A stretch of 64,000 bases of DNA. Source: Candidatus Electrothrix scaldis (lineage in GTDB: Bacteria; Desulfobacterota; Desulfobulbia; Desulfobulbales; Desulfobulbaceae). Positions 1 to 64,000 of the stretch are shown here, piece after piece. The DNA lies in the NCBI GenBank assembly GCA_033584155.1, contig CP138355.1, forward strand, positions 1,999,501-2,063,500, given 5' to 3'. The stretch's first letter is position 1. Every line of letters begins with the position of its first letter. A model generated the notes under the pieces. The model searched no databases, was not told the DNA's origin, and was given only the letters and a program-made list of their open reading frames with translations. The position numbers and the translations under genes were made by a program.

Positions 1-597
1 CCTGATTTACGGCCTAATCTGAAGATAGACCGCCGTTTTGTTCACATCCTCACCCAGGCGGAAAAGAGCATTTCCTGGTTTAAGCTGCTTTTTTTAAAGG
101 ATGCCGGAAAGCAGACAACCCGTTGTGAATCCTGGATGGTGTGTCTGTTGGCAGTATTCAGCCGTTCCCGTGAACAGGAGTTACGCAATTTCTGCCAGCG
201 TTTTGAGCTGCCTCCCAAGCATCGCAAACAGCTTCTGCGGCAAAAACGCAAAGCAGATCATCTTGCCCAGCATATGTTGCGGCGCCCAGATATGCTGCCT
301 GCGGAAGTTTACTGGTTACTGGATCCTCTGGATAATGAGGGCCTCCTCTATCTGATGAGTATTTCCAGGAAAAAATATATCCGTCAGCAGGTCTCCCATT
401 ATGTAACGCATCAGCGAGGCCTGCAGCCTTTGCTTAGCGGACAGGACCTGATGGACTTGGATTATGCGCCTGGTTCTTCTTTTCGCATTATGATGAACCA
501 CGTTCTGGGGGCTCAGCTTAATGGTGAGGTGTCCAGGAAAGATGAGGCCATTGCCTTGATTCAACAACGCTATCCTCTTGGTTCTCTCGATTATTAA
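1..597 (+). CDS. tRNA nucleotidyltransferase / poly(A) polymerase family, C-terminal part
   Basis: Open from base 1 in frame 1 to the TAA at 595-597, so the gene begins left of the window. The 198 visible residues look like the RNA-binding C-terminal half of the A-adding/CCA-adding nucleotidyltransferase family. They are helical, with the family tail motif around a DLM..DYAPGSSFRIMM segment and a VLGAQLNGE stretch followed by an EAIALI helix. The catalytic nucleotidyltransferase head (and the DHH-CBS part typical of delta-proteobacterial A-adding enzymes) would be upstream. Role by family: repair or completion of tRNA 3' ends in the cytoplasm. The next gene follows after 27 bases and may be co-transcribed. 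Confidence 0.75.
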   Translation, partial: PDLRPNLKIDRRFVHILTQAEKSISWFKLLFLKDAGKQTTRCESWMVCLLAVFSRSREQELRNFCQRFELPPKHRKQLLRQKRKADHLAQHMLRRPDMLPAEVYWLLDPLDNEGLLYLMSISRKKYIRQQVSHYVTHQRGLQPLLSGQDLMDLDYAPGSSFRIMMNHVLGAQLNGEVSRKDEAIALIQQRYPLGSLDY

Positions 598-624
598 TTT
601 TCTCCCTGGTTTTTTACGTACTTT

Positions 625-1254
625 ATGGATTTGAACAGTACCATCCAGCAGCTCATTCTTTCCGCGCCCCCTCTTCTTTTTGCCCTGACCTTTCATGAGT
701 TGGCTCACGGTTATGTAGCCTGGAAATTAGGAGATCCCACCGCAAAAGAGCAAGGGAGATTGACCATGAATCCGCTCAAGCATCTGGATCCCTTTGGTGT
801 CCTTGCCTTTATTATTATGCGGATAGGTTGGGCAAAACCGGTGCCAGTAAATCCTCGCTATTTTCGGAATCCACAGCAAGGTATGCTGCTGACCGCCTTG
901 GCTGGTCCTGTTGCCAATATTATTTTGGCTATCGTGAGTGCGGTTTTGGTCAAGATTCTTGGAGCTATCCCTATTTCCTCGCACCTGATATACAACGTGA
1001 TCAAACCGATGTACGATATGATGTTGGTATCGGTATGGATTAATGTGATGTTGGCCGTGTTTAATTTTCTCCCTATCCCGCCCTTGGATGGATCAAAGAT
1101 TCTTATGGGGATTCTTCCGCCGGAGCAGGCGATGGGATTTGCTCGCCTGGAACCCTATGGTTTTCTCATTATTCTGGTCCTCTTTTATATGGGGTTAATC
1201 AGTAAGATGATCATGCCTATTGTTCATCTTACAGTTGGAATGATGGTGGGATAG
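625..1254 (+). CDS. site-2 protease family protein (peptidase M50)
   Basis: A 209-residue integral membrane metalloprotease of the compact M50 / YwhC-like group. The zinc motif HELAH lies at residues 24-28 inside the first hydrophobic segment, and the third ligand motif PPLDG is near residue 155 in a later segment. At least four hydrophobic spans are visible. There is no PDZ domain, which separates it from RseP. By family it cleaves membrane-embedded substrates; the substrate is unknown. The Shine-Dalgarno is weak (TTTTTTACGTACTTT before ATG), but the start is the first ATG after the preceding stop. Confidence 0.85.
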   Translation: MDLNSTIQQLILSAPPLLFALTFHELAHGYVAWKLGDPTAKEQGRLTMNPLKHLDPFGVLAFIIMRIGWAKPVPVNPRYFRNPQQGMLLTALAGPVANIILAIVSAVLVKILGAIPISSHLIYNVIKPMYDMMLVSVWINVMLAVFNFLPIPPLDGSKILMGILPPEQAMGFARLEPYGFLIILVLFYMGLISKMIMPIVHLTVGMMVG

Positions 1255-1580
1255 AGCTGCTTTTGGGGTCTGTTCAGAGTGAGTAAAAAGAACTCTCGTT
1301 TTCGTTATCTCCCTTTCTTTGGATATTTTGTTGTTGAAAATGCCCTGCTAAAACTATAACCTATTTTATAATAGGATATTTTTCTGCATGACTTCTCGTT
1401 TCTCCTTGTTCGAGAAAATTTCAGGCTATGCCTGATGACTCTGTCTTTCGCGGTTCTCAGCCGCAGCCGCAGAAAATACACTATCTTCTCGTAGAAACTT
1501 GAGAAAAGCTGCTGTAGTCAGGGGTTGAGCGTAAGGGCTTTTCTCGTCTTGTTGATATCGACCTGATAGGCTGAAAGAAT
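1255..1580 (+). other. Non-coding stretch with several hairpins upstream of the HD-GYP gene
   Basis: No convincing ORF in these 326 bases. Three inverted repeats are visible: TTCTCG/CGAGAA (1393-1398 with 1411-1416), TCAGGC/GCCTGA (1421-1426 with 1430-1435, 3-base loop) and GAGAAAAGC/GCTTTTCTC (1501-1509 with 1537-1545). Their position just ahead of a GAF-HD-GYP gene suggests a structured 5' leader. I could not match it to a known riboswitch; the conserved GEMM core is not visible. Confidence 0.3.
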
Positions 1581-2789
1581 ATGAGTAATCAGCGGCAGAA
1601 AGATGTGACCTTAGCCTTAATACTTAATAAGATCAGTACGCTGAATCAGCTTCAGGATGTTAACACGATCTTGGACACCACGCTGTCTGAAGCACGGAGC
1701 CTAACCCATGCCGATGCGGGTTCTATCTTTCTCGTTAACGGAGAGAATTTGGAATTTCGTCATGTGCAGAATGACACCCTTTTTGGCCAAAAAGGTGCAG
1801 GGGCGGCTCGCTATCGAAATGTGAGTGTCCCTATCAGCGAAGATTCCATTGTTGGATTCTCTGCTTTGACCAGGGAGGTCGTGTCCATTGATGATGCCTA
1901 TACGATATCTTCTGATGTACCGTATAGATTTAACGATTCCTTTGATCGAAAAGGCCATTACCATACCACGTCTATCTTGGCAGTCCCCCTTGTATCACTG
2001 GATAATCAGAGATTAGTTGGGGTTATGCAGTTGCTTAATGCCCAAGATGGGCAGGGGAGGGTAACAACCTTTTCTGAGCAGAGCAAAATGTGGGTCCAGG
2101 TCTTCAGCAATAATGCTGCCGCTATTATTGAGCGCTGTATGCTGAACCATGAACTTATCCTGCGGATGGTCAAAATGGCGGAATTACATGACCCACAGGA
2201 GACTGGTGCCCATGTTCAACGGGTCAGCGCTTATAGCGTTGAGATTTATAAGCACTGGGCTGAAAAAAAGAAGGTGCCAAAGGCCGAAATTATCAAGTAT
2301 TGTGACCTGCTCAGTCGAGCAGCGCTTCTCCATGATGCCGGGAAGGTTGGTATTCCCGATGCAATTCTCAAAAAACCAGGTCCCTTGACTGCTGAAGAGT
2401 ATGAATTAATGAAGGAGCATACGATTTCCGGTGCTGCTTTATTCACCAATATTTCTTCTGAGCTTGATCAAATGACCCATGATATTGTCCTTCATCATCA
2501 TGAGCGATGGAATGGTAAGGGATATCCGGGGCGACTGGTGCAGGAAGGCGATTTATGGGTCAGGCAACCATTGGCTGGTGAGGATATTCCTTTTGCGGCC
2601 CGGGTTGTTGCCTTGGCGGATGTTTTTGATGCCCTTTCTTCCAAACGTTGCTATAAGAACCCCTGGGATACAGAAAAAATCTATGATGAGATTCGAAAGG
2701 ATTCAGGTATGCATTTTGATCCGGAATTGGTCGAGGCCTTTTTTGAGATAACAGATATCCTGCTCGCGATTCGGGAAAAATTTACCTGA
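1581..2789 (+). CDS. GAF domain + HD-GYP domain protein (probable c-di-GMP phosphodiesterase)
   Basis: 402 residues, soluble. Residues about 25-180 form a GAF-type sensor (THADAGSIFLV, then ILAVPL and VGVMQLLNA strands). Residues about 195-400 form an HD-GYP domain with LLHDAGKVGIPD near residue 250 and HHERWNGKGYPGRL near 305. Both the HD and the GYP signatures are intact, so hydrolysis of cyclic di-GMP is the likely activity, gated by whatever the GAF domain binds. A single-gene unit with a 326-base leader upstream. A second HD-GYP gene lies at 9932-11302. Confidence 0.9.
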   Translation: MSNQRQKDVTLALILNKISTLNQLQDVNTILDTTLSEARSLTHADAGSIFLVNGENLEFRHVQNDTLFGQKGAGAARYRNVSVPISEDSIVGFSALTREVVSIDDAYTISSDVPYRFNDSFDRKGHYHTTSILAVPLVSLDNQRLVGVMQLLNAQDGQGRVTTFSEQSKMWVQVFSNNAAAIIERCMLNHELILRMVKMAELHDPQETGAHVQRVSAYSVEIYKHWAEKKKVPKAEIIKYCDLLSRAALLHDAGKVGIPDAILKKPGPLTAEEYELMKEHTISGAALFTNISSELDQMTHDIVLHHHERWNGKGYPGRLVQEGDLWVRQPLAGEDIPFAARVVALADVFDALSSKRCYKNPWDTEKIYDEIRKDSGMHFDPELVEAFFEITDILLAIREKFT

Positions 2790-2840
2790 GCTTTCTTTCT
2801 GTTATAGCTTGCCTAAGAAAACTAGACTAATCGAAGATAT

Positions 2841-3221
2841 ATGGAAAAATTACTTAAGGAATTAAAAACACTCGTCCCTTTTAAAGAGACAACCGATGTC
2901 GGGGATGTCGTTCTCGTTGTGGTTGAAGAAACAGAGATGGCAGGCTATGCCCTGGTGACCGGGATTGAACGTGATCAGACACGTAAAGATGAATGGTGGG
3001 AAGTGCATATGCAGCTTCTTTCTGTTCCTCCGCAACCTCTTGTCTGGACCTTGCGTACTGCGCAGTTTACCGGGCAGGAGACCTTTACTATGGGAGGAAA
3101 GGGACGTTTTGTGAAGGCGGTTCATTTTGAGACCGTTGTGAAAAAAACAGAGATGACAACGCCAGCAGCAAAGACCGAGAGCAGCACAGAAAGTAAGGGT
3201 GGCCTGCGCTTAATTAAATAA
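2841..3221 (+). CDS. hypothetical protein, 126 aa
   Basis: Not recognised. A small soluble protein with beta-rich character (VGDVVLVVVEE, YALVTGIERD, WEVHMQLLSVP) and a conserved-looking FTMGGKGRFVKAV segment near residues 85-97, then a low-complexity Thr/Ser/Glu tail. It sits 51 bases after the GAF-HD-GYP gene and is closed by a GC-rich hairpin. No signal peptide or membrane segment. Confidence 0.65.
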   Translation: MEKLLKELKTLVPFKETTDVGDVVLVVVEETEMAGYALVTGIERDQTRKDEWWEVHMQLLSVPPQPLVWTLRTAQFTGQETFTMGGKGRFVKAVHFETVVKKTEMTTPAAKTESSTESKGGLRLIK

Positions 3222-3240
3222 GTAATCCGCTTAAATATAC

Positions 3241-3263
3241 AACCCGCCCCGCAGGGCGGGTTT
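3241..3263 (+). terminator. Hairpin terminator after the 126-aa gene
   Basis: Perfect 9-bp stem AACCCGCCC / GGGCGGGTT with a 4-base loop, followed by only a short T run. It starts 19 bases after the stop codon at 3221, so it probably separates that unit from the PTS operon. Confidence 0.6.
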
Positions 3264-3332
3264 AAGGTAACGTTAAGATAAAATTTTCAGCTGTGCGCCG
3301 CAGGTAGCGGGGTGTCAGCCCCGTTCTTCGCG

Positions 3333-3644
3333 ATGAAAACAGTTTCCTGGGAGAGTACAGTCACTAATCCGAATGGTATCCATTGTCGGGTTGCCGAGCG
3401 TTTGATCAGCGTCATTGATCAGCACCAGGCCAGTGTGCAGATTATTGATCAGGGATCGCCTATTGACTGTACCTCTATTCTTGAATTGCTCAGCCTTGCT
3501 CTGGTGCAGGGAAGCCGGGTGCGTTTTACGGCCCAGGGGCCTGATGCCGATTTGGTAGCTGCTGCTGTGAATCAGGTCTTGTCGGAACCAGAACCTGACC
3601 AAAATATATCCTCCTGCGAACAGCCGGGGGCCTTGAAAGGATAA
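3333..3644 (+). CDS. ptsH: HPr-family phosphocarrier protein
   Basis: HPr-like fold of about 85 residues with a short acidic tail. The phosphorylation-site motif reads NPNGIHCRVAERL: the active His is present, but the residue usually Pro after Arg is Val. The regulatory-serine region reads DCTSILELLSLAL. By family it accepts phosphate from Enzyme I, encoded by the next gene with a 1-base overlap (TAATG). The start is uncertain: ATG at 3333 gives the usual HPr N-terminus, while GTG at 3312 lies in frame inside a GC-rich hairpin and would add seven residues. No EII sugar transporter is adjacent, so a regulatory PTS is likely. Confidence 0.85.
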   Translation: MKTVSWESTVTNPNGIHCRVAERLISVIDQHQASVQIIDQGSPIDCTSILELLSLALVQGSRVRFTAQGPDADLVAAAVNQVLSEPEPDQNISSCEQPGALKG

Positions 3645-5455
3645 TGGTCACAGAAGAAACTGAGCGGGAAAATTCCCAAAATGCTGATCGTGAGCCGGAA
3701 ACCCTGTACGGTATCAGTGGCTCACCCGGTATTGTAGTTGGGAGGGCTGTGGTGCTCAGGCCTCGGTCTGATGATTTGGTCCGCTATCGTTTGGAAGAAA
3801 AAGCCATTCCTGGGGAAAAAGAACGTTTCTACCTGGCCGTTGATGGCGCGGAACAGGAACTTAAGGCCTTACGGAGTAAGTTCGAGGGAGATCTTTCTGA
3901 CACCCTCACGATAATTGATTCCCATATCCGGATGCTTCGGGATAGGATGATCCTGGAACAGACCGTGATTCTGATTGAGCAGAAGCAGATCAATGCCGAA
4001 TGGGCACTTTCTCGTGCTCTTTATCTTGTGAAGAAGAAGTTCGATCATATTGCTGATGAGTATATCAGGGATCGTTTTGCTGATGTGGAGTATGTGTTCA
4101 AACTGCTCATGGATCAGCTTTCCGAGCATGGGCAGCAATTCCCCACCGGCTTTGCAGAACCGGTCATTGTGGTCTGCGAGGATTTTACCCCGGCTGATAC
4201 GGTGCGGATGCAATCCGAAAAGGTCCTCGGTTTCCTGACAGAAAAAGGCGGGGCAACCTCGCACACGGCCATTGTTGCCAGATCTTTGGGCCTGCCAGCT
4301 GTTGTTGGGGTGGAAAATATTACCGAACGTTGCCGCACCGGTGATACGATTATCCTGGATGGCTATGATGGGCGGGTCTGTCTTGCTCCAACTATAGATC
4401 AGCAGAAACTGTATAAGGAATATGGTCGTCAGCATCGGGCCTTTTCCGATGAGTTGCGCTGGTATATTCATTTGGCCTCGGAAACCCTTGACGGCCTGCG
4501 AGTAAAGTTGTCTGCGAATATCGAAATTCCCGATGAGATGGAGGGGGTTATCTATTACGGGGCGGACGGTATCGGTCTGTATCGCTCCGAGTTCGGGTAT
4601 TTTCAACAAAATCGTCTGCCTGATGAAGAAGCTCTGTTCGGCGTATACCAGGACTTAGTCATCGCCCTGGACCCGCAACCGGTTACCATCCGAACCCTGG
4701 ATGCGGGCGGGGACAAGCTGGCAAATCAGTTGCCCGGCAACACCTTCAAGACACGCCATGAGCGGAACCCGGCTTTGGGGTTGCGTTCTATTCGCCTTTC
4801 CTTGCGGGAAAAGACGCTTTTTGTTACTCAGTTGCGGGCCTTGCTCCGTGCTTCCGCCTTTGGGCGCTTACGTATTCTCCTCCCCTTAATCAGTCTGCTT
4901 GGTGAATTGAAACAGGTCCAGGAAATTATCGGGCAGGTCATGATGGACCTCACCCTGGAAGGGGTCCCCTTTGATCCAGACATTGAAATCGGCATCATGG
5001 TCGAGGTGCCCAGTGCCGTTACTATGGCCGATGCCTTGGCCGCAGAGGTGGATTTTTTCAGTATCGGGACCAATGATCTTATTCAGTATTCCTTGGCCAT
5101 AGATCGAGGTAACGAATACGTGGCAAAAATGTATGATCCCCTGCATCCAGCTGTTCTGCGGATGATCAGTCGGACTGTGGAGGCCGGACATGCCCAGGGG
5201 ATAGAGGTGGCGCTTTGCGGTGAGATGGCCGGAGATGTCTCTATGGCACCGGTCCTGCTCGGGCTCGGGCTTGATGAACTCTCCATGCGGCCCTCGGCAA
5301 TTCCCCATGTGAAACGGCTGCTTCGTCATTCTACGTCCCGCAGATTGACTGGTCTGGCAAAGCAGGTTCTCAAATGCAGAGACAGCGGAGAAGCCCGTGA
5401 ATTACTTGAGAGCTATCTGGAAAGCAATTACAGCGGATGGCGGAAGCGTTTATGA
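3644..5455 (+). CDS. ptsI: phosphoenolpyruvate-protein phosphotransferase (Enzyme I)
   Basis: 603 residues, close to the usual EI length. The N-terminal swivelling domain carries the phospho-histidine motif GGATSHTAIVARSLGLPAV near residue 205. The C-terminal PEP-binding TIM barrel has YRSEFGYF, RTLDAGGDK and the FFSIGTNDLIQY signature near residue 470. There is no N-terminal GAF domain, so this is ptsI-like rather than ptsP-like. It transfers phosphate from PEP to HPr. It overlaps HPr by 1 base and ThiL by 4 bases (ATGA), so the three genes are one operon. Confidence 0.93.
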   Translation: MVTEETERENSQNADREPETLYGISGSPGIVVGRAVVLRPRSDDLVRYRLEEKAIPGEKERFYLAVDGAEQELKALRSKFEGDLSDTLTIIDSHIRMLRDRMILEQTVILIEQKQINAEWALSRALYLVKKKFDHIADEYIRDRFADVEYVFKLLMDQLSEHGQQFPTGFAEPVIVVCEDFTPADTVRMQSEKVLGFLTEKGGATSHTAIVARSLGLPAVVGVENITERCRTGDTIILDGYDGRVCLAPTIDQQKLYKEYGRQHRAFSDELRWYIHLASETLDGLRVKLSANIEIPDEMEGVIYYGADGIGLYRSEFGYFQQNRLPDEEALFGVYQDLVIALDPQPVTIRTLDAGGDKLANQLPGNTFKTRHERNPALGLRSIRLSLREKTLFVTQLRALLRASAFGRLRILLPLISLLGELKQVQEIIGQVMMDLTLEGVPFDPDIEIGIMVEVPSAVTMADALAAEVDFFSIGTNDLIQYSLAIDRGNEYVAKMYDPLHPAVLRMISRTVEAGHAQGIEVALCGEMAGDVSMAPVLLGLGLDELSMRPSAIPHVKRLLRHSTSRRLTGLAKQVLKCRDSGEARELLESYLESNYSGWRKRL

Positions 5456-6477
5456 CCGAGCGGGATCTTATTCAACAGATCCATCAGCTCGTCTCCCAGG
5501 AGGGAAATGGTCTGGTGCAGGGGATCGGAGATGACTGCGCCGTGGTTGAAAAGGACGAGCAGAATGTTTGGTTGCTGACTATGGATACCCTGATGGAATC
5601 GGTCCATTTTGATTGCTCCTGGCATCCGCCCTATCTCCTGGGCCGCAAGGCTGTTTCTGTCAATGTGAGTGATGTTGCGGCAATGGGTGGGCGACCGGTT
5701 TTTGCCCTCCTTTCTCTAGGGCTCCCGGCTGATTTTTCCCCGGAATGGGTAACTGAGCTGAATCGGGGCATCAATGAGGCCTGCGGCCAGTACGGCTGTT
5801 TGTTGATCGGAGGAGATACGGTGTGTAGCCTGGGAAAGATTGCCCTGACCCTGACCCTTATCGGTGAGACATCCCGTGATCAGGTCCTGTATCGACATGG
5901 GGCCAAGACAGGGGATACGGTCTGGGTTTCTGGAGCATTGGGGCTTGCTGCTGCTGGCCTTGACTATTTTCGTTCTGGAAAAACTCTTTCCATGCAGGCA
6001 GAGTATCCGGTGGAAATCAGACCTTGTATCAAGGCACATCTTGATCCTGAGGCACGGGTGGGTTTGGCCGGAGCCCTTTCCCGGACAGGGCTTGTGCATG
6101 CCATGATGGATCTTTCTGATGGTCTGTCCACGGATCTTTCTCATCTCTGCCAACAGAGTCATCTTGCTGCAATGATTGAGGAGGAAAGGTTTCCTGGGAA
6201 GGAGGCGCTTGCTTCTGCTGCCTCATCACTGGGTTTTTCGGAGAAGGAGAGAACAGGCTGGATGATTGCCGGTGGCGAAGATTATGAATTGTTATTCACT
6301 GCATCCCCGGAAAATCAACAGGCTATTCAGAAAGCTGCCTTGGAACACGGGGTGCCTGTGACACCCATAGGACAGCTGAGAGAGGGGCAGGGGGTTATTC
6401 TGCGAAGGAAGACAGCAGATGGTTACGAGGAAGAGCTCATATCATTTCAAGGTTTTGATCATTTTGTGAAAAGCTGA
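5452..6477 (+). CDS. thiL: thiamine-monophosphate kinase
   Basis: AIR-synthase-fold kinase that converts thiamine phosphate to thiamine diphosphate with ATP. Visible motifs: GIGDDCAVV near the N-terminus, TMDTLMESVHF, VNVSDVAAMGG, MDLSDGLSTDL and a C-terminal GGEDYELLF. Length (341 residues from this start) is normal. The start chosen is the ATG at 5452 overlapping the ptsI stop as ATGA; an ATG at 5437 would add five residues. Confidence 0.93.
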   Translation: MTERDLIQQIHQLVSQEGNGLVQGIGDDCAVVEKDEQNVWLLTMDTLMESVHFDCSWHPPYLLGRKAVSVNVSDVAAMGGRPVFALLSLGLPADFSPEWVTELNRGINEACGQYGCLLIGGDTVCSLGKIALTLTLIGETSRDQVLYRHGAKTGDTVWVSGALGLAAAGLDYFRSGKTLSMQAEYPVEIRPCIKAHLDPEARVGLAGALSRTGLVHAMMDLSDGLSTDLSHLCQQSHLAAMIEEERFPGKEALASAASSLGFSEKERTGWMIAGGEDYELLFTASPENQQAIQKAALEHGVPVTPIGQLREGQGVILRRKTADGYEEELISFQGFDHFVKS

Positions 6478-6483
6478 CCGGCC

Positions 6484-6948
6484 ATGAAGCAGAAAAGGTA
6501 TCGCATTGCTGCGCTCTCTCTGTTGTTATCCTGCCTCTCCTTGATGCTTGCCATAATTTCCCCTTGTTTGATCAGTCAGAAAATTAGAGAAATAGAAACT
6601 GTTGATCGGGTTGATTCTGCAACAGTCTCTCTGGAAATTGAGGGGGTCCGGGAGGAGTTTGTTTCTCAGGGCGATTTGACCTCAAAGAAGATAATATTTA
6701 CGAAAAATGAGCAGAATATAAAGTGGCTCAGGCGTCTTGCTGCTGTCTGTACAGGGGTGATGGTGTTGACGGCGTTGACCGCCATTGGCATGGCAGTGTA
6801 TTCCTGGGATAAAAAACATGGTAAAGAGATCAGCATTGGGAGTATAATTACGGCAGTGGTGGCCCTGTCCTGGCAATATATCGGGGCAGGAGTTTCAGCC
6901 GGTGTGGCTGTCTTGGTCTTTATTATGCTGGTGGCCAGTTTGAGCTGA
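6484..6948 (+). CDS. hypothetical membrane protein, 154 aa
   Basis: Not recognised. Hydrophobic segments lie at about residues 8-29, 84-106 and 117-152 (probably two spans), with a charged loop of about 50 residues after the first. The start is six bases after the thiL stop, and the next gene begins 17 bases after its stop, so it is probably co-transcribed. No clear Shine-Dalgarno. Confidence 0.65.
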   Translation: MKQKRYRIAALSLLLSCLSLMLAIISPCLISQKIREIETVDRVDSATVSLEIEGVREEFVSQGDLTSKKIIFTKNEQNIKWLRRLAAVCTGVMVLTALTAIGMAVYSWDKKHGKEISIGSIITAVVALSWQYIGAGVSAGVAVLVFIMLVASLS

Positions 6949-6965
6949 TTTTGTATTATGGTGAA

Positions 6966-7889
6966 ATGACGGATCTTCAGGATCGTATTTGTGGTGCTGT
7001 CCTTGCATCAGCCTTGGCTGATGCCTTTGGCGCGCCATTTGAGGGCGGCCCTCTGGAGCGGCTGCTCTGGAGAATCTTGGGTAAACGGCACGGCAAACGT
7101 CGCTGGACCGATGATACCCAGATGTCCATTGATGTGATGGAGTCGCTTCTGGCCTGTGAACGGATTGATCAGAGAGATCTTGCCCAGCGCTTTGCCCGTT
7201 CGTACCGGTGGACGCGGGGCTATGGCCCAAGCGCAGGGAAATTGCTCAAGCGTATTCGTCGGGGAGAAGCGTGGCAGATTGCCTCTCGGGCCATTTATCC
7301 CAATGGCTCTCTTGGGAATGGCGGGGCCATGCGTTCCGCTCCTATAGGCCTTTTTTATGGGGCAGAGCGTGAAAGAAGGTTGGTTCGGGCGGTACGGGAG
7401 GCAACAGTGGTGACCCATGCCCATCCTGTGGGGCAGGATGGCGCAGTGATCATCGCTCTGACCGCAGCCTTGGTTTGCCTTGATCATTCTGTGCAGGAGA
7501 TTTTCAAGCGGCTTCGCCTCCATATTCAAACCATTGATATGCACAATAGGCTGAATACTGCGGAGAAGCTTCTGCAAGCTGGTTATCCCGTGTTGCCGAA
7601 AAAGGTGGCGAGTGAACTAGGCAATGGCGTCCGAGCCAAGGATTCCTGCGTAACAGCTTTTTCTATCGGGCTTGCCTTACGCGAGGCTCCTTTTCACCAT
7701 ATGCTCTCCTACGTCCGGGAGCTTGGTGGGGATACTGATACCATCGGGGCTATGGCCGGAGCGATCTGGGGAGCTTCCTGTGGCTATCGGCGGCTCCCTG
7801 AAGTGTTGTTGAAACAGCTTGAACAACGCAAGTATCTGGAAGACTTGGCGCATCGTTTTGCCGATACCGTTGTTCGGGCGCATTTTTGA
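6966..7889 (+). CDS. ADP-ribosylglycohydrolase family protein
   Basis: DraG/ARH-like fold of 307 residues. Metal-site motifs are in place: GAVLASALADAFG (residues 10-22), WTDDTQM (47-53), a central HAHPVGQDGA, and GGDTDT near residue 255. These Asp/Thr residues bind the two Mg ions in the family. Members remove ADP-ribose from Arg or related substrates; the partner here is unknown, and no DraT-like transferase is nearby. The ATG at 6966 is used because it starts the domain; a TTG at 6951 is possible. Confidence 0.88.
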   Translation: MTDLQDRICGAVLASALADAFGAPFEGGPLERLLWRILGKRHGKRRWTDDTQMSIDVMESLLACERIDQRDLAQRFARSYRWTRGYGPSAGKLLKRIRRGEAWQIASRAIYPNGSLGNGGAMRSAPIGLFYGAERERRLVRAVREATVVTHAHPVGQDGAVIIALTAALVCLDHSVQEIFKRLRLHIQTIDMHNRLNTAEKLLQAGYPVLPKKVASELGNGVRAKDSCVTAFSIGLALREAPFHHMLSYVRELGGDTDTIGAMAGAIWGASCGYRRLPEVLLKQLEQRKYLEDLAHRFADTVVRAHF

Positions 7890-7935
7890 GTTGTAGCTGT
7901 ATGCCGCAGATCTTGGCCTGTACCAGGGTGAATTC

Positions 7936-9867
7936 ATGGGTATGAATTCGCCACAAACGCCTCTGACGAAAGGGGCGCAGTCTGACGTTCCTCAGCCCTA
8001 TTATGAGTTGATGAACGCAATGCAGCGGGTATACAATGTCGGCCTGTACTATCCCATTGGTCATAATATGACTGAACGGGCTATAGGAGCTTTTGTCCAT
8101 GCGGTCAAAGAAAATGTTGATAAAAGGTCGGGTTATCTTCATTTTGGGCTGACAGAGCAGAGCTTTTCTCTCCAGAAGAGAGCGCTGGATACAAAGGTTC
8201 CTGCTGTCAAAATATTTCACGAAATGTTTTCCGCCCTGCATATCACCTCGCTGGATATACATCGTGATATCAATGCAGATGAGGCGCGTTGCTTTTTCGA
8301 GGAGATCATAGCGCATAACGCCAAGATCAGAACCTGTCGTGATTTTTCTCAGATGATTATCACGGGTCTGCCGGAAAGCGTCAAGGTTCGTCAGCTCAAC
8401 AGTGTTCCTGATGAGGAAGACGATACCGATGAAGTCCCCCATGATACCTCCCTGCCTACCATAGAATACCTTCTCTCTTCCTTGATGCAACGAGGCATTC
8501 CAGAGGAGATGCTTACCATCTGTCGAGATTTATTGCTTTCTGTAAAGGAAAAGCTGGCAGAAAGACCACTCAGCAATGCTGGGCTTGCTTCTGTGACTTG
8601 GGAGGATGTAGAAAAATTACTTTTTGACCTGGCGGAGTTTCTTCAGACCGCAGCGCAGGGGGAGCCTGATTATCCTCTGGAGGAGCGATATAATATTGAT
8701 GCGCTGCTCGCTATTGTTACGGCCCTTGATGAGCCGGGTACTGATGTCCGCTCCACGCATGAGGTGAAAAAAGCTGTTAATCTCCTGGTTGACGCGACCA
8801 AAGGTCCAGTTCACGAGACTCAGGGAGAGGAGCTGGAGGAAAAGAAAAGCCTCCGGCCTCGCGACCGAACGGATATCAGTGTTGGAGAGCTTAAAGAGGC
8901 CCAGCAGGAACTAGAAGAATATCGTACGGTACGGCCTATTTTTCAAACAGATCGTTGCGAGCAGCTCTCAGTTCTCATGGTGACATTGGGGCGTCCGCTT
9001 CAGCCGCAGCTCCTCATTCATATTCAGCACGCATTAACAGAATATTTTGCTCATGTTCTGGAACTTGATGAGTGGTATATTCTTTTACAGGGGACCCGGG
9101 ATTTATTCAAAACGTTGGAGAAAGATCGTATCCGTTTTATCCTTGTTCTTCTTACCCAAGCCCTTCGTTCCTCGCCGTATTCCTCGGTTTTGATTTTTGT
9201 CCGGGATCTCTGTCGGGAGCTTGCCGGTGATGAGCTGGTTCTTTTTTGGCCTTTTTTAGTGAATGAACTGCTTGTCCAAGGAGCGGAGAGAGAACCTAAG
9301 GTTTTTCAGGAACTCTGCATCGTTGCCGGGAGCCTCCCAAAACAGGATATGCGCGCGGCTCTTCCTTATCTTAAGCGGCTTGATGCCTTAGCTGAACGAA
9401 AGATTGCAGACAGTATCTTTGTCGCGCATCCCTTAGCATTACGTTTTCTCTTTACGCTTCTGTTGGAATCTTCACAGGTAGTGTATTTTTCGAATAGGCT
9501 CATGAAGGGTTTGCAGGAGTGTCCTTTCAGCTGGCTGGATAAGGCCGTTCTTCCTTTTCTTGATAGTCGTTCGGAAACAGATCAACATTTTCTTATAAAC
9601 CTCTTTCACCAGGAAAATCCTCTGTATCCTGGGCAGACCTTGAGAGATGAAGGGGCGGCAATTATTATAGAACGACTTCCTCTGCTCTCAGCAGAGCAAA
9701 AAAAGGAGCAATGGATTGCGGAGAGTATTGCCGCATTGGCCAGAACGCCCCTTTTATCGGCATATGCTTTGCTCGTTGAGATAGCCCAGGATAGACCTTT
9801 TTTACGGGCTGGAAAATGGCCCAAGCATGCCCGTCTTGCTGCCTTGAAGGCCTTGAAAAATTATTGA
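7936..9867 (+). CDS. hypothetical 643-aa protein with HEAT-like C-terminal half
   Basis: No catalytic motif recognised. The N-terminal ~130 residues (YYPIGHNMTERAIGAFVHA, a FSLQKRAL strand, then an ITSLDIHRDINADEARCFFE helix) resemble the N-terminal module of the next gene, the HD-GYP protein at 9932. Residues 150-320 include acidic linkers, and the remainder is all-helical, leucine-rich and HEAT-repeat-like. An AGGGTG Shine-Dalgarno lies ahead of ATG 7936. It leads a four-gene run (HEAT-like, HD-GYP, AAA+, TPR). Confidence 0.7.
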   Translation: MGMNSPQTPLTKGAQSDVPQPYYELMNAMQRVYNVGLYYPIGHNMTERAIGAFVHAVKENVDKRSGYLHFGLTEQSFSLQKRALDTKVPAVKIFHEMFSALHITSLDIHRDINADEARCFFEEIIAHNAKIRTCRDFSQMIITGLPESVKVRQLNSVPDEEDDTDEVPHDTSLPTIEYLLSSLMQRGIPEEMLTICRDLLLSVKEKLAERPLSNAGLASVTWEDVEKLLFDLAEFLQTAAQGEPDYPLEERYNIDALLAIVTALDEPGTDVRSTHEVKKAVNLLVDATKGPVHETQGEELEEKKSLRPRDRTDISVGELKEAQQELEEYRTVRPIFQTDRCEQLSVLMVTLGRPLQPQLLIHIQHALTEYFAHVLELDEWYILLQGTRDLFKTLEKDRIRFILVLLTQALRSSPYSSVLIFVRDLCRELAGDELVLFWPFLVNELLVQGAEREPKVFQELCIVAGSLPKQDMRAALPYLKRLDALAERKIADSIFVAHPLALRFLFTLLLESSQVVYFSNRLMKGLQECPFSWLDKAVLPFLDSRSETDQHFLINLFHQENPLYPGQTLRDEGAAIIIERLPLLSAEQKKEQWIAESIAALARTPLLSAYALLVEIAQDRPFLRAGKWPKHARLAALKALKNY

Positions 9868-9931
9868 GCCGGTTTCGGTTCGTTTGGTTATTTGTTGTGA
9901 GATGTCTGTTGATTAGTAGAATGGCTTTTGT

Positions 9932-11302
9932 ATGGATGTAAAGCTCAATAAAATTATTGTCGTCTTATGCAAGAGCATTGGTCAGCGTAAGGTCTATTTC
10001 TCAGAGCATCCCATAATCCGGGCGGTCTGCCAGAAGGTTATCTGTGAACTCCAGGCTTTTTTTGCCGCAAGCAAGAAAGAAACCCTGGCTCTGGGTATTG
10101 TGGAGAAAAAATTGGTGTATGAGGGGCATTATCTTTTCGGCCCCAGCATCATGGGAGGGCAGCTCATAGAATTTGCTGAGCTGTTGCATTGCTCCGGTTT
10201 TATCTTAAAAAAAGGTGTCAGCGCGCAGGAAATACAACATCTGCTTGATCTTACCGATCACTTGGCCCATCCTGTTAACAATCTCCAGGAAGCTGAAGAA
10301 TTTCTGCGAAGCCATCAGGTGGAGAATATTCAGCTGGAGGCTGATTGGGTAAAGCCTTCCTCAAACCCTGATGAGGAGCAGGGTGGGCAGGAGGGAGATG
10401 ATTCTGAAGAGTTCCACTCGCCGCTTCTTGTGTATCAGGCCCTGTATGATATTGTGGCTAAGTCCTTCTGTGATGTCAGTTTGCAGCGTTCTCTCGACAT
10501 AAATGGTGCCCAAACCATCAGCGAACATCTGCTGAATAATTCGGGTTCTGATTTTGCTGATGTTTTACAATTTGTTGATTATCCTGATCATGACAGCTAT
10601 ACAGTGGGGCACTCCGTTAGAGTGGCCACCTTGGCAGTCTTTGTGGCGGAGTCTTTGGGGATAGCACGAGAACAGCTTGTTGATATCGGAACAGCAGCCC
10701 TCCTCCATGATGTGGGGAAGGGGAGGATCCCCTCAGAGATTATTTATAAGCGCGGCAAGCTGACTGATGAAGAGTTTGCCCTTATGCGCTCTCATCCTGA
10801 GTTCGGAGCAGAGATTCTGCTGGAGCACAGGGAGGCAACACCGATACAGATTGCCGCAGCCTGGGGGCATCATATCCGCTTTGACGGGGGCGGATATCCC
10901 TCTGCTCCTTCCTGGGTGGTGCGCAGTCATTTTGTCAATTTGATTCAGATTTGTGATGTTTTCGAGGCTTTGACGGCGGTCAGGCCGTATAAGCCATCAG
11001 TGACTCCCTTGGCCGCCTTCGGCATCATGGTGAATGATAAGGGGGCCTTTGACCCAGGCTTGTTGTCCTCTTTTATTGCAGCGCTTGGTATCTATCCTCC
11101 GGGTAGTCAGGTTCGCCTCAATAATGGTTTTCTGGCAATGGTTGTTGCCACGGGCAAGGAAATTGATAAACCCAAGGTCCGCATTACCCATGATCGAACA
11201 GGGGTTGAGGTAGACATGGAGAAAGCCCCGATGGTGGATTTGGGGAAGAAAAGAAAGAAAATGATAGAGGTTGTGGAGATAATACAAGGGGATTCTGCGT
11301 GA
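9932..11302 (+). CDS. HD-GYP domain protein with N-terminal sensory-like module
   Basis: 456 residues. Residues 1-140 share the pattern of the preceding gene (YFSEHPIIRAV, an EKKLVYEGHYLFGP strand, then FILKKGVSAQEIQHLLDL). The C-terminal half is an HD-GYP phosphodiesterase domain: HSVRVATLA, ALLHDVGKGRIP near residue 258, HHIRFDGGGYP near 312 and CDVFEALTAVRPY. The catalytic HD pair is intact. Probable c-di-GMP hydrolase working with the paralogous-headed partner upstream. Confidence 0.85.
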   Translation: MDVKLNKIIVVLCKSIGQRKVYFSEHPIIRAVCQKVICELQAFFAASKKETLALGIVEKKLVYEGHYLFGPSIMGGQLIEFAELLHCSGFILKKGVSAQEIQHLLDLTDHLAHPVNNLQEAEEFLRSHQVENIQLEADWVKPSSNPDEEQGGQEGDDSEEFHSPLLVYQALYDIVAKSFCDVSLQRSLDINGAQTISEHLLNNSGSDFADVLQFVDYPDHDSYTVGHSVRVATLAVFVAESLGIAREQLVDIGTAALLHDVGKGRIPSEIIYKRGKLTDEEFALMRSHPEFGAEILLEHREATPIQIAAAWGHHIRFDGGGYPSAPSWVVRSHFVNLIQICDVFEALTAVRPYKPSVTPLAAFGIMVNDKGAFDPGLLSSFIAALGIYPPGSQVRLNNGFLAMVVATGKEIDKPKVRITHDRTGVEVDMEKAPMVDLGKKRKKMIEVVEIIQGDSA

Positions 11303-11344
11303 GCCCGGTTTATGCTGGTGTGATGCTTTGAGGGGGTGAGGAAT

Positions 11345-12229
11345 ATGGAGCTGGACGACAGGCAAGGACGAGCGCTTCGCTTTGCTGATATTGCAGGGAT
11401 GGAAGAGCTGAAAAAGACCCTGCGTTTGCGCATTATTGAGCCCTTTCAACGCCCGGAGCTTTTTACCCGTTTCCGTAAGGGGGCAGGAGGCGGAGTGTTG
11501 CTCTACGGCCCTCCTGGTTGTGGAAAAACCATGATTGCTCGGGCTGTTGCCGGAGAATGCGGAGTCCCTTTTCATGCGGTGGGCATCAGTCAGGTACTCA
11601 ATATGTGGGTGGGTGAGAGCGAAAAGCAGGTTGCTAAAATTTTTGCTGCGGCCCGTGAGAAGGCGCCTTCCATCCTTTTCTTTGATGAACTGGATGCCCT
11701 TGGGTATTCCCGCTCTAAGGCCCGTTCTGATCATACCCGAACGCTGGTTAATGAATTCCTTGCCCAGCTTGATGGGGCAGGAGCGAGCAACGAGCGCTTA
11801 CTGATCCTCGCTGCCACCAATATGCCTTGGGATATCGACACGGCCATGAAGCGACCTGGGCGTTTCAGTCGTCAGCTTTTCATTTCCCCGCCGGATGAAG
11901 TTGCGCGGGCAGAAATTTTTCATCTTAAACTGAAGGATGTTCCCTGTGATGCAATTGACTATGGTCAACTGGCAGCTCTGACCCCGCTTTTTTCCGGGGC
12001 TGATATTGATGGGGTAGTGGAATATGCCAAGGATGAGGTGCTGGCCGAGATTATTGAGCAAGGAGCTGAGCGCAACATTACCCAGAATGACCTGGAACAG
12101 GCCTGCCGCGCCTGTCGCCCCACCACCTTGGACTGGCTTGATACGGTGACTACTATGCTCAAATACGGTGGTGATGATTCTGCTTATAGCGAGGTTAAAT
12201 TTTATTTGCAGGAGATGGGGAAATTATGA
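11345..12229 (+). CDS. AAA+ ATPase (FtsH/Cdc48-type)
   Basis: A single AAA+ module of 294 residues without protease or membrane parts. Walker A is GPPGCGKT near residue 54, Walker B FFDELDAL near 110, sensor 1 LAATNMPWDID and the arginine-finger region RPGRFSRQL. The pore-loop position reads MWVG. The C-terminal helical lid ends by residue 270. The start is ATG 11345, preceded by a strong GGGGGTGAGG Shine-Dalgarno; GTG 11336 is the alternative. It overlaps the following TPR gene as ATGA, suggesting the two proteins act together as an unfoldase with an adaptor. Confidence 0.88.
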   Translation: MELDDRQGRALRFADIAGMEELKKTLRLRIIEPFQRPELFTRFRKGAGGGVLLYGPPGCGKTMIARAVAGECGVPFHAVGISQVLNMWVGESEKQVAKIFAAAREKAPSILFFDELDALGYSRSKARSDHTRTLVNEFLAQLDGAGASNERLLILAATNMPWDIDTAMKRPGRFSRQLFISPPDEVARAEIFHLKLKDVPCDAIDYGQLAALTPLFSGADIDGVVEYAKDEVLAEIIEQGAERNITQNDLEQACRACRPTTLDWLDTVTTMLKYGGDDSAYSEVKFYLQEMGKL

Positions 12230-13113
12230 GTCCTTTGCCTGAGACAAAAGAGCTTACAGGGGAAGCTGCCCGGAAGGTTCTGTTTCTTATCGAGCGCAAG
12301 CGATTCCAGGAGGCTGGGCAACTACTCGGAGAGGTCCTGCGGGAAACTCCTGATGATCTTGGTTTGCGTTACGCAGGAGCATTGCTTGAGTTTGAGCAGG
12401 GGCAACCTGAACGTGCAGAGGAAGAAGCACAGAAACTCCTGCTTCGTTATCCCAAAAATGAAGCGGTCCGATATTTGCTTTTTCGTATCGCCTTGGAGCA
12501 GGACAATGAAGAGAAGGCGCTGGAGCAGATCAATGGGCTCTGTGGTGATTACCCAGGTCATGCAGGGTATGCGGCTTCCCGAGCTGCGCTCTTTCTCCTG
12601 GCTGAGCGCTTTGAGGAGGCAGGAGTCGAGGCTGGACGGGCCTTGCAGCTGGACCCTGAGGCGAAAGCTGCCCAGGAAATCCATGCCCATAGTAGCTTGG
12701 CTATAGCAGAGACAGACGGGATTGATCGGCAACTGGCTATGCGTTTGCAAGCCGACCCCGAGGCGATGTCTATCCGTTACCTCCTGCTTGCGGCACTCAA
12801 TGCCCGTGGTGAATATCAGGAGGGGCTGAAGGTCGCCCAGGGGATGCTGCGAGAAAATCCCCAGGATAAAGAATTGCTGGCTATTGTGAAGGAGTTCCGT
12901 CTGCTTGCCCAGCCTGTGCCGTGGCTGTTTCGGCCTTTGCATATGTTGGAACAACGAGGTATTTCACGTAGTATTATTATCGGAGTTGGCATTGTTGTCG
13001 TGCTCAAATCAGCCTTGCATGGATATCTCCCCTCCTTTGTTGCCCTCCCTCTGCTTATTTATCTGGCTGCCGCCAGTCTCTATCCGTTGGTCCTGCGACG
13101 ATGGCTTGGGTGA
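12226..13113 (+). CDS. tetratricopeptide-repeat protein with C-terminal membrane anchor
   Basis: 295 residues. About five TPR-like helical pairs span residues 10-225 (for example FQEAGQLLGEVLRETPDD and EEAGVEAGRALQLDPEAKAA). Two hydrophobic segments at about 247-268 and 270-290 anchor the C-terminus in the inner membrane. The start codon overlaps the AAA+ stop by four bases. Likely a membrane-bound scaffold for the AAA+ protein; this is inferred from the gene order. Confidence 0.82.
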   Translation: MSPLPETKELTGEAARKVLFLIERKRFQEAGQLLGEVLRETPDDLGLRYAGALLEFEQGQPERAEEEAQKLLLRYPKNEAVRYLLFRIALEQDNEEKALEQINGLCGDYPGHAGYAASRAALFLLAERFEEAGVEAGRALQLDPEAKAAQEIHAHSSLAIAETDGIDRQLAMRLQADPEAMSIRYLLLAALNARGEYQEGLKVAQGMLRENPQDKELLAIVKEFRLLAQPVPWLFRPLHMLEQRGISRSIIIGVGIVVVLKSALHGYLPSFVALPLLIYLAAASLYPLVLRRWLG

Positions 13114-13272
13114 GAGGCTGCTCCCTTTTTTTTCTGAAGCTGGTTTTCTCCCCTGAATTTGCAACTCGTGTTGAAAAAAGTACAGGCATATGTAGTGAAA
13201 TTGAGTAAAATGTCGTCCCACTTGCTTAAATTGAGAAAATAAAAAAGAAACTATCAGAGAATATCGAGGATT

Positions 13273-13953
13273 ATGCGCAAATTATATACCTTTCTTGCTG
13301 TGAGCTCTTTTCTGGCCCTGAGTTCTCCTGTTTATGCTGAATCCGGCCAGTTTGGTCTGGGGATCAAAGGTGGGACCCAGGGCGTCGGGCTCGAGCTCAG
13401 TATGGATGTAAACTCTTATATAGAAGTCCGGGCTGGTATTAATCAGATCAGTTTTGATTTTGACACCACAATTGGTGATATTGATTATAATTTCGCTCCG
13501 GATTTTTTCACGAGTTCGCTGCTGCTTGATCTGCATCCCTTTGGTAATGCCTTCCGTTTTACCGTTGGTACCTATATCAATAAAAACGAGATAGATATTG
13601 ATGGTACCTACAGACAGGACCTGCTTTCGCCGGAGTTAAGTCGCTATGCAGATCTGATTGATCAGGCCCATGTGGTCGGTACGGTGGAGTTTGAGACCTT
13701 TGCGCCGTATCTTGGTATCGGCTGGACGAGTAATCATTATTCTGAGAGCCGTTGGGGAGTGAATATCGATTTGGGAATCATGTTTCAGGGCTCTCCGCAG
13801 GTCACTGAACTCCATGTTGAGGACCCGTGGGGCGTTGGTGATCATCCAGTTGCCGAGGCCTTTGCGGAGCAAGAGCGACAAGAGATAGAAAAAGAGATTG
13901 ATGAGTATGAATATTATCCTGTTGCTTCTCTTACGTTGAGTTATAAATTTTAG
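13273..13953 (+). CDS. outer-membrane beta-barrel protein, 226 aa
   Basis: Signal peptide of about 22 residues ending PVYA, then alternating beta-strands (FGLGIKGGT, VGLELSMDV, YIEVRAGINQISFDF) and a final strand ending in Phe (SLTLSYKF), the typical C-terminus of an outer-membrane barrel. A highly charged Glu/Gln loop precedes the last strand. Function unknown; similar proteins are annotated simply as outer-membrane proteins. The 159-base upstream region is AT-rich. Confidence 0.8.
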   Translation: MRKLYTFLAVSSFLALSSPVYAESGQFGLGIKGGTQGVGLELSMDVNSYIEVRAGINQISFDFDTTIGDIDYNFAPDFFTSSLLLDLHPFGNAFRFTVGTYINKNEIDIDGTYRQDLLSPELSRYADLIDQAHVVGTVEFETFAPYLGIGWTSNHYSESRWGVNIDLGIMFQGSPQVTELHVEDPWGVGDHPVAEAFAEQERQEIEKEIDEYEYYPVASLTLSYKF

Positions 13954-14216
13954 TTCAGATGCATGCTGGTGTGTTGAGAATGATTTTTTATCTCTGAAAT
14001 GGAGAGAGTAAAAAAAATAAAACTTATGCATTCATCAGTTGTAACAAGTCGTGTGATAGGGTATGCTTACTTGTATTAGAAAAGTTTTCTTTTTTTGTCA
14101 GATTTCGGGGGAATATCTGATGATAAGAAGGGAAACAAAGAGGTATAGGTAATGCTTTTTGTGGTGAGAGTAGGTTAGCCTATTTATTGTTGTTACAAAC
14201 AGGGAATGTGAGGAGG

Positions 14217-15404
14217 ATGAAAACAGTGAAACTAAAGATTTTGGCACAGGTAACTATTTTGTTATTATTGTCAGTGTGTACTGCTCAAGCCGCAAGTACG
14301 CTGACCGTGATTGGGCGTCATCCATTTTATAAGCCCCCCCTCAAGTCAGTGGATGATCTCAAAAGCATGATGCAGACACAACAGACTGCTATCATGGAAG
14401 GATTTCAGGAAGCAGGTACTCCTGAGCTGTATGCCCCGCTTATGGAGCAGTTTTCCCAGGCACAGATTCAACAAATTGAATATCAGCCGGGAACAACGTT
14501 TCACTGGATGCTATTCAGGCCTAATGGAACTGGTCCTGTTAAGGCTGCTAAGGATCTTACCTGGGGTGGTAAGGCCGCGCTCAGTGGCTATGAGTTTTCC
14601 ATTGATTCTGGTGATAAACGTTACATCTTTGCTGTGCCTCTCTTCTGCGGAAATATCGCTCTGAAAGAGGTTGTACCGGTCATTGTAAAAACTGTTCCTG
14701 GTCCTCCGCAGATAGTTGAGAAGGTTGTAGAAAAAGTTGTTGAGGTTCCCAAGGTCGTTGAGAAGATCGTCGAAAAGGTAGTCGAGGTTCCTGGTCCGGT
14801 ACAGTATAAAGATCGGGTACAGTATAAAGATCGGGTACAGTATAAAGATCGGATCGTTGAGGTTCCTGGGCCGGTACAGTATAAAGATCGGGTCGTTGAG
14901 AAGGTTGTTGAAGTTGAAGCTCCTGCTCCGTGTTGTCCAGCTTGTATTTATCCGCTTCGTTTCGTAGCTGATATGGGATATCTTCGTCTATCTGATCCGG
15001 CTGATTACGGTTTCGGTAGAATCGGTGCTGAGTATGCCTTTAATCAGCGTCTATCCTTTCTGGGTATGATCGGTGGAGCCGCCAAATCTGACGGTAGCGA
15101 TGGTGATGACGCCTGGTTGATTGACCTGATGGTTCAGTATAACCTGTTCTTTCTGCGTGTAGGAGATGCATGGCATCCGGTATTTGTGGGACTGGGTCTC
15201 GGTGGTTGGATGTCTGACGGTGATGACGATATCGATTCAGAAGATAGCGATGTTGATATCATTGCCCAGGTTGGTGCTCAGCTCTTTGGTTATCAGGATA
15301 GCTTCAATACTTCACTGTTCTTTGAAGCTCGTTCAGGAGTTGATGAAACTGATGAATTGTCCAAGTACGGACGTTTTGGTGTAGGCCTGCGTTTCCGCTT
15401 CTAA
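14217..15404 (+). CDS. secreted outer-membrane barrel protein with repetitive Val/Glu/Pro linker
   Basis: Signal peptide (LKILAQVTILLLLSVCTAQA), a ~120-residue N-terminal domain, then a ~85-residue periodic linker built from variants of VEKVVEVP and four nearly identical VQYKDR units. The C-terminal ~160 residues form a beta-barrel with acidic loops and an FRF end. A perfect GAGGAGG Shine-Dalgarno abuts the ATG at 14217 and is spaced nine bases from an in-frame GTG at 14226. Real initiation may therefore be at GTG, three codons in. Probably an outer-membrane barrel with a periplasm-spanning linker. Confidence 0.8.
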   Translation: MKTVKLKILAQVTILLLLSVCTAQAASTLTVIGRHPFYKPPLKSVDDLKSMMQTQQTAIMEGFQEAGTPELYAPLMEQFSQAQIQQIEYQPGTTFHWMLFRPNGTGPVKAAKDLTWGGKAALSGYEFSIDSGDKRYIFAVPLFCGNIALKEVVPVIVKTVPGPPQIVEKVVEKVVEVPKVVEKIVEKVVEVPGPVQYKDRVQYKDRVQYKDRIVEVPGPVQYKDRVVEKVVEVEAPAPCCPACIYPLRFVADMGYLRLSDPADYGFGRIGAEYAFNQRLSFLGMIGGAAKSDGSDGDDAWLIDLMVQYNLFFLRVGDAWHPVFVGLGLGGWMSDGDDDIDSEDSDVDIIAQVGAQLFGYQDSFNTSLFFEARSGVDETDELSKYGRFGVGLRFRF

Positions 15405-15470
15405 GAAGTGTACTTCTCATCTCCTCCGTAACAAATATGAGGGGATAGAAAAAGTAAGGTTGTTGTATGT

Positions 15471-15513
15471 AAAGAGGGAGATCGAACAGAGCGTTTGATT
15501 TCCCTCTTTTTTT
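15471..15513 (+). terminator. Rho-independent terminator
   Basis: 13-bp stem AAAGAGGGAGATC / GATTTCCCTCTTT with one mismatch, running into an 8-base T tract. It lies 66 bases after the 14217-15404 stop codon. Confidence 0.85.
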
Positions 15514-15699
15514 ATGCCTTGCAAAGGCTAAAATCGAGAAGTTTAAATCGGCATGGGGAGAGGCACAAAGATAGAAGAAGACGATGAAATGAGCAAAAGG
15601 GAGAAGAAAAAGTAGAGTGAACGCCTTGTTCTTTTTTTGGGATAACGCCCAAGGTTTAAGCTTTTCTATATTCGTTTCGCTCGTTGAGAAGCAATAAAA

Positions 15700-15734
15700 A
15701 AGGCGGATGTGCGTACTCCTCGCGCATCCGCCTT
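15700..15734 (-). terminator. Terminator for the - strand membrane protein gene
   Basis: 14-bp stem (AAGGCGGATGTGCG with CGCGCATCCGCCTT, one mismatch). On the - strand it is followed by TTTTTATTGC, so it terminates transcription coming from the gene at 15778-16050, 44 bases away. Confidence 0.75.
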
Positions 15735-15777
15735 GCTGTGTCTAAGATGTTTTTTCTACCTCTTTATTTCACATTGA

Positions 15778-16050
15778 TTATTCATGCCTTCGTGTGCAGC
15801 CAGTCTTGTTCTGACAGCAGGAAACAAGTAGAAACATATTGTGTTGTTGTTGTCCTTCAATCAGGTTAAAGAATTTCGCCCCAATGTACAACGTAAGCAG
15901 AAACAAATAAATAGCCACTGAACCGTCAAGTATTCGTTCGAGTAGTGTTGCAAAGCCAGCTTCGACGCGAATATTGATTATAATATATATTAGAACGGCA
16001 ACTAATGACCAGTAGGATGTCTTTTTATTGGAACAGCAACCGGTTACCAT
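15778..16050 (-). CDS. small membrane protein, 90 aa
   Basis: Not recognised, but well supported as a gene: AAAGGAGGAAG Shine-Dalgarno with 8-base spacing to ATG, two hydrophobic spans (about residues 15-28 and 43-62) and its own terminator. Cys-rich ends (CCSNKK near the N-terminus, CCQNKTGC near the C-terminus) flank the membrane part, which could bind metal or form disulfides. Confidence 0.65.
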   Translation of the reverse strand: MVTGCCSNKKTSYWSLVAVLIYIIINIRVEAGFATLLERILDGSVAIYLFLLTLYIGAKFFNLIEGQQQHNMFLLVSCCQNKTGCTRRHE

Positions 16051-16294
16051 TTTTACTTCCTCCTTTTACGATACAGCTGCTTTTCTCCTTTAATAAGCAG
16101 CCTTTGGTTAAATAATACTCCTTGCAGAAAATATTCATCTTGTTCTTCATCGTTCTCTTCTTGTTTTTTCCTTCTTAAGATGTCCCCCCCTTATGGGGAG
16201 AGAGGATCAATAAACTATGAAGGTCGAGTCTCTGGCTGCACACCAGGCGCACCGACTCTCCTTTGGTATAGATTACTTGTATGCGTTGCGCTCT

Positions 16295-17674
16295 TTAATC
16301 ATTTTTGAATTCCGCTACAAGTGCCTGAATTGAGGCTTTGGCATCACCGAAGTACATGCGGGCATTCTCGGAAAAAAAGAGTGCGTTCTGGATGCCAGCA
16401 AAGCCTGGATTCATGGAGCGCTTCAGCACAATAACCGTCCCGGCACGGTGCGTCTCAATAATGGGCATGCCATAAATTGAACTGGATTCGTCATCCAAAG
16501 CAGCAGGATTCACTACATCGTTTGCTCCGATAACCACGCAGACATCTACACTGTCCATGCGAGGATTAATCTCATCCATTTCAATTAACTGGTCGTAGGG
16601 TACGTTAGCTTCAGCAAGCAGCACGTTCATGTGACCGGGCATACGTCCGGCAACCGGATGAATGGCGTAACTCACTTCAGTATCGTTTGCTTCCAGTAAG
16701 TCACCCAATTCCTTTACGGCGTGCTGCGCCTGAGCAACGGCCAAACCATAGCCAGGGACAAAAACAACAGAGCTTGCTGCTTCGAGGATATAGTACACAT
16801 CCTCAGCTGAGGCAGGTCGAACCTCACCCTGCGGCCCATCACCAGCATCTGCTGTTGTGGCGCTGCCAAAACCGGAAAAGAGTACGTTGGCCAGGGAGCG
16901 ATTCATCGCCTTGCACATAATATTGGTCAGGATAAGTCCAGAGGCACCGACTAAGGCTCCTGCGACAATCAGAATGGTGTTAGAAATAACAAAACCGGCA
17001 GCACAGGCAGCTAGGCCGGAATAGCTGTTGAGTAATGAAATGACGACCGGCATATCAGCTCCGCCAATGGGTATTGTAGAGGTTATGCCGAAGCCCAGGG
17101 AGACTAGCAGGATGAGGATAAAGACAACGTAACCGAAGGTGCTTCCAGAGGTTATACAGAAGACGCCAGCGGCTATGAGAGCGATGCCGAGTATAGCAGC
17201 ATTAATGATGTGCTGTCCTTTAAAGATGACAGCTTTTTGGGTGATCTTGCCGGAAAGCTTGCCAAAGGCGATCATAGAGCCTGTAAAAGTCACTCCACCG
17301 ATAAAGGTGGAAAGAAAGGCGACAAGAGCGATAAAAATAGAAAGTTCTCTGCTCTGATGATATTCAGCCCAAGCCAATAGGAGGCTGGAAATACCACCAA
17401 AGCCATTGAAGAGGGCCACCATTTCCGGCATAGCAGTCATTTCGACCTTTATTGCTGCAAAGGCACCAATGCCACTCCCTATGACAATGCCAAGGAAGAT
17501 CCATTTGTAATCCAAGCCTGCATTCATCAAGGTGACGACGATGGCGATCAGCATACCAAGAGAGGAAAGCAGGTTACCACGCCGGGCCGTAGCTGGAGAG
17601 CTGAGCATCTTGAGACCAAAGATGAACAGGGCTGCTGAAATGACATAGATAAAGTTAATAAAAAGAGGGTTCAT
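16295..17674 (-). CDS. pntB: NAD(P) transhydrogenase subunit beta
   Basis: 459 residues. The N-terminal half has about eight or nine membrane spans (domain II). The C-terminal ~180 residues are the NADP(H)-binding domain III, with VPGYGLAVAQAQHAVKEL, YAIHPVAGRMPGHMNVLLAE and VVIGANDVVNPAA. With PntAA and PntAB it forms the proton-translocating transhydrogenase of the inner membrane, which moves hydride between NADH and NADP. Its start overlaps the pntAB stop by four bases. Confidence 0.95.
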   Translation of the reverse strand: MNPLFINFIYVISAALFIFGLKMLSSPATARRGNLLSSLGMLIAIVVTLMNAGLDYKWIFLGIVIGSGIGAFAAIKVEMTAMPEMVALFNGFGGISSLLLAWAEYHQSRELSIFIALVAFLSTFIGGVTFTGSMIAFGKLSGKITQKAVIFKGQHIINAAILGIALIAAGVFCITSGSTFGYVVFILILLVSLGFGITSTIPIGGADMPVVISLLNSYSGLAACAAGFVISNTILIVAGALVGASGLILTNIMCKAMNRSLANVLFSGFGSATTADAGDGPQGEVRPASAEDVYYILEAASSVVFVPGYGLAVAQAQHAVKELGDLLEANDTEVSYAIHPVAGRMPGHMNVLLAEANVPYDQLIEMDEINPRMDSVDVCVVIGANDVVNPAALDDESSSIYGMPIIETHRAGTVIVLKRSMNPGFAGIQNALFFSENARMYFGDAKASIQALVAEFKND

Positions 17675-17970
17675 TGATTACCTCCTTCTTTCTTATCCTT
17701 TTTTTTGAACATCTCCAGCATTCTATTGGTTACCATGTATCCGCCCACCACATTGATGGTTGCAAAGGCAACAGCCACCGTTCCAAGAAGGGCAGCAAAG
17801 GTTAGATTATCAGACTTCAAGGAAGCAATGGCTCCGATCAGGGTGATGCCGGAAATAGCATTGGAGCCGGACATGAGTGGGGTGTGCAAGGTCGAGGGAA
17901 CTTTGGATATCAGCTCGAACCCTAAAAAAATGGCCAAGATAAAGACAAAGGTTAAATATACCGGTTCCAT
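17671..17970 (-). CDS. pntAB: NAD(P) transhydrogenase subunit alpha part 2
   Basis: 99 residues with three to four membrane spans and the family motif HTPLMSGSNAISGI near residue 30. It is the membrane half of the alpha subunit, encoded separately from the NAD-binding half as in many bacteria. GAGG Shine-Dalgarno ahead of ATG, seven bases after the pntAA stop. Confidence 0.93.
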   Translation of the reverse strand: MEPVYLTFVFILAIFLGFELISKVPSTLHTPLMSGSNAISGITLIGAIASLKSDNLTFAALLGTVAVAFATINVVGGYMVTNRMLEMFKKKDKKEGGNQ

Positions 17971-17977
17971 ATCATCC

Positions 17978-19114
17978 TCATTTATTCATGATGCTTTTGT
18001 ACATCTTACTGACGATTTCTCCCTGGTGGGTGACCAGAGCACCTTGCATGATTTCATCGTCTTGATTTATGGCTAAGAGCTTGCTTTCCTTGTTCCAAAA
18101 ATGCTCAACAAAATTGCCGAGGTTCGCTGAGTACATCTCGCTGGCAGTGGTGGCAACACGTCCTGGAAGGTTAGCAATTCCCAGAATCTTGACACCTTCA
18201 ATCTCTACAATAGTATCGACTTCCGAGCCTTCCACATTACCACCGCTCTCTACCGCCATATCTATAATAACGGAGCCGGGGCGCATTTGGGCCAAGATGG
18301 TATGATCGATAATTCGGGGAGCCGGACGACCGAAGAGTTGTGCTGTAGTAATGACCACGTCCGCCCGCGCACAGGCCTTGGCCATACCTTCTTTTTGCAG
18401 GGCCATCTGCTCCGGCGTTAGGGCCTTGGCATAGCCGTCCTTGGTCTGCCCGGTTTCTCCCAGATCAACTTTAACAAATTTTGCTCCCAAGGATTTGACC
18501 TGCTCCTCGACAACAGGCCGGGTATCAAAGGCCTCAACTACTGCGCCCAGGCGTTTGGCCGTGGCAATTGCCTGGAGACCGGCAACACCAACACCGATAA
18601 TAAAGACCCGTGCCGGTTTTATGGTGCCAGCCGGTGTGGTCATCATGGGGAAAACTCTGTCCAGCTGTTCCGCAGCCAAGGTGACGGCTGCATAGCCAGC
18701 AAGATTGGCCTGAGAGGAAAGGACGTCCATTTTCTGGGCAACTGTGGTGCGTGGAACCATTTCTAAGCTGATGGCTGATACTGATGCGTCTCGCAAGGTC
18801 TCAACAAGGTCAACCTCGTTAAAAGGATCAAGGTAGCTGACGTGAATACAGCCCTTTTTCATCAGGATGGCGTCATCTTTGGGTGGCTTCCGCAGCCGAA
18901 GAATGACGTCTGCTTTTTTTAGCATATCCTCTTTAGAAGTTCCTATGCTTGCACCCGCATTTTGGTATTCTTCATCCGCAAAGCGACAGCTCATGCCGAG
19001 GTCGGATTCAATGATCACCTCAGCGCCGAGTTTTACCAGTTTGGCTGCTGTCGCGGGAACAAGCGGGACTCGTTTTTCCCTTGGGTGCCGTTCCTTCATG
19101 ACTGCGATTATCAT
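17978..19114 (-). CDS. pntAA: NAD(P) transhydrogenase subunit alpha part 1
   Basis: 378-residue soluble domain I, related to alanine dehydrogenase. The N-terminal KERHPREKRVPLVP motif and the Rossmann motif GVGVAGLQAIATAKRLGA (near residue 175) are clear. It binds NAD(H) and docks on the PntAB/PntB membrane part. AAGGAG Shine-Dalgarno seven bases before ATG. First gene of the pnt operon. Confidence 0.95.
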   Translation of the reverse strand: MIIAVMKERHPREKRVPLVPATAAKLVKLGAEVIIESDLGMSCRFADEEYQNAGASIGTSKEDMLKKADVILRLRKPPKDDAILMKKGCIHVSYLDPFNEVDLVETLRDASVSAISLEMVPRTTVAQKMDVLSSQANLAGYAAVTLAAEQLDRVFPMMTTPAGTIKPARVFIIGVGVAGLQAIATAKRLGAVVEAFDTRPVVEEQVKSLGAKFVKVDLGETGQTKDGYAKALTPEQMALQKEGMAKACARADVVITTAQLFGRPAPRIIDHTILAQMRPGSVIIDMAVESGGNVEGSEVDTIVEIEGVKILGIANLPGRVATTASEMYSANLGNFVEHFWNKESKLLAINQDDEIMQGALVTHQGEIVSKMYKSIMNK

Positions 19115-19519
19115 AAATTACTCCTTGATGATCGTATAAGTATTTTTGATATAGAAAGAGCTACGCTGGAATTTGACAGGGCATAACCTCGGCTGATGGA
19201 TATTGACTGTGACATAGTAGTTCTTGAAGATGTAAGAAAGCATAACATATTACTTTTTACACGAAAAAAAACAAAAAGCCTACTGAAAATAGAGGAAAAA
19301 GGAGTCGGTTGAAATCACGAAGACTCTGTCCTGTGCGCATCTTTCAATGCCTAATGGAGGGTTTGTGGAGGGTTTGTATACCGGAGGAGTTACAGCGGAG
19401 CGGATTGAAGCTGGGAAATTGGGAAGTGCGTTGATGTTGTAAAAAAACTGGGTACGCGCTAAGCACGCATCCAGTGAACAGACCATACAACAAAGTTCAG
19501 TTACATAAGCTACTATACG
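19115..19519. other. Intergenic region upstream of pntAA
   Basis: 405 bases without a convincing gene. It should hold the pnt promoter on the - strand. The only structure I see is an 11-base tandem duplication (TGGAGGGTTTG twice) at 19355-19376. Confidence 0.4.
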
Positions 19520-19984
19520 CTAGATATTTTTAGCATCCATTGCAATCAGATAAGGAGCCGCGACACCGTCGTACTCTCTCTTTTTTTTATCTGAGAGATC
19601 CCTCCATCCAGTAATCTCGCCTCGACATTTCTTAGCCCCACACATGCACTTTTTGGGGAAATGGTCAACGCTATAGTTTCTCATGGCATAATCAAAAGTT
19701 AATTCTTCGTTGATGCTGATGTGTTTTATAGCTACAAAGTCATGAGCACCGGTTTTATTTACTTTAATACCACAGTTCGGGTCACAGGAGTGATTAACTT
19801 TGCTAACTAATCCCGCATGAAGTACGTAGTCATGTTCGCCTATTTGTGAGGCATGCGAGTGATTACTGCCGAGTACTTTTTCAATAACCCCAACCATAAC
19901 TTTCTCGTTATGATGAAATGGTCTTGTAGCAAAAACACCTTCTCCTTTTTCGAAAATTTCTCTTAACTCAAATCCTTTGTTCAT
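19520..19984 (-). CDS. SET-domain protein (putative protein lysine methyltransferase)
   Basis: 154 residues, almost entirely a SET fold: GEGVFATRPF near the start, NHSCDPNCGIKV (the SET N-H-S-C core) in the middle, ELTFDYAM, and a post-SET-like zinc cluster CMCGAKKCRGEI at the end. By family it methylates lysine with SAM; bacterial substrates are mostly unknown. A GAGGT Shine-Dalgarno precedes ATG. The neighbours are a truncated globin and a membrane protein on the same strand but with gaps of 99 and 114 bases, so linkage is loose. Confidence 0.82.
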   Translation of the reverse strand: MNKGFELREIFEKGEGVFATRPFHHNEKVMVGVIEKVLGSNHSHASQIGEHDYVLHAGLVSKVNHSCDPNCGIKVNKTGAHDFVAIKHISINEELTFDYAMRNYSVDHFPKKCMCGAKKCRGEITGWRDLSDKKKREYDGVAAPYLIAMDAKNI

Positions 19985-20083
19985 ATCATAACCTCGTTAA
20001 AATCTATAGTTGTTTTTCGGTAAACAGTAGACAAAAGAGCCGTCGGTATATACGCTGGCGGCCCTTTTACTCTTCCTTATACG

Positions 20084-20446
20084 TCACACACGAATGATTT
20101 CGCTTTTCAGTGAATAAAGAATAGAAAGAACATCTTTCTTTACATCGTCATCTAATTGGTTTTTATCCATAGCTTCAAAGACGTCATCCACTGCTGCGAT
20201 GAACTCCTGCTCGGATATATTCATCCCCCTATGCGTGGATAACATATCTCTTCCGGAATATGCTTCCGGGCCACCTGATCCTACGCAAAAAAACTCGACT
20301 AACATTTTCTTGGACTGTTCGATATCCTTGGCATGTTCGAATCTTGTGTTAATGACAGGATTATTGAGGTGTGCTTCAACAACATCATTAACGAGTTGCG
20401 CAATCCCAGCTGTACCGCCTAAACGGTCATAAAGTGTTTTGGACAT
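20084..20446 (-). CDS. group 1 truncated haemoglobin
   Basis: 120 residues from the ATG at 20446 (an ATG at 20458 would add four). Family hallmarks: LYDRLGGTAGIAQLVNDVV at the start, the heme-pocket STHRGMNISEQEF segment holding the proximal His, and a GGPEAYSGRDM loop. It binds heme and probably O2 or NO, consistent with an anaerobe or microaerophile exposed to oxygen or NO. No reductase partner is adjacent. Confidence 0.9.
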   Translation of the reverse strand: MSKTLYDRLGGTAGIAQLVNDVVEAHLNNPVINTRFEHAKDIEQSKKMLVEFFCVGSGGPEAYSGRDMLSTHRGMNISEQEFIAAVDDVFEAMDKNQLDDDVKKDVLSILYSLKSEIIRV

Positions 20447-20560
20447 AATTTGTCTCATGTGGTTTTTTTGATGGCTCTCTTTATTGAGTTAGCGCATACA
20501 TGCCATCGTTTTTGTCTAAGACAGAGATTCAACTGAACTGCCTTTTCTGCAAAGATCAAT

Positions 20561-21004
20561 TCAAGTCATCTTATGATACAGTGCCAGACTGATTACCAAT
20601 AAGCTGACAGCAACGAGTAAGAACGCCGGATAAATCAGGAGGCTAATATCTTTTTTTCCTGCATTGAAAATAAATACTAAGGCTTCCAAACTTACTGCAA
20701 TCGCAATGATGACGAGAAATTTTGATAACGTAGCCTTCTGTGTTGCGTGCGTTATTTCCTCATGGCTTTTTATAACCTCTTCTTCCAGTAAAAATTTAGA
20801 GACATCGAAAACCGCCATGCCGATGACAATTAAACCAACTGCATCAAGAAGAGATTTCGCAAATAAGTTTTTGTCACTTATTGAAGTGTGGATATTGACA
20901 AGAGCAAAAATAATCATTGCGAGACTGATCAGACAAAGAAATAGACTGATCAGGGCGAACATTACCAGACTGATTTTATTAGGATACGATTTAATCTTAC
21001 TCAT
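20561..21004 (-). CDS. hypothetical four-span membrane protein, 147 aa
   Basis: Four hydrophobic segments, at about residues 12-35, 50-68, 93-112 and 120-142, separated by short charged loops; the cytoplasmic loop after span two is Glu/Lys-rich. Not recognised with confidence. Same strand as the globin and SET genes. Confidence 0.6.
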   Translation of the reverse strand: MSKIKSYPNKISLVMFALISLFLCLISLAMIIFALVNIHTSISDKNLFAKSLLDAVGLIVIGMAVFDVSKFLLEEEVIKSHEEITHATQKATLSKFLVIIAIAVSLEALVFIFNAGKKDISLLIYPAFLLVAVSLLVISLALYHKMT

Positions 21005-21059
21005 ATTTTACAAAAAGTTGTAAACGTTAGTGGCGAAAGGAGGACACGGATGCAGCGAG

Positions 21060-21245
21060 CTACTTCTCACTTATACTGACTAAATGAGTAACCCAGCATT
21101 GCCAGGGGAGAATGTTTACATGGCAATTACTCGGGCAACCGGAAAAATTCACCTCTTGAAGAGGGCAGGCGCCGAGCTTCATGGTACATATCATTTTGGC
21201 TGCCTTTTCCAAGGCATGCTCTGTTTTTTTTCTATTTATATGCAT
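21060..21245 (-). CDS. small cysteine-rich protein, 61 aa
   Basis: Not firmly recognised. The ordered Cys pattern (CTMKLGACPLQEVNFSGC followed by PSNC, then PWQCW) looks like a conserved small protein with a metal- or disulfide-bound core. The start used is the ATG at 21245, ahead of the MHINRKKTEHALEKAAK helix; the frame stays open 30 codons further upstream. The Shine-Dalgarno is weak. Confidence 0.45.
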   Translation of the reverse strand: MHINRKKTEHALEKAAKMICTMKLGACPLQEVNFSGCPSNCHVNILPWQCWVTHLVSISEK

Positions 21246-21731
21246 AATATGTACACCAACTTTTGTATTAAAAATACCTGTCCAATCGTTTTGTTCATTT
21301 TGGAGGAGATATTTTACAGCAGTGCGGGATTGCATGGGGAAGGAAGGAAATATTGATGATACTCAAAGAAAGCAACCATCCTGTCTTTACACCAGGTATG
21401 CCAGCGAGCTCTGTGAAAAAGAATCAGGCAATAGATCTACTATGTACTGTACAGTGTGAAGATGATTTTTTCAATAAAATTAAATATTTTTTAACTATTG
21501 GGTAGTCCGTTCTGCTATTCAGCTGGTATTTTCAGTTATGCTGTCACACCTGAGAGCGGGAGTACTGTTTATGAAAGACAGGCCGCAGTCTATTCATCCG
21601 ATGGGCGGGGAAAAAGATATGCCTGAGCGGACTGGCTCTGGTTGATGCGTGTTTGCTTCTTGTGAAAGAGAAGATAATTCGTTATAAGCGGAAATAACTC
21701 TATACATTGTAATCAGCGAGGTGCTTCATCT
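21246..21731. other. Intergenic region before the thioesterase gene
   Basis: About 490 bases with no ORF I can support on either strand. Overlapping frames at 21084-21459 lack codon or family support. It likely holds promoters for the divergent small Cys protein and the thioesterase; no box is clear enough to name. Confidence 0.35.
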
Positions 21732-22136
21732 ATGGATGATTTTGTTTTTTCTTTGGAACTGTCGGTAAGGGATTATGAGTGTGACCTGCAAGGGATCGTC
21801 AATAACGCTGTCTATCAAAACTACCTTGAACACACTCGGCATGAGTATTTGAAGAACGTGGGGCTTGATTTTAAAGACTTTACGGATAGGGGGATTAATC
21901 TGGTAGTTGTACGCATGGAGCTGGATTATAAATACTCCCTCACCAGCGGAGATCAGTTTGTTGTGCGCTTGAATTTTATCAAAGAGTCAAAAGTTAAGTT
22001 TGCTTTCCTACAGAATATTTATCGCCTTTCCGATGATAAACTGATGTTACAGGCGAAGGTGCTTTGTGTGGCTGTGAATTCCAAGGGACGTCCTTTTGTC
22101 CCGGAAGAGTTTCAGAGGATTCTGGACAAAGAGTAG
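21732..22136 (+). CDS. acyl-CoA thioesterase, 4HBT/YbgC type
   Basis: 134-residue hot-dog-fold protein. The catalytic-loop region reads DLQGIVNNAVYQNYLEHTRHEYL, with the family Asp, Gly, Val and Tyr positions kept (the usual His is Asn). It hydrolyses acyl-CoA or related thioesters in the cytoplasm; the substrate is unknown. Followed on the same strand by a hypothetical gene, PNP and MtaD. Confidence 0.88.
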   Translation: MDDFVFSLELSVRDYECDLQGIVNNAVYQNYLEHTRHEYLKNVGLDFKDFTDRGINLVVVRMELDYKYSLTSGDQFVVRLNFIKESKVKFAFLQNIYRLSDDKLMLQAKVLCVAVNSKGRPFVPEEFQRILDKE

Positions 22137-22196
22137 GGTGCTCGTGCTTGGTTACTGGAGCGGGATACTCAGGGAAAAAAGAGGAGGGATATTCAT

Positions 22197-22619
22197 ATGG
22201 TCAAGGTAAGTAACACAGAGCTGGAAAGTTTTCTTGAAGAATGGCAGGAAGGGCCGGAGAGAAATAAAGAGATTTTCCTTCAGTATAAAGAACAGCTGGA
22301 ACGTGATGAAAATATTCAACTGGAGTTTCTCCCGCGCCCTGGAATTACCTATTCCCTCAGAATTGCGCATAAAGAGCAGAAGGCAAGGCCGCTCATAGCA
22401 ATGATTGATGTCATTGAAGATGCACCACGATGGCTGTCAGTGTGTTTTTACAACGATATGATTACTGATCCTGAGGAGCAGGGAGATGCTGTTCCCGGTG
22501 GATTACTCGGTGAGGATGCAGTCTGCTTTGACCTTGAAGCATGGGATGATGAGCGCGTCCGCTATGTTGCGTCCCGGCTTGATGAAGCCTGTCAGTATGC
22601 TGCACAGGAAGGACAATGA
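22197..22619 (+). CDS. hypothetical protein, 140 aa
   Basis: Not recognised. Soluble; helical N-terminus, then a strand-rich segment (YSLRIAHKEQKARPLIAMIDV, interrupted by charged residues) and an acidic helical end. A GAGGAGGG Shine-Dalgarno makes the start firm. It ends nine bases before PNP, so it is probably co-transcribed with the salvage genes. Confidence 0.65.
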   Translation: MVKVSNTELESFLEEWQEGPERNKEIFLQYKEQLERDENIQLEFLPRPGITYSLRIAHKEQKARPLIAMIDVIEDAPRWLSVCFYNDMITDPEEQGDAVPGGLLGEDAVCFDLEAWDDERVRYVASRLDEACQYAAQEGQ

Positions 22620-22628
22620 TGAGGTATT

Positions 22629-23462
22629 ATGATTGATATCAACGAGCACAAAAAGCAGGTGGAAGAGGCTGTGGCCTTTCTCCAATCTCGTCTTCCGGTT
22701 ATGCCCGAAGTCCTGATTCAGCTGGGCACGGGCTTGGGGAACCTAGCTCAGGCTATGGATAACCCTACAGTGATTTCTTATGAGGAAATACCTGGTTTTC
22801 CCCGTTCCACAGTGACTAGTCATGCGGGTAACCTGGTCTGCGGCACCTTGGCCGGGAAGCCTTGTGCTATTCTGCAAGGACGCTTTCATTATTATGAAGG
22901 CTATTCAGCTCGCGAGGTTGCCTTCCCTGTCCGAGTACTCTCGCTTCTCGGGGTGCGAACAGCTATCATCACTAATGCATCCGGTGGCCTGAATACAGCG
23001 TGGTCTGCTGGCACTATTATGGTCATGAAAGATCATATTAACCAGCTCCCGGATAATCCCCTCCGTGGGCCGAATATTGATACCTGGGGACCACGCTTTC
23101 CTGATATGTCAGCCCCCTATCCGCCTTCACTGCGCAAGTTGGCTCGGCAGGCCGCCCGAAAACTGGAGTTTCCTGATGTGGTTGAGGGAACCTACATCTG
23201 CATTCCTGGACCGAGCTTGGAAACTCCGGCGGAGACCCGGATGCTGCGGCAATTGGGCGCTGATGCCGTGGGGATGTCTTCTGTACCGGAGATCATCACA
23301 GCCCTGCATGCAGGTTTACAGGTATTGGGCTTGTCCGTAGTGGCGAATGTGAATGACCCGGATGATTTTATTCCCATCCTGCTGGAAGATATTGTTGCGT
23401 CTGCTTGCCAGGCAGAACCGAAACTACAGAAAATGATCCTTGGAATAGTACAGGAGCTGTAA
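22629..23462 (+). CDS. purine nucleoside phosphorylase (PNP/MTAP family)
   Basis: 277 residues of the trimeric PNP family. Motifs: LGTGLGNLA near residue 32, GFPRSTVTSHAGNLVCG (phosphate site), QGRFHYYEGYS, ITNASGGLN, and GADAVGMSSVPE for the purine site. It splits purine nucleosides with phosphate into base and ribose-1-phosphate. Next to an MtaD-type deaminase, which suggests joint salvage of methylthioadenosine/SAH-derived nucleosides. Confidence 0.93.
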   Translation: MIDINEHKKQVEEAVAFLQSRLPVMPEVLIQLGTGLGNLAQAMDNPTVISYEEIPGFPRSTVTSHAGNLVCGTLAGKPCAILQGRFHYYEGYSAREVAFPVRVLSLLGVRTAIITNASGGLNTAWSAGTIMVMKDHINQLPDNPLRGPNIDTWGPRFPDMSAPYPPSLRKLARQAARKLEFPDVVEGTYICIPGPSLETPAETRMLRQLGADAVGMSSVPEIITALHAGLQVLGLSVVANVNDPDDFIPILLEDIVASACQAEPKLQKMILGIVQEL

Positions 23463-23464
23463 AT

Positions 23465-24790
23465 ATGTGTGAGAATAATCCCGCGAACGTTCATCTGATT
23501 CTTTCTGGGCGCTACCTTGTAGCACATAGCCAGGAAGTGGTAGAGCAGGAAAATATCTCTGTTGCCCTTGCCGGTGATCGTATTGTTGAGATCGGGGTGA
23601 ACTTAGCAGCAAAATATCCACAGGCTGAATGTCTTAGTCATGCTCATGGATTGATAATGCCTGGCCTGATCAATACGCATACCCATGCGGCTATGTCCTG
23701 TTTTCGTGGCTTGGCTGATGATCTGCCCCTGATGGAATGGCTTCAGGAACATATTTTTCCCCGAGAGGCCCAACTAACCTCGGAGATAGTCTATCACTCC
23801 ACGCTCCTTTCTCTCTGTGAGATGATCAAATCCGGCACCACCTCCTTTAATGATATGTACCTCTTTGTGAAGGATGTGGCCCGTGCTGCTGCTGAATCAG
23901 GGATGCGGGCCTGGCTGGGGGAGGTTCTCTATGATTTTCCCTCCCCCAATTATGGGGAGCTGGAGAACGGCTTTACCTATACCGAGGAGCTTTTTGAGCA
24001 GTATGCCCAGAGTGAGCTTGTTACGGTGACGGTCAATCCCCATTCTGTCTATACCTGTGCTCCAGCTCTGTTAGAGCGACTGGCTACACAGGCTGAAGAG
24101 AAGGATGCATTGTATCATATCCATCTCTCGGAAAATCAGGATGAGGTGAATACCTGTATGGAGCGATACGGGTGTTCGCCTGTCCAGCATCTGGAGAAGC
24201 TGGGATTGCTCAATGAACGGGTTGTGGCGGCCCACGGAGTTATGGTCAGTGAGGAGGAAATTGACCTGCTGGTAGAGCGCAAGGTTAAGGTGGCACATTG
24301 CCCGGAATCGAATATGAAATTGGCCTCAGGAGTTGCGCCGATACCTGCCATGCTGGCAAAAGGAATGACTGTCGGCCTTGGCACGGACGGCAGTGCCTCT
24401 AATAACGATGTGGATCTGTTCGGTGAGATGAACTCCACGGCTAAAATGCATAAAGTAGCCCGGATGGATCCGACCGTGATGACTGCTGCTCAGACCCTGC
24501 ACGCGGCCACGTTGGGAGGTGCTGCTTTACTGGGTGTAGAGAAGGAAATCGGAAGTATTGCTGTAGGCAAGAAGGCTGATCTGATTATGTTGGATATGGA
24601 TCAACCCCATCTGACCCCGGTCTATAACCCTGTCTCCCATTTGGTCTATGCAGCCGGAGGCGGTGATGTCATTCACTCGGTTATTAATGGTCAGGTGGTG
24701 ATGCGAGATCGAAAATTGACCACCTTGGATGAAGCAGCAATTCTGACAGAGATGAAGCGGATTGGAGAAGAGGTGCAAAGGATGGGATAG
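23465..24790 (+). CDS. mtaD: 5-methylthioadenosine/S-adenosylhomocysteine deaminase-type amidohydrolase
   Basis: 441 residues from the ATG two bases after the PNP stop, preceded by CAGGAG. Metal ligands are visible in PGLINTHTHAAMSCFRG, an HIHLSENQDEV strand, an AAHGVMV strand and GLGTDGSASNNDVDL. The family deaminates methylthioadenosine, SAH or related nucleosides to the inosine forms, which the PNP next door can phosphorolyse. The gene pair therefore makes a coherent two-step salvage route. Confidence 0.9.
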   Translation: MCENNPANVHLILSGRYLVAHSQEVVEQENISVALAGDRIVEIGVNLAAKYPQAECLSHAHGLIMPGLINTHTHAAMSCFRGLADDLPLMEWLQEHIFPREAQLTSEIVYHSTLLSLCEMIKSGTTSFNDMYLFVKDVARAAAESGMRAWLGEVLYDFPSPNYGELENGFTYTEELFEQYAQSELVTVTVNPHSVYTCAPALLERLATQAEEKDALYHIHLSENQDEVNTCMERYGCSPVQHLEKLGLLNERVVAAHGVMVSEEEIDLLVERKVKVAHCPESNMKLASGVAPIPAMLAKGMTVGLGTDGSASNNDVDLFGEMNSTAKMHKVARMDPTVMTAAQTLHAATLGGAALLGVEKEIGSIAVGKKADLIMLDMDQPHLTPVYNPVSHLVYAAGGGDVIHSVINGQVVMRDRKLTTLDEAAILTEMKRIGEEVQRMG

Positions 24791-24822
24791 TAGTAGGGGC
24801 GGTTAGCGAACCGCCCCTACTA
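24791..24822. terminator. Perfect hairpin between convergent genes (also a member of the dispersed GTAGGGGC family)
   Basis: 14-bp perfect stem TAGTAGGGGCGGTT / AACCGCCCCTACTA with an AGCG loop, immediately after the mtaD stop and 32 bases before the convergent carbonic anhydrase stop. It can act as a bidirectional terminator. Its GTAGGGGCGGTT arm recurs in modified form at 52873. Confidence 0.7.
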
Positions 24823-24854
24823 TTTATTGTATGAATTAGTATGAATTATTGAGG

Positions 24855-25688
24855 TTATTTGATTTCAGAAAGAAGTTTCGGATCAGTAACCAGCTGTCTT
24901 ACGCCGTGTGCGTGATCTTCATCAAAAACATTATCCTTACACCAAGCATTCAGGCTGCTGATGTCGATTTTTGCGCATTGCGGACGAACACTCCAGGTGA
25001 CCTGGTAAGGAGAGCATGTTTCCTGGGTGAATTTCGGTCCTGTTGTGGAGCCCAGGAACTCTACCGGAACGCCGGTATTGGTAGGCAGAGACTTTGCCTG
25101 ATGCAGTCCGTTGACAACATTACCACCATAGGCCATGTCTGCAAAGTTCAGCGCACTGGAATCATTCACAACCAGAAAAACCTGAGACTCAACGCGGAGA
25201 TCCGGATTGACACAGCCTTCAGAGCTGCATGAGCCCAGTCCTTTGCCCGGTGCGACATCGCAGGAGCTGTGAACCCAATGCACCTCAATGGTATCGCCGG
25301 GTTTTACACCTTCGCAACCGCCTTCACCCTCAACCGGAGTCAGCTCTTTTTTGGTCAGGTTCTTGGTATCATTACACTGATAGCCGCCGCCATGACCATG
25401 CTCACCTTCACCGGCATAGATGGAATAGTCTTTTGCTTTATGCTCGGCATGAACATGAAAATGGATGTTACAGAGATTCATGTCTTTATAACCAGGGGCA
25501 AAAGAATAGAGCTGCGTATTCTCACCAACTTTGCTGTCAATATCTCTTGGGGTCTGTGGGCCAAAGCCTTCGCAAACTTTCCCCGTTCCTTCCGCATGAC
25601 CCGCATCTTTTGCACAGCCTGTGCTTGCAAGTAATCCAAACGCAGAAGAGACAACAAAAAGAGCCTGAAGTGTTTTTTTAAGATTCAT
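24855..25688 (-). CDS. delta-class carbonic anhydrase, lipoprotein
   Basis: 277 residues with an N-terminal lipoprotein signal (lipobox LASTGC, acylated Cys at about residue 25). Zinc-ligand-like histidines sit in LCNIHFHVHAEHK and HWVHSSCD, the arrangement I associate with the delta-class (CadF-like) carbonic anhydrase family; paired cysteines suggest an oxidised, extracytoplasmic fold. It would interconvert CO2 and bicarbonate at the envelope. The start at 25688 has AGGAGG at 8-base spacing. Confidence 0.8.
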   Translation of the reverse strand: MNLKKTLQALFVVSSAFGLLASTGCAKDAGHAEGTGKVCEGFGPQTPRDIDSKVGENTQLYSFAPGYKDMNLCNIHFHVHAEHKAKDYSIYAGEGEHGHGGGYQCNDTKNLTKKELTPVEGEGGCEGVKPGDTIEVHWVHSSCDVAPGKGLGSCSSEGCVNPDLRVESQVFLVVNDSSALNFADMAYGGNVVNGLHQAKSLPTNTGVPVEFLGSTTGPKFTQETCSPYQVTWSVRPQCAKIDISSLNAWCKDNVFDEDHAHGVRQLVTDPKLLSEIK

Positions 25689-25907
25689 TGGTACGTCCTC
25701 CTTTTTCCTTTTAACTATATTAGCTTTGTACGCTTTGTAAATCATTCAAAGTGACGTTGCTCTGTCCTTATCTATAAGTGTTATTTTATGCCTGATGAAA
25801 TTAAAAAGTCAAATGATATTTTTTTTAATAAAAATAGTTAGTTCTTTTTGTTGGTAACCTCTTGTATGTGTGTTTTTTTTGCGGGAATGCTTGTTGGTAA
25901 GACACTG

Positions 25908-26792
25908 CTAAGTCGAGTTGTTTTGAATAGTTTGGATGGTTCCGTGTCGAAAAGCGTCCTGCTTGTCGAAAAGAGGTTGATGATCCTGTTGGTTGGAACT
26001 ATGCCACCCAGGAGCAAGATGGATACCCCAGTCTAAAAAATGCTGACCAAAGCCGTTTGATTTTTTACCGCAGGCACTGCGGGTACGACGCATTACGATC
26101 CGTTCCAGCTCTCCTGTGAGGGCTAGGTTGCCTTCCGACAGCTCAGGGCGCAGATGATGTTGCTTAGAATAGCCCTTCGGTAAGGTTAGTGCTTTGTTGT
26201 CACCAAGAGGAGATACCGAGGAGCAAATTATTTCTGCGCCGTTGACCTGTCGGTTTCCTCCAAGAAGGAGTCGGTCTTCTTGCTGAAATGGCAGCTTGTC
26301 TTTGTCCCCGTTATAGAAAAAAATGCCACTGAGTTGATAGGAGATCCCCTGTCTTCCCTGCACAGATTCGGTGAGGAAGAGCCTCCCAAGACTATTCTGC
26401 CCCTGTTCGTGACTGCGAACAACCCCGTGCCGGAAAAGGGTAGGGGGAGGAAGGTGATCTACAGAAGTACCGGAGATGTCTCTCCAGGTAAATATATTTT
26501 TACCACCTTGCATTTGGTTCATGACGGGAAGATAGCGGTACGTAGTTTGGGCTCCACCTGCTTCCAGAAAAAGATGTCCCAACCAGCAGTATTGGTTGAC
26601 CGCACAACCAATTTCTCCCAATTGACCGGGCCAGCGTCCTGTTTTTTTCAAGAGAACAACTAAAGCACCCCAGAGAGTCCAGCCCGGTACATAGGGACGG
26701 CAGGGCAGGATAAAGCCCCATCTTCCAGAACCCACATGCAGGCTGCCGGAAAGGAGAAAGGAAACATGATACCATTGTCCCTTCTCAGTCAT
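25908..26792 (-). CDS. Type III Cas5-like RAMP protein (Cmr3-like, divergent)
   Basis: Last gene of the effector operon, 294 residues from the ATG overlapping the cas11 stop by eight bases (an upstream ATG at 26858 is in frame but lies inside cas11). The N-terminus has a RAMP beta-strand followed by a Gly-containing turn (SGSLHVGSGRWGF), a proline-flanked PCRPYVPGWTLWGAL helix start, and a C-terminal Gly-rich SNGFGQHF loop. Sequence is far from standard Cmr3. Its position after cas11 matches cas5 in subtype III-C. It would bind the crRNA 5' handle. Confidence 0.65.
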   Translation of the reverse strand: MTEKGQWYHVSFLLSGSLHVGSGRWGFILPCRPYVPGWTLWGALVVLLKKTGRWPGQLGEIGCAVNQYCWLGHLFLEAGGAQTTYRYLPVMNQMQGGKNIFTWRDISGTSVDHLPPPTLFRHGVVRSHEQGQNSLGRLFLTESVQGRQGISYQLSGIFFYNGDKDKLPFQQEDRLLLGGNRQVNGAEIICSSVSPLGDNKALTLPKGYSKQHHLRPELSEGNLALTGELERIVMRRTRSACGKKSNGFGQHFLDWGIHLAPGWHSSNQQDHQPLFDKQDAFRHGTIQTIQNNST

Positions 26793-27138
26793 TTTTCTCT
26801 TTGGTTTTTGCGTAATATTTTGCGTAGCGCAGGACTTTGACCAATCTTTCCGTGTCACTCCAGACAGTTTCTATATCTCGTTGTTCAGGGGCCAGGCATT
26901 TGGAAAGAGCAAGCTGTTCGGCAATTTCGCCCTGTAGAGCACTTCGGATGAATTTTCTTTCTCCTTTATTGCTGTCAATCCATAAGGCTAAGCCAATAGT
27001 GCCGAGTTGACGCAGAGTGAGCATAGCGTCGCTGAGTATTGAGACCACATTTCCCTTGCTCTGTTGGGCGACAAAATGACTGTATACAGCTTCCCCCAAG
27101 GCAAGATAGAGTGGTTCCTGATACTTGAATTCAGCCAT
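26785..27138 (-). CDS. Type III small subunit Cas11 (Cmr5-like)
   Basis: 117 residues, all-helical, no membrane part, matching Cmr5 in length and position. Typical early helix contains EAVYSHFVAQQS, and a later one GTIGLALWIDSN. The start ATG at 27138 overlaps the cmr4-like stop by eight bases and has GAGG eight bases upstream. It forms the inner filament that holds the target RNA against the Cas7 backbone. Confidence 0.75.
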   Translation of the reverse strand: MAEFKYQEPLYLALGEAVYSHFVAQQSKGNVVSILSDAMLTLRQLGTIGLALWIDSNKGERKFIRSALQGEIAEQLALSKCLAPEQRDIETVWSDTERLVKVLRYAKYYAKTKEKND

Positions 27139-28174
27139 GACCGTTTTCCTCGGAGCTTGATGTGAAAGGTTCCACAAGCAGGGAACCTAAGCCCCTGGTC
27201 TGCATCCCGCCGATGCCCATGCGGGCAAAACCTTCGCAGGCAAGTGAGCAGACATCTAAAGGCGAGGAGGTACTTTTATTGATTTTTCCGCTAAAATGCT
27301 TTTCTATATATATGCGGGAATAGAGCAGGCTGGCACGGGGAAGGGCTTCGTAACTGAACAGGGCTCCATCGGAGACCGTGCCGGTATCCTGATCCACCCG
27401 GTTACAGGTGCGCCGTTCCAGGCAGGTTTCTACAACTCGGTAGAAGTTTGTCTCATCCAAGAGTACAGTGCGATTTACTATATGCTGCCAGTACTCTGTT
27501 TCTGGAAAAGTGAGGTGCGTTGCGTTGCGTAGGGCGTCAATGACCTGTTGAATACCTTTGTCTTCTGTTGAACTCGTCACACCGGTAAGATGAATCCAGC
27601 CGATCAGCAGCTCACCTCCTGTTATTTTTTCATTGATCGAGAGAGCCAGATGGTCGGTTCTGCTGACGAGCAGTTCTGGGTATTCCTGCTGCTCTGAATC
27701 CAGCCAGGCTGCTGCCCGTCCCGGAGTGGAAAACCAGACAGTTCCCTTGCTGGTTGCTGCCGGAAAAAAGGCCAGTCGGGCATCACGAAAATAGACCCTT
27801 CCTTCATGACCGGGAATAGCTTTATCTTCGTTTTTCAGCTTGACTGAAGGATAGCCGAAGGTCTGGCAGATAGGGCAGGTAGTAATGCCGCAGTACTGTT
27901 CACGGGAGCGTGGCCCATGAGGCTTTGTTGCATCTCCTTCCTGTTCGGCAGGTTGATCACCTGGACACGGCTTGTCCTTATTTCCGTCCATTTTCAGCTT
28001 CCAGGATGCATGTGCCCGAAATCCTCCTTTCAGGGCTGTGCCGGGAATGCGCGGTACATTGGTTTCACTTTCCCGGTCAATAGGCAGATCAACCTCTCCC
28101 ATGATATCCTGCCCCACTCCGATGTGTAGCGGATCAAGGGTGAAAAATCTGAGCAGATATCTGTTGTCAGTCAC
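27131..28174 (-). CDS. Type III Cas7-like backbone protein (Cmr4-like)
   Basis: 347 residues. The start chosen is GTG 28174, overlapping the cas10 stop by eight bases with AGGAG upstream; ATG 28189 is the alternative. RAMP features: FFTLDPLHIGVGQ strand, GEVDLPIDRE with the Asp (about residue 29) at the place of the Cmr4 RNA-cleaving Asp, PRIPGTALKGGFRAH loop, and a Gly-rich GIGGMQTRGLG near the C-terminus. A Cys-rich insert (CGITTCPICQTFG) could bind zinc. Likely the crRNA-bound backbone that cuts target RNA at regular intervals. Confidence 0.82.
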   Translation of the reverse strand: MTDNRYLLRFFTLDPLHIGVGQDIMGEVDLPIDRESETNVPRIPGTALKGGFRAHASWKLKMDGNKDKPCPGDQPAEQEGDATKPHGPRSREQYCGITTCPICQTFGYPSVKLKNEDKAIPGHEGRVYFRDARLAFFPAATSKGTVWFSTPGRAAAWLDSEQQEYPELLVSRTDHLALSINEKITGGELLIGWIHLTGVTSSTEDKGIQQVIDALRNATHLTFPETEYWQHIVNRTVLLDETNFYRVVETCLERRTCNRVDQDTGTVSDGALFSYEALPRASLLYSRIYIEKHFSGKINKSTSSPLDVCSLACEGFARMGIGGMQTRGLGSLLVEPFTSSSEENGHG

Positions 28175-31058
28175 GATCCGGCTCCTCATTCCACAGGTAT
28201 TTTTTTGCTGTTGATGCCAGAAAAAAAGCGCCGTTCAGGCAACTTTCCTCCAGCAGTTTTTTCTTATCCTCAGGGAGATTCTGCCAGCCCGTAGGGCCGA
28301 AACGGGAGGGTTCACGCCAGAGGGTTCGGATGCTTTCCTGAAGAAAATTTTCCTGTTCCAATGGATTATTTTCATTTCCGGGCAGGTCGTCCTTGTGCCA
28401 GAGCTTCTCGCGCATGGCCAGAACAGATCGCATTTTGCGCTGCTGGGTCTCTGATATATTTTCCTGTTCAAGGCGAATCAGTTTTTTGAGGCTGGGCCAG
28501 TAGCCCAAGGGGATATCGTGGCAACGGCTCGGCTGCAGTTTCTCAGAGGGAAGCGTGAGCTCATCCAGGCTGAAACCGGAGCTTATTTCCACCACTGCAA
28601 GACGATTATCGGTCATCCAGGCGGGTTGAGTGTCCTGTATCTCACCAAGGAATATCCACTTTCTTGCCTTTCCCTGGGTGTCCCGTTCAATGCAGATGTT
28701 GGCGTGAAATTGGTCGTTGTTATTCATTATATTTTTTATATTTTCCGGCTGATGCTCCTGCGTACAGATCATGGGGAGAGGGTAAGTGAATTCTCGCTTA
28801 CCCTTCCCGTCTTTTGTGAGTGTGTCTGTGCGCAGGATAGAAGTGCTTTCCCGCTCTCCCTGGCCGGTTCTGCTGAGGAAGACTTTTTTGGGTGTACTTT
28901 TCAGGCAACTGTCCCGTAATCGTCTGGCTGCCTCCAGTACCAAATAGATCGGGACTCGATAAGGAAATATACATAAGGATACATGGAAGGGCATCCGGTC
29001 GCTGACCCTGCCGAACTCCTTTGTGAATTTCTCGTAGACCGCATCAAGGGCTTTACCAGCCTGTGCGGCTGGCAGGATGATCTGCAAATCCTGTGGCGCA
29101 AGCAGGATGGTGCGCATCAGGTAAGGGCTCTGTTCTTCGTTGCTGTGTCCACAGATTTTACGAATCTGATTCCGAAGCTCCTGGAGAAATATTTCTGTGC
29201 TGCGCCAGATGCGGCGGAAACGACCGAAACTGTTGAAGCGTTGAAAAGATTCGCTTTTTTCTTTTTTAATTTTTTTGTTTATGGTGCTTTGCTTTGCACC
29301 TTGGGCTGGCGAGGTATGGCAAAAAATCCCGGAGTTGGATGTTTCAGCCAGCCAGTCGGCCAGATGAAAGGAAACAGAGAGTAATACCAGGCGGTACTCA
29401 GAGGAGCCTGAGATCATTTTTTCTATGTCTCCGGTTTCGTTACTTCCTACCCGGTGGGGTTTGATTCGTTCCTGGCAGGTATTGCATTTTCGATGTTTGT
29501 TCGAAGGAATACCTTGTCGCAGGCCACAGACGCCGCAGAGGTCATACGTGATTTCTTTTGTGGAGTGATCAGGAAATGTGAAAAATTCAACAGATCCTCC
29601 TCCAGCTTCCTCCTCCAGATTCCCTCCTCTTGCAAGGTTCAGCCAGGATATTTCTCTGCTCCAGTTGATGGCATTGGAAATATTGTTCAAGGTATTAAAA
29701 ATTCGATTGTAACGCAGGCCGATCAATAATTCGATGCCGAAATGAACTCGTTCTTCAGGTCTTTCTTTAAAGGCCAGTTCCTGTAGCTCTTTTTGGGCTG
29801 TGGTAAAAAGCCATTCCACAAAATCGTGTTGAGTACATGCGTCTTCTGATGAAACCTTTTGCACTGATATCACTTGCTCGTTGTTTATATCGTTGATTGT
29901 ACTCCAACGTTTTTTGGGGTCACCAAGGGCAGGTACTATCAGGTGGGCTCCATGTTGATCTTTGTAGACCATACCGCCTACAGGGTACTTTATGGAAAAC
30001 AGCTCCAGAAAATGTGTAAGAAGTTTATCCACTTCTTCCCGGATAGCAGTGATATCCTTGAGCTCCAGGGCCATATGGTCGAGCTTGTCGGCATTGACAG
30101 CACAGCTGAACGCAGCAAAGGAGGTTTGCTGACTCGGAACATCCTCACGCGGTCTTCGAACAGGCAGACAGTATGAAGCATGGCTCGGACGAGAGATGTT
30201 TTCAAGCACCACCCTCGCGGCTTGTGCAACGCTTAATGCCGCAGTTGAGAGAGAGTGATCAGCAAGGGTCACATCATTGAGGGGTCTTGCGGTACGAATG
30301 ATAGTGTCCCGGAACGGCTGTTCAATTTTCCTTTCGAGCAGTGCTGTTGCCTGCATCGGGTTATTGTTTTTTTCCAGTGCAGCAATAAGTTTTTTTATGT
30401 CCTCTGCAAAACGACAACCCGTTTCTGCGGATTGCAGAGGAAGGGCTTTTTCAAAGCCGAACGGTGTGCTGATAAGAACGGTTTTATCCGCTGCTGTATT
30501 CGGAGCATGATGCCCCGAATAGTTATCACCTGCTGCCTCCATTTCGGTTTCATAACGGGTATCATTTCCATCAATACCGGCAACTCCAGAAATAAAAAGA
30601 AACAAGGCCGTGGCTTCTCCGGCTTGCTGTATACAATGAGGAGCGTCATGATGGAAGGTGAAAAAGTCATAGATTGAGTGGCAGGGTGTTGTTTGCTCCA
30701 GCGCTATGTGGAGGCGTTCTTTCTTCCTTTTGTCCAGGTATGCCGCATAACAGGATGGTGCAGGAAAGAGGATAGCCGGAGCAGCCTTGAGATCTTCTTC
30801 GGTTCCGAGAACAGTATCACACCAGTGCTGCCTGTATTCTTTTCTTTTGACAGAGGCCTTGCCCGGTACATTTGAAGCATGATGATCTGTGTAATCCGGT
30901 ACCTCGGCACGTTTTTCTTTAGGCAGCAAAGACCATAACAGGTATTGGGAAAAACTCTTGTCACAATCATGCAGCAAGGCATTCACCCGTACATAGGCAA
31001 GAAAACGGCTGTGCTTCTCCAGTGCCTGCTCAATATCCTCTGCTCGGTTGCGGCTCAT
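28167..31058 (-). CDS. Cas10-like large subunit, Csx11 / subtype III-C type, palm motif lost
   Basis: 963 residues. The N-terminal HD nuclease region is kept: LLHDCDKSF (His30-Asp31) and YTDHHASN (58-60). A zinc ribbon (CGVCGLRQG, later CNTCQERI) lies near residues 505-530. At the palm position, near residue 653, the expected GGDD is replaced by APQD in LLAPQDLQIILPA. The two metal-binding Asp pairs needed for cyclic oligoadenylate synthesis are therefore absent. In the standard classification an inactivated Cas10 cyclase with this gene order marks subtype III-C. Its start overlaps the preceding Cas7 gene as ATGA. Confidence 0.85.
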   Translation of the reverse strand: MSRNRAEDIEQALEKHSRFLAYVRVNALLHDCDKSFSQYLLWSLLPKEKRAEVPDYTDHHASNVPGKASVKRKEYRQHWCDTVLGTEEDLKAAPAILFPAPSCYAAYLDKRKKERLHIALEQTTPCHSIYDFFTFHHDAPHCIQQAGEATALFLFISGVAGIDGNDTRYETEMEAAGDNYSGHHAPNTAADKTVLISTPFGFEKALPLQSAETGCRFAEDIKKLIAALEKNNNPMQATALLERKIEQPFRDTIIRTARPLNDVTLADHSLSTAALSVAQAARVVLENISRPSHASYCLPVRRPREDVPSQQTSFAAFSCAVNADKLDHMALELKDITAIREEVDKLLTHFLELFSIKYPVGGMVYKDQHGAHLIVPALGDPKKRWSTINDINNEQVISVQKVSSEDACTQHDFVEWLFTTAQKELQELAFKERPEERVHFGIELLIGLRYNRIFNTLNNISNAINWSREISWLNLARGGNLEEEAGGGSVEFFTFPDHSTKEITYDLCGVCGLRQGIPSNKHRKCNTCQERIKPHRVGSNETGDIEKMISGSSEYRLVLLSVSFHLADWLAETSNSGIFCHTSPAQGAKQSTINKKIKKEKSESFQRFNSFGRFRRIWRSTEIFLQELRNQIRKICGHSNEEQSPYLMRTILLAPQDLQIILPAAQAGKALDAVYEKFTKEFGRVSDRMPFHVSLCIFPYRVPIYLVLEAARRLRDSCLKSTPKKVFLSRTGQGERESTSILRTDTLTKDGKGKREFTYPLPMICTQEHQPENIKNIMNNNDQFHANICIERDTQGKARKWIFLGEIQDTQPAWMTDNRLAVVEISSGFSLDELTLPSEKLQPSRCHDIPLGYWPSLKKLIRLEQENISETQQRKMRSVLAMREKLWHKDDLPGNENNPLEQENFLQESIRTLWREPSRFGPTGWQNLPEDKKKLLEESCLNGAFFLASTAKKYLWNEEPDRD

Positions 31059-31816
31059 CGGGAAGTCTCCAGAGAGGGGATGCAGGTCGTTATGGTCCGG
31101 GGTAGATCCGGGCCGGTTCGGACGGAGCAGGCAGCCAAGTGGATGCGGCCCCAGATCCCTGATTTTCCTCCGATGGTTGCCTCATGTTTTCCGATTGCCC
31201 GTGCAGCAAGAAAGAGGTTCTTGAGTATGTGTTCCGCTTTTTCCGGGGTAATTGCTTTGGGGAGGTAATCAATAAGTAGCTCGCAACGACTTTCTTTGTT
31301 GACCACTTCATAGGTGATCGGGCCGTGGGCCACCTTGCCGCTCTCAGGATCTCTCGGCGCGATCAGGGCCGTGTCTGTGCTGTTTAAAGGGAAAAGAGCA
31401 TGGTGAAATTTTAATTCGCCTTTACGCGCCTTGTCAGAGTTTTTTTCCACCGTCATATCTTCGTCTTCCGGCCCGAAGAGCCGGTCCTTCTCTCTTTCTT
31501 GCTCCTCGGGCCAGCAGGTGCGGAACAGGCGTTTCCAGGCTCCTGCCTTGGCCAGCGGGTTACCGGAGATCCAATCCCGGCAGAGGTGGTTATTAGGGAT
31601 GTCGGTGCGGTGGTCACCGGATGCCTTTTCCCGGCCAGCTCGGTCGCGTCCGGAAAAGAAAGGAGTTCGGAGTTCAAAGGTGCAGGAAAAACGGAATGAA
31701 GTGCCGGAGATATCCGGGCAGGGGAGAAAAGGTCGGGCAGAAGTCAGGGGGCTGTGTACGTTGTGTTCCCAGGGGACAGCCTGAAGCGGACGTTGAGCAG
31801 CCTGACATTGCCTCAT
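31055..31816 (-). CDS. Type III Cas7-like RAMP protein (Cmr6-like by position)
   Basis: 253 residues. RAMP pattern: FSCTFELRTPFFSGRD strand, a GNPLAKAGAWKRLFRTCW loop-helix in the place of the usual PGSSLKG helix, RLFG, KGELKFHHALFP, and GKHEATIGGKSGIWGRIHL as the Gly-rich C-terminal loop. Assigned to Cmr6 from its place between cmr1 and cas10. The true start is uncertain: the first ~40 residues (from ATG 31816) look non-domain, and no good Shine-Dalgarno precedes it. Confidence 0.7.
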   Translation of the reverse strand: MRQCQAAQRPLQAVPWEHNVHSPLTSARPFLPCPDISGTSFRFSCTFELRTPFFSGRDRAGREKASGDHRTDIPNNHLCRDWISGNPLAKAGAWKRLFRTCWPEEQEREKDRLFGPEDEDMTVEKNSDKARKGELKFHHALFPLNSTDTALIAPRDPESGKVAHGPITYEVVNKESRCELLIDYLPKAITPEKAEHILKNLFLAARAIGKHEATIGGKSGIWGRIHLAACSVRTGPDLPRTITTCIPSLETSR

Positions 31817-31830
31817 AATGGGGTGCCTGT

Positions 31831-32829
31831 TCAGATGGATTTCAGGAGAGTTTCGCAGCTGTGCAGCCAGGCATCCGGTGCCGGGCTGATTCGTGCCGGT
31901 GTCAGTCTGCCCATGCTATCCGGTCGAACGGCAAAACGCAATCGGACCAGCCAGCCGCCATCCTGTCGGATGAGGGGATGGGTAACATGGACAAACCCGG
32001 CATTATTTTTATTGCCGAAAAAAAAGCTCGGCCTTTTTTGATCGCGTAACCAGCGACGAATTTCGTAGCCGACAGGAGGGCCTTCCTGGCTGAGATAGTC
32101 GATGCTGTTTTTGTATCGGTGTTTACGCCAGGACTCTGTTACTTTTTCGATCTTGTCGCGGAAAAAACCTGTAAGTTCTTTAACGATATTCCGCGCTTCT
32201 CTTGCTGTGAACGAAATATCTTCAGCAGCAAAGACCGGGTTGCTGCTTGGGAGGGTATGTGGACTCAGCGTTCGCCCCTGCACTTTTACCCATCCCAGAC
32301 CGTTTTGCGGGGCTGCTCCCAGCCAGCCGTACTGGTGAATAAAGGCCATCAGCTCTTCGATTTCCTTGCGTATCATTTCTCCCTCTGTTCCGCCGAAAAA
32401 AGAGATTTTTCTGTCCTGGCGAAACGTCAGATTAATCTGTTTCCATTGATACGGTGTCTTTTGGGCCTGCCTGTCGTCCGCACGCGCAGAACAGGGCAAG
32501 GCCTCCCCTCGCACAGCATCTGTAATCTCCAGCCGGAACATCTTTTTCCAGTTGGTATCCCCGAAAAGTTGAACCACAGGACCGGCCTTGGCCAGCTCAA
32601 GGAGGAATTGGCGTTTGTTATGGGCTCCTTTTGCCGGGAGATCAAAGGAATAGGGTGGGTAGGATGGATTGTGCGGGTTGCTCTGCCAGGCCTGCATAGC
32701 CTTGAGGAGCCAGTACTGATAGCGAAGGCTGCCGAGGAGACCGGTAGCTTGCAATTCCGTATTCCGGTGATCACGATCGCCGGTGACGATTGGGGTAAGT
32801 GAGCTGATGGAATAGGAAAATGATTTCAT
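31831..32829 (-). CDS. Type III Cas7-like RAMP protein (Cmr1-like)
   Basis: 332 residues from the ATG at 32829; in-frame ATGs at 32850 and 32946 would extend into repeat-like sequence. The Cmr1 N-terminal motif is clear: SSLTPIVTGDRDHRNTEL followed by the ATGLLGSLRYQYW helix. Later segments carry GGTEGEMIRKE and an NGLGWVKVQGR Gly-rich loop. It caps the 3' end of crRNA in related complexes. First gene of the effector operon, 192 bases downstream of array 1. Confidence 0.8.
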   Translation of the reverse strand: MKSFSYSISSLTPIVTGDRDHRNTELQATGLLGSLRYQYWLLKAMQAWQSNPHNPSYPPYSFDLPAKGAHNKRQFLLELAKAGPVVQLFGDTNWKKMFRLEITDAVRGEALPCSARADDRQAQKTPYQWKQINLTFRQDRKISFFGGTEGEMIRKEIEELMAFIHQYGWLGAAPQNGLGWVKVQGRTLSPHTLPSSNPVFAAEDISFTAREARNIVKELTGFFRDKIEKVTESWRKHRYKNSIDYLSQEGPPVGYEIRRWLRDQKRPSFFFGNKNNAGFVHVTHPLIRQDGGWLVRLRFAVRPDSMGRLTPARISPAPDAWLHSCETLLKSI

Positions 32830-32883
32830 GAAAAAAGATGATAATGACATGAAATGGAAATTGCAAGGATTTTTTTGATCGTG

Positions 32884-32962
32884 TAGGGGCAGGTCCCTGT
32901 GCCTGCCCGAAATGGTCTGTTTCGGTGGCGGTACAAGGGCGAACACAGGGTTCTCCCCTGCG
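32884..32962. repeat. Dispersed GC-rich repeat, bipartite hairpin
   Basis: Begins GTAGGGGCAGGTCCCTGTGC and ends with a GGGCGAACACAGGGTT arm. The same two-part element occurs in reverse orientation at 63599-63676, and shortened relatives occur at 33524 and 52873. Non-coding; between cmr1 and array 1. Confidence 0.7.
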
Positions 32963-32984
32963 GATCTGTCATTATACCGTCATT

Positions 32985-33016
32985 GGGGTAGGTGTACGGC
33001 GCGCCGTGTCCCCACA
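32985..33016. repeat. Palindromic repeat at the distal end of array 1
   Basis: Contains GTACGGCGCGCCGTGTCCCC, a near-palindrome around GGCGCGCC. Almost the same sequence precedes array 2 (33621-33650), and a relative precedes array 3 (36329-36362). Confidence 0.7.
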
Positions 33017-33020
33017 GAGG

Positions 33021-33196
33021 TATATAACCCAGGACGTCCCGGAGTGTCATTGTGACATGGGTACATAAATGGAGATCGCTTTGGCTTTATCGTCATAACC
33101 CAGGACGTCCCGGAGTGTCATTGTGACAATTGTTCTAATCAGAATGGAGTGGAAAGAAATGTCATAACCCAGGACGTCCCGGAGTGTCATTGTGAC
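33021..33196 (-). CRISPR. CRISPR array 1: 3 repeats, 2 spacers
   Basis: 36-bp repeats (starting GTCATAACCC, ending TCATTGTGAC on the + strand, with GGACGTCC in the centre) at 33021, 33092 and 33161; spacers of 35 and 33 bases. The leftmost repeat has TAT instead of GTC at its edge, marking the old, distal end. The leader lies on the right, so crRNA is transcribed on the - strand. The ends GTCA/TGAC are inverted, allowing a small stem for Cas6. Confidence 0.97.
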
Positions 33197-33500
33197 TCTG
33201 CCTCTTTTTGTACCCATGAAATCAGTTCCTTGTCAAGGGCTTTTTGTAGTACCTCCCTTCCCCACCCCCTTTTCACCTCTATTTTGCACGAGGTCCTACA
33301 CCGTGTTGGTTTTGTCGAATAATAACGTAAACTCAATAAGATATTTATATTCCGAAAAGTTAGTTTAACTGCTTGATTCAAAAGGGTTTCTCCTAATTTT
33401 TTCCCGAAATAACCCCATTTTCCCTTTTTGCAGGCAAAAACAGCCCTCAATTGCCCAAAAAACGACCCAGAATTTTTTGAGACCAATATTTAAACCGAAT
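33197..33500 (-). promoter_or_regulatory. CRISPR leader copy 1 with candidate promoter
   Basis: Starts right at the last repeat of array 1 and is ~190 bases near-identical, then ~100 bases weaker, to the leader of array 3 (36889-37200). On the - strand it contains TTGACA (33231-33236) and TACAAA (33207-33212) separated by 18 bases, which would start transcription at the array edge. An ORF of 99 codons crosses it, but the differences between copies are mostly amino-acid-changing, so I treat it as non-coding. Confidence 0.75.
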
Positions 33501-33523
33501 ATTAAAGAAATACCCGGAATTTC

Positions 33524-33598
33524 GTAGGGGCAGACCTGTGTGTCTGCCCGGTATAACCGGGGAGGAAATTCAGGGTACACACACAGGTGCGCCCCTAC
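33524..33598. repeat. Dispersed GC-rich repeat between arrays 1 and 2
   Basis: Runs from GTAGGGGCAGACCTGTGTG to GTGCGCCCCTAC; inverted ends as in the element at 32884. A partial relative lies at 37266-37305 beyond leader 3. Confidence 0.65.
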
Positions 33599-33620
33599 AA
33601 ATCGCAATAAATTCGGCATA

Positions 33621-33650
33621 GGGTAGGTGTACGGCGCGCCGTGCCCCTAC
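33621..33650. repeat. Palindromic repeat at the distal end of array 2
   Basis: GGTGTACGGCGCGCCGTGCC core, nearly identical to 32985-33016. Both copies are followed by AGAGG and the TAT-edged terminal repeat, so the junction itself is duplicated. Confidence 0.7.
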
Positions 33651-33655
33651 AGAGG

Positions 33656-34377
33656 TATATAACCCAGGACGTCCCGGAGTGTCATTGTGACGAAATGCGA
33701 TGGCTGATGCTTCATCCTCATGGTCATAACCCAGGACGTCCCGGAGTGTCATTGTGACGGTAAGCAACCTAAAAGAACCTGCAATGTAACGTCATAACCC
33801 AGGACGTCCCGGAGTGTCATTGTGACATGGTAAGAAGGCGGAAAAAATAAGGGAGTTTGTCATAACCCAGGACGTCCCGGAGTGTCATTGTGACTATTGC
33901 AGATTCTAGCCCCTTCAGATTTAGAAGTGTCATAACCCAGGACGTCCCGGAGTGTCATTGTGACAAGATATGTTCCCCTACGAAATTGATGAAAAGTCAT
34001 AACCCAGGACGTCCCGGAGTGTCATTGTGACATAACAACGACCAGCGCAAAGCTTCCATTGGGACTGTCATAACCCAGGACGTCCCGGAGTGTCATTGTG
34101 ACAGAAAAATTGTCATGTTGGACGAGGGACTGGAGTCATAACCCAGGACGTCCCGGAGTGTCATTGTGACATTTAAATTGTTGGCGATTGCGATGGTTTG
34201 TATTGTCATAACCCAGGACGTCCCGGAGTGTCATTGTGACAAAAAAACGCAGTAACAGTAGTGCCACAAAAGTCATAACCCAGGACGTCCCGGAGTGTCA
34301 TTGTGACATGATGAAGATGACGACGAATACGATGATGAAGAGTCATAACCCAGGACGTCCCGGAGTGTCATTGTGAC
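33656..34377 (-). CRISPR. CRISPR array 2: 11 repeats, 10 spacers
   Basis: Same 36-bp repeat at 33656, 33723, 33791, 33859, 33929, 33996, 34067, 34135, 34205, 34272 and 34342; spacers of 31-35 bases, all different. The terminal repeat at 33656 is edged TAT, as in array 1. The leader side (right) is only ~65 bases long before it meets the cas6-RT reading frame, whose stop codon is 36 bases from the first repeat. The array can therefore be transcribed from its own promoter and by read-through from cas2/cas6-RT. Confidence 0.98.
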
Positions 34378-34442
34378 TCTGTCTCTTTTTGTACCCATGA
34401 AATCAGTTTCTTGTCAAGGGCTTTTTGTAAACCTCCCCTCCC
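34378..34442 (-). promoter_or_regulatory. Truncated CRISPR leader (copy 2) fused to the 3' end of cas6-RT
   Basis: About 65 bases homologous to leaders 1 and 3, from the last repeat to the CTCCC run at about 34441, where similarity stops and RT coding sequence begins. It keeps the candidate promoter: TTGACA at 34412-34417 and TACAAA at 34388-34393 on the - strand, 18 bases apart. The last eight codons and the stop of cas6-RT lie inside it. Confidence 0.75.
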
Positions 34443-36012
34443 AGGCATGAATATCTAACGGTTGCAAAAGGGTCTTTTCCTCCTGCAAGGAAAGCCCCAG
34501 CGGCTCCAGCAGGATGCGGATATCAGCCAGAGCCACCTCGCCTTCAGTCGGGGAGCGGAGCATAATCACGAAATCATCACCATAGCGCACAACCCGATAG
34601 CCCATTGCAGCCAATTGCTCATCAAAATCATCCAGGTAGAGATTGGAGAGCAGCGGGGAAAGCGGGCTGCCCTGGAGCAGGCCTTTGTCACGGGGGATGA
34701 TGCCTTCCGGTCCGGCAACCTGGGTTCGTATGCATTGCCGCAGAAGCTGGCGCATCCGGGTGTCGGCAAGGGGCAGGACGGCATCCAGCTTGTCCTCCAG
34801 ATTTTGCCAGCAGATCTGGTCGAAAAAGGAGGCGATATCTGCTTTGAGCACGTAGCTGAATCCTTCGTGAAATGCCTCAATGATCCGTTTTTTGGCCATG
34901 TTGCGGGAACGGTGCGGTCGATAGCCAATGACTGCGTCGGTGAATAATTTGTCCAGGACCGGGCTGAGCAGGGTGTTGAGCAGGAAATGAATGAAATGGC
35001 CTTCTGCTGGCAGGATGGCGATACTGCGCAGGCTCCCGTCCTTTTTCGGAATACCGGCATGATGAGCTGGCCCGAGGTTCAGGCGCTGATCCAGCAGGGC
35101 CTGATGGAATTCCTCTTCCGCCTGTTCCGGAGCCAACAGCTCACCGGCAATATCGGTCTCGTGGTCACTCTGTTCCAGGAAGTCACGGCGCAGGCCGAGA
35201 AAGAGGGTGCGGTCAGTGAGCTGCGACTCAAAAAAAACACGGTTATGGACGAGCCGATAATGGCCCAGGCCAAAGGAACTGCGTCTGCCACTGCTGATTT
35301 CTGAGCAGAGCAGGAGAAGGGGATAGACAGGGCTGATGTCGCCCCGGAGATAGAGAGGGCCGACGGTTCCGTTCAGATATTGTTTGCCCTGATTACTGCC
35401 GGAATCCCGTCGGCGTTCATAGTATTCCCAATAGCAGGAGAGCAACCGTAACCCGGCCCAGGTGGCCTCAATGCCGGGCAGATGCAGGTTGAAGGTCCGT
35501 TTGATCCGGGCCTCCAGCTTGCGGAAAAAGATGTCCCGGTCAATGAGATGGCGCTGGCTCCGCTCTTTGGGGGTAAAGGGCAAAGGCGTGATGAAATCCA
35601 GGCAGATTTCCTGTGCGTTGAGCAGGGGATTTTCTTGGAGCAGATCATTCAGGGAGCGGGGGCGGGCAGGCGCATGACTGTGCAGGGCAAAGTTGTTGCG
35701 GGGATTATTCAGGTGTTCGCTGAGTCCGCTGAGAAAGCGGGGGCCGATAGTGTTGTCGCTGCCCGGGAAGACCAGTTCCAGGGGATAGAGTGTGTTTTTG
35801 CGGATGCGTTCGTCCGGCGGTCCTTCCAAGGGGTGATAAAAATATTCATGATGTGCAATGCCTGCCCGTTTGGCAGCCTCTTTGCAAATGGCGGCAAACA
35901 CGGCCAGAGGGTGCTGGCGGGCAAAGGTGTTGCGGGTGTTGCGCAGTTCGAGACGGAGAGTTTGCCAGGAAAGATCAAGCAGGGGCCGGAAACAGGAAAG
36001 GATTTCTTGCAT
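34414..36012 (-). CDS. Cas6-reverse transcriptase fusion, truncated (no Cas1 domain)
   Basis: 532 residues. Residues 1 to ~265 are a Cas6-like RAMP region ending in a Gly-rich SFGLGHYRL loop; it would cut pre-crRNA. Residues ~300-515 are a reverse transcriptase: KKDGSLRSIAILP, KADIASFFDQI (catalytic Asp), GLLQGSPLSPLLSNLYL and RYGDDFVIML (YGDD at 477-480), all intact. Known Cas6-RT-Cas1 proteins continue through the RT thumb into Cas1. Here the frame stops 52 residues after YGDD, the last eight residues (after HAW) being encoded by leader sequence. Cas2 is 27 bases upstream. cDNA synthesis may be possible; spacer integration would need a Cas1 from elsewhere. Confidence 0.85.
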   Translation of the reverse strand: MQEILSCFRPLLDLSWQTLRLELRNTRNTFARQHPLAVFAAICKEAAKRAGIAHHEYFYHPLEGPPDERIRKNTLYPLELVFPGSDNTIGPRFLSGLSEHLNNPRNNFALHSHAPARPRSLNDLLQENPLLNAQEICLDFITPLPFTPKERSQRHLIDRDIFFRKLEARIKRTFNLHLPGIEATWAGLRLLSCYWEYYERRRDSGSNQGKQYLNGTVGPLYLRGDISPVYPLLLLCSEISSGRRSSFGLGHYRLVHNRVFFESQLTDRTLFLGLRRDFLEQSDHETDIAGELLAPEQAEEEFHQALLDQRLNLGPAHHAGIPKKDGSLRSIAILPAEGHFIHFLLNTLLSPVLDKLFTDAVIGYRPHRSRNMAKKRIIEAFHEGFSYVLKADIASFFDQICWQNLEDKLDAVLPLADTRMRQLLRQCIRTQVAGPEGIIPRDKGLLQGSPLSPLLSNLYLDDFDEQLAAMGYRVVRYGDDFVIMLRSPTEGEVALADIRILLEPLGLSLQEEKTLLQPLDIHAWEGRFTKSP

Positions 36013-36039
36013 GATCGGGAAGATAACTTTGCAATGAAA

Positions 36040-36321
36040 TCAGACGATAAAGGCATAGCCGCTGTCCGGGGAAGGCGGGGCCGTGCCGATTTCACAACGT
36101 TTTGCCTGCTTGTTGAGATGATAGATCTGGAGGAAGCCGCTTTGCAGGTTCAGCTTTTCCAGTTCCTCTTCCAGCTTTGCCTTGCCGCTTGCTGAGAGGG
36201 AGCATTCAAAGACCGATTTCTGGACCCGGAAGCCGTATCCGCTCAGCACCTTGCTGACCCGGTTCCGTTCCCGTTGGTTGCTGATATCATAGGCGATCAC
36301 GTATCGGCTGAAGTTGCTCAT
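36040..36321 (-). CDS. cas2: CRISPR-associated endoribonuclease Cas2
   Basis: 93 residues of the ferredoxin-like Cas2 fold: RYVIAYDISNQRERNRVSK at the start, with the conserved Asp of the YDIS motif, YGFRVQKSVFEC in the middle, and YHLNKQAKRCEIG before the C-terminal strand. It normally bridges two Cas1 dimers during spacer integration. It sits between array 3 and cas6-RT, all on the - strand. No Shine-Dalgarno is visible before ATG. Confidence 0.92.
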   Translation of the reverse strand: MSNFSRYVIAYDISNQRERNRVSKVLSGYGFRVQKSVFECSLSASGKAKLEEELEKLNLQSGFLQIYHLNKQAKRCEIGTAPPSPDSGYAFIV

Positions 36322-36328
36322 AGTATAA

Positions 36329-36362
36329 GGGGAGGGAGGGACACGGCATGCCGTGCCCCTCC
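36329..36362. repeat. Palindromic repeat at the distal end of array 3
   Basis: Contains GGACACGGCATGCCGTGCCC, a perfect CACGGCATGCCGTG palindrome related to the elements at 32985 and 33621. It lies between the cas2 start and the first repeat of array 3. Confidence 0.6.
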
Positions 36363-36365
36363 TGT

Positions 36366-36888
36366 GTCATAACCCAGGACGTCCCGGAGTGTCATTGTGA
36401 CAGAAGAAGAAGAAGTCTCAAAAACGATGATTACGGTCATAACCCAGGACGTCCCGGAGTGTCATTGTGACGCAAAGTTAAGATTGTTGGCGATTGTGGC
36501 GATCAGTCATAACCCAGGACGTCCCGGAGTGTCATTGTGACGGAACAATATGGTGATGAAAATGGGAGTGAGTCATAACCCAGGACGTCCCGGAGTGTCA
36601 TTGTGACATTTACTAAAGGCTGATAAAGCAAAGAGGGAAAGTCATAACCCAGGACGTCCCGGAGTGTCATTGTGACACAAGTGGGTAAACTTCTTGATTA
36701 TACCGATTTTTAGTCATAACCCAGGACGTCCCGGAGTGTCATTGTGACAAAAAAATCGCAATATTAAGTGCTGTATTAGTATTGTCATAACCCAGGACGT
36801 CCCGGAGTGTCATTGTGACGATACCGAGGCTACGATCGAAACGGCTGATAACGTCATAACCCAGGACGTCCCGGAGTGTCATTGTGAC
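36366..36888 (-). CRISPR. CRISPR array 3: 8 repeats, 7 spacers
   Basis: Repeats at 36366, 36436, 36506, 36572, 36641, 36713, 36784 and 36853, identical to those of arrays 1 and 2; spacers of 30-36 bases. Here the distal repeat has the normal GTC edge. The leader follows on the right (36889 on). Transcription on the - strand would continue into cas2. The spacer at 36472 shares a 14-base core with the array 2 spacer at 34171. Confidence 0.98.
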
Positions 36889-37200
36889 TCTGCCTCTTTT
36901 TGTACCCATGAAATCAGTTCCTTGTCAAGCACTTTTTGTAGTACCTCCCTTCCCCAACCCCTTTTTACTTCCATTTTGCACGAGGTCCTACACTGTGTTG
37001 GTTTTGTCGAATAATAACGTAAACTCAATGAGATATTTATATTCTGAAAAGTTGGTTTAACCGATTGATTCAAAAGGGTTTCCTGAAGAATTTTTCTGAA
37101 AAAGGCTCATTTTTCCCATTGGCAGGCAAAAAGGCCGTCAAAATGCCCGGAATCCGACCCAGGATTTTTTGACGCCAAGAATATAACAGAACATTAAATA
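36889..37200 (-). promoter_or_regulatory. CRISPR leader copy 3 with candidate promoter
   Basis: Near-identical to leader 1 over the first ~190 bases. Candidate - strand promoter: TTGACA at 36923-36928, TACAAA at 36899-36904, 18-base spacer. The remaining ~250 bases up to the divergent gene at 37447 are AT-rich with a partial GGGGCAAGACCTGCG repeat at 37266 and should also carry that gene's promoter. Confidence 0.75.
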
Positions 37201-37446
37201 AATAGCTATTAAATAGAGGTTAAGGGAGGCAGCAGGAAAGAACTCTCCCTATTTCGGTTGAGAGCTGGAGGGGCAAGACCTGCGTGGCTGCCCGGTATAA
37301 CGGGGTGGACTCATTTTTCTCCTCGCAGGCCTTGGCAAATCAGGCTATTGTCTTGTTTTCATAAGACCTGAAAAAACCCCGGCCCCTTGAACATCATATA
37401 GAGGGGAAGCCGCCCAACCCAAATTTTACAGCATTGAGAGGAGAGC

Positions 37447-38991
37447 ATGAGTAAGCGCGAAGAAACAGCGTCCTTCCACCTGACGCTGTTTGCCGTCTAT
37501 AAAAGAGTTGATAAACACCCGGAGCCGACCTTTCTCTATACTAATAGAGAAGGCGAATCACGCAACCTTCCTTTTTTGCAGCCAGAAGAGGATAATCGTA
37601 AGGCGGTGAAAAGTGCTCTGCACCGACTCCAGCCCCTTGCCCGCCGTATTTTTTCCGCAGACAGGCATGTCTTTTACAGTCTGCCCAAAGAGCTGGCTGA
37701 TGCATTGGGGCAGGTTTGGCATCTTGGCAATGATGAGCTCCCCCTCCGCTTTACCGGGGCCGGTGGCGTCAGGATGGAGGAGGATTATCTGCTGCTGTAT
37801 CTTGAGGTGCAGCCTCATCTTCCTGTGATGAATACGAAAGCTCTTGCTGAGACATCAGTGCGCTTATGTAACAGGCTTTCCTATGCCGGGCAGCTGCATG
37901 GTCCGGCAAAAAAGGTCAATATACCGAAGAACAGCCTGTTAACAAGGTCTTTTCGTGATGAAAAGGATGAGCAGGTCGCGCAGCGCCATTTTCAGGGGAA
38001 TTCAAGTAAGGAAACATTGGAACAGCCGCTGATCAAGGGGCTGTTAGGCGAGACCCTCGCGCTTGAGGATATGTTTGCCACCATTGCCGGACCTGGCTGG
38101 GAGTCCATGCTCGGTGACCGCTTCCTGCTTAATTCCCTGTTGGTCACGCCGACGGATGAAGAGGTTCCAGAATGCAACAGCAGAGAACAGGACGATCTCA
38201 TTCGGCGGGCCAGAGGTATGAGTTGGTCCTACCATCCCCCGGCAACTGAAGATCTGGCAGGGCATGTTATTCCGGTGCGGACCTTCAGGAATATCCTCTT
38301 TATGGCAGCGAATGAGGGGGTTGCCGGTCATGTTAAGCCTGCTCCAGGCCAGGACTTTCTTTGTCATCAGTTTTCTGCCCGTTACCGGACTGAATATATG
38401 CTGCTTTTTATTCTGGCTGTATATCAACATTATCGTCTTGCAGCCATGCTCTATACATGTGTGCAAGGTATAGAGGAGCAGGGCGGTAAAGGAGACAAAG
38501 GAGAGGGAGGCGATATGGAGTATTTGCGTTGGCTGCGTAAAGAGTTGGTGCTCCATGAATTGCAATATATCAATACCCAGCCAGCCTTTTTGACCAATTA
38601 CCAGCAGTATTATTGCGGGCTGCGGCAGGGCCTGCACACGGAAGCACTGGTTGTGAAATTACGCCATACCTTGACCGAGCTGGATATTTTGTTGGCCGCA
38701 GAAGAACAGCGTAGGGAGGAAAGAGAGCAGCATGCGAAAAAAGCTCAGAAGCGGCGGGACGAAAACGCCAAGATGCTTTTGGCAATGATCGCTGAAGCCT
38801 TTGCTTTGCCATACTATTTGTACAGCTTTTTGGTACATGCCTTCCATCTTAAGGAGGATGGTTGGTGTATTTGGGTGGCCTTAGCCTTTACAGGCTTGGT
38901 GACTTGGACTGTTGTGAACAATACTTGGCGGATGATGAGAGGAAAAGAGCCTTGGTCTGCTGTGCAACGGTTGTTTCAGCGAGAAAGCTAG
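37447..38991 (+). CDS. CorA-like membrane protein next to the CRISPR locus, function unknown
   Basis: 514 residues, well-placed start (GAGAGGAGAGC before ATG). A ~370-residue soluble N-terminal region is followed by long helices, a strongly charged coiled-coil-like segment (EEQRREEREQHAKKAQKRR), and two closely spaced membrane spans at about 442-466 and 470-491. The C-terminal tail is short and basic. Large cytoplasmic domain, helical stalk and two C-terminal spans is the CorA plan, but the GMN motif is absent. CorA-like proteins are known partners of some type III systems, where a Cas10-made nucleotide activates them; here Cas10 looks unable to make one. Confidence 0.7.
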   Translation: MSKREETASFHLTLFAVYKRVDKHPEPTFLYTNREGESRNLPFLQPEEDNRKAVKSALHRLQPLARRIFSADRHVFYSLPKELADALGQVWHLGNDELPLRFTGAGGVRMEEDYLLLYLEVQPHLPVMNTKALAETSVRLCNRLSYAGQLHGPAKKVNIPKNSLLTRSFRDEKDEQVAQRHFQGNSSKETLEQPLIKGLLGETLALEDMFATIAGPGWESMLGDRFLLNSLLVTPTDEEVPECNSREQDDLIRRARGMSWSYHPPATEDLAGHVIPVRTFRNILFMAANEGVAGHVKPAPGQDFLCHQFSARYRTEYMLLFILAVYQHYRLAAMLYTCVQGIEEQGGKGDKGEGGDMEYLRWLRKELVLHELQYINTQPAFLTNYQQYYCGLRQGLHTEALVVKLRHTLTELDILLAAEEQRREEREQHAKKAQKRRDENAKMLLAMIAEAFALPYYLYSFLVHAFHLKEDGWCIWVALAFTGLVTWTVVNNTWRMMRGKEPWSAVQRLFQRES

Positions 38992-39025
38992 GTAAACGAA
39001 AATACATTTGAAAATACATTTAAAA

Positions 39026-39054
39026 CACCACCAGTTCTTGTTGAACTGGTGGTG
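39026..39054. terminator. Perfect hairpin terminator between convergent genes
   Basis: 12-bp perfect stem CACCACCAGTTC / GAACTGGTGGTG with a 5-base loop. On the - strand it is followed by TTTTAAATG, ten bases after the lipoprotein stop, so it fits best as that gene's terminator; it can also stop the CorA-like transcript. Confidence 0.75.
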
Positions 39055-39063
39055 CCGATGTTC

Positions 39064-39279
39064 TCATGGATAGTAGTAGTACCTCGGTGGTGGGGGCACA
39101 GGAGTGATAACTCTCGGTGCCGGGACCACAACGGGTCGGCGATACACTCTTGCTGGGGGGTGGTGATACGCTCTTGGTGCTCTTACCGCAGGATAAGGCA
39201 TTGGTGGCGGAGGGATGTAACATCCGCCGAGCAGAAATGCCAGTGCTGTCAGAGTGAAAAGTATAGCTATCTTTTTCAT
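39064..39279 (-). CDS. small Pro/Tyr-rich lipoprotein, 71 aa
   Basis: Lipoprotein signal with lipobox LLGGC (Cys near residue 20). The mature part is 50 residues dominated by Pro, Arg, Tyr and Val (IPPPPMPYP, VYRRPVVVPAPRV, ending RYYYYP). No fold or function recognised. First of four similar lipoprotein genes on this strand. Confidence 0.7.
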   Translation of the reverse strand: MKKIAILFTLTALAFLLGGCYIPPPPMPYPAVRAPRAYHHPPARVYRRPVVVPAPRVITPVPPPPRYYYYP

Positions 39280-39442
39280 GGTGTCATCTATTAGGTGAAG
39301 AGGAAGCCCTTATTTTCCCAGAAATCTTCTAAGTAACAAAGCGTATATGTTGTTGTTATTTTGAAGTTTGGTCCCGGCCACAGGCCGGGAGAGCGCTTTC
39401 CAATGGAAGAAAAGGGCTTCATGTTAATCCCACTATACCCTA

Positions 39443-39703
39443 TTAATATGGGTATGGGCATACCGGTTTGTAGACTGGCGGGCAATCACAGCTTGGCTTC
39501 GGTTTACACTCAGGTTTCTTCTCTTCTTTTTTCTTCTCTTCTTCTTTCTTTTTCGTAATGTCTACGTTGACCTTGATCGGTGGCGGACATTGGGCTCCCT
39601 TATAAGCGTAACCACGATAGTATGGGCCATACGGAGAAACGTAGCAACCACTAAGGATAGTTGCCGCAACAGCCAAGGAAAGAAAGATACTCAGTTTTTT
39701 CAT
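39443..39703 (-). CDS. small lipoprotein with Lys/Glu and Cys/Pro segments, 86 aa
   Basis: Start set at the ATG before KKLSIFLSLAVAATILSGC (lipobox LSGC); the frame extends further up without support. The mature part begins YVSPYGPYYRGYAYKG, has a Lys/Glu helix (KKKEEEKKKEEKK) and ends with Cys-Pro-rich CDCPPVYKPVCPYPY. Possibly peptidoglycan- or surface-associated; unknown. Confidence 0.65.
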   Translation of the reverse strand: MKKLSIFLSLAVAATILSGCYVSPYGPYYRGYAYKGAQCPPPIKVNVDITKKKEEEKKKEEKKPECKPKPSCDCPPVYKPVCPYPY

Positions 39704-39835
39704 GATGTTTTTTACCTCTTTTTTTGGGGATGGCAGAAATAAATCGGTCCACTTATACATACAACCGATTTTAGTTACCTGTTGTGCAATACAAAATGTT
39801 TTCCGTGCTGTCTGGATACAACCCCTTGTTGTGCC

Positions 39836-40636
39836 TTAGGGGCAACAAGAGGTAGGGGGCGGACAGCAAGCCGGTTTTGGTTTAGGTTTCGGTAATGGTG
39901 GAGGGCAATTGCCACTACCATATCGAGGAGCTGAACCATATTTAGAATATGATGAGCGTACCATTGCTGAAGGGGTATATGTTGTTGAGGGAACAACATA
40001 TCGAGGCATTGACGTCGTGACGACAGAGGGAACAGTCATCCTGGTTACTGGTCTCGTTATAGTTGTTGATGGATAGCTGTAGCGTTTGCTGATATAGCTT
40101 GATGGTGCAATGTAGCTTCTCCCCATTGAGCGAACTATAGGGGCAGGCCGTACTATAGAGGAGTAGGGACGAGTAATTGGTGTAGATGTTCTAACCACCA
40201 CAGGCGTGTAGGTGCGGGTGACGGTCCTGGAGTTTCGAATCACAGGCGTATAATTGCGAGTAACCGGTTGAGACCTCCGAATCACAGGTGTATAAGTGCG
40301 AGTAACCGGTTGAGACCTTCGAATTACAGGTGTATAGGTCCGGGAAATTGGCTTAGACCTCCGAATCACAGGCGTATAAGTGCGAGTAACCGGCTTAGAC
40401 CTCCGAACCACTGGCGCGTAGGTACGTGTAACAGGCCGGGAAGAGCGAACAACTGGATCAGATACATATGTACGCCGTACAGGGACCGCTACTCTGTTTC
40501 CTGTATGGGTTGTCGTGGAAACGCTCTGCGTTGTCGATGTGAACGTATGCACCGTCTGCGACGTTGGACCTGAATATCCGCATGCTGTTACCAGTCCAGC
40601 AGCAAGTACTGAGGTGAGTAACGAGGTTATCTTCAT
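39836..40636 (-). CDS. repeat-rich lipoprotein, 266 aa
   Basis: Lipobox VTACG at about residues 16-20, then a TVHTFTSTTQSVSTT segment and about eight tandem ~14-residue repeats of the form RTYTPVIRRSQPV between residues 55 and 155. The tail is Pro/Lys/Cys-rich and ends CCPPPTSCCP. The repeats are strongly basic with regular Tyr and Pro. The head segment is shared with the 55-residue lipoprotein at 40681. Function unknown. Confidence 0.75.
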   Translation of the reverse strand: MKITSLLTSVLAAGLVTACGYSGPTSQTVHTFTSTTQSVSTTTHTGNRVAVPVRRTYVSDPVVRSSRPVTRTYAPVVRRSKPVTRTYTPVIRRSKPISRTYTPVIRRSQPVTRTYTPVIRRSQPVTRNYTPVIRNSRTVTRTYTPVVVRTSTPITRPYSSIVRPAPIVRSMGRSYIAPSSYISKRYSYPSTTITRPVTRMTVPSVVTTSMPRYVVPSTTYTPSAMVRSSYSKYGSAPRYGSGNCPPPLPKPKPKPACCPPPTSCCP

Positions 40637-40680
40637 GAGTTCTTCATCTCCTGAATAATATAATATTCGGTTTTGTACAG

Positions 40681-40848
40681 TTAGTAGCGATAGGGATACC
40701 CTTCACCATAATAGGTGGAAGTTTGGACGGATTGTGTTGATGTTGAGTAGGTATGTACTACCCGTGATGTCGGGGGCGCGTAATAACATCCGCTCAATAA
40801 GAAAGCGGTAAGGGCGAATACAATCAACATGAGTCCTGGTTTTTTCAT
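40681..40848 (-). CDS. small lipoprotein, 55 aa, too short for routine ORF cut-offs
   Basis: ATG at 40848 preceded by GTGGGGA; TAA at 40681-40683. Signal KPGLMLIVFALTAFLLSGC with a good lipobox, then YYAPPTSRVVHTYSTSTQSV and a Tyr/Gly end. The VHTYSTSTQSVQTST part closely matches VHTFTSTTQSVSTTT of the neighbouring 266-residue lipoprotein, so the two are paralogous at the head. 44 bases separate them. Confidence 0.7.
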   Translation of the reverse strand: MKKPGLMLIVFALTAFLLSGCYYAPPTSRVVHTYSTSTQSVQTSTYYGEGYPYRY

Positions 40849-40948
40849 AACATCCCCACTTTCTAAAAAAATTATCTGTGCAATATGATTAAGTTTCCTG
40901 TTTTTTCTCTTCTTCTTATTGGGATACTATAGGAAAATCTTTAAATAC

Positions 40949-41839
40949 TCAAGTTTTTTCTTGGCTATATTTGTCTGAACAGCTTGTTTTTTCCTGTTTT
41001 CTTCGGTGCTTTGCTGTGATTTTGAGGCTCAGTAAGTAGCAGATCGTCGCAATAAGAATAATAACTGAACCGCTGGGTAGATCGAAAGAAAAGCTTACTC
41101 CAAGGCCACTTACTATGAACAGGGAAGAGAGAAGAACAGCCAGTCCCATCATTTGCCGGATACCTGAAGCGAGGTTGCCTGCAATGGCCGCTGGTAGGGT
41201 CAGCAGGGCTATTACCATAATAATGCCGACGATGCGGACAAGCAGGACTATGGTCAAGGCGGTCAGGCAGAGGAGCAGGAGGTAGAGCCAGCGGGTATGG
41301 ACCCCTCTGAGCTGGGTGTATTCCTCGTCGAAACAGAGCGCAACCAGCTTATTGTAAAAAATTCCGACTACGGACAGGATAACAAGATCCAGCAGGATAA
41401 CAAAATAGATGTCCTCTTTACTAATAAGTAGGATATTACCGAAGAGGTAGGACATGGGGTCAAAATAGCCTGGGGTCGCAGCGATAAACAGAAAGCCTAT
41501 GGACATCCCTCCTGCCCAAAGCGCCCCAATAATGGAATCTTCCCGTTGTCCTGTTTTTTTGCTTACCCGAGCCAAAATTAATGCAGCGAGCAGGGCGACA
41601 ATGGCTGCGCCTCGAACAGGGGTGATCCAGGGGATACCAACTACGTTCTGGAGGTAAAGGCCTCCCCCTATACCGGCCAATACGCAATGGGAAATAGCTC
41701 CGGCAATATAGCTGATTCGGCGTACCACCACAAAAGTCCCGATAATACCAAAGGAAACAGAGGCAAGCAGGCCTGTAATCAGGGCATAGCGCAGAAAGGG
41801 CAGGTCAGGATCAAGGAGAGCGGCCAGGAGTTCAGTCAT
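40949..41839 (-). CDS. znuB: zinc/metal ABC transporter permease
   Basis: 296 residues from the ATG at 41839, which overlaps the znuC stop by eight bases with GGAGG eight bases upstream. About eight hydrophobic spans and the ABC-3 family pattern (FVVVRRISYIAGAISHCVLAGIG and LLTLPAAIAGNLA, with a cytoplasmic loop between). With ZnuC and ZnuA it imports Zn (possibly Mn) across the inner membrane. Confidence 0.9.
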   Translation of the reverse strand: MTELLAALLDPDLPFLRYALITGLLASVSFGIIGTFVVVRRISYIAGAISHCVLAGIGGGLYLQNVVGIPWITPVRGAAIVALLAALILARVSKKTGQREDSIIGALWAGGMSIGFLFIAATPGYFDPMSYLFGNILLISKEDIYFVILLDLVILSVVGIFYNKLVALCFDEEYTQLRGVHTRWLYLLLLCLTALTIVLLVRIVGIIMVIALLTLPAAIAGNLASGIRQMMGLAVLLSSLFIVSGLGVSFSFDLPSGSVIILIATICYLLSLKITAKHRRKQEKTSCSDKYSQEKT

Positions 41840-42587
41840 GTTCATGCCCTCCGGTGCCGCAGCGATGATCATGGCGGATCATGCGCAGGTCACCTCCGTA
41901 CATATCGCGGAGCAGTTCGCCGGTCAGCTCGCTGGTTGGGTGGACATACACTTGATTATTGACGCAGATTATCCGTTGGAAAAAGGTAGGGGAAACCCCT
42001 ATTTCATGGGTCACCATAAGGATGATCATGTTTTTATTCAGTTCTGCAAGCAGAGAAAACAGCTGTTCCTCGGACTGGCTATCCAGGCTGGCTGTAGGTT
42101 CGTCAAGGATGAGAATATCCCCTTCAGCCGCCAGAGCACGGGCAATGAGGACCCGCTGTCGCTGGCCTCCTGAGAGGGCTGAAAAAGAGCGCTTGCACAG
42201 ACCTGCCAGATTCACCGCTGCCAGAGCCTCCTGGGCAACTTCTTTGTCATGTCGTGTGTAGCGACCACTGAAGGTGCTCCCGAGCCGCCCCATGCAGACT
42301 ACCTCCAGGACAGAGATGGGATAACTTGGATCGTAGCGGGCATACTGCGGGACATAGCCTATCCGGGTACGTTCCTGCTCAGGTGTATTGCCGTAGACCC
42401 GGACCGTTCCTTGGTCCGGGCTGATCAGGCCGAGAATCAGCTTGATCAGGGTTGTTTTTCCACCGCCATTTGGGCCGACGATGGAGGCAGAGTCCCCAGG
42501 AAAAATGTCCAGATGAACATCGGTGAGTACCCGAATATCATCATAGGAATAGCTGAGGTTCCTGAGCTGGATAGCGGCATCTGCCAT
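41832..42587 (-). CDS. znuC: zinc/metal ABC transporter ATP-binding protein
   Basis: 251 residues with a complete ABC ATPase: Walker A GPNGGGKTT near residue 38, signature LSGGQRQRV, Walker B ILILDEPTASLD and the H-loop VTHEIG. The C-terminus is His-rich (HDHRCGTGGHEHD), often seen in zinc importers. Fourteen bases after znuA. Confidence 0.92.
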   Translation of the reverse strand: MADAAIQLRNLSYSYDDIRVLTDVHLDIFPGDSASIVGPNGGGKTTLIKLILGLISPDQGTVRVYGNTPEQERTRIGYVPQYARYDPSYPISVLEVVCMGRLGSTFSGRYTRHDKEVAQEALAAVNLAGLCKRSFSALSGGQRQRVLIARALAAEGDILILDEPTASLDSQSEEQLFSLLAELNKNMIILMVTHEIGVSPTFFQRIICVNNQVYVHPTSELTGELLRDMYGGDLRMIRHDHRCGTGGHEHD

Positions 42588-42601
42588 AATATATTGGGTC
42601 C

Positions 42602-43522
42602 TTACCTGGTGGAGAGGGCTGACTGTATGGCCTCGGCCATGCGTCTGAGGTTCAGTTCGATATCTTCCGCTAAGGGATCCAGCACCGCCAGCTTACCCTT
42701 GATGGCCTGAGCAACGGTCTGGGCATTTCTTCGGTCAAATTGGGGCTGGACAAAGAGGACCTTGATTTTATCAGCTTTTGCATGTTTGACTAAGGCATAG
42801 AGCTGTTTCGGGGAGGGGGCTTTTCCTTCGATCTCCACCGCCTCCTGATGCAACCCGTAAGCATGGGCAAAATAGCCGAATGCGGGATGAAAAACAAAGA
42901 ATGTTGCTCCCTGAAACGGAGCAAGCTGCTGGGTGATTTCCTGATGGAGCAGGGTTAGTTTTTCCTGCAGGATGCTGAAGTTTTGTTGGTAGGTGGGGGC
43001 ATGTTCCTGGTCGGCTGCGACCAGAGCTTTTGTCATGACAGTCGCCATTTTCTCTAAATTTTGCGGGTTGAGCCAGACATGCGGATCTGCATTTTTTTCA
43101 AGATGCTTTATTTTTTCGTGCCTGTGTTCGTCATGTTCTTCGTGCTTTCCTTCTTCATGATGATGCTCTGCTATGGCGATCCTTTTGATGTCCGCTGTTA
43201 TGTCGATGAGCTGGAGGCTCTTTGCATCATTGCTTTTTATTTTTCGAGCGATCTCTCGCTCAAAGGGCATGCCAAGGGTAAAGTAGAGGCGGGAGCGAAA
43301 AAGAGCTGTCATCTTGTCCGGGCTTGGCTGGTAGGTATGCGGTTCCTGGCCTTTGTCCAACAAAACCTGGGTACTGACAAGGTCTCCGCCGAGTTGTTTG
43401 ACCAGCCATTTTTGTGGGGCAATGGAAACGAAAACCGGCAGCGGCTCTGCGTGGGCTGGAAGCGCAACGGTTACGAGAAGAAATAAAAAAGTCAGTGTAA
43501 AGGTTCTTGTTTTTATAAACAT
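42602..43522 (-). CDS. znuA: zinc/metal ABC transporter substrate-binding protein
   Basis: 306 residues with a cleavable signal (ending PAHA). ZnuA/cluster A-I fold: VSIAPQKWLVKQLGGD, EPHTYQPSPDKM (metal His), a His/Glu-rich flexible loop at about 117-140 (EHHHEEGKHEEHDEHRHEK), then DPHVWLNP and FHPAFGYFAHAYGL. The loop favours zinc. Its 5' end plus upstream region is duplicated at 44677-44945. Confidence 0.92.
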   Translation of the reverse strand: MFIKTRTFTLTFLFLLVTVALPAHAEPLPVFVSIAPQKWLVKQLGGDLVSTQVLLDKGQEPHTYQPSPDKMTALFRSRLYFTLGMPFEREIARKIKSNDAKSLQLIDITADIKRIAIAEHHHEEGKHEEHDEHRHEKIKHLEKNADPHVWLNPQNLEKMATVMTKALVAADQEHAPTYQQNFSILQEKLTLLHQEITQQLAPFQGATFFVFHPAFGYFAHAYGLHQEAVEIEGKAPSPKQLYALVKHAKADKIKVLFVQPQFDRRNAQTVAQAIKGKLAVLDPLAEDIELNLRRMAEAIQSALSTR

Positions 43523-43660
43523 TTTGTAGAAGAAAGGGAGGGTATGAGCAAGGGTATCGTTATGTCATTATGGGTGATCCCGACAGAATCGGGATAGGTT
43601 GGAAGAGATTATACATGAAATAAGAGGTGGTGTCATCTTTTGTGCTTTGGCGGGGTATGG
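43382..43660. repeat. Direct repeat copy A (znuA 5' end + upstream region)
   Basis: 279 bases, nearly identical to 44677-44945 in the same orientation. It covers the first ~47 codons of intact znuA and the intergenic segment with the ATCCCGA/TCGGGAT hairpin at 43577-43595. After GGCGGGGTATGG the copies diverge. Confidence 0.88.
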
Positions 43661-43721
43661 GGCGAGGAAATTTTTACGGTGAGATAGGAGGGTAGTGGTG
43701 GAGGGTTTTGAAGTGCGGTTG

Positions 43722-43868
43722 TCAGTGCGAAAGCCAGACAACCAGCTCAAACTGCTGCACGGTTGCTTTATCTCTGCGCCATATCCTCCAGACGGTGCGG
43801 CTGTGGCGGACAAGCAGGTCTTTCAGGCGGACAGGGTAATAAAGGGCTCTTCGCATATTAGTGGGGAA
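43722..43868 (-). pseudogene. Remnant of an NTP_transf_5-like gene (C-terminal end only)
   Basis: Reading the - strand up to the TGA at 43722-43724 gives LYYPVRLKDLLVRHSRTVW and a VVWLSH end. This aligns with FYYPVRLKEIFQRHFHKTL and IDWLSH at the C-terminus of the intact gene at 45011. Upstream the match slips into another frame (REHLSP) and then vanishes. It is a degraded paralogous 3' end, not an intact gene. Confidence 0.75.
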
Positions 43869-44089
43869 AGATGCTCGCGTAATTCAGGCTCTCAATCCCG
43901 GAATATTGTATCACATGTCGCGATAATCCTTCGTTACGGCTTGTGAACGCATAATGTTTGGAGAGAGCAGTTAAACGAAAAAGGCTTTTCTCCCCACTAA
44001 TCTGCGATGAGCCGAAAAACATTGCAGTATGTACAATGCAGCCATATAATGAAGCACAAACTATGCATACAATACATACAGGAGACTCC

Positions 44090-44281
44090 ATGCGAACAAC
44101 ATTAAATATTGATGACGCATTATTTGAAGAAGCCCGGCTTCTCACAGGTATTACAGAAAAAACCGCCCTTGTGCGCAACGGTCTTCAGGCACTGATCGCA
44201 CGGGAAAGCAGTCGTCGTCTCGCCCGCCTCGGCGGGAGCGAACCAAGGCTGAAAAGTATACCCCGGCGGCAGTCGGAGTAG
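44090..44281 (+). CDS. vapB: VapB-type antitoxin
   Basis: 63 residues: an RTTLNIDDALFEEARLL ribbon-helix-helix head followed by KTALVRNGLQALIARESSRR and a basic tail. This is the short VapB form that pairs with PIN toxins. AGGAGA Shine-Dalgarno. Upstream bases 44030-44080 contain TGTACA and TATGCATA palindromes that could be the operator. VapC follows after five bases. Confidence 0.85.
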   Translation: MRTTLNIDDALFEEARLLTGITEKTALVRNGLQALIARESSRRLARLGGSEPRLKSIPRRQSE

Positions 44282-44286
44282 CAGGC

Positions 44287-44655
44287 ATGATTCTGGCGGA
44301 TACATCCGTATGGATCGACCACCTGCGCAAGACGGATGACCTGCTGGTGTCGCTGCTCAACTCCGCGCAAGTCGCCATTCATCCTTTTATCATCGGCGAA
44401 CTGGCCTGCGGCAATCTCAAAAATCGAACTGAACTGCTCGCCCTGTTCAAAAAACTACCTGCGGTTCAATCTGCCCGGCAGGAAGAAGTGCTGTATTTTA
44501 TTGAACACAATCAGCTCATGGGCCGGGGCATCGGATTTATTGATGCCCATCTTCTCGCCTCTCTTGCCTTGAGCAGCCATACCCTGCTTTGGACACGCGA
44601 CAAACGTCTCGCCCTTGCAGCTCAACAGCTCGGCATAGCGTTCAATGAAGATTGA
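44287..44655 (+). CDS. vapC: VapC-type PIN-domain toxin ribonuclease
   Basis: 122 residues. The four acidic PIN residues are visible: Asp5 (ILADTSVWID), Glu38 (IIGELACG), Asp86 (GFIDAHLLAS) and Asp105 (WTRDKRL). Complete, so an active Mg-dependent RNase (often against tRNA) held by VapB is likely. The pair lies between duplicated DNA blocks. Confidence 0.9.
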   Translation: MILADTSVWIDHLRKTDDLLVSLLNSAQVAIHPFIIGELACGNLKNRTELLALFKKLPAVQSARQEEVLYFIEHNQLMGRGIGFIDAHLLASLALSSHTLLWTRDKRLALAAQQLGIAFNED

Positions 44656-44676
44656 CTGCCTCCTTCATCTCCTGCA

Positions 44677-44945
44677 GTCTCCACCGAGTTGTTTGACCAG
44701 CCATTTTTGTGGGGCAATGGAAACGAAAACCGGCAGCGGCTCTGCGTGGGCTGGAAGCGCAACGGTTACGAGAAGAAATAAAAAAGTCAGTGTAAAGGTA
44801 TAAACATTTTGTAGAAGAAAGGGCGGGCATGAGCAAGGGTATCGTTATGTCATCATGGATGATCCCGACAGAATCGGGATAGGTTGGAAGAGATTATACA
44901 TGAAATAAGAGGTGGTGTCATCTTTTGTGCTTTGGCGGGGTATGG
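44677..44945. repeat. Direct repeat copy B containing a znuA 5' fragment
   Basis: 269 bases matching 43382-43660. The copy of the znuA start carries a 10-base deletion just after the ATG region, which shifts the frame, and the rest of znuA is absent. The ATCCCGA/TCGGGAT hairpin is kept at 44861-44879. It ends 65 bases before the stop of the intact nucleotidyltransferase gene. Confidence 0.85.
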
Positions 44946-45010
44946 TGATGGGGGTTTTTACAGAGAGGGGGCAGTGGAGCAGGAAAGTAGAGAGCTTTGT
45001 CGTGCGGGTG

Positions 45011-46264
45011 TCAATGCGAGAGCCAGTCTATCAGGCCTAGTTGTCTGTCAACTAGGCTGAGGGTTTCTTTATCTTGGTACAGCAGCCGAAGTGTCTTGTG
45101 GAAATGTCTTTGAAAAATTTCTTTTAGACGTACAGGATAATAGAAATAGACTCGTGAAGAAGCTGGAGATATGTAGTACATTTGTGCAAGCTCTTTTCGA
45201 GGAGGAAACGTTCTTTCGAGGAGGATGGATATTTTTTGCAAAGAAGATTTCTTTTTCCAGAAATGTAAAAGCTCCTTCGGATAGATAACTTCCTTATCTG
45301 AAGTTGCAAAGATTTGCTCTTTAGCCCAGATGATTGCTTGGTTATCCGGTTTGTCAGGTTTAAGTGCTTCCAGTACCCACTGTGGTATATCTGCATTTAA
45401 AAGGGATTTTGCGAGGTGGAGTGAGAGATAGACGGGATTGCTTGCTCTCCAGCTGCGGGCGCGAAGCTGCAACTCATCCCAATTTATTTCGTCATTGTGA
45501 TAACGGATAACTTCCCGGATGTCGCAGAAGGACTTCAGGCCGTTTGTAAACATATGATGCATAGATGTGTGTAAACACAGGTGCAGCAAGAGATCTTCAG
45601 GGGATAATGTCAATGTTTCAAGTCCAGTAGTCTCAGTTGACCATGCTCTTGTCCATAATCCATCTATATCAATCTTATATGATTGTGCCTCTTCCGCAAT
45701 CGAAGAGTGTACGTCTAAGCATATTTTACCATTTGTTAGGTCAGGAAAATGTTTAAAATGTGGTGGAAGCTGATAATTATTGGTTATGAGCTTTACCTGT
45801 TTCTCATTCGTGACGGTGAAACCGATTTGAAATAGCAGGTTGACTGATTGTCTTAGGTCTTTTTTTTTGACCATTATGTCAATATCGCTCATCGGGCGAA
45901 GAGCGATATTACCATAAATAATTTTGGCAAGATGCGCTCCTTTGAGAAGGATGACCGGAATATTTTCATCCTGTAATACCTTGAGGATTTTTGATAGTTC
46001 GCTATACAGGCTGGTATTCCACCAGACAGTCTCTAGATATGCTGATCTTAATGCCTGGGTAATGCTTGCCGGGACAATTGGTTCAAGGTGCGGCGTTGAT
46101 AAAGTTTGATAAAGTAGAGAAGTGACTCGGTGTCTATTTGCTTTATGCACAACGGCATCCAAGTCTTCTTTTGAAAGCTGTGCAAGCTTTACAGGGATCA
46201 ATTCGGCTGATTCCTTTCGAAGAAAAAAGAGCAGCAGCTCGTTGGCCGTCTTGGATTCCATCAT
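45011..46264 (-). CDS. nucleotidyltransferase family protein (NTP_transf_5)
   Basis: 417 residues from the ATG at 46264 (the frame is open from 46312, inside the previous gene). The catalytic core is IPVILLKGAHLAKIIYGN followed by RPMSDIDIMVKKKDL, the DxD of the nucleotidyltransferase fold. A helical C-terminal half follows. The family recurs in peptide-modification clusters (with PqqD, HprK-like and S26-like genes), where its role is poorly known. Last gene of the RiPP-like operon. Its 3' end has a degraded paralogue at 43722. Confidence 0.82.
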   Translation of the reverse strand: MMESKTANELLLFFLRKESAELIPVKLAQLSKEDLDAVVHKANRHRVTSLLYQTLSTPHLEPIVPASITQALRSAYLETVWWNTSLYSELSKILKVLQDENIPVILLKGAHLAKIIYGNIALRPMSDIDIMVKKKDLRQSVNLLFQIGFTVTNEKQVKLITNNYQLPPHFKHFPDLTNGKICLDVHSSIAEEAQSYKIDIDGLWTRAWSTETTGLETLTLSPEDLLLHLCLHTSMHHMFTNGLKSFCDIREVIRYHNDEINWDELQLRARSWRASNPVYLSLHLAKSLLNADIPQWVLEALKPDKPDNQAIIWAKEQIFATSDKEVIYPKELLHFWKKKSSLQKISILLERTFPPRKELAQMYYISPASSRVYFYYPVRLKEIFQRHFHKTLRLLYQDKETLSLVDRQLGLIDWLSH

Positions 46265-46268
46265 TCTG

Positions 46269-46748
46269 TCATAAATTTTGTTTCCAGATGCGTTGAAAAC
46301 GTCGATACGCACCCCTTTGAAACCTTCGTAAAGTCAAGGTTCCTCTGTAAAGATAAAATCCGAGTGGATTGGTATGCAACCAGAGCAGACCTGCCAACCG
46401 CCAAAATCCTCTTTCAAATATACGTTTGCAGTCTTTTCGCCAAGCGGTAGTGACACGGCCTAATACATTTTCTTTGGTGAATGGTCCTTCGCTCCAGGAC
46501 TGTGCATCACCCCGAATAAAGAAAGAGGCTCCATTTATGCTGATGATGCGGTGCAGTACATAGCGTTCTTCTGATTGTACTAAGACCATGTCGCCAAGCC
46601 GAAGCTGCCGTGCCGGTTTAAGCTCTACCGTGTCGCTGTCATGGAGAAAAGGCATCATGCTGGAGCCATTCACTGTCATGCGGACATGTTGCCCTCGTTT
46701 TAGTGCAGCATGGATGAGCGGCATCAGCTCTCGGGCCGGAAGGATCAT
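46269..46748 (-). CDS. S26-like signal peptidase family protein (S24/S26)
   Basis: 159 residues. VNGSSMMPFLHDSDTVEL carries the catalytic Ser motif, followed by GDMVLVQ and YVLHRIISI; RGDAQSWSEGP closes the catalytic domain. There is no clear N-terminal membrane span, unlike LepB, so it may act in the cytoplasm. Probable leader-cleaving protease of the peptide cluster. Overlaps the HprK-like gene as ATGA. Confidence 0.75.
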   Translation of the reverse strand: MILPARELMPLIHAALKRGQHVRMTVNGSSMMPFLHDSDTVELKPARQLRLGDMVLVQSEERYVLHRIISINGASFFIRGDAQSWSEGPFTKENVLGRVTTAWRKDCKRIFERGFWRLAGLLWLHTNPLGFYLYRGTLTLRRFQRGAYRRFQRIWKQNL

Positions 46749-47620
46749 ATGACCGAGCGTACCAGCGGGATCACTGCCCGCTCAGGTCGGCAGCGCAGGC
46801 GGTAAACGGGCACCTGTTTGAGGAGAGTGTTGAGATTATCCAGAGCGCGTTGTATCAGTGTGCTATCCCAATAAGGTAAGAAAGCACGGGCAGCAAGCTG
46901 CGGGGCTGCTACTGCCGGACTCAGCGGTTCAACAGCGTTTTTCGATGCTTGTTCAAGAAGAACAAGGGCGGATAGCGGCACGGCATGGTTGCGGGCGATG
47001 TCAGACGTACCACCCCACGGCGTGCCGTAACACATCGCTCCAGTTTTATTTGCCCGGACAGCGATGCGGTCGTCATTCATAGATATCACGCCCAGCTCTT
47101 GATTCCACAGCTCAAGCTGCGTGCTTTTTCCTGCCCCGGAATGGCCGACAAAGACAATGCCCTTGCCGTTGTCATCCAAACCGGAGGCGTGAAAGACTAG
47201 CCCACCAGTGCAAAGAATGGCTGTGCGGAGAATCAACTCGCCTGCACCAATATTGAGCAGGCTTTGCCAAAGCGGGCTGCGGCGGTGCTCGGTCAAGGTC
47301 AGGTCATCCCAACCAGCATTGGCCTGTAGAACGGCTTGGGGTTGCGTTTCCTGATATCGCAAAGTGGCATAGCAGTCTGTTCCTTCTCGGTGCATTGTCC
47401 AGATTGAGCCGGGATCATAGATTAGGTCACCGCATGGAGCGGGCGGCTCTGCGCTTTCCTGCCAGAACAGTGATACGCTGACCAGCGGTTTTTCTTTTTT
47501 GTTCGCAACAAAAAATGGCCCCAATCGTTCTTCAATACCAAGTTCTGCAATGGAAAGCGGGCTGGTCAGCTCAATCTGAATCCCGGCAATGCGAATGGGA
47601 ATTCTATGCAGAGTGGGCAT
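46745..47620 (-). CDS. HPr kinase-like protein of a peptide-modification cluster
   Basis: 291 residues from the ATG at 47620 (AAGGAA upstream), overlapping the radical SAM gene. The P-loop is FVGHSGAGKSTQLELW near residue 155, and ISMNDDRIAVR matches the HprK catalytic Asp region. The N-terminal ~140 residues are beta-rich. Family members beside PqqD and NTP_transf_5 genes are thought to modify peptides or sense precursors; the substrate is unknown. Confidence 0.8.
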   Translation of the reverse strand: MPTLHRIPIRIAGIQIELTSPLSIAELGIEERLGPFFVANKKEKPLVSVSLFWQESAEPPAPCGDLIYDPGSIWTMHREGTDCYATLRYQETQPQAVLQANAGWDDLTLTEHRRSPLWQSLLNIGAGELILRTAILCTGGLVFHASGLDDNGKGIVFVGHSGAGKSTQLELWNQELGVISMNDDRIAVRANKTGAMCYGTPWGGTSDIARNHAVPLSALVLLEQASKNAVEPLSPAVAAPQLAARAFLPYWDSTLIQRALDNLNTLLKQVPVYRLRCRPERAVIPLVRSVI

Positions 47621-48683
47621 AGCGTTCCTTGCGGGCACGGGCGATTTCGCAAAGATACGGAACCGGCTTGGTCAATGTACCGGTTTCCAATAAAGACCAT
47701 GCAGGACAGCGCGGGCAATAACTACGTATTTCACAGGCAAGGCAGGTGGGATCAAGTGGCGGAGCAGAATCCACAAAATGCTGTACTTGCTTCCATGCTG
47801 CACTGAAGCCGATGTCAAGTGGGTGAACGGCAGGCTGTGTCAGATCAATGCAGGTATTCATTGCTCCGTATGGATTGATAACAAAAGTAGCTTTTCCAGC
47901 TTGACAGTAAAAATTTTTTTCACTATTCATGTCGCCGGATGATTCTTTCGTTACGGTCTCCGTTAACTCTGTGGACGAAATTAGGTTGTCAGATTCCAAT
48001 TTGATACATTCCGCTGCAGACATCCGCCAGTCAGTTGCTTCTGACGATCCGCCATCTCTTCTCTTGCTAATCAACCAACTAGCGGAAAACGGTAGCCCCT
48101 CGTCATGCGCTATTTTTCGCATTGCTTCCAATTCGTTGACGTTGCGGCGGGTGAGCGTGGATTTCAGCCCCAAAGGAATGCGTTGCCTGACAAGAGCCTC
48201 AATCCCGGCACGGCAACGGGCATAACTTCCCGGAACTCCGGTGACAGTCTCATATGTTTCTGCGGTTGCGCCGTAGAGTGTTACTTCGGTCCAGCTGGGC
48301 GGGGCTTCAGCCAGACGGGAAGCAATAGATTCGGTGATTAACGTGCCATTAGTGAATAATGTGAGGATGAATCCAAGGCGGGTGAGAGGTTGATATATTT
48401 CGAAGAAGTCAGGCCGCAGAAAGACTTCTCCACCGGTCAACAGAAGAAAGACCATGCCGCTGTCTTTTGCCTGTCGCGCCAGCTCAAGCCATTGTTCCGC
48501 TGTAAGCTCCGTGCTTCGCCGGACGGCATCAGTGGCAGAATGACTAATATAGCACATCCGACAGGAGAGATTACAGCGTTCGGTCAACTCGAAGGTTCCC
48601 TTGACTGGCTGGTGGACAGCAGCAGCCAGTTTGTACAGCTCTCGCACCAAGGGGACATAATCAGAAGGCAGGGACTGTGTCAT
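47604..48683 (-). CDS. radical SAM/SPASM peptide-modifying enzyme
   Basis: 359 residues. The radical SAM cluster motif is CNLSCRMC (CX3CX2C) near residue 37, followed by the GGE motif (LLTGGEVFLRPDFFE). A C-terminal SPASM-like region has spaced cysteines (FYCQAGKATFVINPYG, TCLACEIRSYCPRCPAWS, YLCEI) for auxiliary Fe-S clusters. It would install a radical-made crosslink or epimerisation on a peptide held by PqqD. Overlaps pqqD by four bases. Confidence 0.88.
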   Translation of the reverse strand: MTQSLPSDYVPLVRELYKLAAAVHQPVKGTFELTERCNLSCRMCYISHSATDAVRRSTELTAEQWLELARQAKDSGMVFLLLTGGEVFLRPDFFEIYQPLTRLGFILTLFTNGTLITESIASRLAEAPPSWTEVTLYGATAETYETVTGVPGSYARCRAGIEALVRQRIPLGLKSTLTRRNVNELEAMRKIAHDEGLPFSASWLISKRRDGGSSEATDWRMSAAECIKLESDNLISSTELTETVTKESSGDMNSEKNFYCQAGKATFVINPYGAMNTCIDLTQPAVHPLDIGFSAAWKQVQHFVDSAPPLDPTCLACEIRSYCPRCPAWSLLETGTLTKPVPYLCEIARARKERYAHSA

Positions 48684-48946
48684 TGCACAAGTAGCTCCAT
48701 CCTCGTTATCTCGTCGATGAACGTTTGCACATCAGCACGAGCACGCTGCGAATCAACATCGAACTCCTCTGCCACAGCAGCGGTAAGGTCATCTAATGTG
48801 CGTTCTTCGGCCAGCAGTTCCCACACACAAGCTGCCGTTTCGTTCAAAGTGACGAGACCATTCATATCCATCACCTGTGAACCAATCGGCACCAGCAGTT
48901 TTTCACCGGCGATATTTTGTAAGATAAAGTCAGATTTTCTTTTCAT
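48680..48946 (-). CDS. PqqD-family peptide chaperone (RiPP recognition element)
   Basis: 88 residues with the PqqD fold pattern: a strand pair (DFILQNIAGEKLLVPIG), VMDMNGLVTLNETAACVWELL and a helical AVAEEFDVDSQRARADVQTF. PqqD domains bind RiPP leader peptides and present them to radical SAM enzymes. Its ATG follows directly on the stop of the 52-residue ORF at 48947. Confidence 0.85.
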   Translation of the reverse strand: MKRKSDFILQNIAGEKLLVPIGSQVMDMNGLVTLNETAACVWELLAEERTLDDLTAAVAEEFDVDSQRARADVQTFIDEITRMELLVQ

Positions 48947-49105
48947 TTATGAATCCATCTGACCACTATTGCAACCAGGAGTAACCCCGCTAGTATCTTT
49001 ATCACATTTCGTTAATCTTTCTTCTATCTTTAGAGGTATAAAGGTTGCCTTTGGAGGTTTGTAAGGTTTTTTCTGCTTGTTCTGTGGCTCGTTCTGCTTT
49101 TCCAT
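48947..49105 (-). CDS. candidate RiPP precursor peptide, 52 aa
   Basis: ATG at 49105 with a strong AAGGAGG Shine-Dalgarno; TAA at 48947-48949 touches the pqqD start. The N-terminal part is charged and leader-like (EKQNEPQNKQKKPYKP), followed by PPKATFIPLKIEERL. The C-terminal ~20 residues hold Cys at 34 and 45 among Asp, Thr, Ser, Gly and Asn, a plausible core. The KPY..P....I.L..EERL..C layout resembles known radical SAM-modified precursor peptides. Not in routine ORF calls because of its length. Confidence 0.72.
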   Translation of the reverse strand: MEKQNEPQNKQKKPYKPPKATFIPLKIEERLTKCDKDTSGVTPGCNSGQMDS

Positions 49106-49170
49106 CTTCCTTCCTCCTTGAAGAAAGTTGTACTGAAATCAACCGACGCTGCTGCATCTCTCATTGATCA

Positions 49171-49524
49171 TTATTCATCCGTCCCTGGCTGCTCCGCCTT
49201 CCTCTCAGGCCGCTTCCGCTCGCTTGTCCTCGTGCCGCCGACCATATCGTATTCTGGAGAGTCAGCCCCGAAAACTCCCTTGACCGCCGCCCGCACCTGC
49301 ACCATATGATCGCTCAGATGCCCGGCCTGCTCCCCTTTCCGATCGACCAGCCGCGTCCGTTCAACGTTGACGGCATCCAGTTCATCAACCGCAGTTTCCA
49401 GCCCGGCAATCTTCGTTTCCATATCCACAGCCTTCAACCCGTCAGGAAGACGATCATCAATTTTCTCCAGGGCCTTCTTTATCTCGTTTGCTTCCTGCAA
49501 TAATTTTGGTACGCTTTTGCTCAT
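49171..49524 (-). CDS. hypothetical coiled-coil protein, 117 aa
   Basis: AAGGAG Shine-Dalgarno nine bases before ATG. Heptad-like helices run over residues 8-85 (LLQEANEIKKALEKI, ETKIAGLETAVDELDAV), then a charged disordered tail (RTSERKRPERKAEQ). No signal peptide or known domain. It lies 65 bases upstream of the RiPP precursor ORF on the same strand and could share its transcript. Confidence 0.65.
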   Translation of the reverse strand: MSKSVPKLLQEANEIKKALEKIDDRLPDGLKAVDMETKIAGLETAVDELDAVNVERTRLVDRKGEQAGHLSDHMVQVRAAVKGVFGADSPEYDMVGGTRTSERKRPERKAEQPGTDE

Positions 49525-49603
49525 AATATGTATCTCCTTTTCTTTTTGTCGTAGGCTTTCGATTAAAAGGCGACCGGTCTCCCTAGAAAGCCCTCTGTCC
49601 GCC

Positions 49604-49771
49604 TTTTAATTCCCACGGCCCGGATTTAAAAGAAAGGGCACTGTATTTTAATTCCCGGAATCCGACGTTAAAAGAATAAGCACCGCATTTTAAACCCAGG
49701 AACTCAGCTTTAAAAGAATAAGGGGCACCTTTTAATTCTCATGACCCGCCTTTAAAAAATGATTGCTCGTT
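49604..49771. repeat. Four 42-bp tandem repeats with inverted TTTTAA / TTAAAA halves
   Basis: Units start at 49604, 49646, 49688 and 49730, exactly 42 bases apart. Each begins TTTTAA, has a variable GC-rich middle, and carries TTTAAAA or TTAAAAG about 22 bases in. Stop codons in every frame make coding unlikely. A regulatory, replication-related or structural role is open. Confidence 0.75.
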
Positions 49772-50308
49772 TTCTTTTCACTGCCTGAGAGATTGTTTTG
49801 TTGAACAAGCTGATATTTACTTTATTGCGATATAATAATTTATACTGAACATGGTTTTATAATTACCGCAAGTAAAAAAACGATATATCAATAAGTTGAA
49901 AACGATTCATGTTCTCAAAAAAGCCCGGATGGCCCTTCGTCGCAAGGATAAGCCCGTTTTTTACTCCCAAAGAAAACTTACGGTTTATGTACAAGGCCCG
50001 AGAAAGAGACTTTGCAGTATAAAAAAACTGTACGTTTGTTTTTTAAGAAAAAAAGTGAGATAGGACAGGCAAGGGAGGACGGCTTCAAGAAAGAACGCTG
50101 TCTGCACCGAAGTCTGGGCAGTTACCAGCTGCGGGCAGTCGGTAGTGAGATGGTGGGATCAGTTGCGGTTGAATAATAAGGGAGCGATTGACCTGCTCTG
50201 TTCGATCCTCTGTTGTAAAGCTTTTCTGGGATTGGTCAGGACGCCTACTGACTCAACCCCGAGATCAGTAGGCAGAGGGCCGAGGAGTAAAAAATAATGG
50301 TGTTGTGC
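49772..50308. other. Intergenic region without supported genes
   Basis: About 540 bases, AT-rich on the left. A 56-codon frame starting near 49895 has no Shine-Dalgarno or family likeness. I see no terminator or RNA gene here. Confidence 0.35.
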
Positions 50309-51442
50309 TCAGGCCTCTTCATTAGAAGGAGGGGGGAGGTCGATATCCGGAGTTTTCAGGGCTATTTCGCCCGCAGCAAAATGCACAGTTCGTTGTGGAA
50401 AGGGGATCTCAATGCCGTGTTCTTTAAAGGCCACATGGATCATCTTGAGCAGGTTATGGGTCTGGACTCCTCGCTGGGCCGGTTCCTCCACCCAGACCAG
50501 CAGTTGCAGGTGGATGGCTGATTCCCCGAAGCTGCGCACCCTGACTCTGGGTTCTGGTTTTGTGACTAAGGCGGTGTTTGACTCTGCCACTTGCAGGAGT
50601 ACCTTTTCCACCTCGCGAAGATTACTGGCATAGCTCACGCCGACATCAATGCGGATTCGGTAATTGACATCAGGAGCGGACTCATTGATGATTTTACTGG
50701 TCGACATGATGGAGTTGGGTATAGTGATCATCACGTCGTCTCTGGTTTTGATCTTGGTGGAGCGAATGCCCAGCTCCACGACCTCACCACGTTCTCCGGT
50801 TCCGAGGATTATATAATCACCCACCTTATACGCAGCATCAGTGAACAAGGCAATGCCGCCGAAGAAGTTAGCCAGGGTATCCTTGGCTGCCAGGGCAATG
50901 GCGATACCGACAATACCGGCTGAGGCAAACAACGGGGTCAGATTAACCTCCCAAATGATCAGGCCCCAGATAATTCCGATAAAAAGAAGAATAATCCGAG
51001 AAATATTCTTCAGCATGTAGAACCTGGTTCTGTCAAATTTTCGCAGTGCCCAGCCGGAATTGTTTTCGTTCATGACAGTGATTTCCCGAATCAGGGAGAT
51101 CCACCAGACAACGAGAATCAGTGTCTTGATTAGATTAGGCAGGGCGGTATTCCAGGGCGGGGCAAAGGCTGGTTCCAGAAGCGTTGCATGAAGAATGCCG
51201 AGGAGGAAAACAGACAGAACTGCCGGGTGGCGAACAAAACGGACAAAGTGTTCGTCCACGTCAAAGCTGGTGCGGATGGAAATGGGCAGCAGGATCCGTT
51301 GGATGATAATATCAGCGACCTTGCTTAGAATAATATAAAAGCAGATAACCGTGGCACGCTGTCCGAATTGATACTGATCAAGGTCAATCAGGGTTGTGCT
51401 GAACCAATGGGAAAGGGCTTGCGGCAGGATGCTGAGGTCCAT
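50309..51442 (-). CDS. MscS-family mechanosensitive ion channel
   Basis: 377 residues. Four or five membrane spans in the N-terminal half. The pore-lining segment LFASAGIVGIAIALAAKDTL continues into the MscS beta domain (GDYIILGTGERGEVVELGI, ITIPNSIMSTSKIIN), and the C-terminal alpha/beta region ends near residue 365. Longer N-terminus than E. coli MscS. It opens under membrane tension on hypo-osmotic shock. Confidence 0.92.
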   Translation of the reverse strand: MDLSILPQALSHWFSTTLIDLDQYQFGQRATVICFYIILSKVADIIIQRILLPISIRTSFDVDEHFVRFVRHPAVLSVFLLGILHATLLEPAFAPPWNTALPNLIKTLILVVWWISLIREITVMNENNSGWALRKFDRTRFYMLKNISRIILLFIGIIWGLIIWEVNLTPLFASAGIVGIAIALAAKDTLANFFGGIALFTDAAYKVGDYIILGTGERGEVVELGIRSTKIKTRDDVMITIPNSIMSTSKIINESAPDVNYRIRIDVGVSYASNLREVEKVLLQVAESNTALVTKPEPRVRVRSFGESAIHLQLLVWVEEPAQRGVQTHNLLKMIHVAFKEHGIEIPFPQRTVHFAAGEIALKTPDIDLPPPSNEEA

Positions 51443-51460
51443 AATCTTTCGGGTAAGGAA

Positions 51461-51640
51461 TCAGGCGGGTTGTTCGGTGGAAAAGGGTTTGGCTTCCTCA
51501 ATAATCATGATGGGGATGCCATCACGAATTGCATATATGAGTTGGCAGGCAGGGCAGCGTAAGGCCTGTTGGTCTTCATCCAGTGTTATCTTGCCCTTGC
51601 ACTGGGGGCAGGCAAGGATATCAAGCAGTTTCTTTTTCAT
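51461..51640 (-). CDS. Trm112-family zinc protein, 59 aa
   Basis: Start set at the ATG before KKKLLDILACPQCKGK; an upstream open frame is unsupported. Two CxxC pairs (CPQC and CPAC) hold a zinc ribbon, and IYAIRDGIPIMI is the family's C-terminal strand. Members are small activators of methyltransferases or related enzymes. Eighteen bases downstream of the mscS start, on the same strand. Confidence 0.85.
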   Translation of the reverse strand: MKKKLLDILACPQCKGKITLDEDQQALRCPACQLIYAIRDGIPIMIIEEAKPFSTEQPA

Positions 51641-51783
51641 AAGTACGTTTTGGGTTTGATGAGGATGTGTGCAGATTCTTTGTAGATCTCTCAGGAATCT
51701 CTTTAAAAGATAAGGAGAATGCAATATTGTACCAGAAAAAATAAGGGCTGACAGCAAAACAAACAAGAGCATTCGGAGAAAAG

Positions 51784-52818
51784 ATGAAAAAACGTATACC
51801 AGTAGACCAGGCCGTTGGTATGGTACTGCCCCATGATATTACCGAAATTGTTCAGGGGGAATTTAAAGGATGTGCCTTTAAAAAAGGGCATATTCTTCGC
51901 CTGGAAGATGTTGAGCATCTGCGCCGATTGGGAAAAGAGCATATTTATGCCCTGGAGCTTTCAGAGGGGGAAATCCACGAAAACGAAGCTGCTCGTCTGC
52001 TGGCAGTGGCCCTGAGCGGAGAGGGAGTTGAGCATTCAGATAAAATATCCGAGGGCAAGGCCTCTCTCCGGGCTTCCTGCGATGGCCTGCTCAAGATCGA
52101 CAAAGAGGTCCTGTATCGCCTCAATCTGCTGGGCGAGGTCATGTGTTCCACCCTGCATACTGATACCCCAGTAAAAAAAGGTGAGCAGGTGGCAGCCACT
52201 CGTCTCATTCCCTTGGTGGGCGAGCGAGCTCTGGTGGAAGAGGCCGTGGCAATTGCCGAGTCTGGCGAATCCGGTGAAAAGATCGTTCGGGTTCTGCCGC
52301 TGAAAAAGGTCAAGGCTGGCTTGGTTGTGACCGGCGGTGAGGTCTATTACGGTCGGATTGAGGATAAATTTGAGGGCGTGCTTCGGGCTAAGATGACGGA
52401 GCTGGGCTCGGAGGTGGTGCGGGTTGGCTTTGCCCCGGATGATGCGAGTCGCATTGCCGACGAGATCCGTCTCTGCCTGGAAGCCGGGGCTGACCTGATT
52501 ATTACCTCTGGTGGGATGTCCGTGGACCCGGATGATGTGACCCGAGCCGGTATCCGAGAGGCCGGGGCTGTGGACACGGTCTACGGTACACCGGTCCTGC
52601 CCGGTGCTATGTTCCTTGTGGGCCGAATTGGCGAAGTGCCTGTGCTCGGTTTACCTGCCTGTGGTATGTTTCATAAAATTACCGTGTTTGATCTGATCCT
52701 TCCCCGTATCCTGACCGGTGAATCCATCGGACGGGAGGAATTTGCCGCAATGGGGCATGGTGGCCTTTGTCGTCATTGTACGCATTGCCAGTATCCGGTA
52801 TGTAATTTCGGTAAATAA
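51784..52818 (+). CDS. molybdopterin-binding-domain protein (MoaB/Mog/MoeA-like)
   Basis: 344 residues. The C-terminal half is the MoCF_biosynth fold: GLVVTGGEVYYGRIED, ADLIITSGGMSVDPDDV, and GTPVLPGAMFLVG followed by a VLGLPACGM strand. The N-terminal ~170 residues are MoeA-like beta (VDQAVGMVLPHDITEI). The very C-terminus has CRHCTHCQYPVC, which may bind a metal. It likely inserts or handles molybdenum/tungsten cofactor. Single gene, divergent from trm112. Confidence 0.85.
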   Translation: MKKRIPVDQAVGMVLPHDITEIVQGEFKGCAFKKGHILRLEDVEHLRRLGKEHIYALELSEGEIHENEAARLLAVALSGEGVEHSDKISEGKASLRASCDGLLKIDKEVLYRLNLLGEVMCSTLHTDTPVKKGEQVAATRLIPLVGERALVEEAVAIAESGESGEKIVRVLPLKKVKAGLVVTGGEVYYGRIEDKFEGVLRAKMTELGSEVVRVGFAPDDASRIADEIRLCLEAGADLIITSGGMSVDPDDVTRAGIREAGAVDTVYGTPVLPGAMFLVGRIGEVPVLGLPACGMFHKITVFDLILPRILTGESIGREEFAAMGHGGLCRHCTHCQYPVCNFGK

Positions 52819-52872
52819 GCTCTGGTCCTTTCTTCTTGCCTTGTGTAATATCCTCTTGTTGGTATATTGTCT

Positions 52873-52945
52873 GTAGGGCGGTTCGCGAACCGTGCCTACT
52901 CGCCTTGTTCCGTTGCCGGGCAGACACAGCGATCTGCCCCTACAT
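52873..52945. repeat. Dispersed GC-rich hairpin repeat
   Basis: Two arms: GTAGGGCGGTTCGCGAACCG (self-complementary) and GGGCAGACACAGCGATCTGCC before CCTAC. Same family as 24791, 32884, 33524 and 63599. It lies between the molybdopterin gene and the delta-60 gene. Confidence 0.65.
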
Positions 52946-52988
52946 AACGTATATATCCTTGTTTATCTTTTTTCTGTAAGAGACTGTC

Positions 52989-55955
52989 ATGCGCCCTCGT
53001 TCTCTCATATCTACCGCCCTCTGTTTATTGTTATTATCTGCTGTTACAACAGGACCCTTTGCTGCCTCCCTTGACTCCGGCTTCGGAGATAACGGAAAAG
53101 TGGCTGTGGATCTTGGATCATACGGTGATCAGGCCAATGCCGTTGTGGTCCAGCCTGATGGCAAGATCCTGGTCGGTGGCTCGACCTCCAGTGCAGCGGA
53201 TCTGGACTTTATGCTGTTTCGCCTTCTTGCAGACGGCTCGCTGGACCCGGATTTTAATATAGATGGAACCGTCTCCACAGCAGTGGGGTCCTCGGATGAT
53301 GAGGTCTTTGCCTTAGCCTTGCAGGAGGACGGCAAGATTATTGCAGGAGGCTACAGCAGTACGGACGGTAATCGTGATTTTGCCTTGGTGCGTTATAATA
53401 GTGACGGCTCTTTGGATCGGGACTTTGGTCTGGAAGGTATGGTCGTCACCTCTGTTGGTGATTCAGATGATGAAATTACCGGTGTTACCCTGCAAGAGGA
53501 TGGTAAAATCCTGCTGACCGGTACGGCCTTGGGGGAGCAGGGCAGGGTTGTGGTGCTGGCTCGTTACCAGAGCGATGGAAATCCGGACCAAAGTTTTGCC
53601 GAAGAGGGCTTTGCTCTGAGTGCTGTAGGAACGGATGCACGGGCTGAAAGCCTGCTCCTGACCGAAGAGGGGCGTATCCTTGTTTCCGGCACTTATCGTG
53701 AAAAGGACAATGCCGCGCTTATGGTTCTGGGATATGATGAGAACGGTGATCTGGACACCTCCTTTGGCTATAAAGGGGTGACAGTGCCTCTGGACGGCAC
53801 AGTGGCCAGTGCTGGCTATGGCATGGCAGAGCGGAGTGACGGTAGCATCCTGGTTGCCGGTTTTGTTGGAGAAAGTAGCGAGCGGGATGGCGCTCTGTTT
53901 CTCTTTGGCGAGGATGGCCTGCCAGACAGGGCGTTTGGTGATCTGGGTGTCTTAGTCACAGATGATGAGAACGATACAGTTTTCTATGATGTTTTAGTCA
54001 CCAAGAAAATGGTCGCGACCACTGGCGTGACAGTGGGAGAGGACGGAAAACGAGAGTCCTTGTTGGTCACCTATAGCAAGAACGAGACTGCGAATAGGCA
54101 ACTTTTTCAGCAACAAGTGGCACAGCGTGCGTTGAGTGCCACCAATGCTGCCAGTTCCACGAATGAGGAAGAGGAAGAGGAAAAGGATGAGGCTGAGCCT
54201 ATTGCCCAGGTCGTGACCTCTGAAGTGGATAATGAGGAAACCTATGCCTTTTCCCTTGCTGCGGTCGATGATGGCAGTGTGGTGGTGGTTGGTTCCAGTG
54301 GGGCAGAGGAGGTGACCAGCGCTTCCGTAAGCAAGTATACTGTCTTCCAGTCAAGTGTGACCGGGAGTTCCTGGAATACCGCAACGGGTAATACCTATGT
54401 CCTGACCGGTGCCGCTCAGGAGGTCACCCGAACAACGGCGCTTATTCCTGTGGAGGTTCTGTCCGGGGTTGGTACGGTTACAGCACGTGGTGTGGTCTTC
54501 AGTGTGGATCCCCTTCCTATTCTGGAGGGTGATGATAATAGCGATGACGATACTACTGATGACGATACTACTGATGATGACACCACGGATGATACTACTA
54601 CCGATGACACCACGGATGATACTACTACCGATGACACGACGGACGATACAACAGACGATAGTACCGATACGACAACTACTGATGAAACCGGCCCAAGCGT
54701 AACCAACAATACAGCGAGTTCTTTTTCAACCACTTCTGTTACTCTTAGCGTGATTACAGATGTTGCAGCAACCTGTAAATATACGGATTCGTATTCTGGG
54801 ATGGATTATAGCAACATGCAAAGAGTATTCGATGTGACGGGTGGAACAAGCCATTCTGAAGCTTTATCTGGTCTTGTTATTGGAGAATCTTATACATATT
54901 ATGTTCGTTGTGAGGATAAGGAGGGTAATGCGAATACTTCGAGTACGACAGTGTCTTTTGATGTGGCAGAAGAAGTCGTCGTTGATACAACAGCTCCAAC
55001 TATTACATCCACAACGGCAAGCAAGTTTACATCAGGGGATGATGTTATCCTTACAGTAACCACAAATGAGGTGGCATATTGTGGGTATAGTACCGTTTAT
55101 TCACTTGATGTTGAGGACTATCAAGCGAATCCAATACCAACCTCTGATGGTATAACTCATGAGGAAAATCTTGGTGCATTAGCAAAGGATTCTTATGTGT
55201 ATTATGTCGGCTGTTACGATGAAGCCGGTAATGTGACTACCTTCCCCGCCGCGATCAACTTTGAGGTAGCATCTCTCTACAAAAACTCCATATTTTATGC
55301 CGAAAACCAAGTAGCCTCCACATCGCCCCTGCAAAGCGGCCTGACCAGCGCCTTGGAAGCGATGGGAGATCTGTTTGTCAGCACCGCTATTGCTCAGGAC
55401 AGCACAGACAGTACAAATACCGATAGCACCGATAGCACTGACTCAGACACCGAGGATAGCGATTTTCTGGAAGAGGGCGATACAGACGAGGGCTCTGGTA
55501 CTGGGAAATTCACCACCAAGTTGAAAGACCTGAAGCCGGGCACCTTTTTCTATGCCCGTGCCTATGCCGTGGTTGATGGAACCACCTATTACGGCAACCA
55601 AATCGGTTTCCAAACCGCAGACTCCTGCTTTGTGGCCACCGCAGCCTATGGCTCTCTGTTCCATCCCTCAGTCAAGATCCTCCGGGATTTCCGGGATCAT
55701 TTTATGTTGCATAACCCGGTGAGCCGCGCGCTGGTGCGTATGTACTACCATTACTCACCACCCATCGCTGATATGATCCGCAACAGCAACGTCCTGCGTC
55801 CCATGACCCGTGCCCTGTTGATGCCTATTGTCGGCTCAGCCTGGCTGACTATGCATTTTGGTTGGCTGTGGTTGCTCCTGCCGGTTGCGGCTCTGGCTTT
55901 GTTGAGTTGGTTCGGAATGCAGACGCTGCACAAGGAAGAGGAAAAAGTTGCGTAA
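52989..55955 (+). CDS. large secreted delta-60 repeat protein with CFI-box C-terminus
   Basis: 988 residues. Signal peptide, then about six to seven ~55-residue delta-60 repeats (FGDNGKVAVDLG, AVVVQPDGKILVGG, DFMLFRLLADGSLD) to ~residue 320, likely a beta-propeller. An Asp/Thr-only linker (about 515-560) follows, then two Ig/fibronectin-like domains (SFSTTSVTLSVITDVAATC; FTSGDDVILTVTTNEVAYC) and a second Asp/Ser/Thr linker. The end is a CFVATAAYGS box, a basic PVSRALVRMYYHYSPP segment and a C-terminal membrane span (WLWLLLPVAALALLSWFG). Surface-anchored; ligand unknown. Confidence 0.85.
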   Translation: MRPRSLISTALCLLLLSAVTTGPFAASLDSGFGDNGKVAVDLGSYGDQANAVVVQPDGKILVGGSTSSAADLDFMLFRLLADGSLDPDFNIDGTVSTAVGSSDDEVFALALQEDGKIIAGGYSSTDGNRDFALVRYNSDGSLDRDFGLEGMVVTSVGDSDDEITGVTLQEDGKILLTGTALGEQGRVVVLARYQSDGNPDQSFAEEGFALSAVGTDARAESLLLTEEGRILVSGTYREKDNAALMVLGYDENGDLDTSFGYKGVTVPLDGTVASAGYGMAERSDGSILVAGFVGESSERDGALFLFGEDGLPDRAFGDLGVLVTDDENDTVFYDVLVTKKMVATTGVTVGEDGKRESLLVTYSKNETANRQLFQQQVAQRALSATNAASSTNEEEEEEKDEAEPIAQVVTSEVDNEETYAFSLAAVDDGSVVVVGSSGAEEVTSASVSKYTVFQSSVTGSSWNTATGNTYVLTGAAQEVTRTTALIPVEVLSGVGTVTARGVVFSVDPLPILEGDDNSDDDTTDDDTTDDDTTDDTTTDDTTDDTTTDDTTDDTTDDSTDTTTTDETGPSVTNNTASSFSTTSVTLSVITDVAATCKYTDSYSGMDYSNMQRVFDVTGGTSHSEALSGLVIGESYTYYVRCEDKEGNANTSSTTVSFDVAEEVVVDTTAPTITSTTASKFTSGDDVILTVTTNEVAYCGYSTVYSLDVEDYQANPIPTSDGITHEENLGALAKDSYVYYVGCYDEAGNVTTFPAAINFEVASLYKNSIFYAENQVASTSPLQSGLTSALEAMGDLFVSTAIAQDSTDSTNTDSTDSTDSDTEDSDFLEEGDTDEGSGTGKFTTKLKDLKPGTFFYARAYAVVDGTTYYGNQIGFQTADSCFVATAAYGSLFHPSVKILRDFRDHFMLHNPVSRALVRMYYHYSPPIADMIRNSNVLRPMTRALLMPIVGSAWLTMHFGWLWLLLPVAALALLSWFGMQTLHKEEEKVA

Positions 55956-56060
55956 GAGGATAATGGCCTTGAGGCGTGCTGAACATGGATGCAGGAGGCC
56001 CTGACCGCAACCATTGGACGAACTTTTTGACTGAGAAGGTTATACAGAGCCCGTTACAGG

Positions 56061-57713
56061 CTACTGTTCCACATAAAAGGCAGCCTTGAGTAATTCCTTG
56101 GTATAGGCCTGCTCAGGCTGATTGAAGATGCGGTCTGCCATGCCCTGTTCTACAATCTTTCCGTTGCGCATTACTACCAGCTCATCAGCCAACGAGCGGA
56201 GCACCCGCAGGTCATGGGTGATGAAGATATAGGTCATGCCGTAGCTTTCCTGGAGGCGTTTCAGCAGGGCGATGATCTGGGCCTGGATCGTGGTGTCCAG
56301 GGCAGAGGTGGGCTCATCAAGGATGAGCAGCTCTGGCTTGAGAATGATGGCCCGGGCAATGGCGATGCGCTGGCGTTGGCCACCGGAAAATTCATGGGGA
56401 AAGCGATTGGCCACATCCGGGTCAAGCTCCACTTCTTCCAGAGCCTGCCGGACCAGGAGGTTGCGCTCTGCTCTGCTATGCCCTGAATTATGCACCTGTA
56501 AGCCTTCGGCAATAATCTGTTCAATGGTCATTCGGGGCGAGAGCGAGGAAAACGGGTCCTGAAAAACGATTTGCATCCGTTTGCGCAATGGTCGCATTTG
56601 GCGGTTACTCAAGTCCGAGAGCAACAGGCCTTGCTCTTCTCCTCCCTGCGTAAAGTATCGCACTGTTCCCTTGAAGGCCTGAAGTTTCAGCAGACAAAAG
56701 GCCAAGGTACTTTTCCCAGAGCCTGATTCCCCGATAATCCCCAAAGTTGTTCCTTGGCGGACCGTCAGCTCGACATTGTCCACCGCCTTGAGCACGGTCT
56801 TCTTTCTTTTAAAACGCCTCTCTTTGAAGAATCCTTCCCAGGATCTCCTGACCACAAACTCGCAATCGATATTTTGCAGCTGAACAAGCGGCCTTCCTTG
56901 GGCAGCGGGCTGATGGTGCAGGTTCGGAATCGCATTAAGGAGTTTACGGGTGTAATCCTGCTGGGGATTTTCGAACAAGGCCTCGGTGCTGTTCTGCTCC
57001 ACAATCCGTCCCTTGTGCATAATAGATACGCTCTCTGCCGCCTTGCGGACCAGGGGGAGGTCATGGGTGATGAGCAGCACCGCCATGTTAAATTCTTTTT
57101 GCAGATCCTTGATCAGGTCAATGATCTGGGCCTGAATCGTCACGTCAAGGGCGGTGGTGGGTTCGTCTGCGATAAGCAGGGCAGGGCGACAGGCCAGGGC
57201 CATTGCGATCATGACCCGCTGGCGTTGCCCGCCGGAGAGCTGATGAGGATAGGAGGAAAGTCGGTGTGCGGGATCAGGAATGCCGGTGCGTTCCAGCAGG
57301 CTTATGGCCTCCCGATCTGCCTCTTCTTTGCCCAGTTTACGGTGTTTGATCAGGGGCTCTGTGAGCTGCTGCCCAATGGTGTAGACCGGGTTGAGCGAGG
57401 TCATGGGCTCCTGAAAGATCATGGCGATATCATTTCCCCGCACGGCCTGGATGCCCTTCCGGCTCAGTTGCAGCAGGTCCTGCCCATTGAAGAGGATTTT
57501 CCCTTCATAACGTACCTTGGCCACATCCTCAAGCAGGCGTAGGAGAGACATCGCTGTAACGGATTTTCCAGAACCGGATTCTCCAACCAGGGCATGGGTC
57601 TTTCCCTGCTCAATACTCAGGTTGATATCGTACAGGATGCGGCTGTCACCGCCGATTTCCTGGTCTGAACAGAAGGTCAGCGAAAGATTATCAATGGTAA
57701 GTAGGGTATTCAT
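56061..57713 (-). CDS. peptide-type ABC transporter with two ATP-binding domains (YejF-like)
   Basis: 550 residues, two complete ABC ATPase halves in one chain. Walker A GESGSGKS near residues 41 and 330, signature LSGGQRQRV and FSGGQRQRI, Walker [13 protein letters not shown] and [12 protein letters not shown]. Both halves are of the oligopeptide/dipeptide (OppD/DppD + OppF/DppF) kind, as in YejF. The permease and binding-protein genes are not adjacent here. Confidence 0.92.
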
Positions 57714-58108
57714 GAGAGAAATGTACCGTATGGAAGCAGGCAGAGCAAGGGCTATGCTTGGGAGGAGACTGATTTTTGCTCAAGATCGTGAAAAAAGACT
57801 GTGCCAAAGTCAGTCCAGGGCGAGTAAAAAGTATTCGGACAGAAAGGTAAATCGAGTATAAACGATCCGTCTCTTAAACAGAAAAAGATCTCTCGTGATA
57901 GGAAGTATTATTATATCATGTGCTACGCTGAAGTAGAGGCGCCGCCCGGAAAGATGGCATGAATTTAGCATGGAAAAATATATATATTCAGGTATGATTA
58001 TTTTTCTTCTCTTTTGCAAAGAAAAAAAGGGAGGGGAAGAATATATGCGGCTCAGGGAAATTCACAGGACGCCAAGTTCATCTTACATGGTGAAGAGAGG
58101 GGGAAAGC
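57714..58108. other. Divergent intergenic region
   Basis: 395 bases between the ABC ATPase (-) and the two-CW gene (+). AT-rich toward 57960-58020. It must hold both promoters; no operator or RNA was recognised. Frames across it are remnants of other-frame reading. Confidence 0.35.
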
Positions 58109-58348
58109 ATGAATTGTTGGGAGTATAAGAAATGTGGGCGGGAAAAAGGAGGGGTCAATGCTCAGAAAAAAGGAATTTGCCCGGCCTTTCCTGATCACGG
58201 TACGGGCTGTGCCAGGATTGCAGGCACCTTGTGCGGGGGCAAGGTGCAGGGGGAGTTCGTTATGAAGCTTCTTTCTTGTATGAAATGTGATTTTTATAAG
58301 AGTGAAAATTACGATAAATCATATGGAAAAGTGTTTGAGATGGATTGA
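58109..58348 (+). CDS. two-CW domain protein, 79 aa
   Basis: Begins NCWEYKKCGREKGG and carries CPAFPDHGTGCARIAGTLC and CMKCDFYKSE. These are the spaced Cys and Trp positions of the two-CW family, probably binding a metal or Fe-S cluster. Such proteins are common in delta-proteobacteria and spirochaetes, often near signalling genes; role unknown. A GAGAGGGGGAAAGC sequence precedes ATG. Confidence 0.85.
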   Translation: MNCWEYKKCGREKGGVNAQKKGICPAFPDHGTGCARIAGTLCGGKVQGEFVMKLLSCMKCDFYKSENYDKSYGKVFEMD

Positions 58349-58432
58349 CCCCCTTGTTCCCTTTCTTAAGAAAAGTTGTTTTGCTGCTGCAATGCAGCGC
58401 TGATTTCTGCGATAGCCAGCAATGTTAAACAA

Positions 58433-58468
58433 CAAGAGGCCGTTACCCACAAGGTTGACGGCCTCTTG
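58433..58468 (+). terminator. Hairpin terminator
   Basis: 11-bp perfect stem CAAGAGGCCGT / ACGGCCTCTTG with a 14-base loop, followed by TATTTCTG. Lies between the two-CW gene and tilS. Confidence 0.6.
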
Positions 58469-58573
58469 TATTTCTGCGCCTTGCGTTTTCCCTTCTGTAG
58501 ATTATGATTCTGCCATCAAGTGGTAATTTGTCAGGGTGATATATCTCACAGTCTCCAATCCTCCATATTTTTC

Positions 58574-59635
58574 ATGCGAAAAAAAGAGCCTCTGTCCCGC
58601 ACCTTTTCTCGGGAATTAACCGAATCCTGCCTGGTAGCCCAAGGAAGTAGGATTATTAGTGCCGTTTCCGGTGGGCCGGATTCTATGGCCCTGTTACACC
58701 TTTTGGCCGCAGTGCAACAGTCTGTAGGTCTTGCACTGACAGCAGTCTGGGTGGACCACGGTCTGCGCCCGGAAGAAACGCCCCAGGAAGAACGGACCGT
58801 GATGCTTGCAGCGGAAAAATTACAGGTTGCCTGTGTCAGGCACCGGGTTGATGCAGCATCCTATGCCCGCGAGCAGGGGATTTCTCTGGAACATGCTGCC
58901 CGTGATCTGCGCTATGCTGCCCTGCGCACCACGGCCCGTGAGGTCGGGGCAGAGTACATTGCTGTGGCCCATACCGCAGATGATCAGGCCGAAGAGATCT
59001 TGTTACGGCTCCTGCGGGGCAGCGGCAGAGAAGGGCTTGCTGGCATGCGGATGCGGAGCAGGGATCTGATACGTCCTTTGCTGAATATCGAGAAAAAGGA
59101 CCTTCTGGCTTGGTTGACGGAGCAGGAAATCCCCTTCTGTTTTGATTCCTCCAATGACGATATGCGCTTTTTGCGAAACCGGGTACGTCACCAACTTTTG
59201 CCTTTTATTGAGGAGCATTTTGAGGGAGGAGTGAAGAAGTCCCTGCGCAAAACTGCGGATAGTCTGGCTGAGGACGAGGCGCTTCTGGCCGCATTGACCG
59301 CAGAGGCAGAGCAGAAAACAATCCGTGTATTATCCCCTTTAAAAAATTCCGGTGAGTCTCCCGAATTATCGAAAATTCAACTTCTCCGTACACCGTTTTG
59401 CAGCCTGCATCCTGCCTTGCAGCGCCGGGTGGTGGAGCGCCTGCTCTGGAAAATAGGAGGCAGGGCAGGCTATGATCATATCTTGTTGGTGATTAAGGCG
59501 GCTGAGAGCGGTCGCACCAACAGCGAGCTTCATCTTGGGAAAGGCCTGCGGGTTGGCGTGTTTCGGGACCGGCTGGAGTTTTCTTATCCAATGGGACAGA
59601 GAGCCTGGAGGGGGAGATTGTTTGGGGATGCCTGA
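58574..59635 (+). CDS. tilS: tRNA(Ile)-lysidine synthase
   Basis: 353 residues from the ATG that precedes RKKEPLSRTF. PP-loop ATP site ISAVSGGPDSMALLHLL near residue 30, then VDHGLRPEE, AVAHTADDQAEEILLRLLRG and the conserved IRPLLNIEKKDL. It attaches lysine to C34 of tRNA-Ile(CAU). The C-terminal domain is short. Confidence 0.93.
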   Translation: MRKKEPLSRTFSRELTESCLVAQGSRIISAVSGGPDSMALLHLLAAVQQSVGLALTAVWVDHGLRPEETPQEERTVMLAAEKLQVACVRHRVDAASYAREQGISLEHAARDLRYAALRTTAREVGAEYIAVAHTADDQAEEILLRLLRGSGREGLAGMRMRSRDLIRPLLNIEKKDLLAWLTEQEIPFCFDSSNDDMRFLRNRVRHQLLPFIEEHFEGGVKKSLRKTADSLAEDEALLAALTAEAEQKTIRVLSPLKNSGESPELSKIQLLRTPFCSLHPALQRRVVERLLWKIGGRAGYDHILLVIKAAESGRTNSELHLGKGLRVGVFRDRLEFSYPMGQRAWRGRLFGDA

Positions 59636-59689
59636 TGAGGCTGGAGGACGTTAACCGAGCTCTCAAATTGAGGGGTTTTCGGGTGATCT

Positions 59690-60382
59690 TTATAAGTCAC
59701 TATGTGGTCTTGGCGATGGTTTCCCACGATTATCAAAAGTACTTGGTTGATAAGTGCCTTCAAATTTTGCAATCAGTGCTTTTCTTACCCGATCATAACT
59801 TTTAAACAGTTCATACCAAATTGAAAAGTGTCCATCTGAATGAGCACACTCTACGATCATTTCCAACATTTCATCTGATTGTTGTTTCTTCCAGTTATCC
59901 ATTGATTTATTTGCTTTTAACCAGGCTGACTGGATAGCAATCCAACGCTTATCACCAGGGGTAGGTTCTTTGTTGGGTTTCCCTGGAAATTTATCAAGTC
60001 CTAGTAAGTCTATAGTATTTTGGGCCTTAATTTTTTGCTTGTAAGACAGTGAGGATTTAGGCTCAATGATGTCTGGTGTTGGATGGTATTGAAACGCATT
60101 AATTGTATTGTCAATATCTGGCCAATAGTAATCTGTTCTTGATGAATTTTTGTCGCTTTTATTGCTTTTCCCATTGCAATGGAAGCATGCTAACAGGAAA
60201 TTATCCCAATCCAGTTTTGCGCCTCCTTTGGATAACGGAATAACATGGTCGATATTAATGCTATTCATCACTTTCATTTCGCAGTATGAACAACACCAAT
60301 CAATTTTATTGGCCAAATCATTTCGGGCATCTTGATAGTTTGTATATACTTGAGGAGCACTCCCTTTGTCTACCGGTCTCAT
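59690..60382 (-). CDS. HNH endonuclease, PtuB-like (Septu-type defence pair)
   Basis: 230 residues. The N-terminal MRPVDKGSAP start resembles the TIGR02646/PtuB group. HNH core: CCSYCE (30-35), INIDHVIPLSKGG (His46), DNFLLACFHCNGKSNK. CxxC pairs bind the structural zinc. Its ATG overlaps the stop of the upstream AAA ATPase by four bases. In Septu systems the ATPase PtuA and nuclease PtuB together block phage; here this is inferred from domain pairing. Confidence 0.8.
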   Translation of the reverse strand: MRPVDKGSAPQVYTNYQDARNDLANKIDWCCSYCEMKVMNSINIDHVIPLSKGGAKLDWDNFLLACFHCNGKSNKSDKNSSRTDYYWPDIDNTINAFQYHPTPDIIEPKSSLSYKQKIKAQNTIDLLGLDKFPGKPNKEPTPGDKRWIAIQSAWLKANKSMDNWKKQQSDEMLEMIVECAHSDGHFSIWYELFKSYDRVRKALIAKFEGTYQPSTFDNRGKPSPRPHSDL

Positions 60383-61665
60383 ATCGAATTGTCAGTATTT
60401 TTCAATAATTTTTCTTGTTCAATAATAGCCATAAATGCGGTATCCTTTGCAAAAGGAAGCATCGCTTTATCCAGTTCCGATTTTAGCTCAGGTGTATCAG
60501 TTCCTTCTTTTACAGCTTTGTAATATTTTGTTGCAATGTTAAACATGTGCTGACGACTTTTGCTCCACTGTGGATTTTTAACATCTTGGATCTCCTCAGC
60601 AATATCCTCAATGCTCAGATTGTTTCCTTGGCCTTTAGTGGCTCTCGCATTATCTTTCAATTTGATAAGTTGATCAAATTCCGTTTCCTGAATTAAAAAC
60701 GGCGAATGAGTCGTGGTTATAAATTGAATTTTTGGGAATGTTTTTTTAAAACCTGCGATTATTTTTCTTTGCCACTCCGGGTGTAAGTGTAAATCCAGTT
60801 CATCAATCAAAACAATTCCAGTCGTTTCTTGTAAGGCATCTCCCTTTAGGTGAGGATTCAATGTAACGCACTTAAAGGCGATATCAGCAATCAAAGCAAA
60901 GAAATTTCTAGTGCCATCACTTAAATGTGCAAAGGGGAGGGTTCTACCATCTTTTAAAGTAATTTTTAATCCTTCGGGCTTGTCAGGATCAAATTCAAAA
61001 TAAATATTCTCGCAGTCAGGAATGTTGTTGACAATAGCTTCTTTTACTAAGGCGTAATTGATATCTGTAGTGCCTTTTTGGATTTTTGCTAACTCTTTTC
61101 CTTTGAACCATTTAATAAACTGCTTAAAGGTCATTTTTGCTTTTAAGCATTGGTTGTAGGCTCGAAGACGAGAAGCAATTTTAGGATTCTTATTTTCTTT
61201 TTTTCTTGTATTTCTGGCTTCATCAAATAATCTGCCTGTAGCATAATAGGCTAAAATAGGAAGATTTATTTGCTCACCATTACGGATATGATAGTCATAC
61301 TCGGAGCCAATTTTTTTTATAGACATGGCTCCTCTTGTTAAGGTTTTACTCTTAAAACTTGTTAATTCTCTTTTCCATGCTATTTCTTTCCCATTAACAA
61401 CTCCAGATGCAGAGACGCAAACAGGCCATAGAAATTCCTCTGAATGTTCAAAGGTTTTAATATGTACATCCTTAGGTAAAATATGTCTTGAATCTGTATT
61501 TTTTATACCTAAGAAGAGAGATCCCATAGCAACAGTAAGAGCTTCTAGTATCGCAGTTTTACCACTTCCATTGTCTCCGATTATGAGATTGAATCTACTG
61601 TGTAGAGAAATTACAATCTCTTGATATCCTCTGAAGTTTTTTAGAGCTAATTCTTTTATTATCAT
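60379..61665 (-). CDS. AAA-family ATPase, PtuA-like (Septu-type defence pair)
   Basis: 428 residues of the RecF/SMC-like ABC class. ELALKNFRGYQEIVISL start, Walker A IIGDNGSGKTAILEAL at about 28-43, a long variable insert, LPFAHLSDGTRNFFALIADI as the signature region, Walker B GIVLIDELDLHLHPEWQ, and TTTHSPFLI as the H-loop. A short C-terminal helix follows. AT-richer than its neighbours, which fits acquisition by transfer. Confidence 0.83.
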   Translation of the reverse strand: MIIKELALKNFRGYQEIVISLHSRFNLIIGDNGSGKTAILEALTVAMGSLFLGIKNTDSRHILPKDVHIKTFEHSEEFLWPVCVSASGVVNGKEIAWKRELTSFKSKTLTRGAMSIKKIGSEYDYHIRNGEQINLPILAYYATGRLFDEARNTRKKENKNPKIASRLRAYNQCLKAKMTFKQFIKWFKGKELAKIQKGTTDINYALVKEAIVNNIPDCENIYFEFDPDKPEGLKITLKDGRTLPFAHLSDGTRNFFALIADIAFKCVTLNPHLKGDALQETTGIVLIDELDLHLHPEWQRKIIAGFKKTFPKIQFITTTHSPFLIQETEFDQLIKLKDNARATKGQGNNLSIEDIAEEIQDVKNPQWSKSRQHMFNIATKYYKAVKEGTDTPELKSELDKAMLPFAKDTAFMAIIEQEKLLKNTDNSI

Positions 61666-61742
61666 GCTGTTCTTTTTTTAAGAAGTATTGAATTCTCTAT
61701 ATTCAAATATTCAAAGGGCGTGTCTGGTGTGCGCACCCAACG

Positions 61743-61846
61743 GTTGATGGCTTCGTAAAAAGTCCAATTTTGCCAAAAGTGCATCGTAACTCTTTGAGTT
61801 GTCGTCATCGATTTGCTGATTTCTGACTTTTTACCAGACCATCAAC
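61743..61846. mobile_element. MITE-like inverted-repeat element, 104 bp
   Basis: Ends GTTGATGGCTTCGTAAAAAG and (reverse complement) GTTGATGGTCTGGTAAAAAG, 19 of 22 matching. No ORF inside. AACGGTTG occurs at both edges and may be a target duplication overlapping the ends. Lies just upstream of the Septu-like pair. Confidence 0.55.
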
Positions 61847-61857
61847 GGTTGCATTGC

Positions 61858-62856
61858 CTACGGCAACCGTCGTCGAGAAATAAACAACTCCACCCCCAAC
61901 AGTCCCAGGGCTGCAAAGACCAGCCAGGAAAAGAGTTCCCGGTAGCGATCAAAATGTTTGATCTGCCGGGTGGTGGTTTCCATCGCGTTGATCTCTTCGT
62001 AGATTTTTTCCAGTGATCGGGTATCGGTAGCGCGGAAGAATTTGGCCCCGGTCATTTCGGCAATTTGTCCCAGTGTTTTTTCATCAATGTCCACCTTGGC
62101 CTGCATAATCCGTTTGCGACCGAATTGGTCCTGCATGGGCATAGGGGCCACACCCCGTCTACCCGCACCAATGGTGTAGACCTTGATCTTCATGGTCTCA
62201 GCTGCTTCTGCCGCAGTAAGCGGTGCTGCCTTGCCTGCATTATTCACTCCGTCCGTGAGCAGAATGACGATTCGCGATTTGGCTTCCTGGTCCCGCAAAC
62301 GGTTGACACCCGCAATGATGGCCGAGCCGATAGCTGTGCCGTCTTCGATCATTCCTGTTTGCAGAGAATCCAGGCGGAGCTGGAGCCAATCATGGTCCAG
62401 GGTCAACGGGCAGACCATATAAGGGCGACCGGCAAAGGCGACCAGGCCGATGCGGTCGTTGGGCCGTTCTTCAATGAATTTCTTCACCACCGCTTTGACT
62501 ACAGACAGACGATCCACTGAGCGTCCTTCCAGGCGGAAATCCATCGCCTGCATGGAGCCGGAAACGTCAACCGCCAGAAGTATATCAATCCCTGAGGCCT
62601 CCACCTCAGTTTTGCTGTTTCCCCATTGGGGACGGGCAATAGCCAGGATGAGCAGGCCAAGGGCTGCCAGGCGAAGCCAAGCCAGGAACTTGCCCGGATT
62701 GACCTTGCGGGAACCGGAGATTGCTTTGGCCACAGAGATGGAGGAAAAGACCAGGGCCGGGGCAGGGCCGCGTCGTCCCCGTAAAAAGGCCAGCACCGGG
62801 AGGAGCAGTAACAGCCAGAGCAGGTTGGGGTACATAAAACGTAGGCTGTCCATCAT
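61858..62856 (-). CDS. VWA-domain membrane protein (BatA-like)
   Basis: 332 residues. Two N-terminal membrane spans (NLLWLLLLLPVLAFL, LRLAALGLLILAIA), a von Willebrand A domain with the MIDAS motif DVSGSMQAMDF near residue 95, and RIVILLTDGVNNAG, then a C-terminal span (LFSWLVFAALGLLGVELF). BatA-like proteins work with MoxR ATPases and DUF58 proteins in envelope maintenance. Start overlaps the DUF4381 stop as ATGA. Confidence 0.88.
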   Translation of the reverse strand: MMDSLRFMYPNLLWLLLLLPVLAFLRGRRGPAPALVFSSISVAKAISGSRKVNPGKFLAWLRLAALGLLILAIARPQWGNSKTEVEASGIDILLAVDVSGSMQAMDFRLEGRSVDRLSVVKAVVKKFIEERPNDRIGLVAFAGRPYMVCPLTLDHDWLQLRLDSLQTGMIEDGTAIGSAIIAGVNRLRDQEAKSRIVILLTDGVNNAGKAAPLTAAEAAETMKIKVYTIGAGRRGVAPMPMQDQFGRKRIMQAKVDIDEKTLGQIAEMTGAKFFRATDTRSLEKIYEEINAMETTTRQIKHFDRYRELFSWLVFAALGLLGVELFISRRRLP

Positions 62857-63692
62857 TTTTCCTCTGCTTCCAGCTTGGTTGATTCAATAAAAGTGCGCAG
62901 GTTGTCCACCATGTCGATCATGGTCTCTCGGTTGAGGCCAGCCCTGGCGAATTTGACCAGGTCGCAATGCTGGAGCCAGGTTGTTAGATTTTCCGAGTTG
63001 TCCATCAAGTCCTGTGGTACTTTTTCCTGATCTTCAGTCAGTTCGTGGATAAATTCCCGTGTAGTCTGTCTGCGGGCAAAGATATGGAAGCGCTGTTCAA
63101 TATAACGACGCAAGGTTTGGTCGATCAGGGTGATAAAGGCGTTGATATTTTGCTCCTCAATCAAGGGGGCAGCCCGCTCCAGTTCGCGCAGGGCCGTTTC
63201 ATGGGCAAGAACAGCCCGCTGTTTGCGGGTTCGTTTCTTGAGAAAATAGAACAGCAGTCCGAGCAGCAGGAGAGCCGCTAATATTGCCACAAGCCACCAG
63301 AAAAAGCGGGTGTTGTCCGGGATGGGAATGGGCTCCCGGATATCATAGAACTGGTTTTCCCCAAGGCTTGTTTGCTGTGTTGCCTGTTGCTGGGGGGTGA
63401 GCGTGTTTTGTTGACCTGTATCCGGTTTTTGGGCAGATTGCTGGGCAGGATCCGCAAGCGGTGCGGTTATCTGGTCAGCTGATGCACTCAGAGGAAGAAC
63501 TGCCAGGAGAAGAATAAGCAGGAATGCTGTAAGGGCTCCTGTATGGGTAAGGCGTGCCGTATCTATACAGAATCTCTGTAAAAACGATGGTTTTGTAGTG
63601 CAAGCGAACCCCTGTGTTCGCCCTGAAGGTCCGGCGGAAGACCGAAACGGACAGGCACCGGGGCCTGCCCCTACCGTTTTCTGACTCTGCAT
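62853..63692 (-). CDS. DUF4381-domain membrane protein with a repeat-derived N-terminus
   Basis: 279 residues. TAATG overlap with the DUF58 gene and GGAGG upstream fix the start at 63692. The first ~30 codons overlap a dispersed GC-rich repeat. A signal-like segment (LTAFLLILLLAVLPLSASA) only begins at about residue 53; then a Gln/Thr-rich linker, a membrane span (FFWWLVAILAALLLLGLLFYF) and a cytoplasmic helical domain (about 160-279). Part of the DUF58-DUF4381-VWA operon. Confidence 0.82.
   Translation of the reverse strand: MQSQKTVGAGPGACPFRSSAGPSGRTQGFACTTKPSFLQRFCIDTARLTHTGALTAFLLILLLAVLPLSASADQITAPLADPAQQSAQKPDTGQQNTLTPQQQATQQTSLGENQFYDIREPIPIPDNTRFFWWLVAILAALLLLGLLFYFLKKRTRKQRAVLAHETALRELERAAPLIEEQNINAFITLIDQTLRRYIEQRFHIFARRQTTREFIHELTEDQEKVPQDLMDNSENLTTWLQHCDLVKFARAGLNRETMIDMVDNLRTFIESTKLEAEEK
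63599..63676. repeat. Dispersed GC-rich repeat inside the 5' coding region of the DUF4381 gene
   Basis: Reverse-orientation copy of the bipartite element at 32884-32962: GCAAGCGAACCCCTGTGTTC at one end and GGCACCGGGGCCTGCCCCTA at the other. It keeps the reading frame open, adding about 26 non-domain residues between the start codon and the signal-like helix. Confidence 0.7.
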
Positions 63693-64000
63693 TATCTCTT
63701 CCTCCTTTCCCGTGCTTTGAAGAAACCCATCAACGGCCCGATATAGGGTTTGTCCGTGGAAAGCTGGAGCAAGTCAAGCCCTGCGCTGCGCACGGTGTGG
63801 GCAAAACGCTCTGTCCGGTCCTGGGCCAGGCTCACATAGGCCTGTCGGGTCCAGGGATCAGCGGTATCCAGGAGCAGTTGCTCGCCAGTTTCTGCGTCTT
63901 CCAGGGTGATCCGACCAACATCGGGTAATTCCTGTTCCCTCGGGTCGGTGACCGCAACCGTGATCAGATCGTGACGGCGCCCGGTGACCAGGAGTTTCGG
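63692..64000 (-). CDS. DUF58-family protein, C-terminal part
   Basis: Open from the right window edge to the TAA at 63692-63694, which overlaps the next start as TAATG. The 102 visible residues include GRRHDLITVAVTDPREQEL (the von Willebrand-like C-terminal part of DUF58) and end KARERRKR. DUF58 proteins accompany MoxR ATPase and VWA proteins. The gene continues beyond base 64000. Confidence 0.78.
   Translation of the reverse strand, partial: PKLLVTGRRHDLITVAVTDPREQELPDVGRITLEDAETGEQLLLDTADPWTRQAYVSLAQDRTERFAHTVRSAGLDLLQLSTDKPYIGPLMGFFKARERRKR

Follow-up and report, generated by a model that had tools for sequence, protein, structure and literature searches.

An operon of Candidatus Electrothrix scaldis that probably combines radical-SAM peptide maturation with a predicted lasso-type tail kinase

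The 64,000-nt stretch of Candidatus Electrothrix scaldis DNA analysed here (the window), from a host genome of one 5.09-Mb contig, carries on its minus strand a six-gene operon that, with a probability we put at roughly two in three, makes a radical-SAM-modified Cys peptide whose leader is cleaved and whose tail is phosphorylated, and possibly glycosylated, in the style of certain lasso peptides. Gene content and comparison with described pathways suggest a new variant in which radical-SAM RiPP logic is combined with a lasso-type tail kit. The initial annotation had proposed a RiPP-like operon opening with a short precursor gene, and all six ORFs lie where it placed them, as do the AAGGAGG site and the junction with pqqD. 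The features, in window coordinates, are as follows.

48947..49105, minus strand: precursor peptide of 52 aa, MEKQNEPQNKQKKPYKPPKATFIPLKIEERLTKCDKDTSGVTPGCNSGQMDS, with leader YxPPKAxFxPxxxxERL, two core Cys and a C-terminal Ser
49112..49118, minus strand: Shine-Dalgarno sequence AAGGAGG, 7 nt 5' of the peptide ATG, read from the sequence
48680..48946, minus strand: PqqD-like RiPP recognition element (RRE) of 88 aa (PF05402, 2.3e-17; model match to TbiB1)
47604..48683, minus strand: radical SAM/SPASM peptide maturase, with Cx3Cx2C and seven SPASM Cys
46745..47638 (likely start 47620), minus strand: HprK-like P-loop kinase, with His150, Lys171, Asp189 and Asp190
46269..46748, minus strand: S24/S26-like protease of the Sec11 type, with Ser30, His66 and Asp81
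45011..46312 (possible start 46264), minus strand: NTP_transf_5 nucleotidyltransferase (PF14907, 4.3e-62), with an SDIDIMV (DxD) motif
44800..50368, no strand: segment that a sister genome with flanks ~97% identical lacks at the syntenic position

On the minus strand the genes run in the order 52-aa ORF, pqqD, radical SAM/SPASM, HprK-like, S24/S26-like and NTP_transf_5. The AAGGAGG lies in the context ..CAAGGAGGAAGGAAGATG.. before the peptide ATG, and the peptide stop codon TAA abuts the pqqD ATG (48946). Overlaps of 4 nt join pqqD to the radical SAM gene and the HprK gene to the S26 gene; that between the radical SAM and HprK genes is 35 nt with a GTG start or 17 nt with the likelier ATG at 47620, and the S26 and NTP_transf_5 genes overlap by 44 nt with a GTG start and not at all with the ATG at 46264. 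Four of the products score above their Pfam cut-offs (PqqD, 2.3e-17; Radical_SAM, 1.6e-19; Peptidase_S24, 2.1e-6; NTP_transf_5, 4.3e-62). Scans for sigma-70 promoters and terminators gave chance-level matches only, and a crude motif scan saw no dedicated exporter.

The short gene very probably encodes a real precursor peptide that is modified by the radical SAM enzyme. The nearest relatives of this enzyme, in a Syntrophobacteraceae MAG (L077, 59% identity) and at the degraded locus L032 (67% over what is left of a truncated gene), are both accompanied by a short ORF that precedes pqqD and shares the leader YxPPK..F....[E/D]RL with the window peptide (window, PYKPPKATFIPLKIEERL; L077, PYEPPKADFAPISLVERL; L032, NYEPPKVIFVTNKPEDRL). 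The initial annotation had staked its precursor on the survival of such an ORF in related genomes, and it is kept beside pqqD in both. The short ORF is more than a chance reading frame because its position and leader are conserved in other genomes. In the radical SAM tree the window and L077 form their own clade with full support and a long stem. A paralogous locus in the same genome (L031) encodes a 66-aa peptide placed after the radical SAM gene, and in its core, CDKLGAPISDGC, the Cys are spaced as in the window core, CDKDTSGVTPGC, which holds the two Cys previously noted in the C-terminal part. A spurious ORF, with the enzymes acting on an unlinked substrate, is scarcely credible: the peptide is short and those tested fit no family model in Pfam or NCBIfam, but leader, position and Cys core are conserved across genomes and the ribosome-binding site is strong.

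The PqqD-like protein, which adjoins the modifying enzyme, and the conserved short precursor with its leader recognition motif are general features of RRE-dependent RiPPs. The predicted structure of the former matches the lasso RRE TbiB1 with its leader (5v1v, E 2.9e-4), and W/Y/LxxP-type motifs are known RRE recognition sequences (PMC12710340). The stretch earlier suggested as the recognition site, PPKATFIPLKIEERL, is supported in this role by its conservation but was not seen bound to PqqD on modelling: in an AlphaFold model of a read-through peptide-PqqD fusion the RRE is well folded, while the peptide (pLDDT 50-66) forms no strand and the leader is undocked.

The radical SAM enzyme carries its Cx3Cx2C motif at C37/C41/C44 and seven SPASM Cys (C260, C278, C314, C317, C323, C326 and C345), and its nearest solved relatives are the thioether maturase SkfB and PqqE. 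A CxxxCxxC motif, auxiliary SPASM Cys and a Cys-bearing core are features shared with sactipeptide and ranthipeptide systems (SkfB and similar), with SkfB the closest solved sequence. The operon differs from these systems in that its RRE is a separate protein, that the kinase, S26-like protease and nucleotidyltransferase are additional and that the thioether is a prediction only. In the S24/S26-like protein, whose best solved match is SEC11, Ser30, His66 and Asp81 are invariant in 16 homologues, and the protein is probably the leader peptidase.

A PqqD-like chaperone, a PqqE-like radical SAM/SPASM enzyme and a short precursor are also found in the PQQ and mycofactocin pathways, and PqqE and mycofactocin radical SAM models are among the nearest scoring. 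By the same logic of PqqD, SPASM enzyme and protease, the radical SAM part could make a small redox cofactor, the peptide serving as a scaffold from which a few residues are excised. We regard this as decidedly unlikely. The cores are long and variable in both length and sequence, with only Cys and the C-terminal Ser kept, which counts against a cofactor because a cofactor would require an invariant core; moreover, an invariant Glu-Tyr or Val-Tyr pair is absent. The operon also differs from the PQQ and mycofactocin pathways in its kinase-linked C-terminal Ser and its lack of other PQQ or mycofactocin genes.

The precursor belongs to a widespread, unnamed peptide family that has no Pfam or NCBIfam model. 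Its members combine a leader of the type [YW]xxP...VxLxx(E)xVLxxC with a Cys core and the same gene neighbours, both in relatives that were sampled and in a large part of 80 loci scanned. These 80 loci come from a genome-wide scan selected by radical SAM enzyme, in which an alignment query succeeded and the window enzyme alone gave no match, and many of their contigs are short. PqqD was found in 67 of them, HprK in 66, S26 in 47 and a detected peptide in 46; NTP_transf_5 is present in only 19 of the 80, many of which are truncated. The peptide family is conserved in about 60 loci besides the window, L077 and L032, and the gene lies after the radical SAM gene in most loci and before pqqD in the window type. 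Judged by record titles, clusters of PqqD, radical SAM, peptide, HprK-like and S26 genes occur in at least a dozen phyla; the groups include Nitrospirae, Aminicenantes, Omnitrophota, Cloacimonadales, Chloroflexi, Gemmatimonadetes, Verrucomicrobia, Chlorobiaceae and Clostridia, and one Methanomicrobiales archaeon carries a family-type cluster as well. In many phyla, then, homologous peptides accompany this set of enzymes, in support of the RiPP-like operon first proposed. A plasmid search with HprK returned distant loci only, either lacking a radical SAM gene or unannotated. A literature search on RiPPs with radical SAM, HprK and PqqD, in sources other than subscription journals, found no description.

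The HprK-like identity of the fourth gene product is weak by sequence and is supported by a confident structure model. Sequence matches are sub-threshold (Hpr_kinase_C, 0.035; TIGR04355, 5.8e-9, under its cut-off), but the model, with a mean pLDDT of 90, matches the PEPCK/HprK P-loop kinase fold. Foldseek retrieves PEP carboxykinases at 2.5e-7 and HprK at 1.1e-5, and VIA aligns the model with PEP carboxykinase at Z 14.5 over 240 residues (rmsd 4.6 A). The catalytic residues are intact in the window (His150, Lys171, Asp189-Asp190); across homologues the His and Lys are conserved, and the Asp pair is DD, DE or EE in most. Residues of the His-Lys-Asp-Asp type are therefore placed, on the model, upon a predicted HprK-type fold.

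The peptides that accompany this kinase end in Ser far more often than other short ORFs, a feature absent from the initial annotation. Searches used an HMM of the leader alone, because a bias from the C-terminus was to be avoided, and counts were taken from held-out loci. Among the 42 held-out peptides of kinase-bearing loci, 33 end in Ser and two more in Thr, against 11% ending in Ser among the other short ORFs of those loci (P about 6e-24 by a simple binomial, which is overstated because the peptides are related and not independent). The residues before the last one are variable except for a frequent Gly at -2. In clostridial loci, where peptides were picked by motif and position and the leader HMM barely detects them, all eight of eight distinct peptides end in Ser on unrelated cores. 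The window peptide itself ends in Asp-Ser.

Most of the non-Ser exceptions come from loci where the kinase motif is altered (GEDQ) or no kinase can be detected. At four Anaerolineae-type loci (L081, L089, L090 and L100) the last peptide residue is G, Y, P or Q, and the kinases carry GEDQ in place of the xDDR, xDER, xEER or NGDR of the others; this group may represent a single event. Within the window subfamily, the peptides of L077 and L032 end in Q and G, respectively; a profile search for the kinase gave no homologue for these two genomes but matched all five control genomes. The link between kinase absence and a non-Ser end is only suggestive here, because the L077 MAG contig ends after the S26 gene and the L032 locus is degraded. 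HprK clusters that lack a radical SAM gene have peptides ending in W or D, which tells against the link. Of the other non-Ser matches, some are probably fragments with a broken frame (L130) or weak hits (L109).

From the near-universal C-terminal Ser beside the kinase gene, we suggest that the HprK-like kinase phosphorylates the peptide tail at this residue. The same residue is a known target of lasso HprK-like kinases, which strengthens the earlier proposal of modifications beyond one crosslink. In linear lasso precursors the C-terminal Ser is phosphorylated by PadeK and ThcoK, kinases with a His-Lys-Asp-Asp motif; SyanK polyphosphorylates, and PsmN, a nucleotidyltransferase homologue, is needed to place a hexose on the phospho-Ser (PMC9266682). 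Another lasso kinase, BsfK, modifies a ring Ser and not the C-terminal one (PMC10368454), a case that counts against the C-terminal reading. The terminal Ser could also be kept for a different reason, either as the direct target of nucleotidylation or esterification by the nucleotidyltransferase or an unseen enzyme, or as a residue that the protease or radical SAM enzyme reads, with the HprK-like protein acting on another substrate. NTP_transf_5 is often nearby and the direct activity of the kinase family is predicted only, but a C-terminal Ser also occurs at loci without a visible NTP_transf_5 and is not seen where the kinase is lacking or changed, which makes such a reason unlikely.

Tail phosphorylation would bring the operon close to the lasso tail-kinase systems (paeninodin/PadeK, ThcoK, SyanK, and pseudomycoidin with PsmK and PsmN). 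Shared features are an RRE protein, a YxxP-type leader, an optional nucleotidyltransferase, a precursor ending in Ser and an HprK-like kinase with a motif of the His-Lys-Asp-Asp type, a likeness drawn from the motif as published. In contrast to those systems, the operon has neither the B2 transglutaminase-like peptidase nor the lasso cyclase and instead has a radical SAM/SPASM enzyme, an S26-like protease and a Cys-bearing core. The possibility that it is nonetheless a lasso cluster with a missing or shared cyclase is very improbable: the best NCBIfam matches of the RRE are lasso PqqD models, and some lasso clusters contain kinase and nucleotidyltransferase genes (PMC9266682), but NCBIfam lasso cut-offs are not reached, no asparagine-synthetase-like cyclase occurs among the ORFs beside the operon, and a whole-genome search for the B2 peptidase (PF13471) gave nothing above cut-off and one weak partial match in a ~500-aa ORF elsewhere. 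We reject a lasso cluster on the genome-wide lack of a B2 match above cut-off, in line with the initial annotation, which had argued against one from the missing synthetase and transglutaminase genes.

The uncharacterised SynChlorMet cassette (TIGR04248-TIGR04252, ScmA-ScmF) likewise pairs PqqD-like, HprK-like (ScmC) and radical SAM/SPASM proteins with a short precursor (ScmA). Membership is rejected: all matches fall far under the curated cut-offs (in bits, score/cut-off: ScmC 32/125, ScmD 18/100, ScmE 95/400, ScmF 90/400), and the ScmA model (TIGR04252) fails on these peptides, with no hit in G000 or any of nine related genomes and only sub-threshold noise elsewhere.

The analysis establishes which genes are present, that the precursor family is conserved, that the catalytic residues are intact and that kinase and C-terminal Ser are statistically tied; we infer the chemistry of each step, the sequence of the steps and the role of the product. 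PqqD, as the RRE, would hold the leader by the YxPPK..F....ERL stretch, and the Cys-bearing core would be crosslinked by the radical SAM/SPASM enzyme, with thioethers the likeliest bonds. Phosphorylation of the side chain of the C-terminal Ser (Ser52) would fall to the HprK-like kinase, and the NTP_transf_5 protein may then decorate the phosphate with a hexose or a nucleotidyl group, as PsmN is reported to do in pseudomycoidin. The S26-like protease, with its Ser-His-Asp residues, would remove the leader. The low frequency of NTP_transf_5 among the 80 loci, the undocked leader of the fusion model and the lack of a visible exporter weigh against this pathway.

Seven further genomes represent the genus, and none has the window-type radical SAM enzyme. 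The nearest of them (G448, flanks ~97% identical) is missing precisely 44800-50368 at the syntenic position, where vapBC and an old NTP_transf_5 remnant are retained. This exact gap marks the operon, by sequence comparison, as an accessory element that was recently gained or lost.

A precursor family without a Pfam or NCBIfam model thus yields a sharp prediction, that the final residue of a radical-SAM peptide carries a phosphate, and the joint loss of kinase and terminal Ser offers a natural control for testing tail phosphorylation. We lean, by a little over even odds, towards an undescribed multi-phylum RiPP class, defined by a radical-SAM-crosslinked Cys peptide with an obligatory C-terminal phosphoserine that is sometimes extended by a nucleotidyltransferase, in which the lasso tail kinase is a transferable kit used on unrelated scaffolds. 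If this is true, C-terminal phosphorylation and glycosylation would be a portable RiPP module and not an oddity of lasso peptides, and the biological role of a phosphorylated tail would become open to study in many phyla.

The flank of the precursor-pqqD-radical SAM operon contains the following features:

43382-43660 and 44677-44945, two direct repeats of ~280 bp (97-99%)
43722-43866, minus strand, 51 aa left over from the C-terminal end of an NTP_transf_5 protein, with 41% identity to the intact copy
43958-44655, vapBC pair

Both repeats consist of the znuA 5' end together with its upstream region, and they enclose the NTP_transf_5 remnant as well as vapBC, an arrangement suggesting that a copy of the operon was formerly present at this site.

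Elsewhere in the window, a type III-C-like CRISPR-Cas locus (26-37 kb) with Cas10c, Cmr6 and Cmr1 includes a Cas6-reverse transcriptase fusion (34414-36012), flanked by CRISPR arrays (33021-34397 and 36366-36908) that share one repeat. A Septu-like pair lies at 59690-61665 on the minus strand and comprises a PtuA-type ATPase and a PtuB-type HNH nuclease (PADLOC matches, 1e-130 and 1.8e-66, respectively).

An HprK-like gene also occurs in a cluster lacking a radical SAM gene on Butyrivibrio fibrisolvens plasmid pNP243 (L185, 5651-6646), alongside a 57-aa Cys/Pro-rich peptide ending in Trp, PqqD, an S24/S26 peptidase and ABC transporters. The second cluster of locus L091 resembles it, likewise without radical SAM, and its peptide ends in Asp. 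Larger operon variants (L038, L040, L042, L044, L139, L143 and L153) carry two or three radical SAM genes and ORFs of ~660-690 aa that look like radical SAM/HprK fusions or overlaps; several have two precursors in tandem.

Besides the operon in the window, the same genome harbors another of broadly similar type (G000:C1:64888-67441; loci L031 and L161), in which a 66-aa peptide gene is placed between the radical SAM and HprK genes. This operon type is retained in most sampled genomes of the genus.
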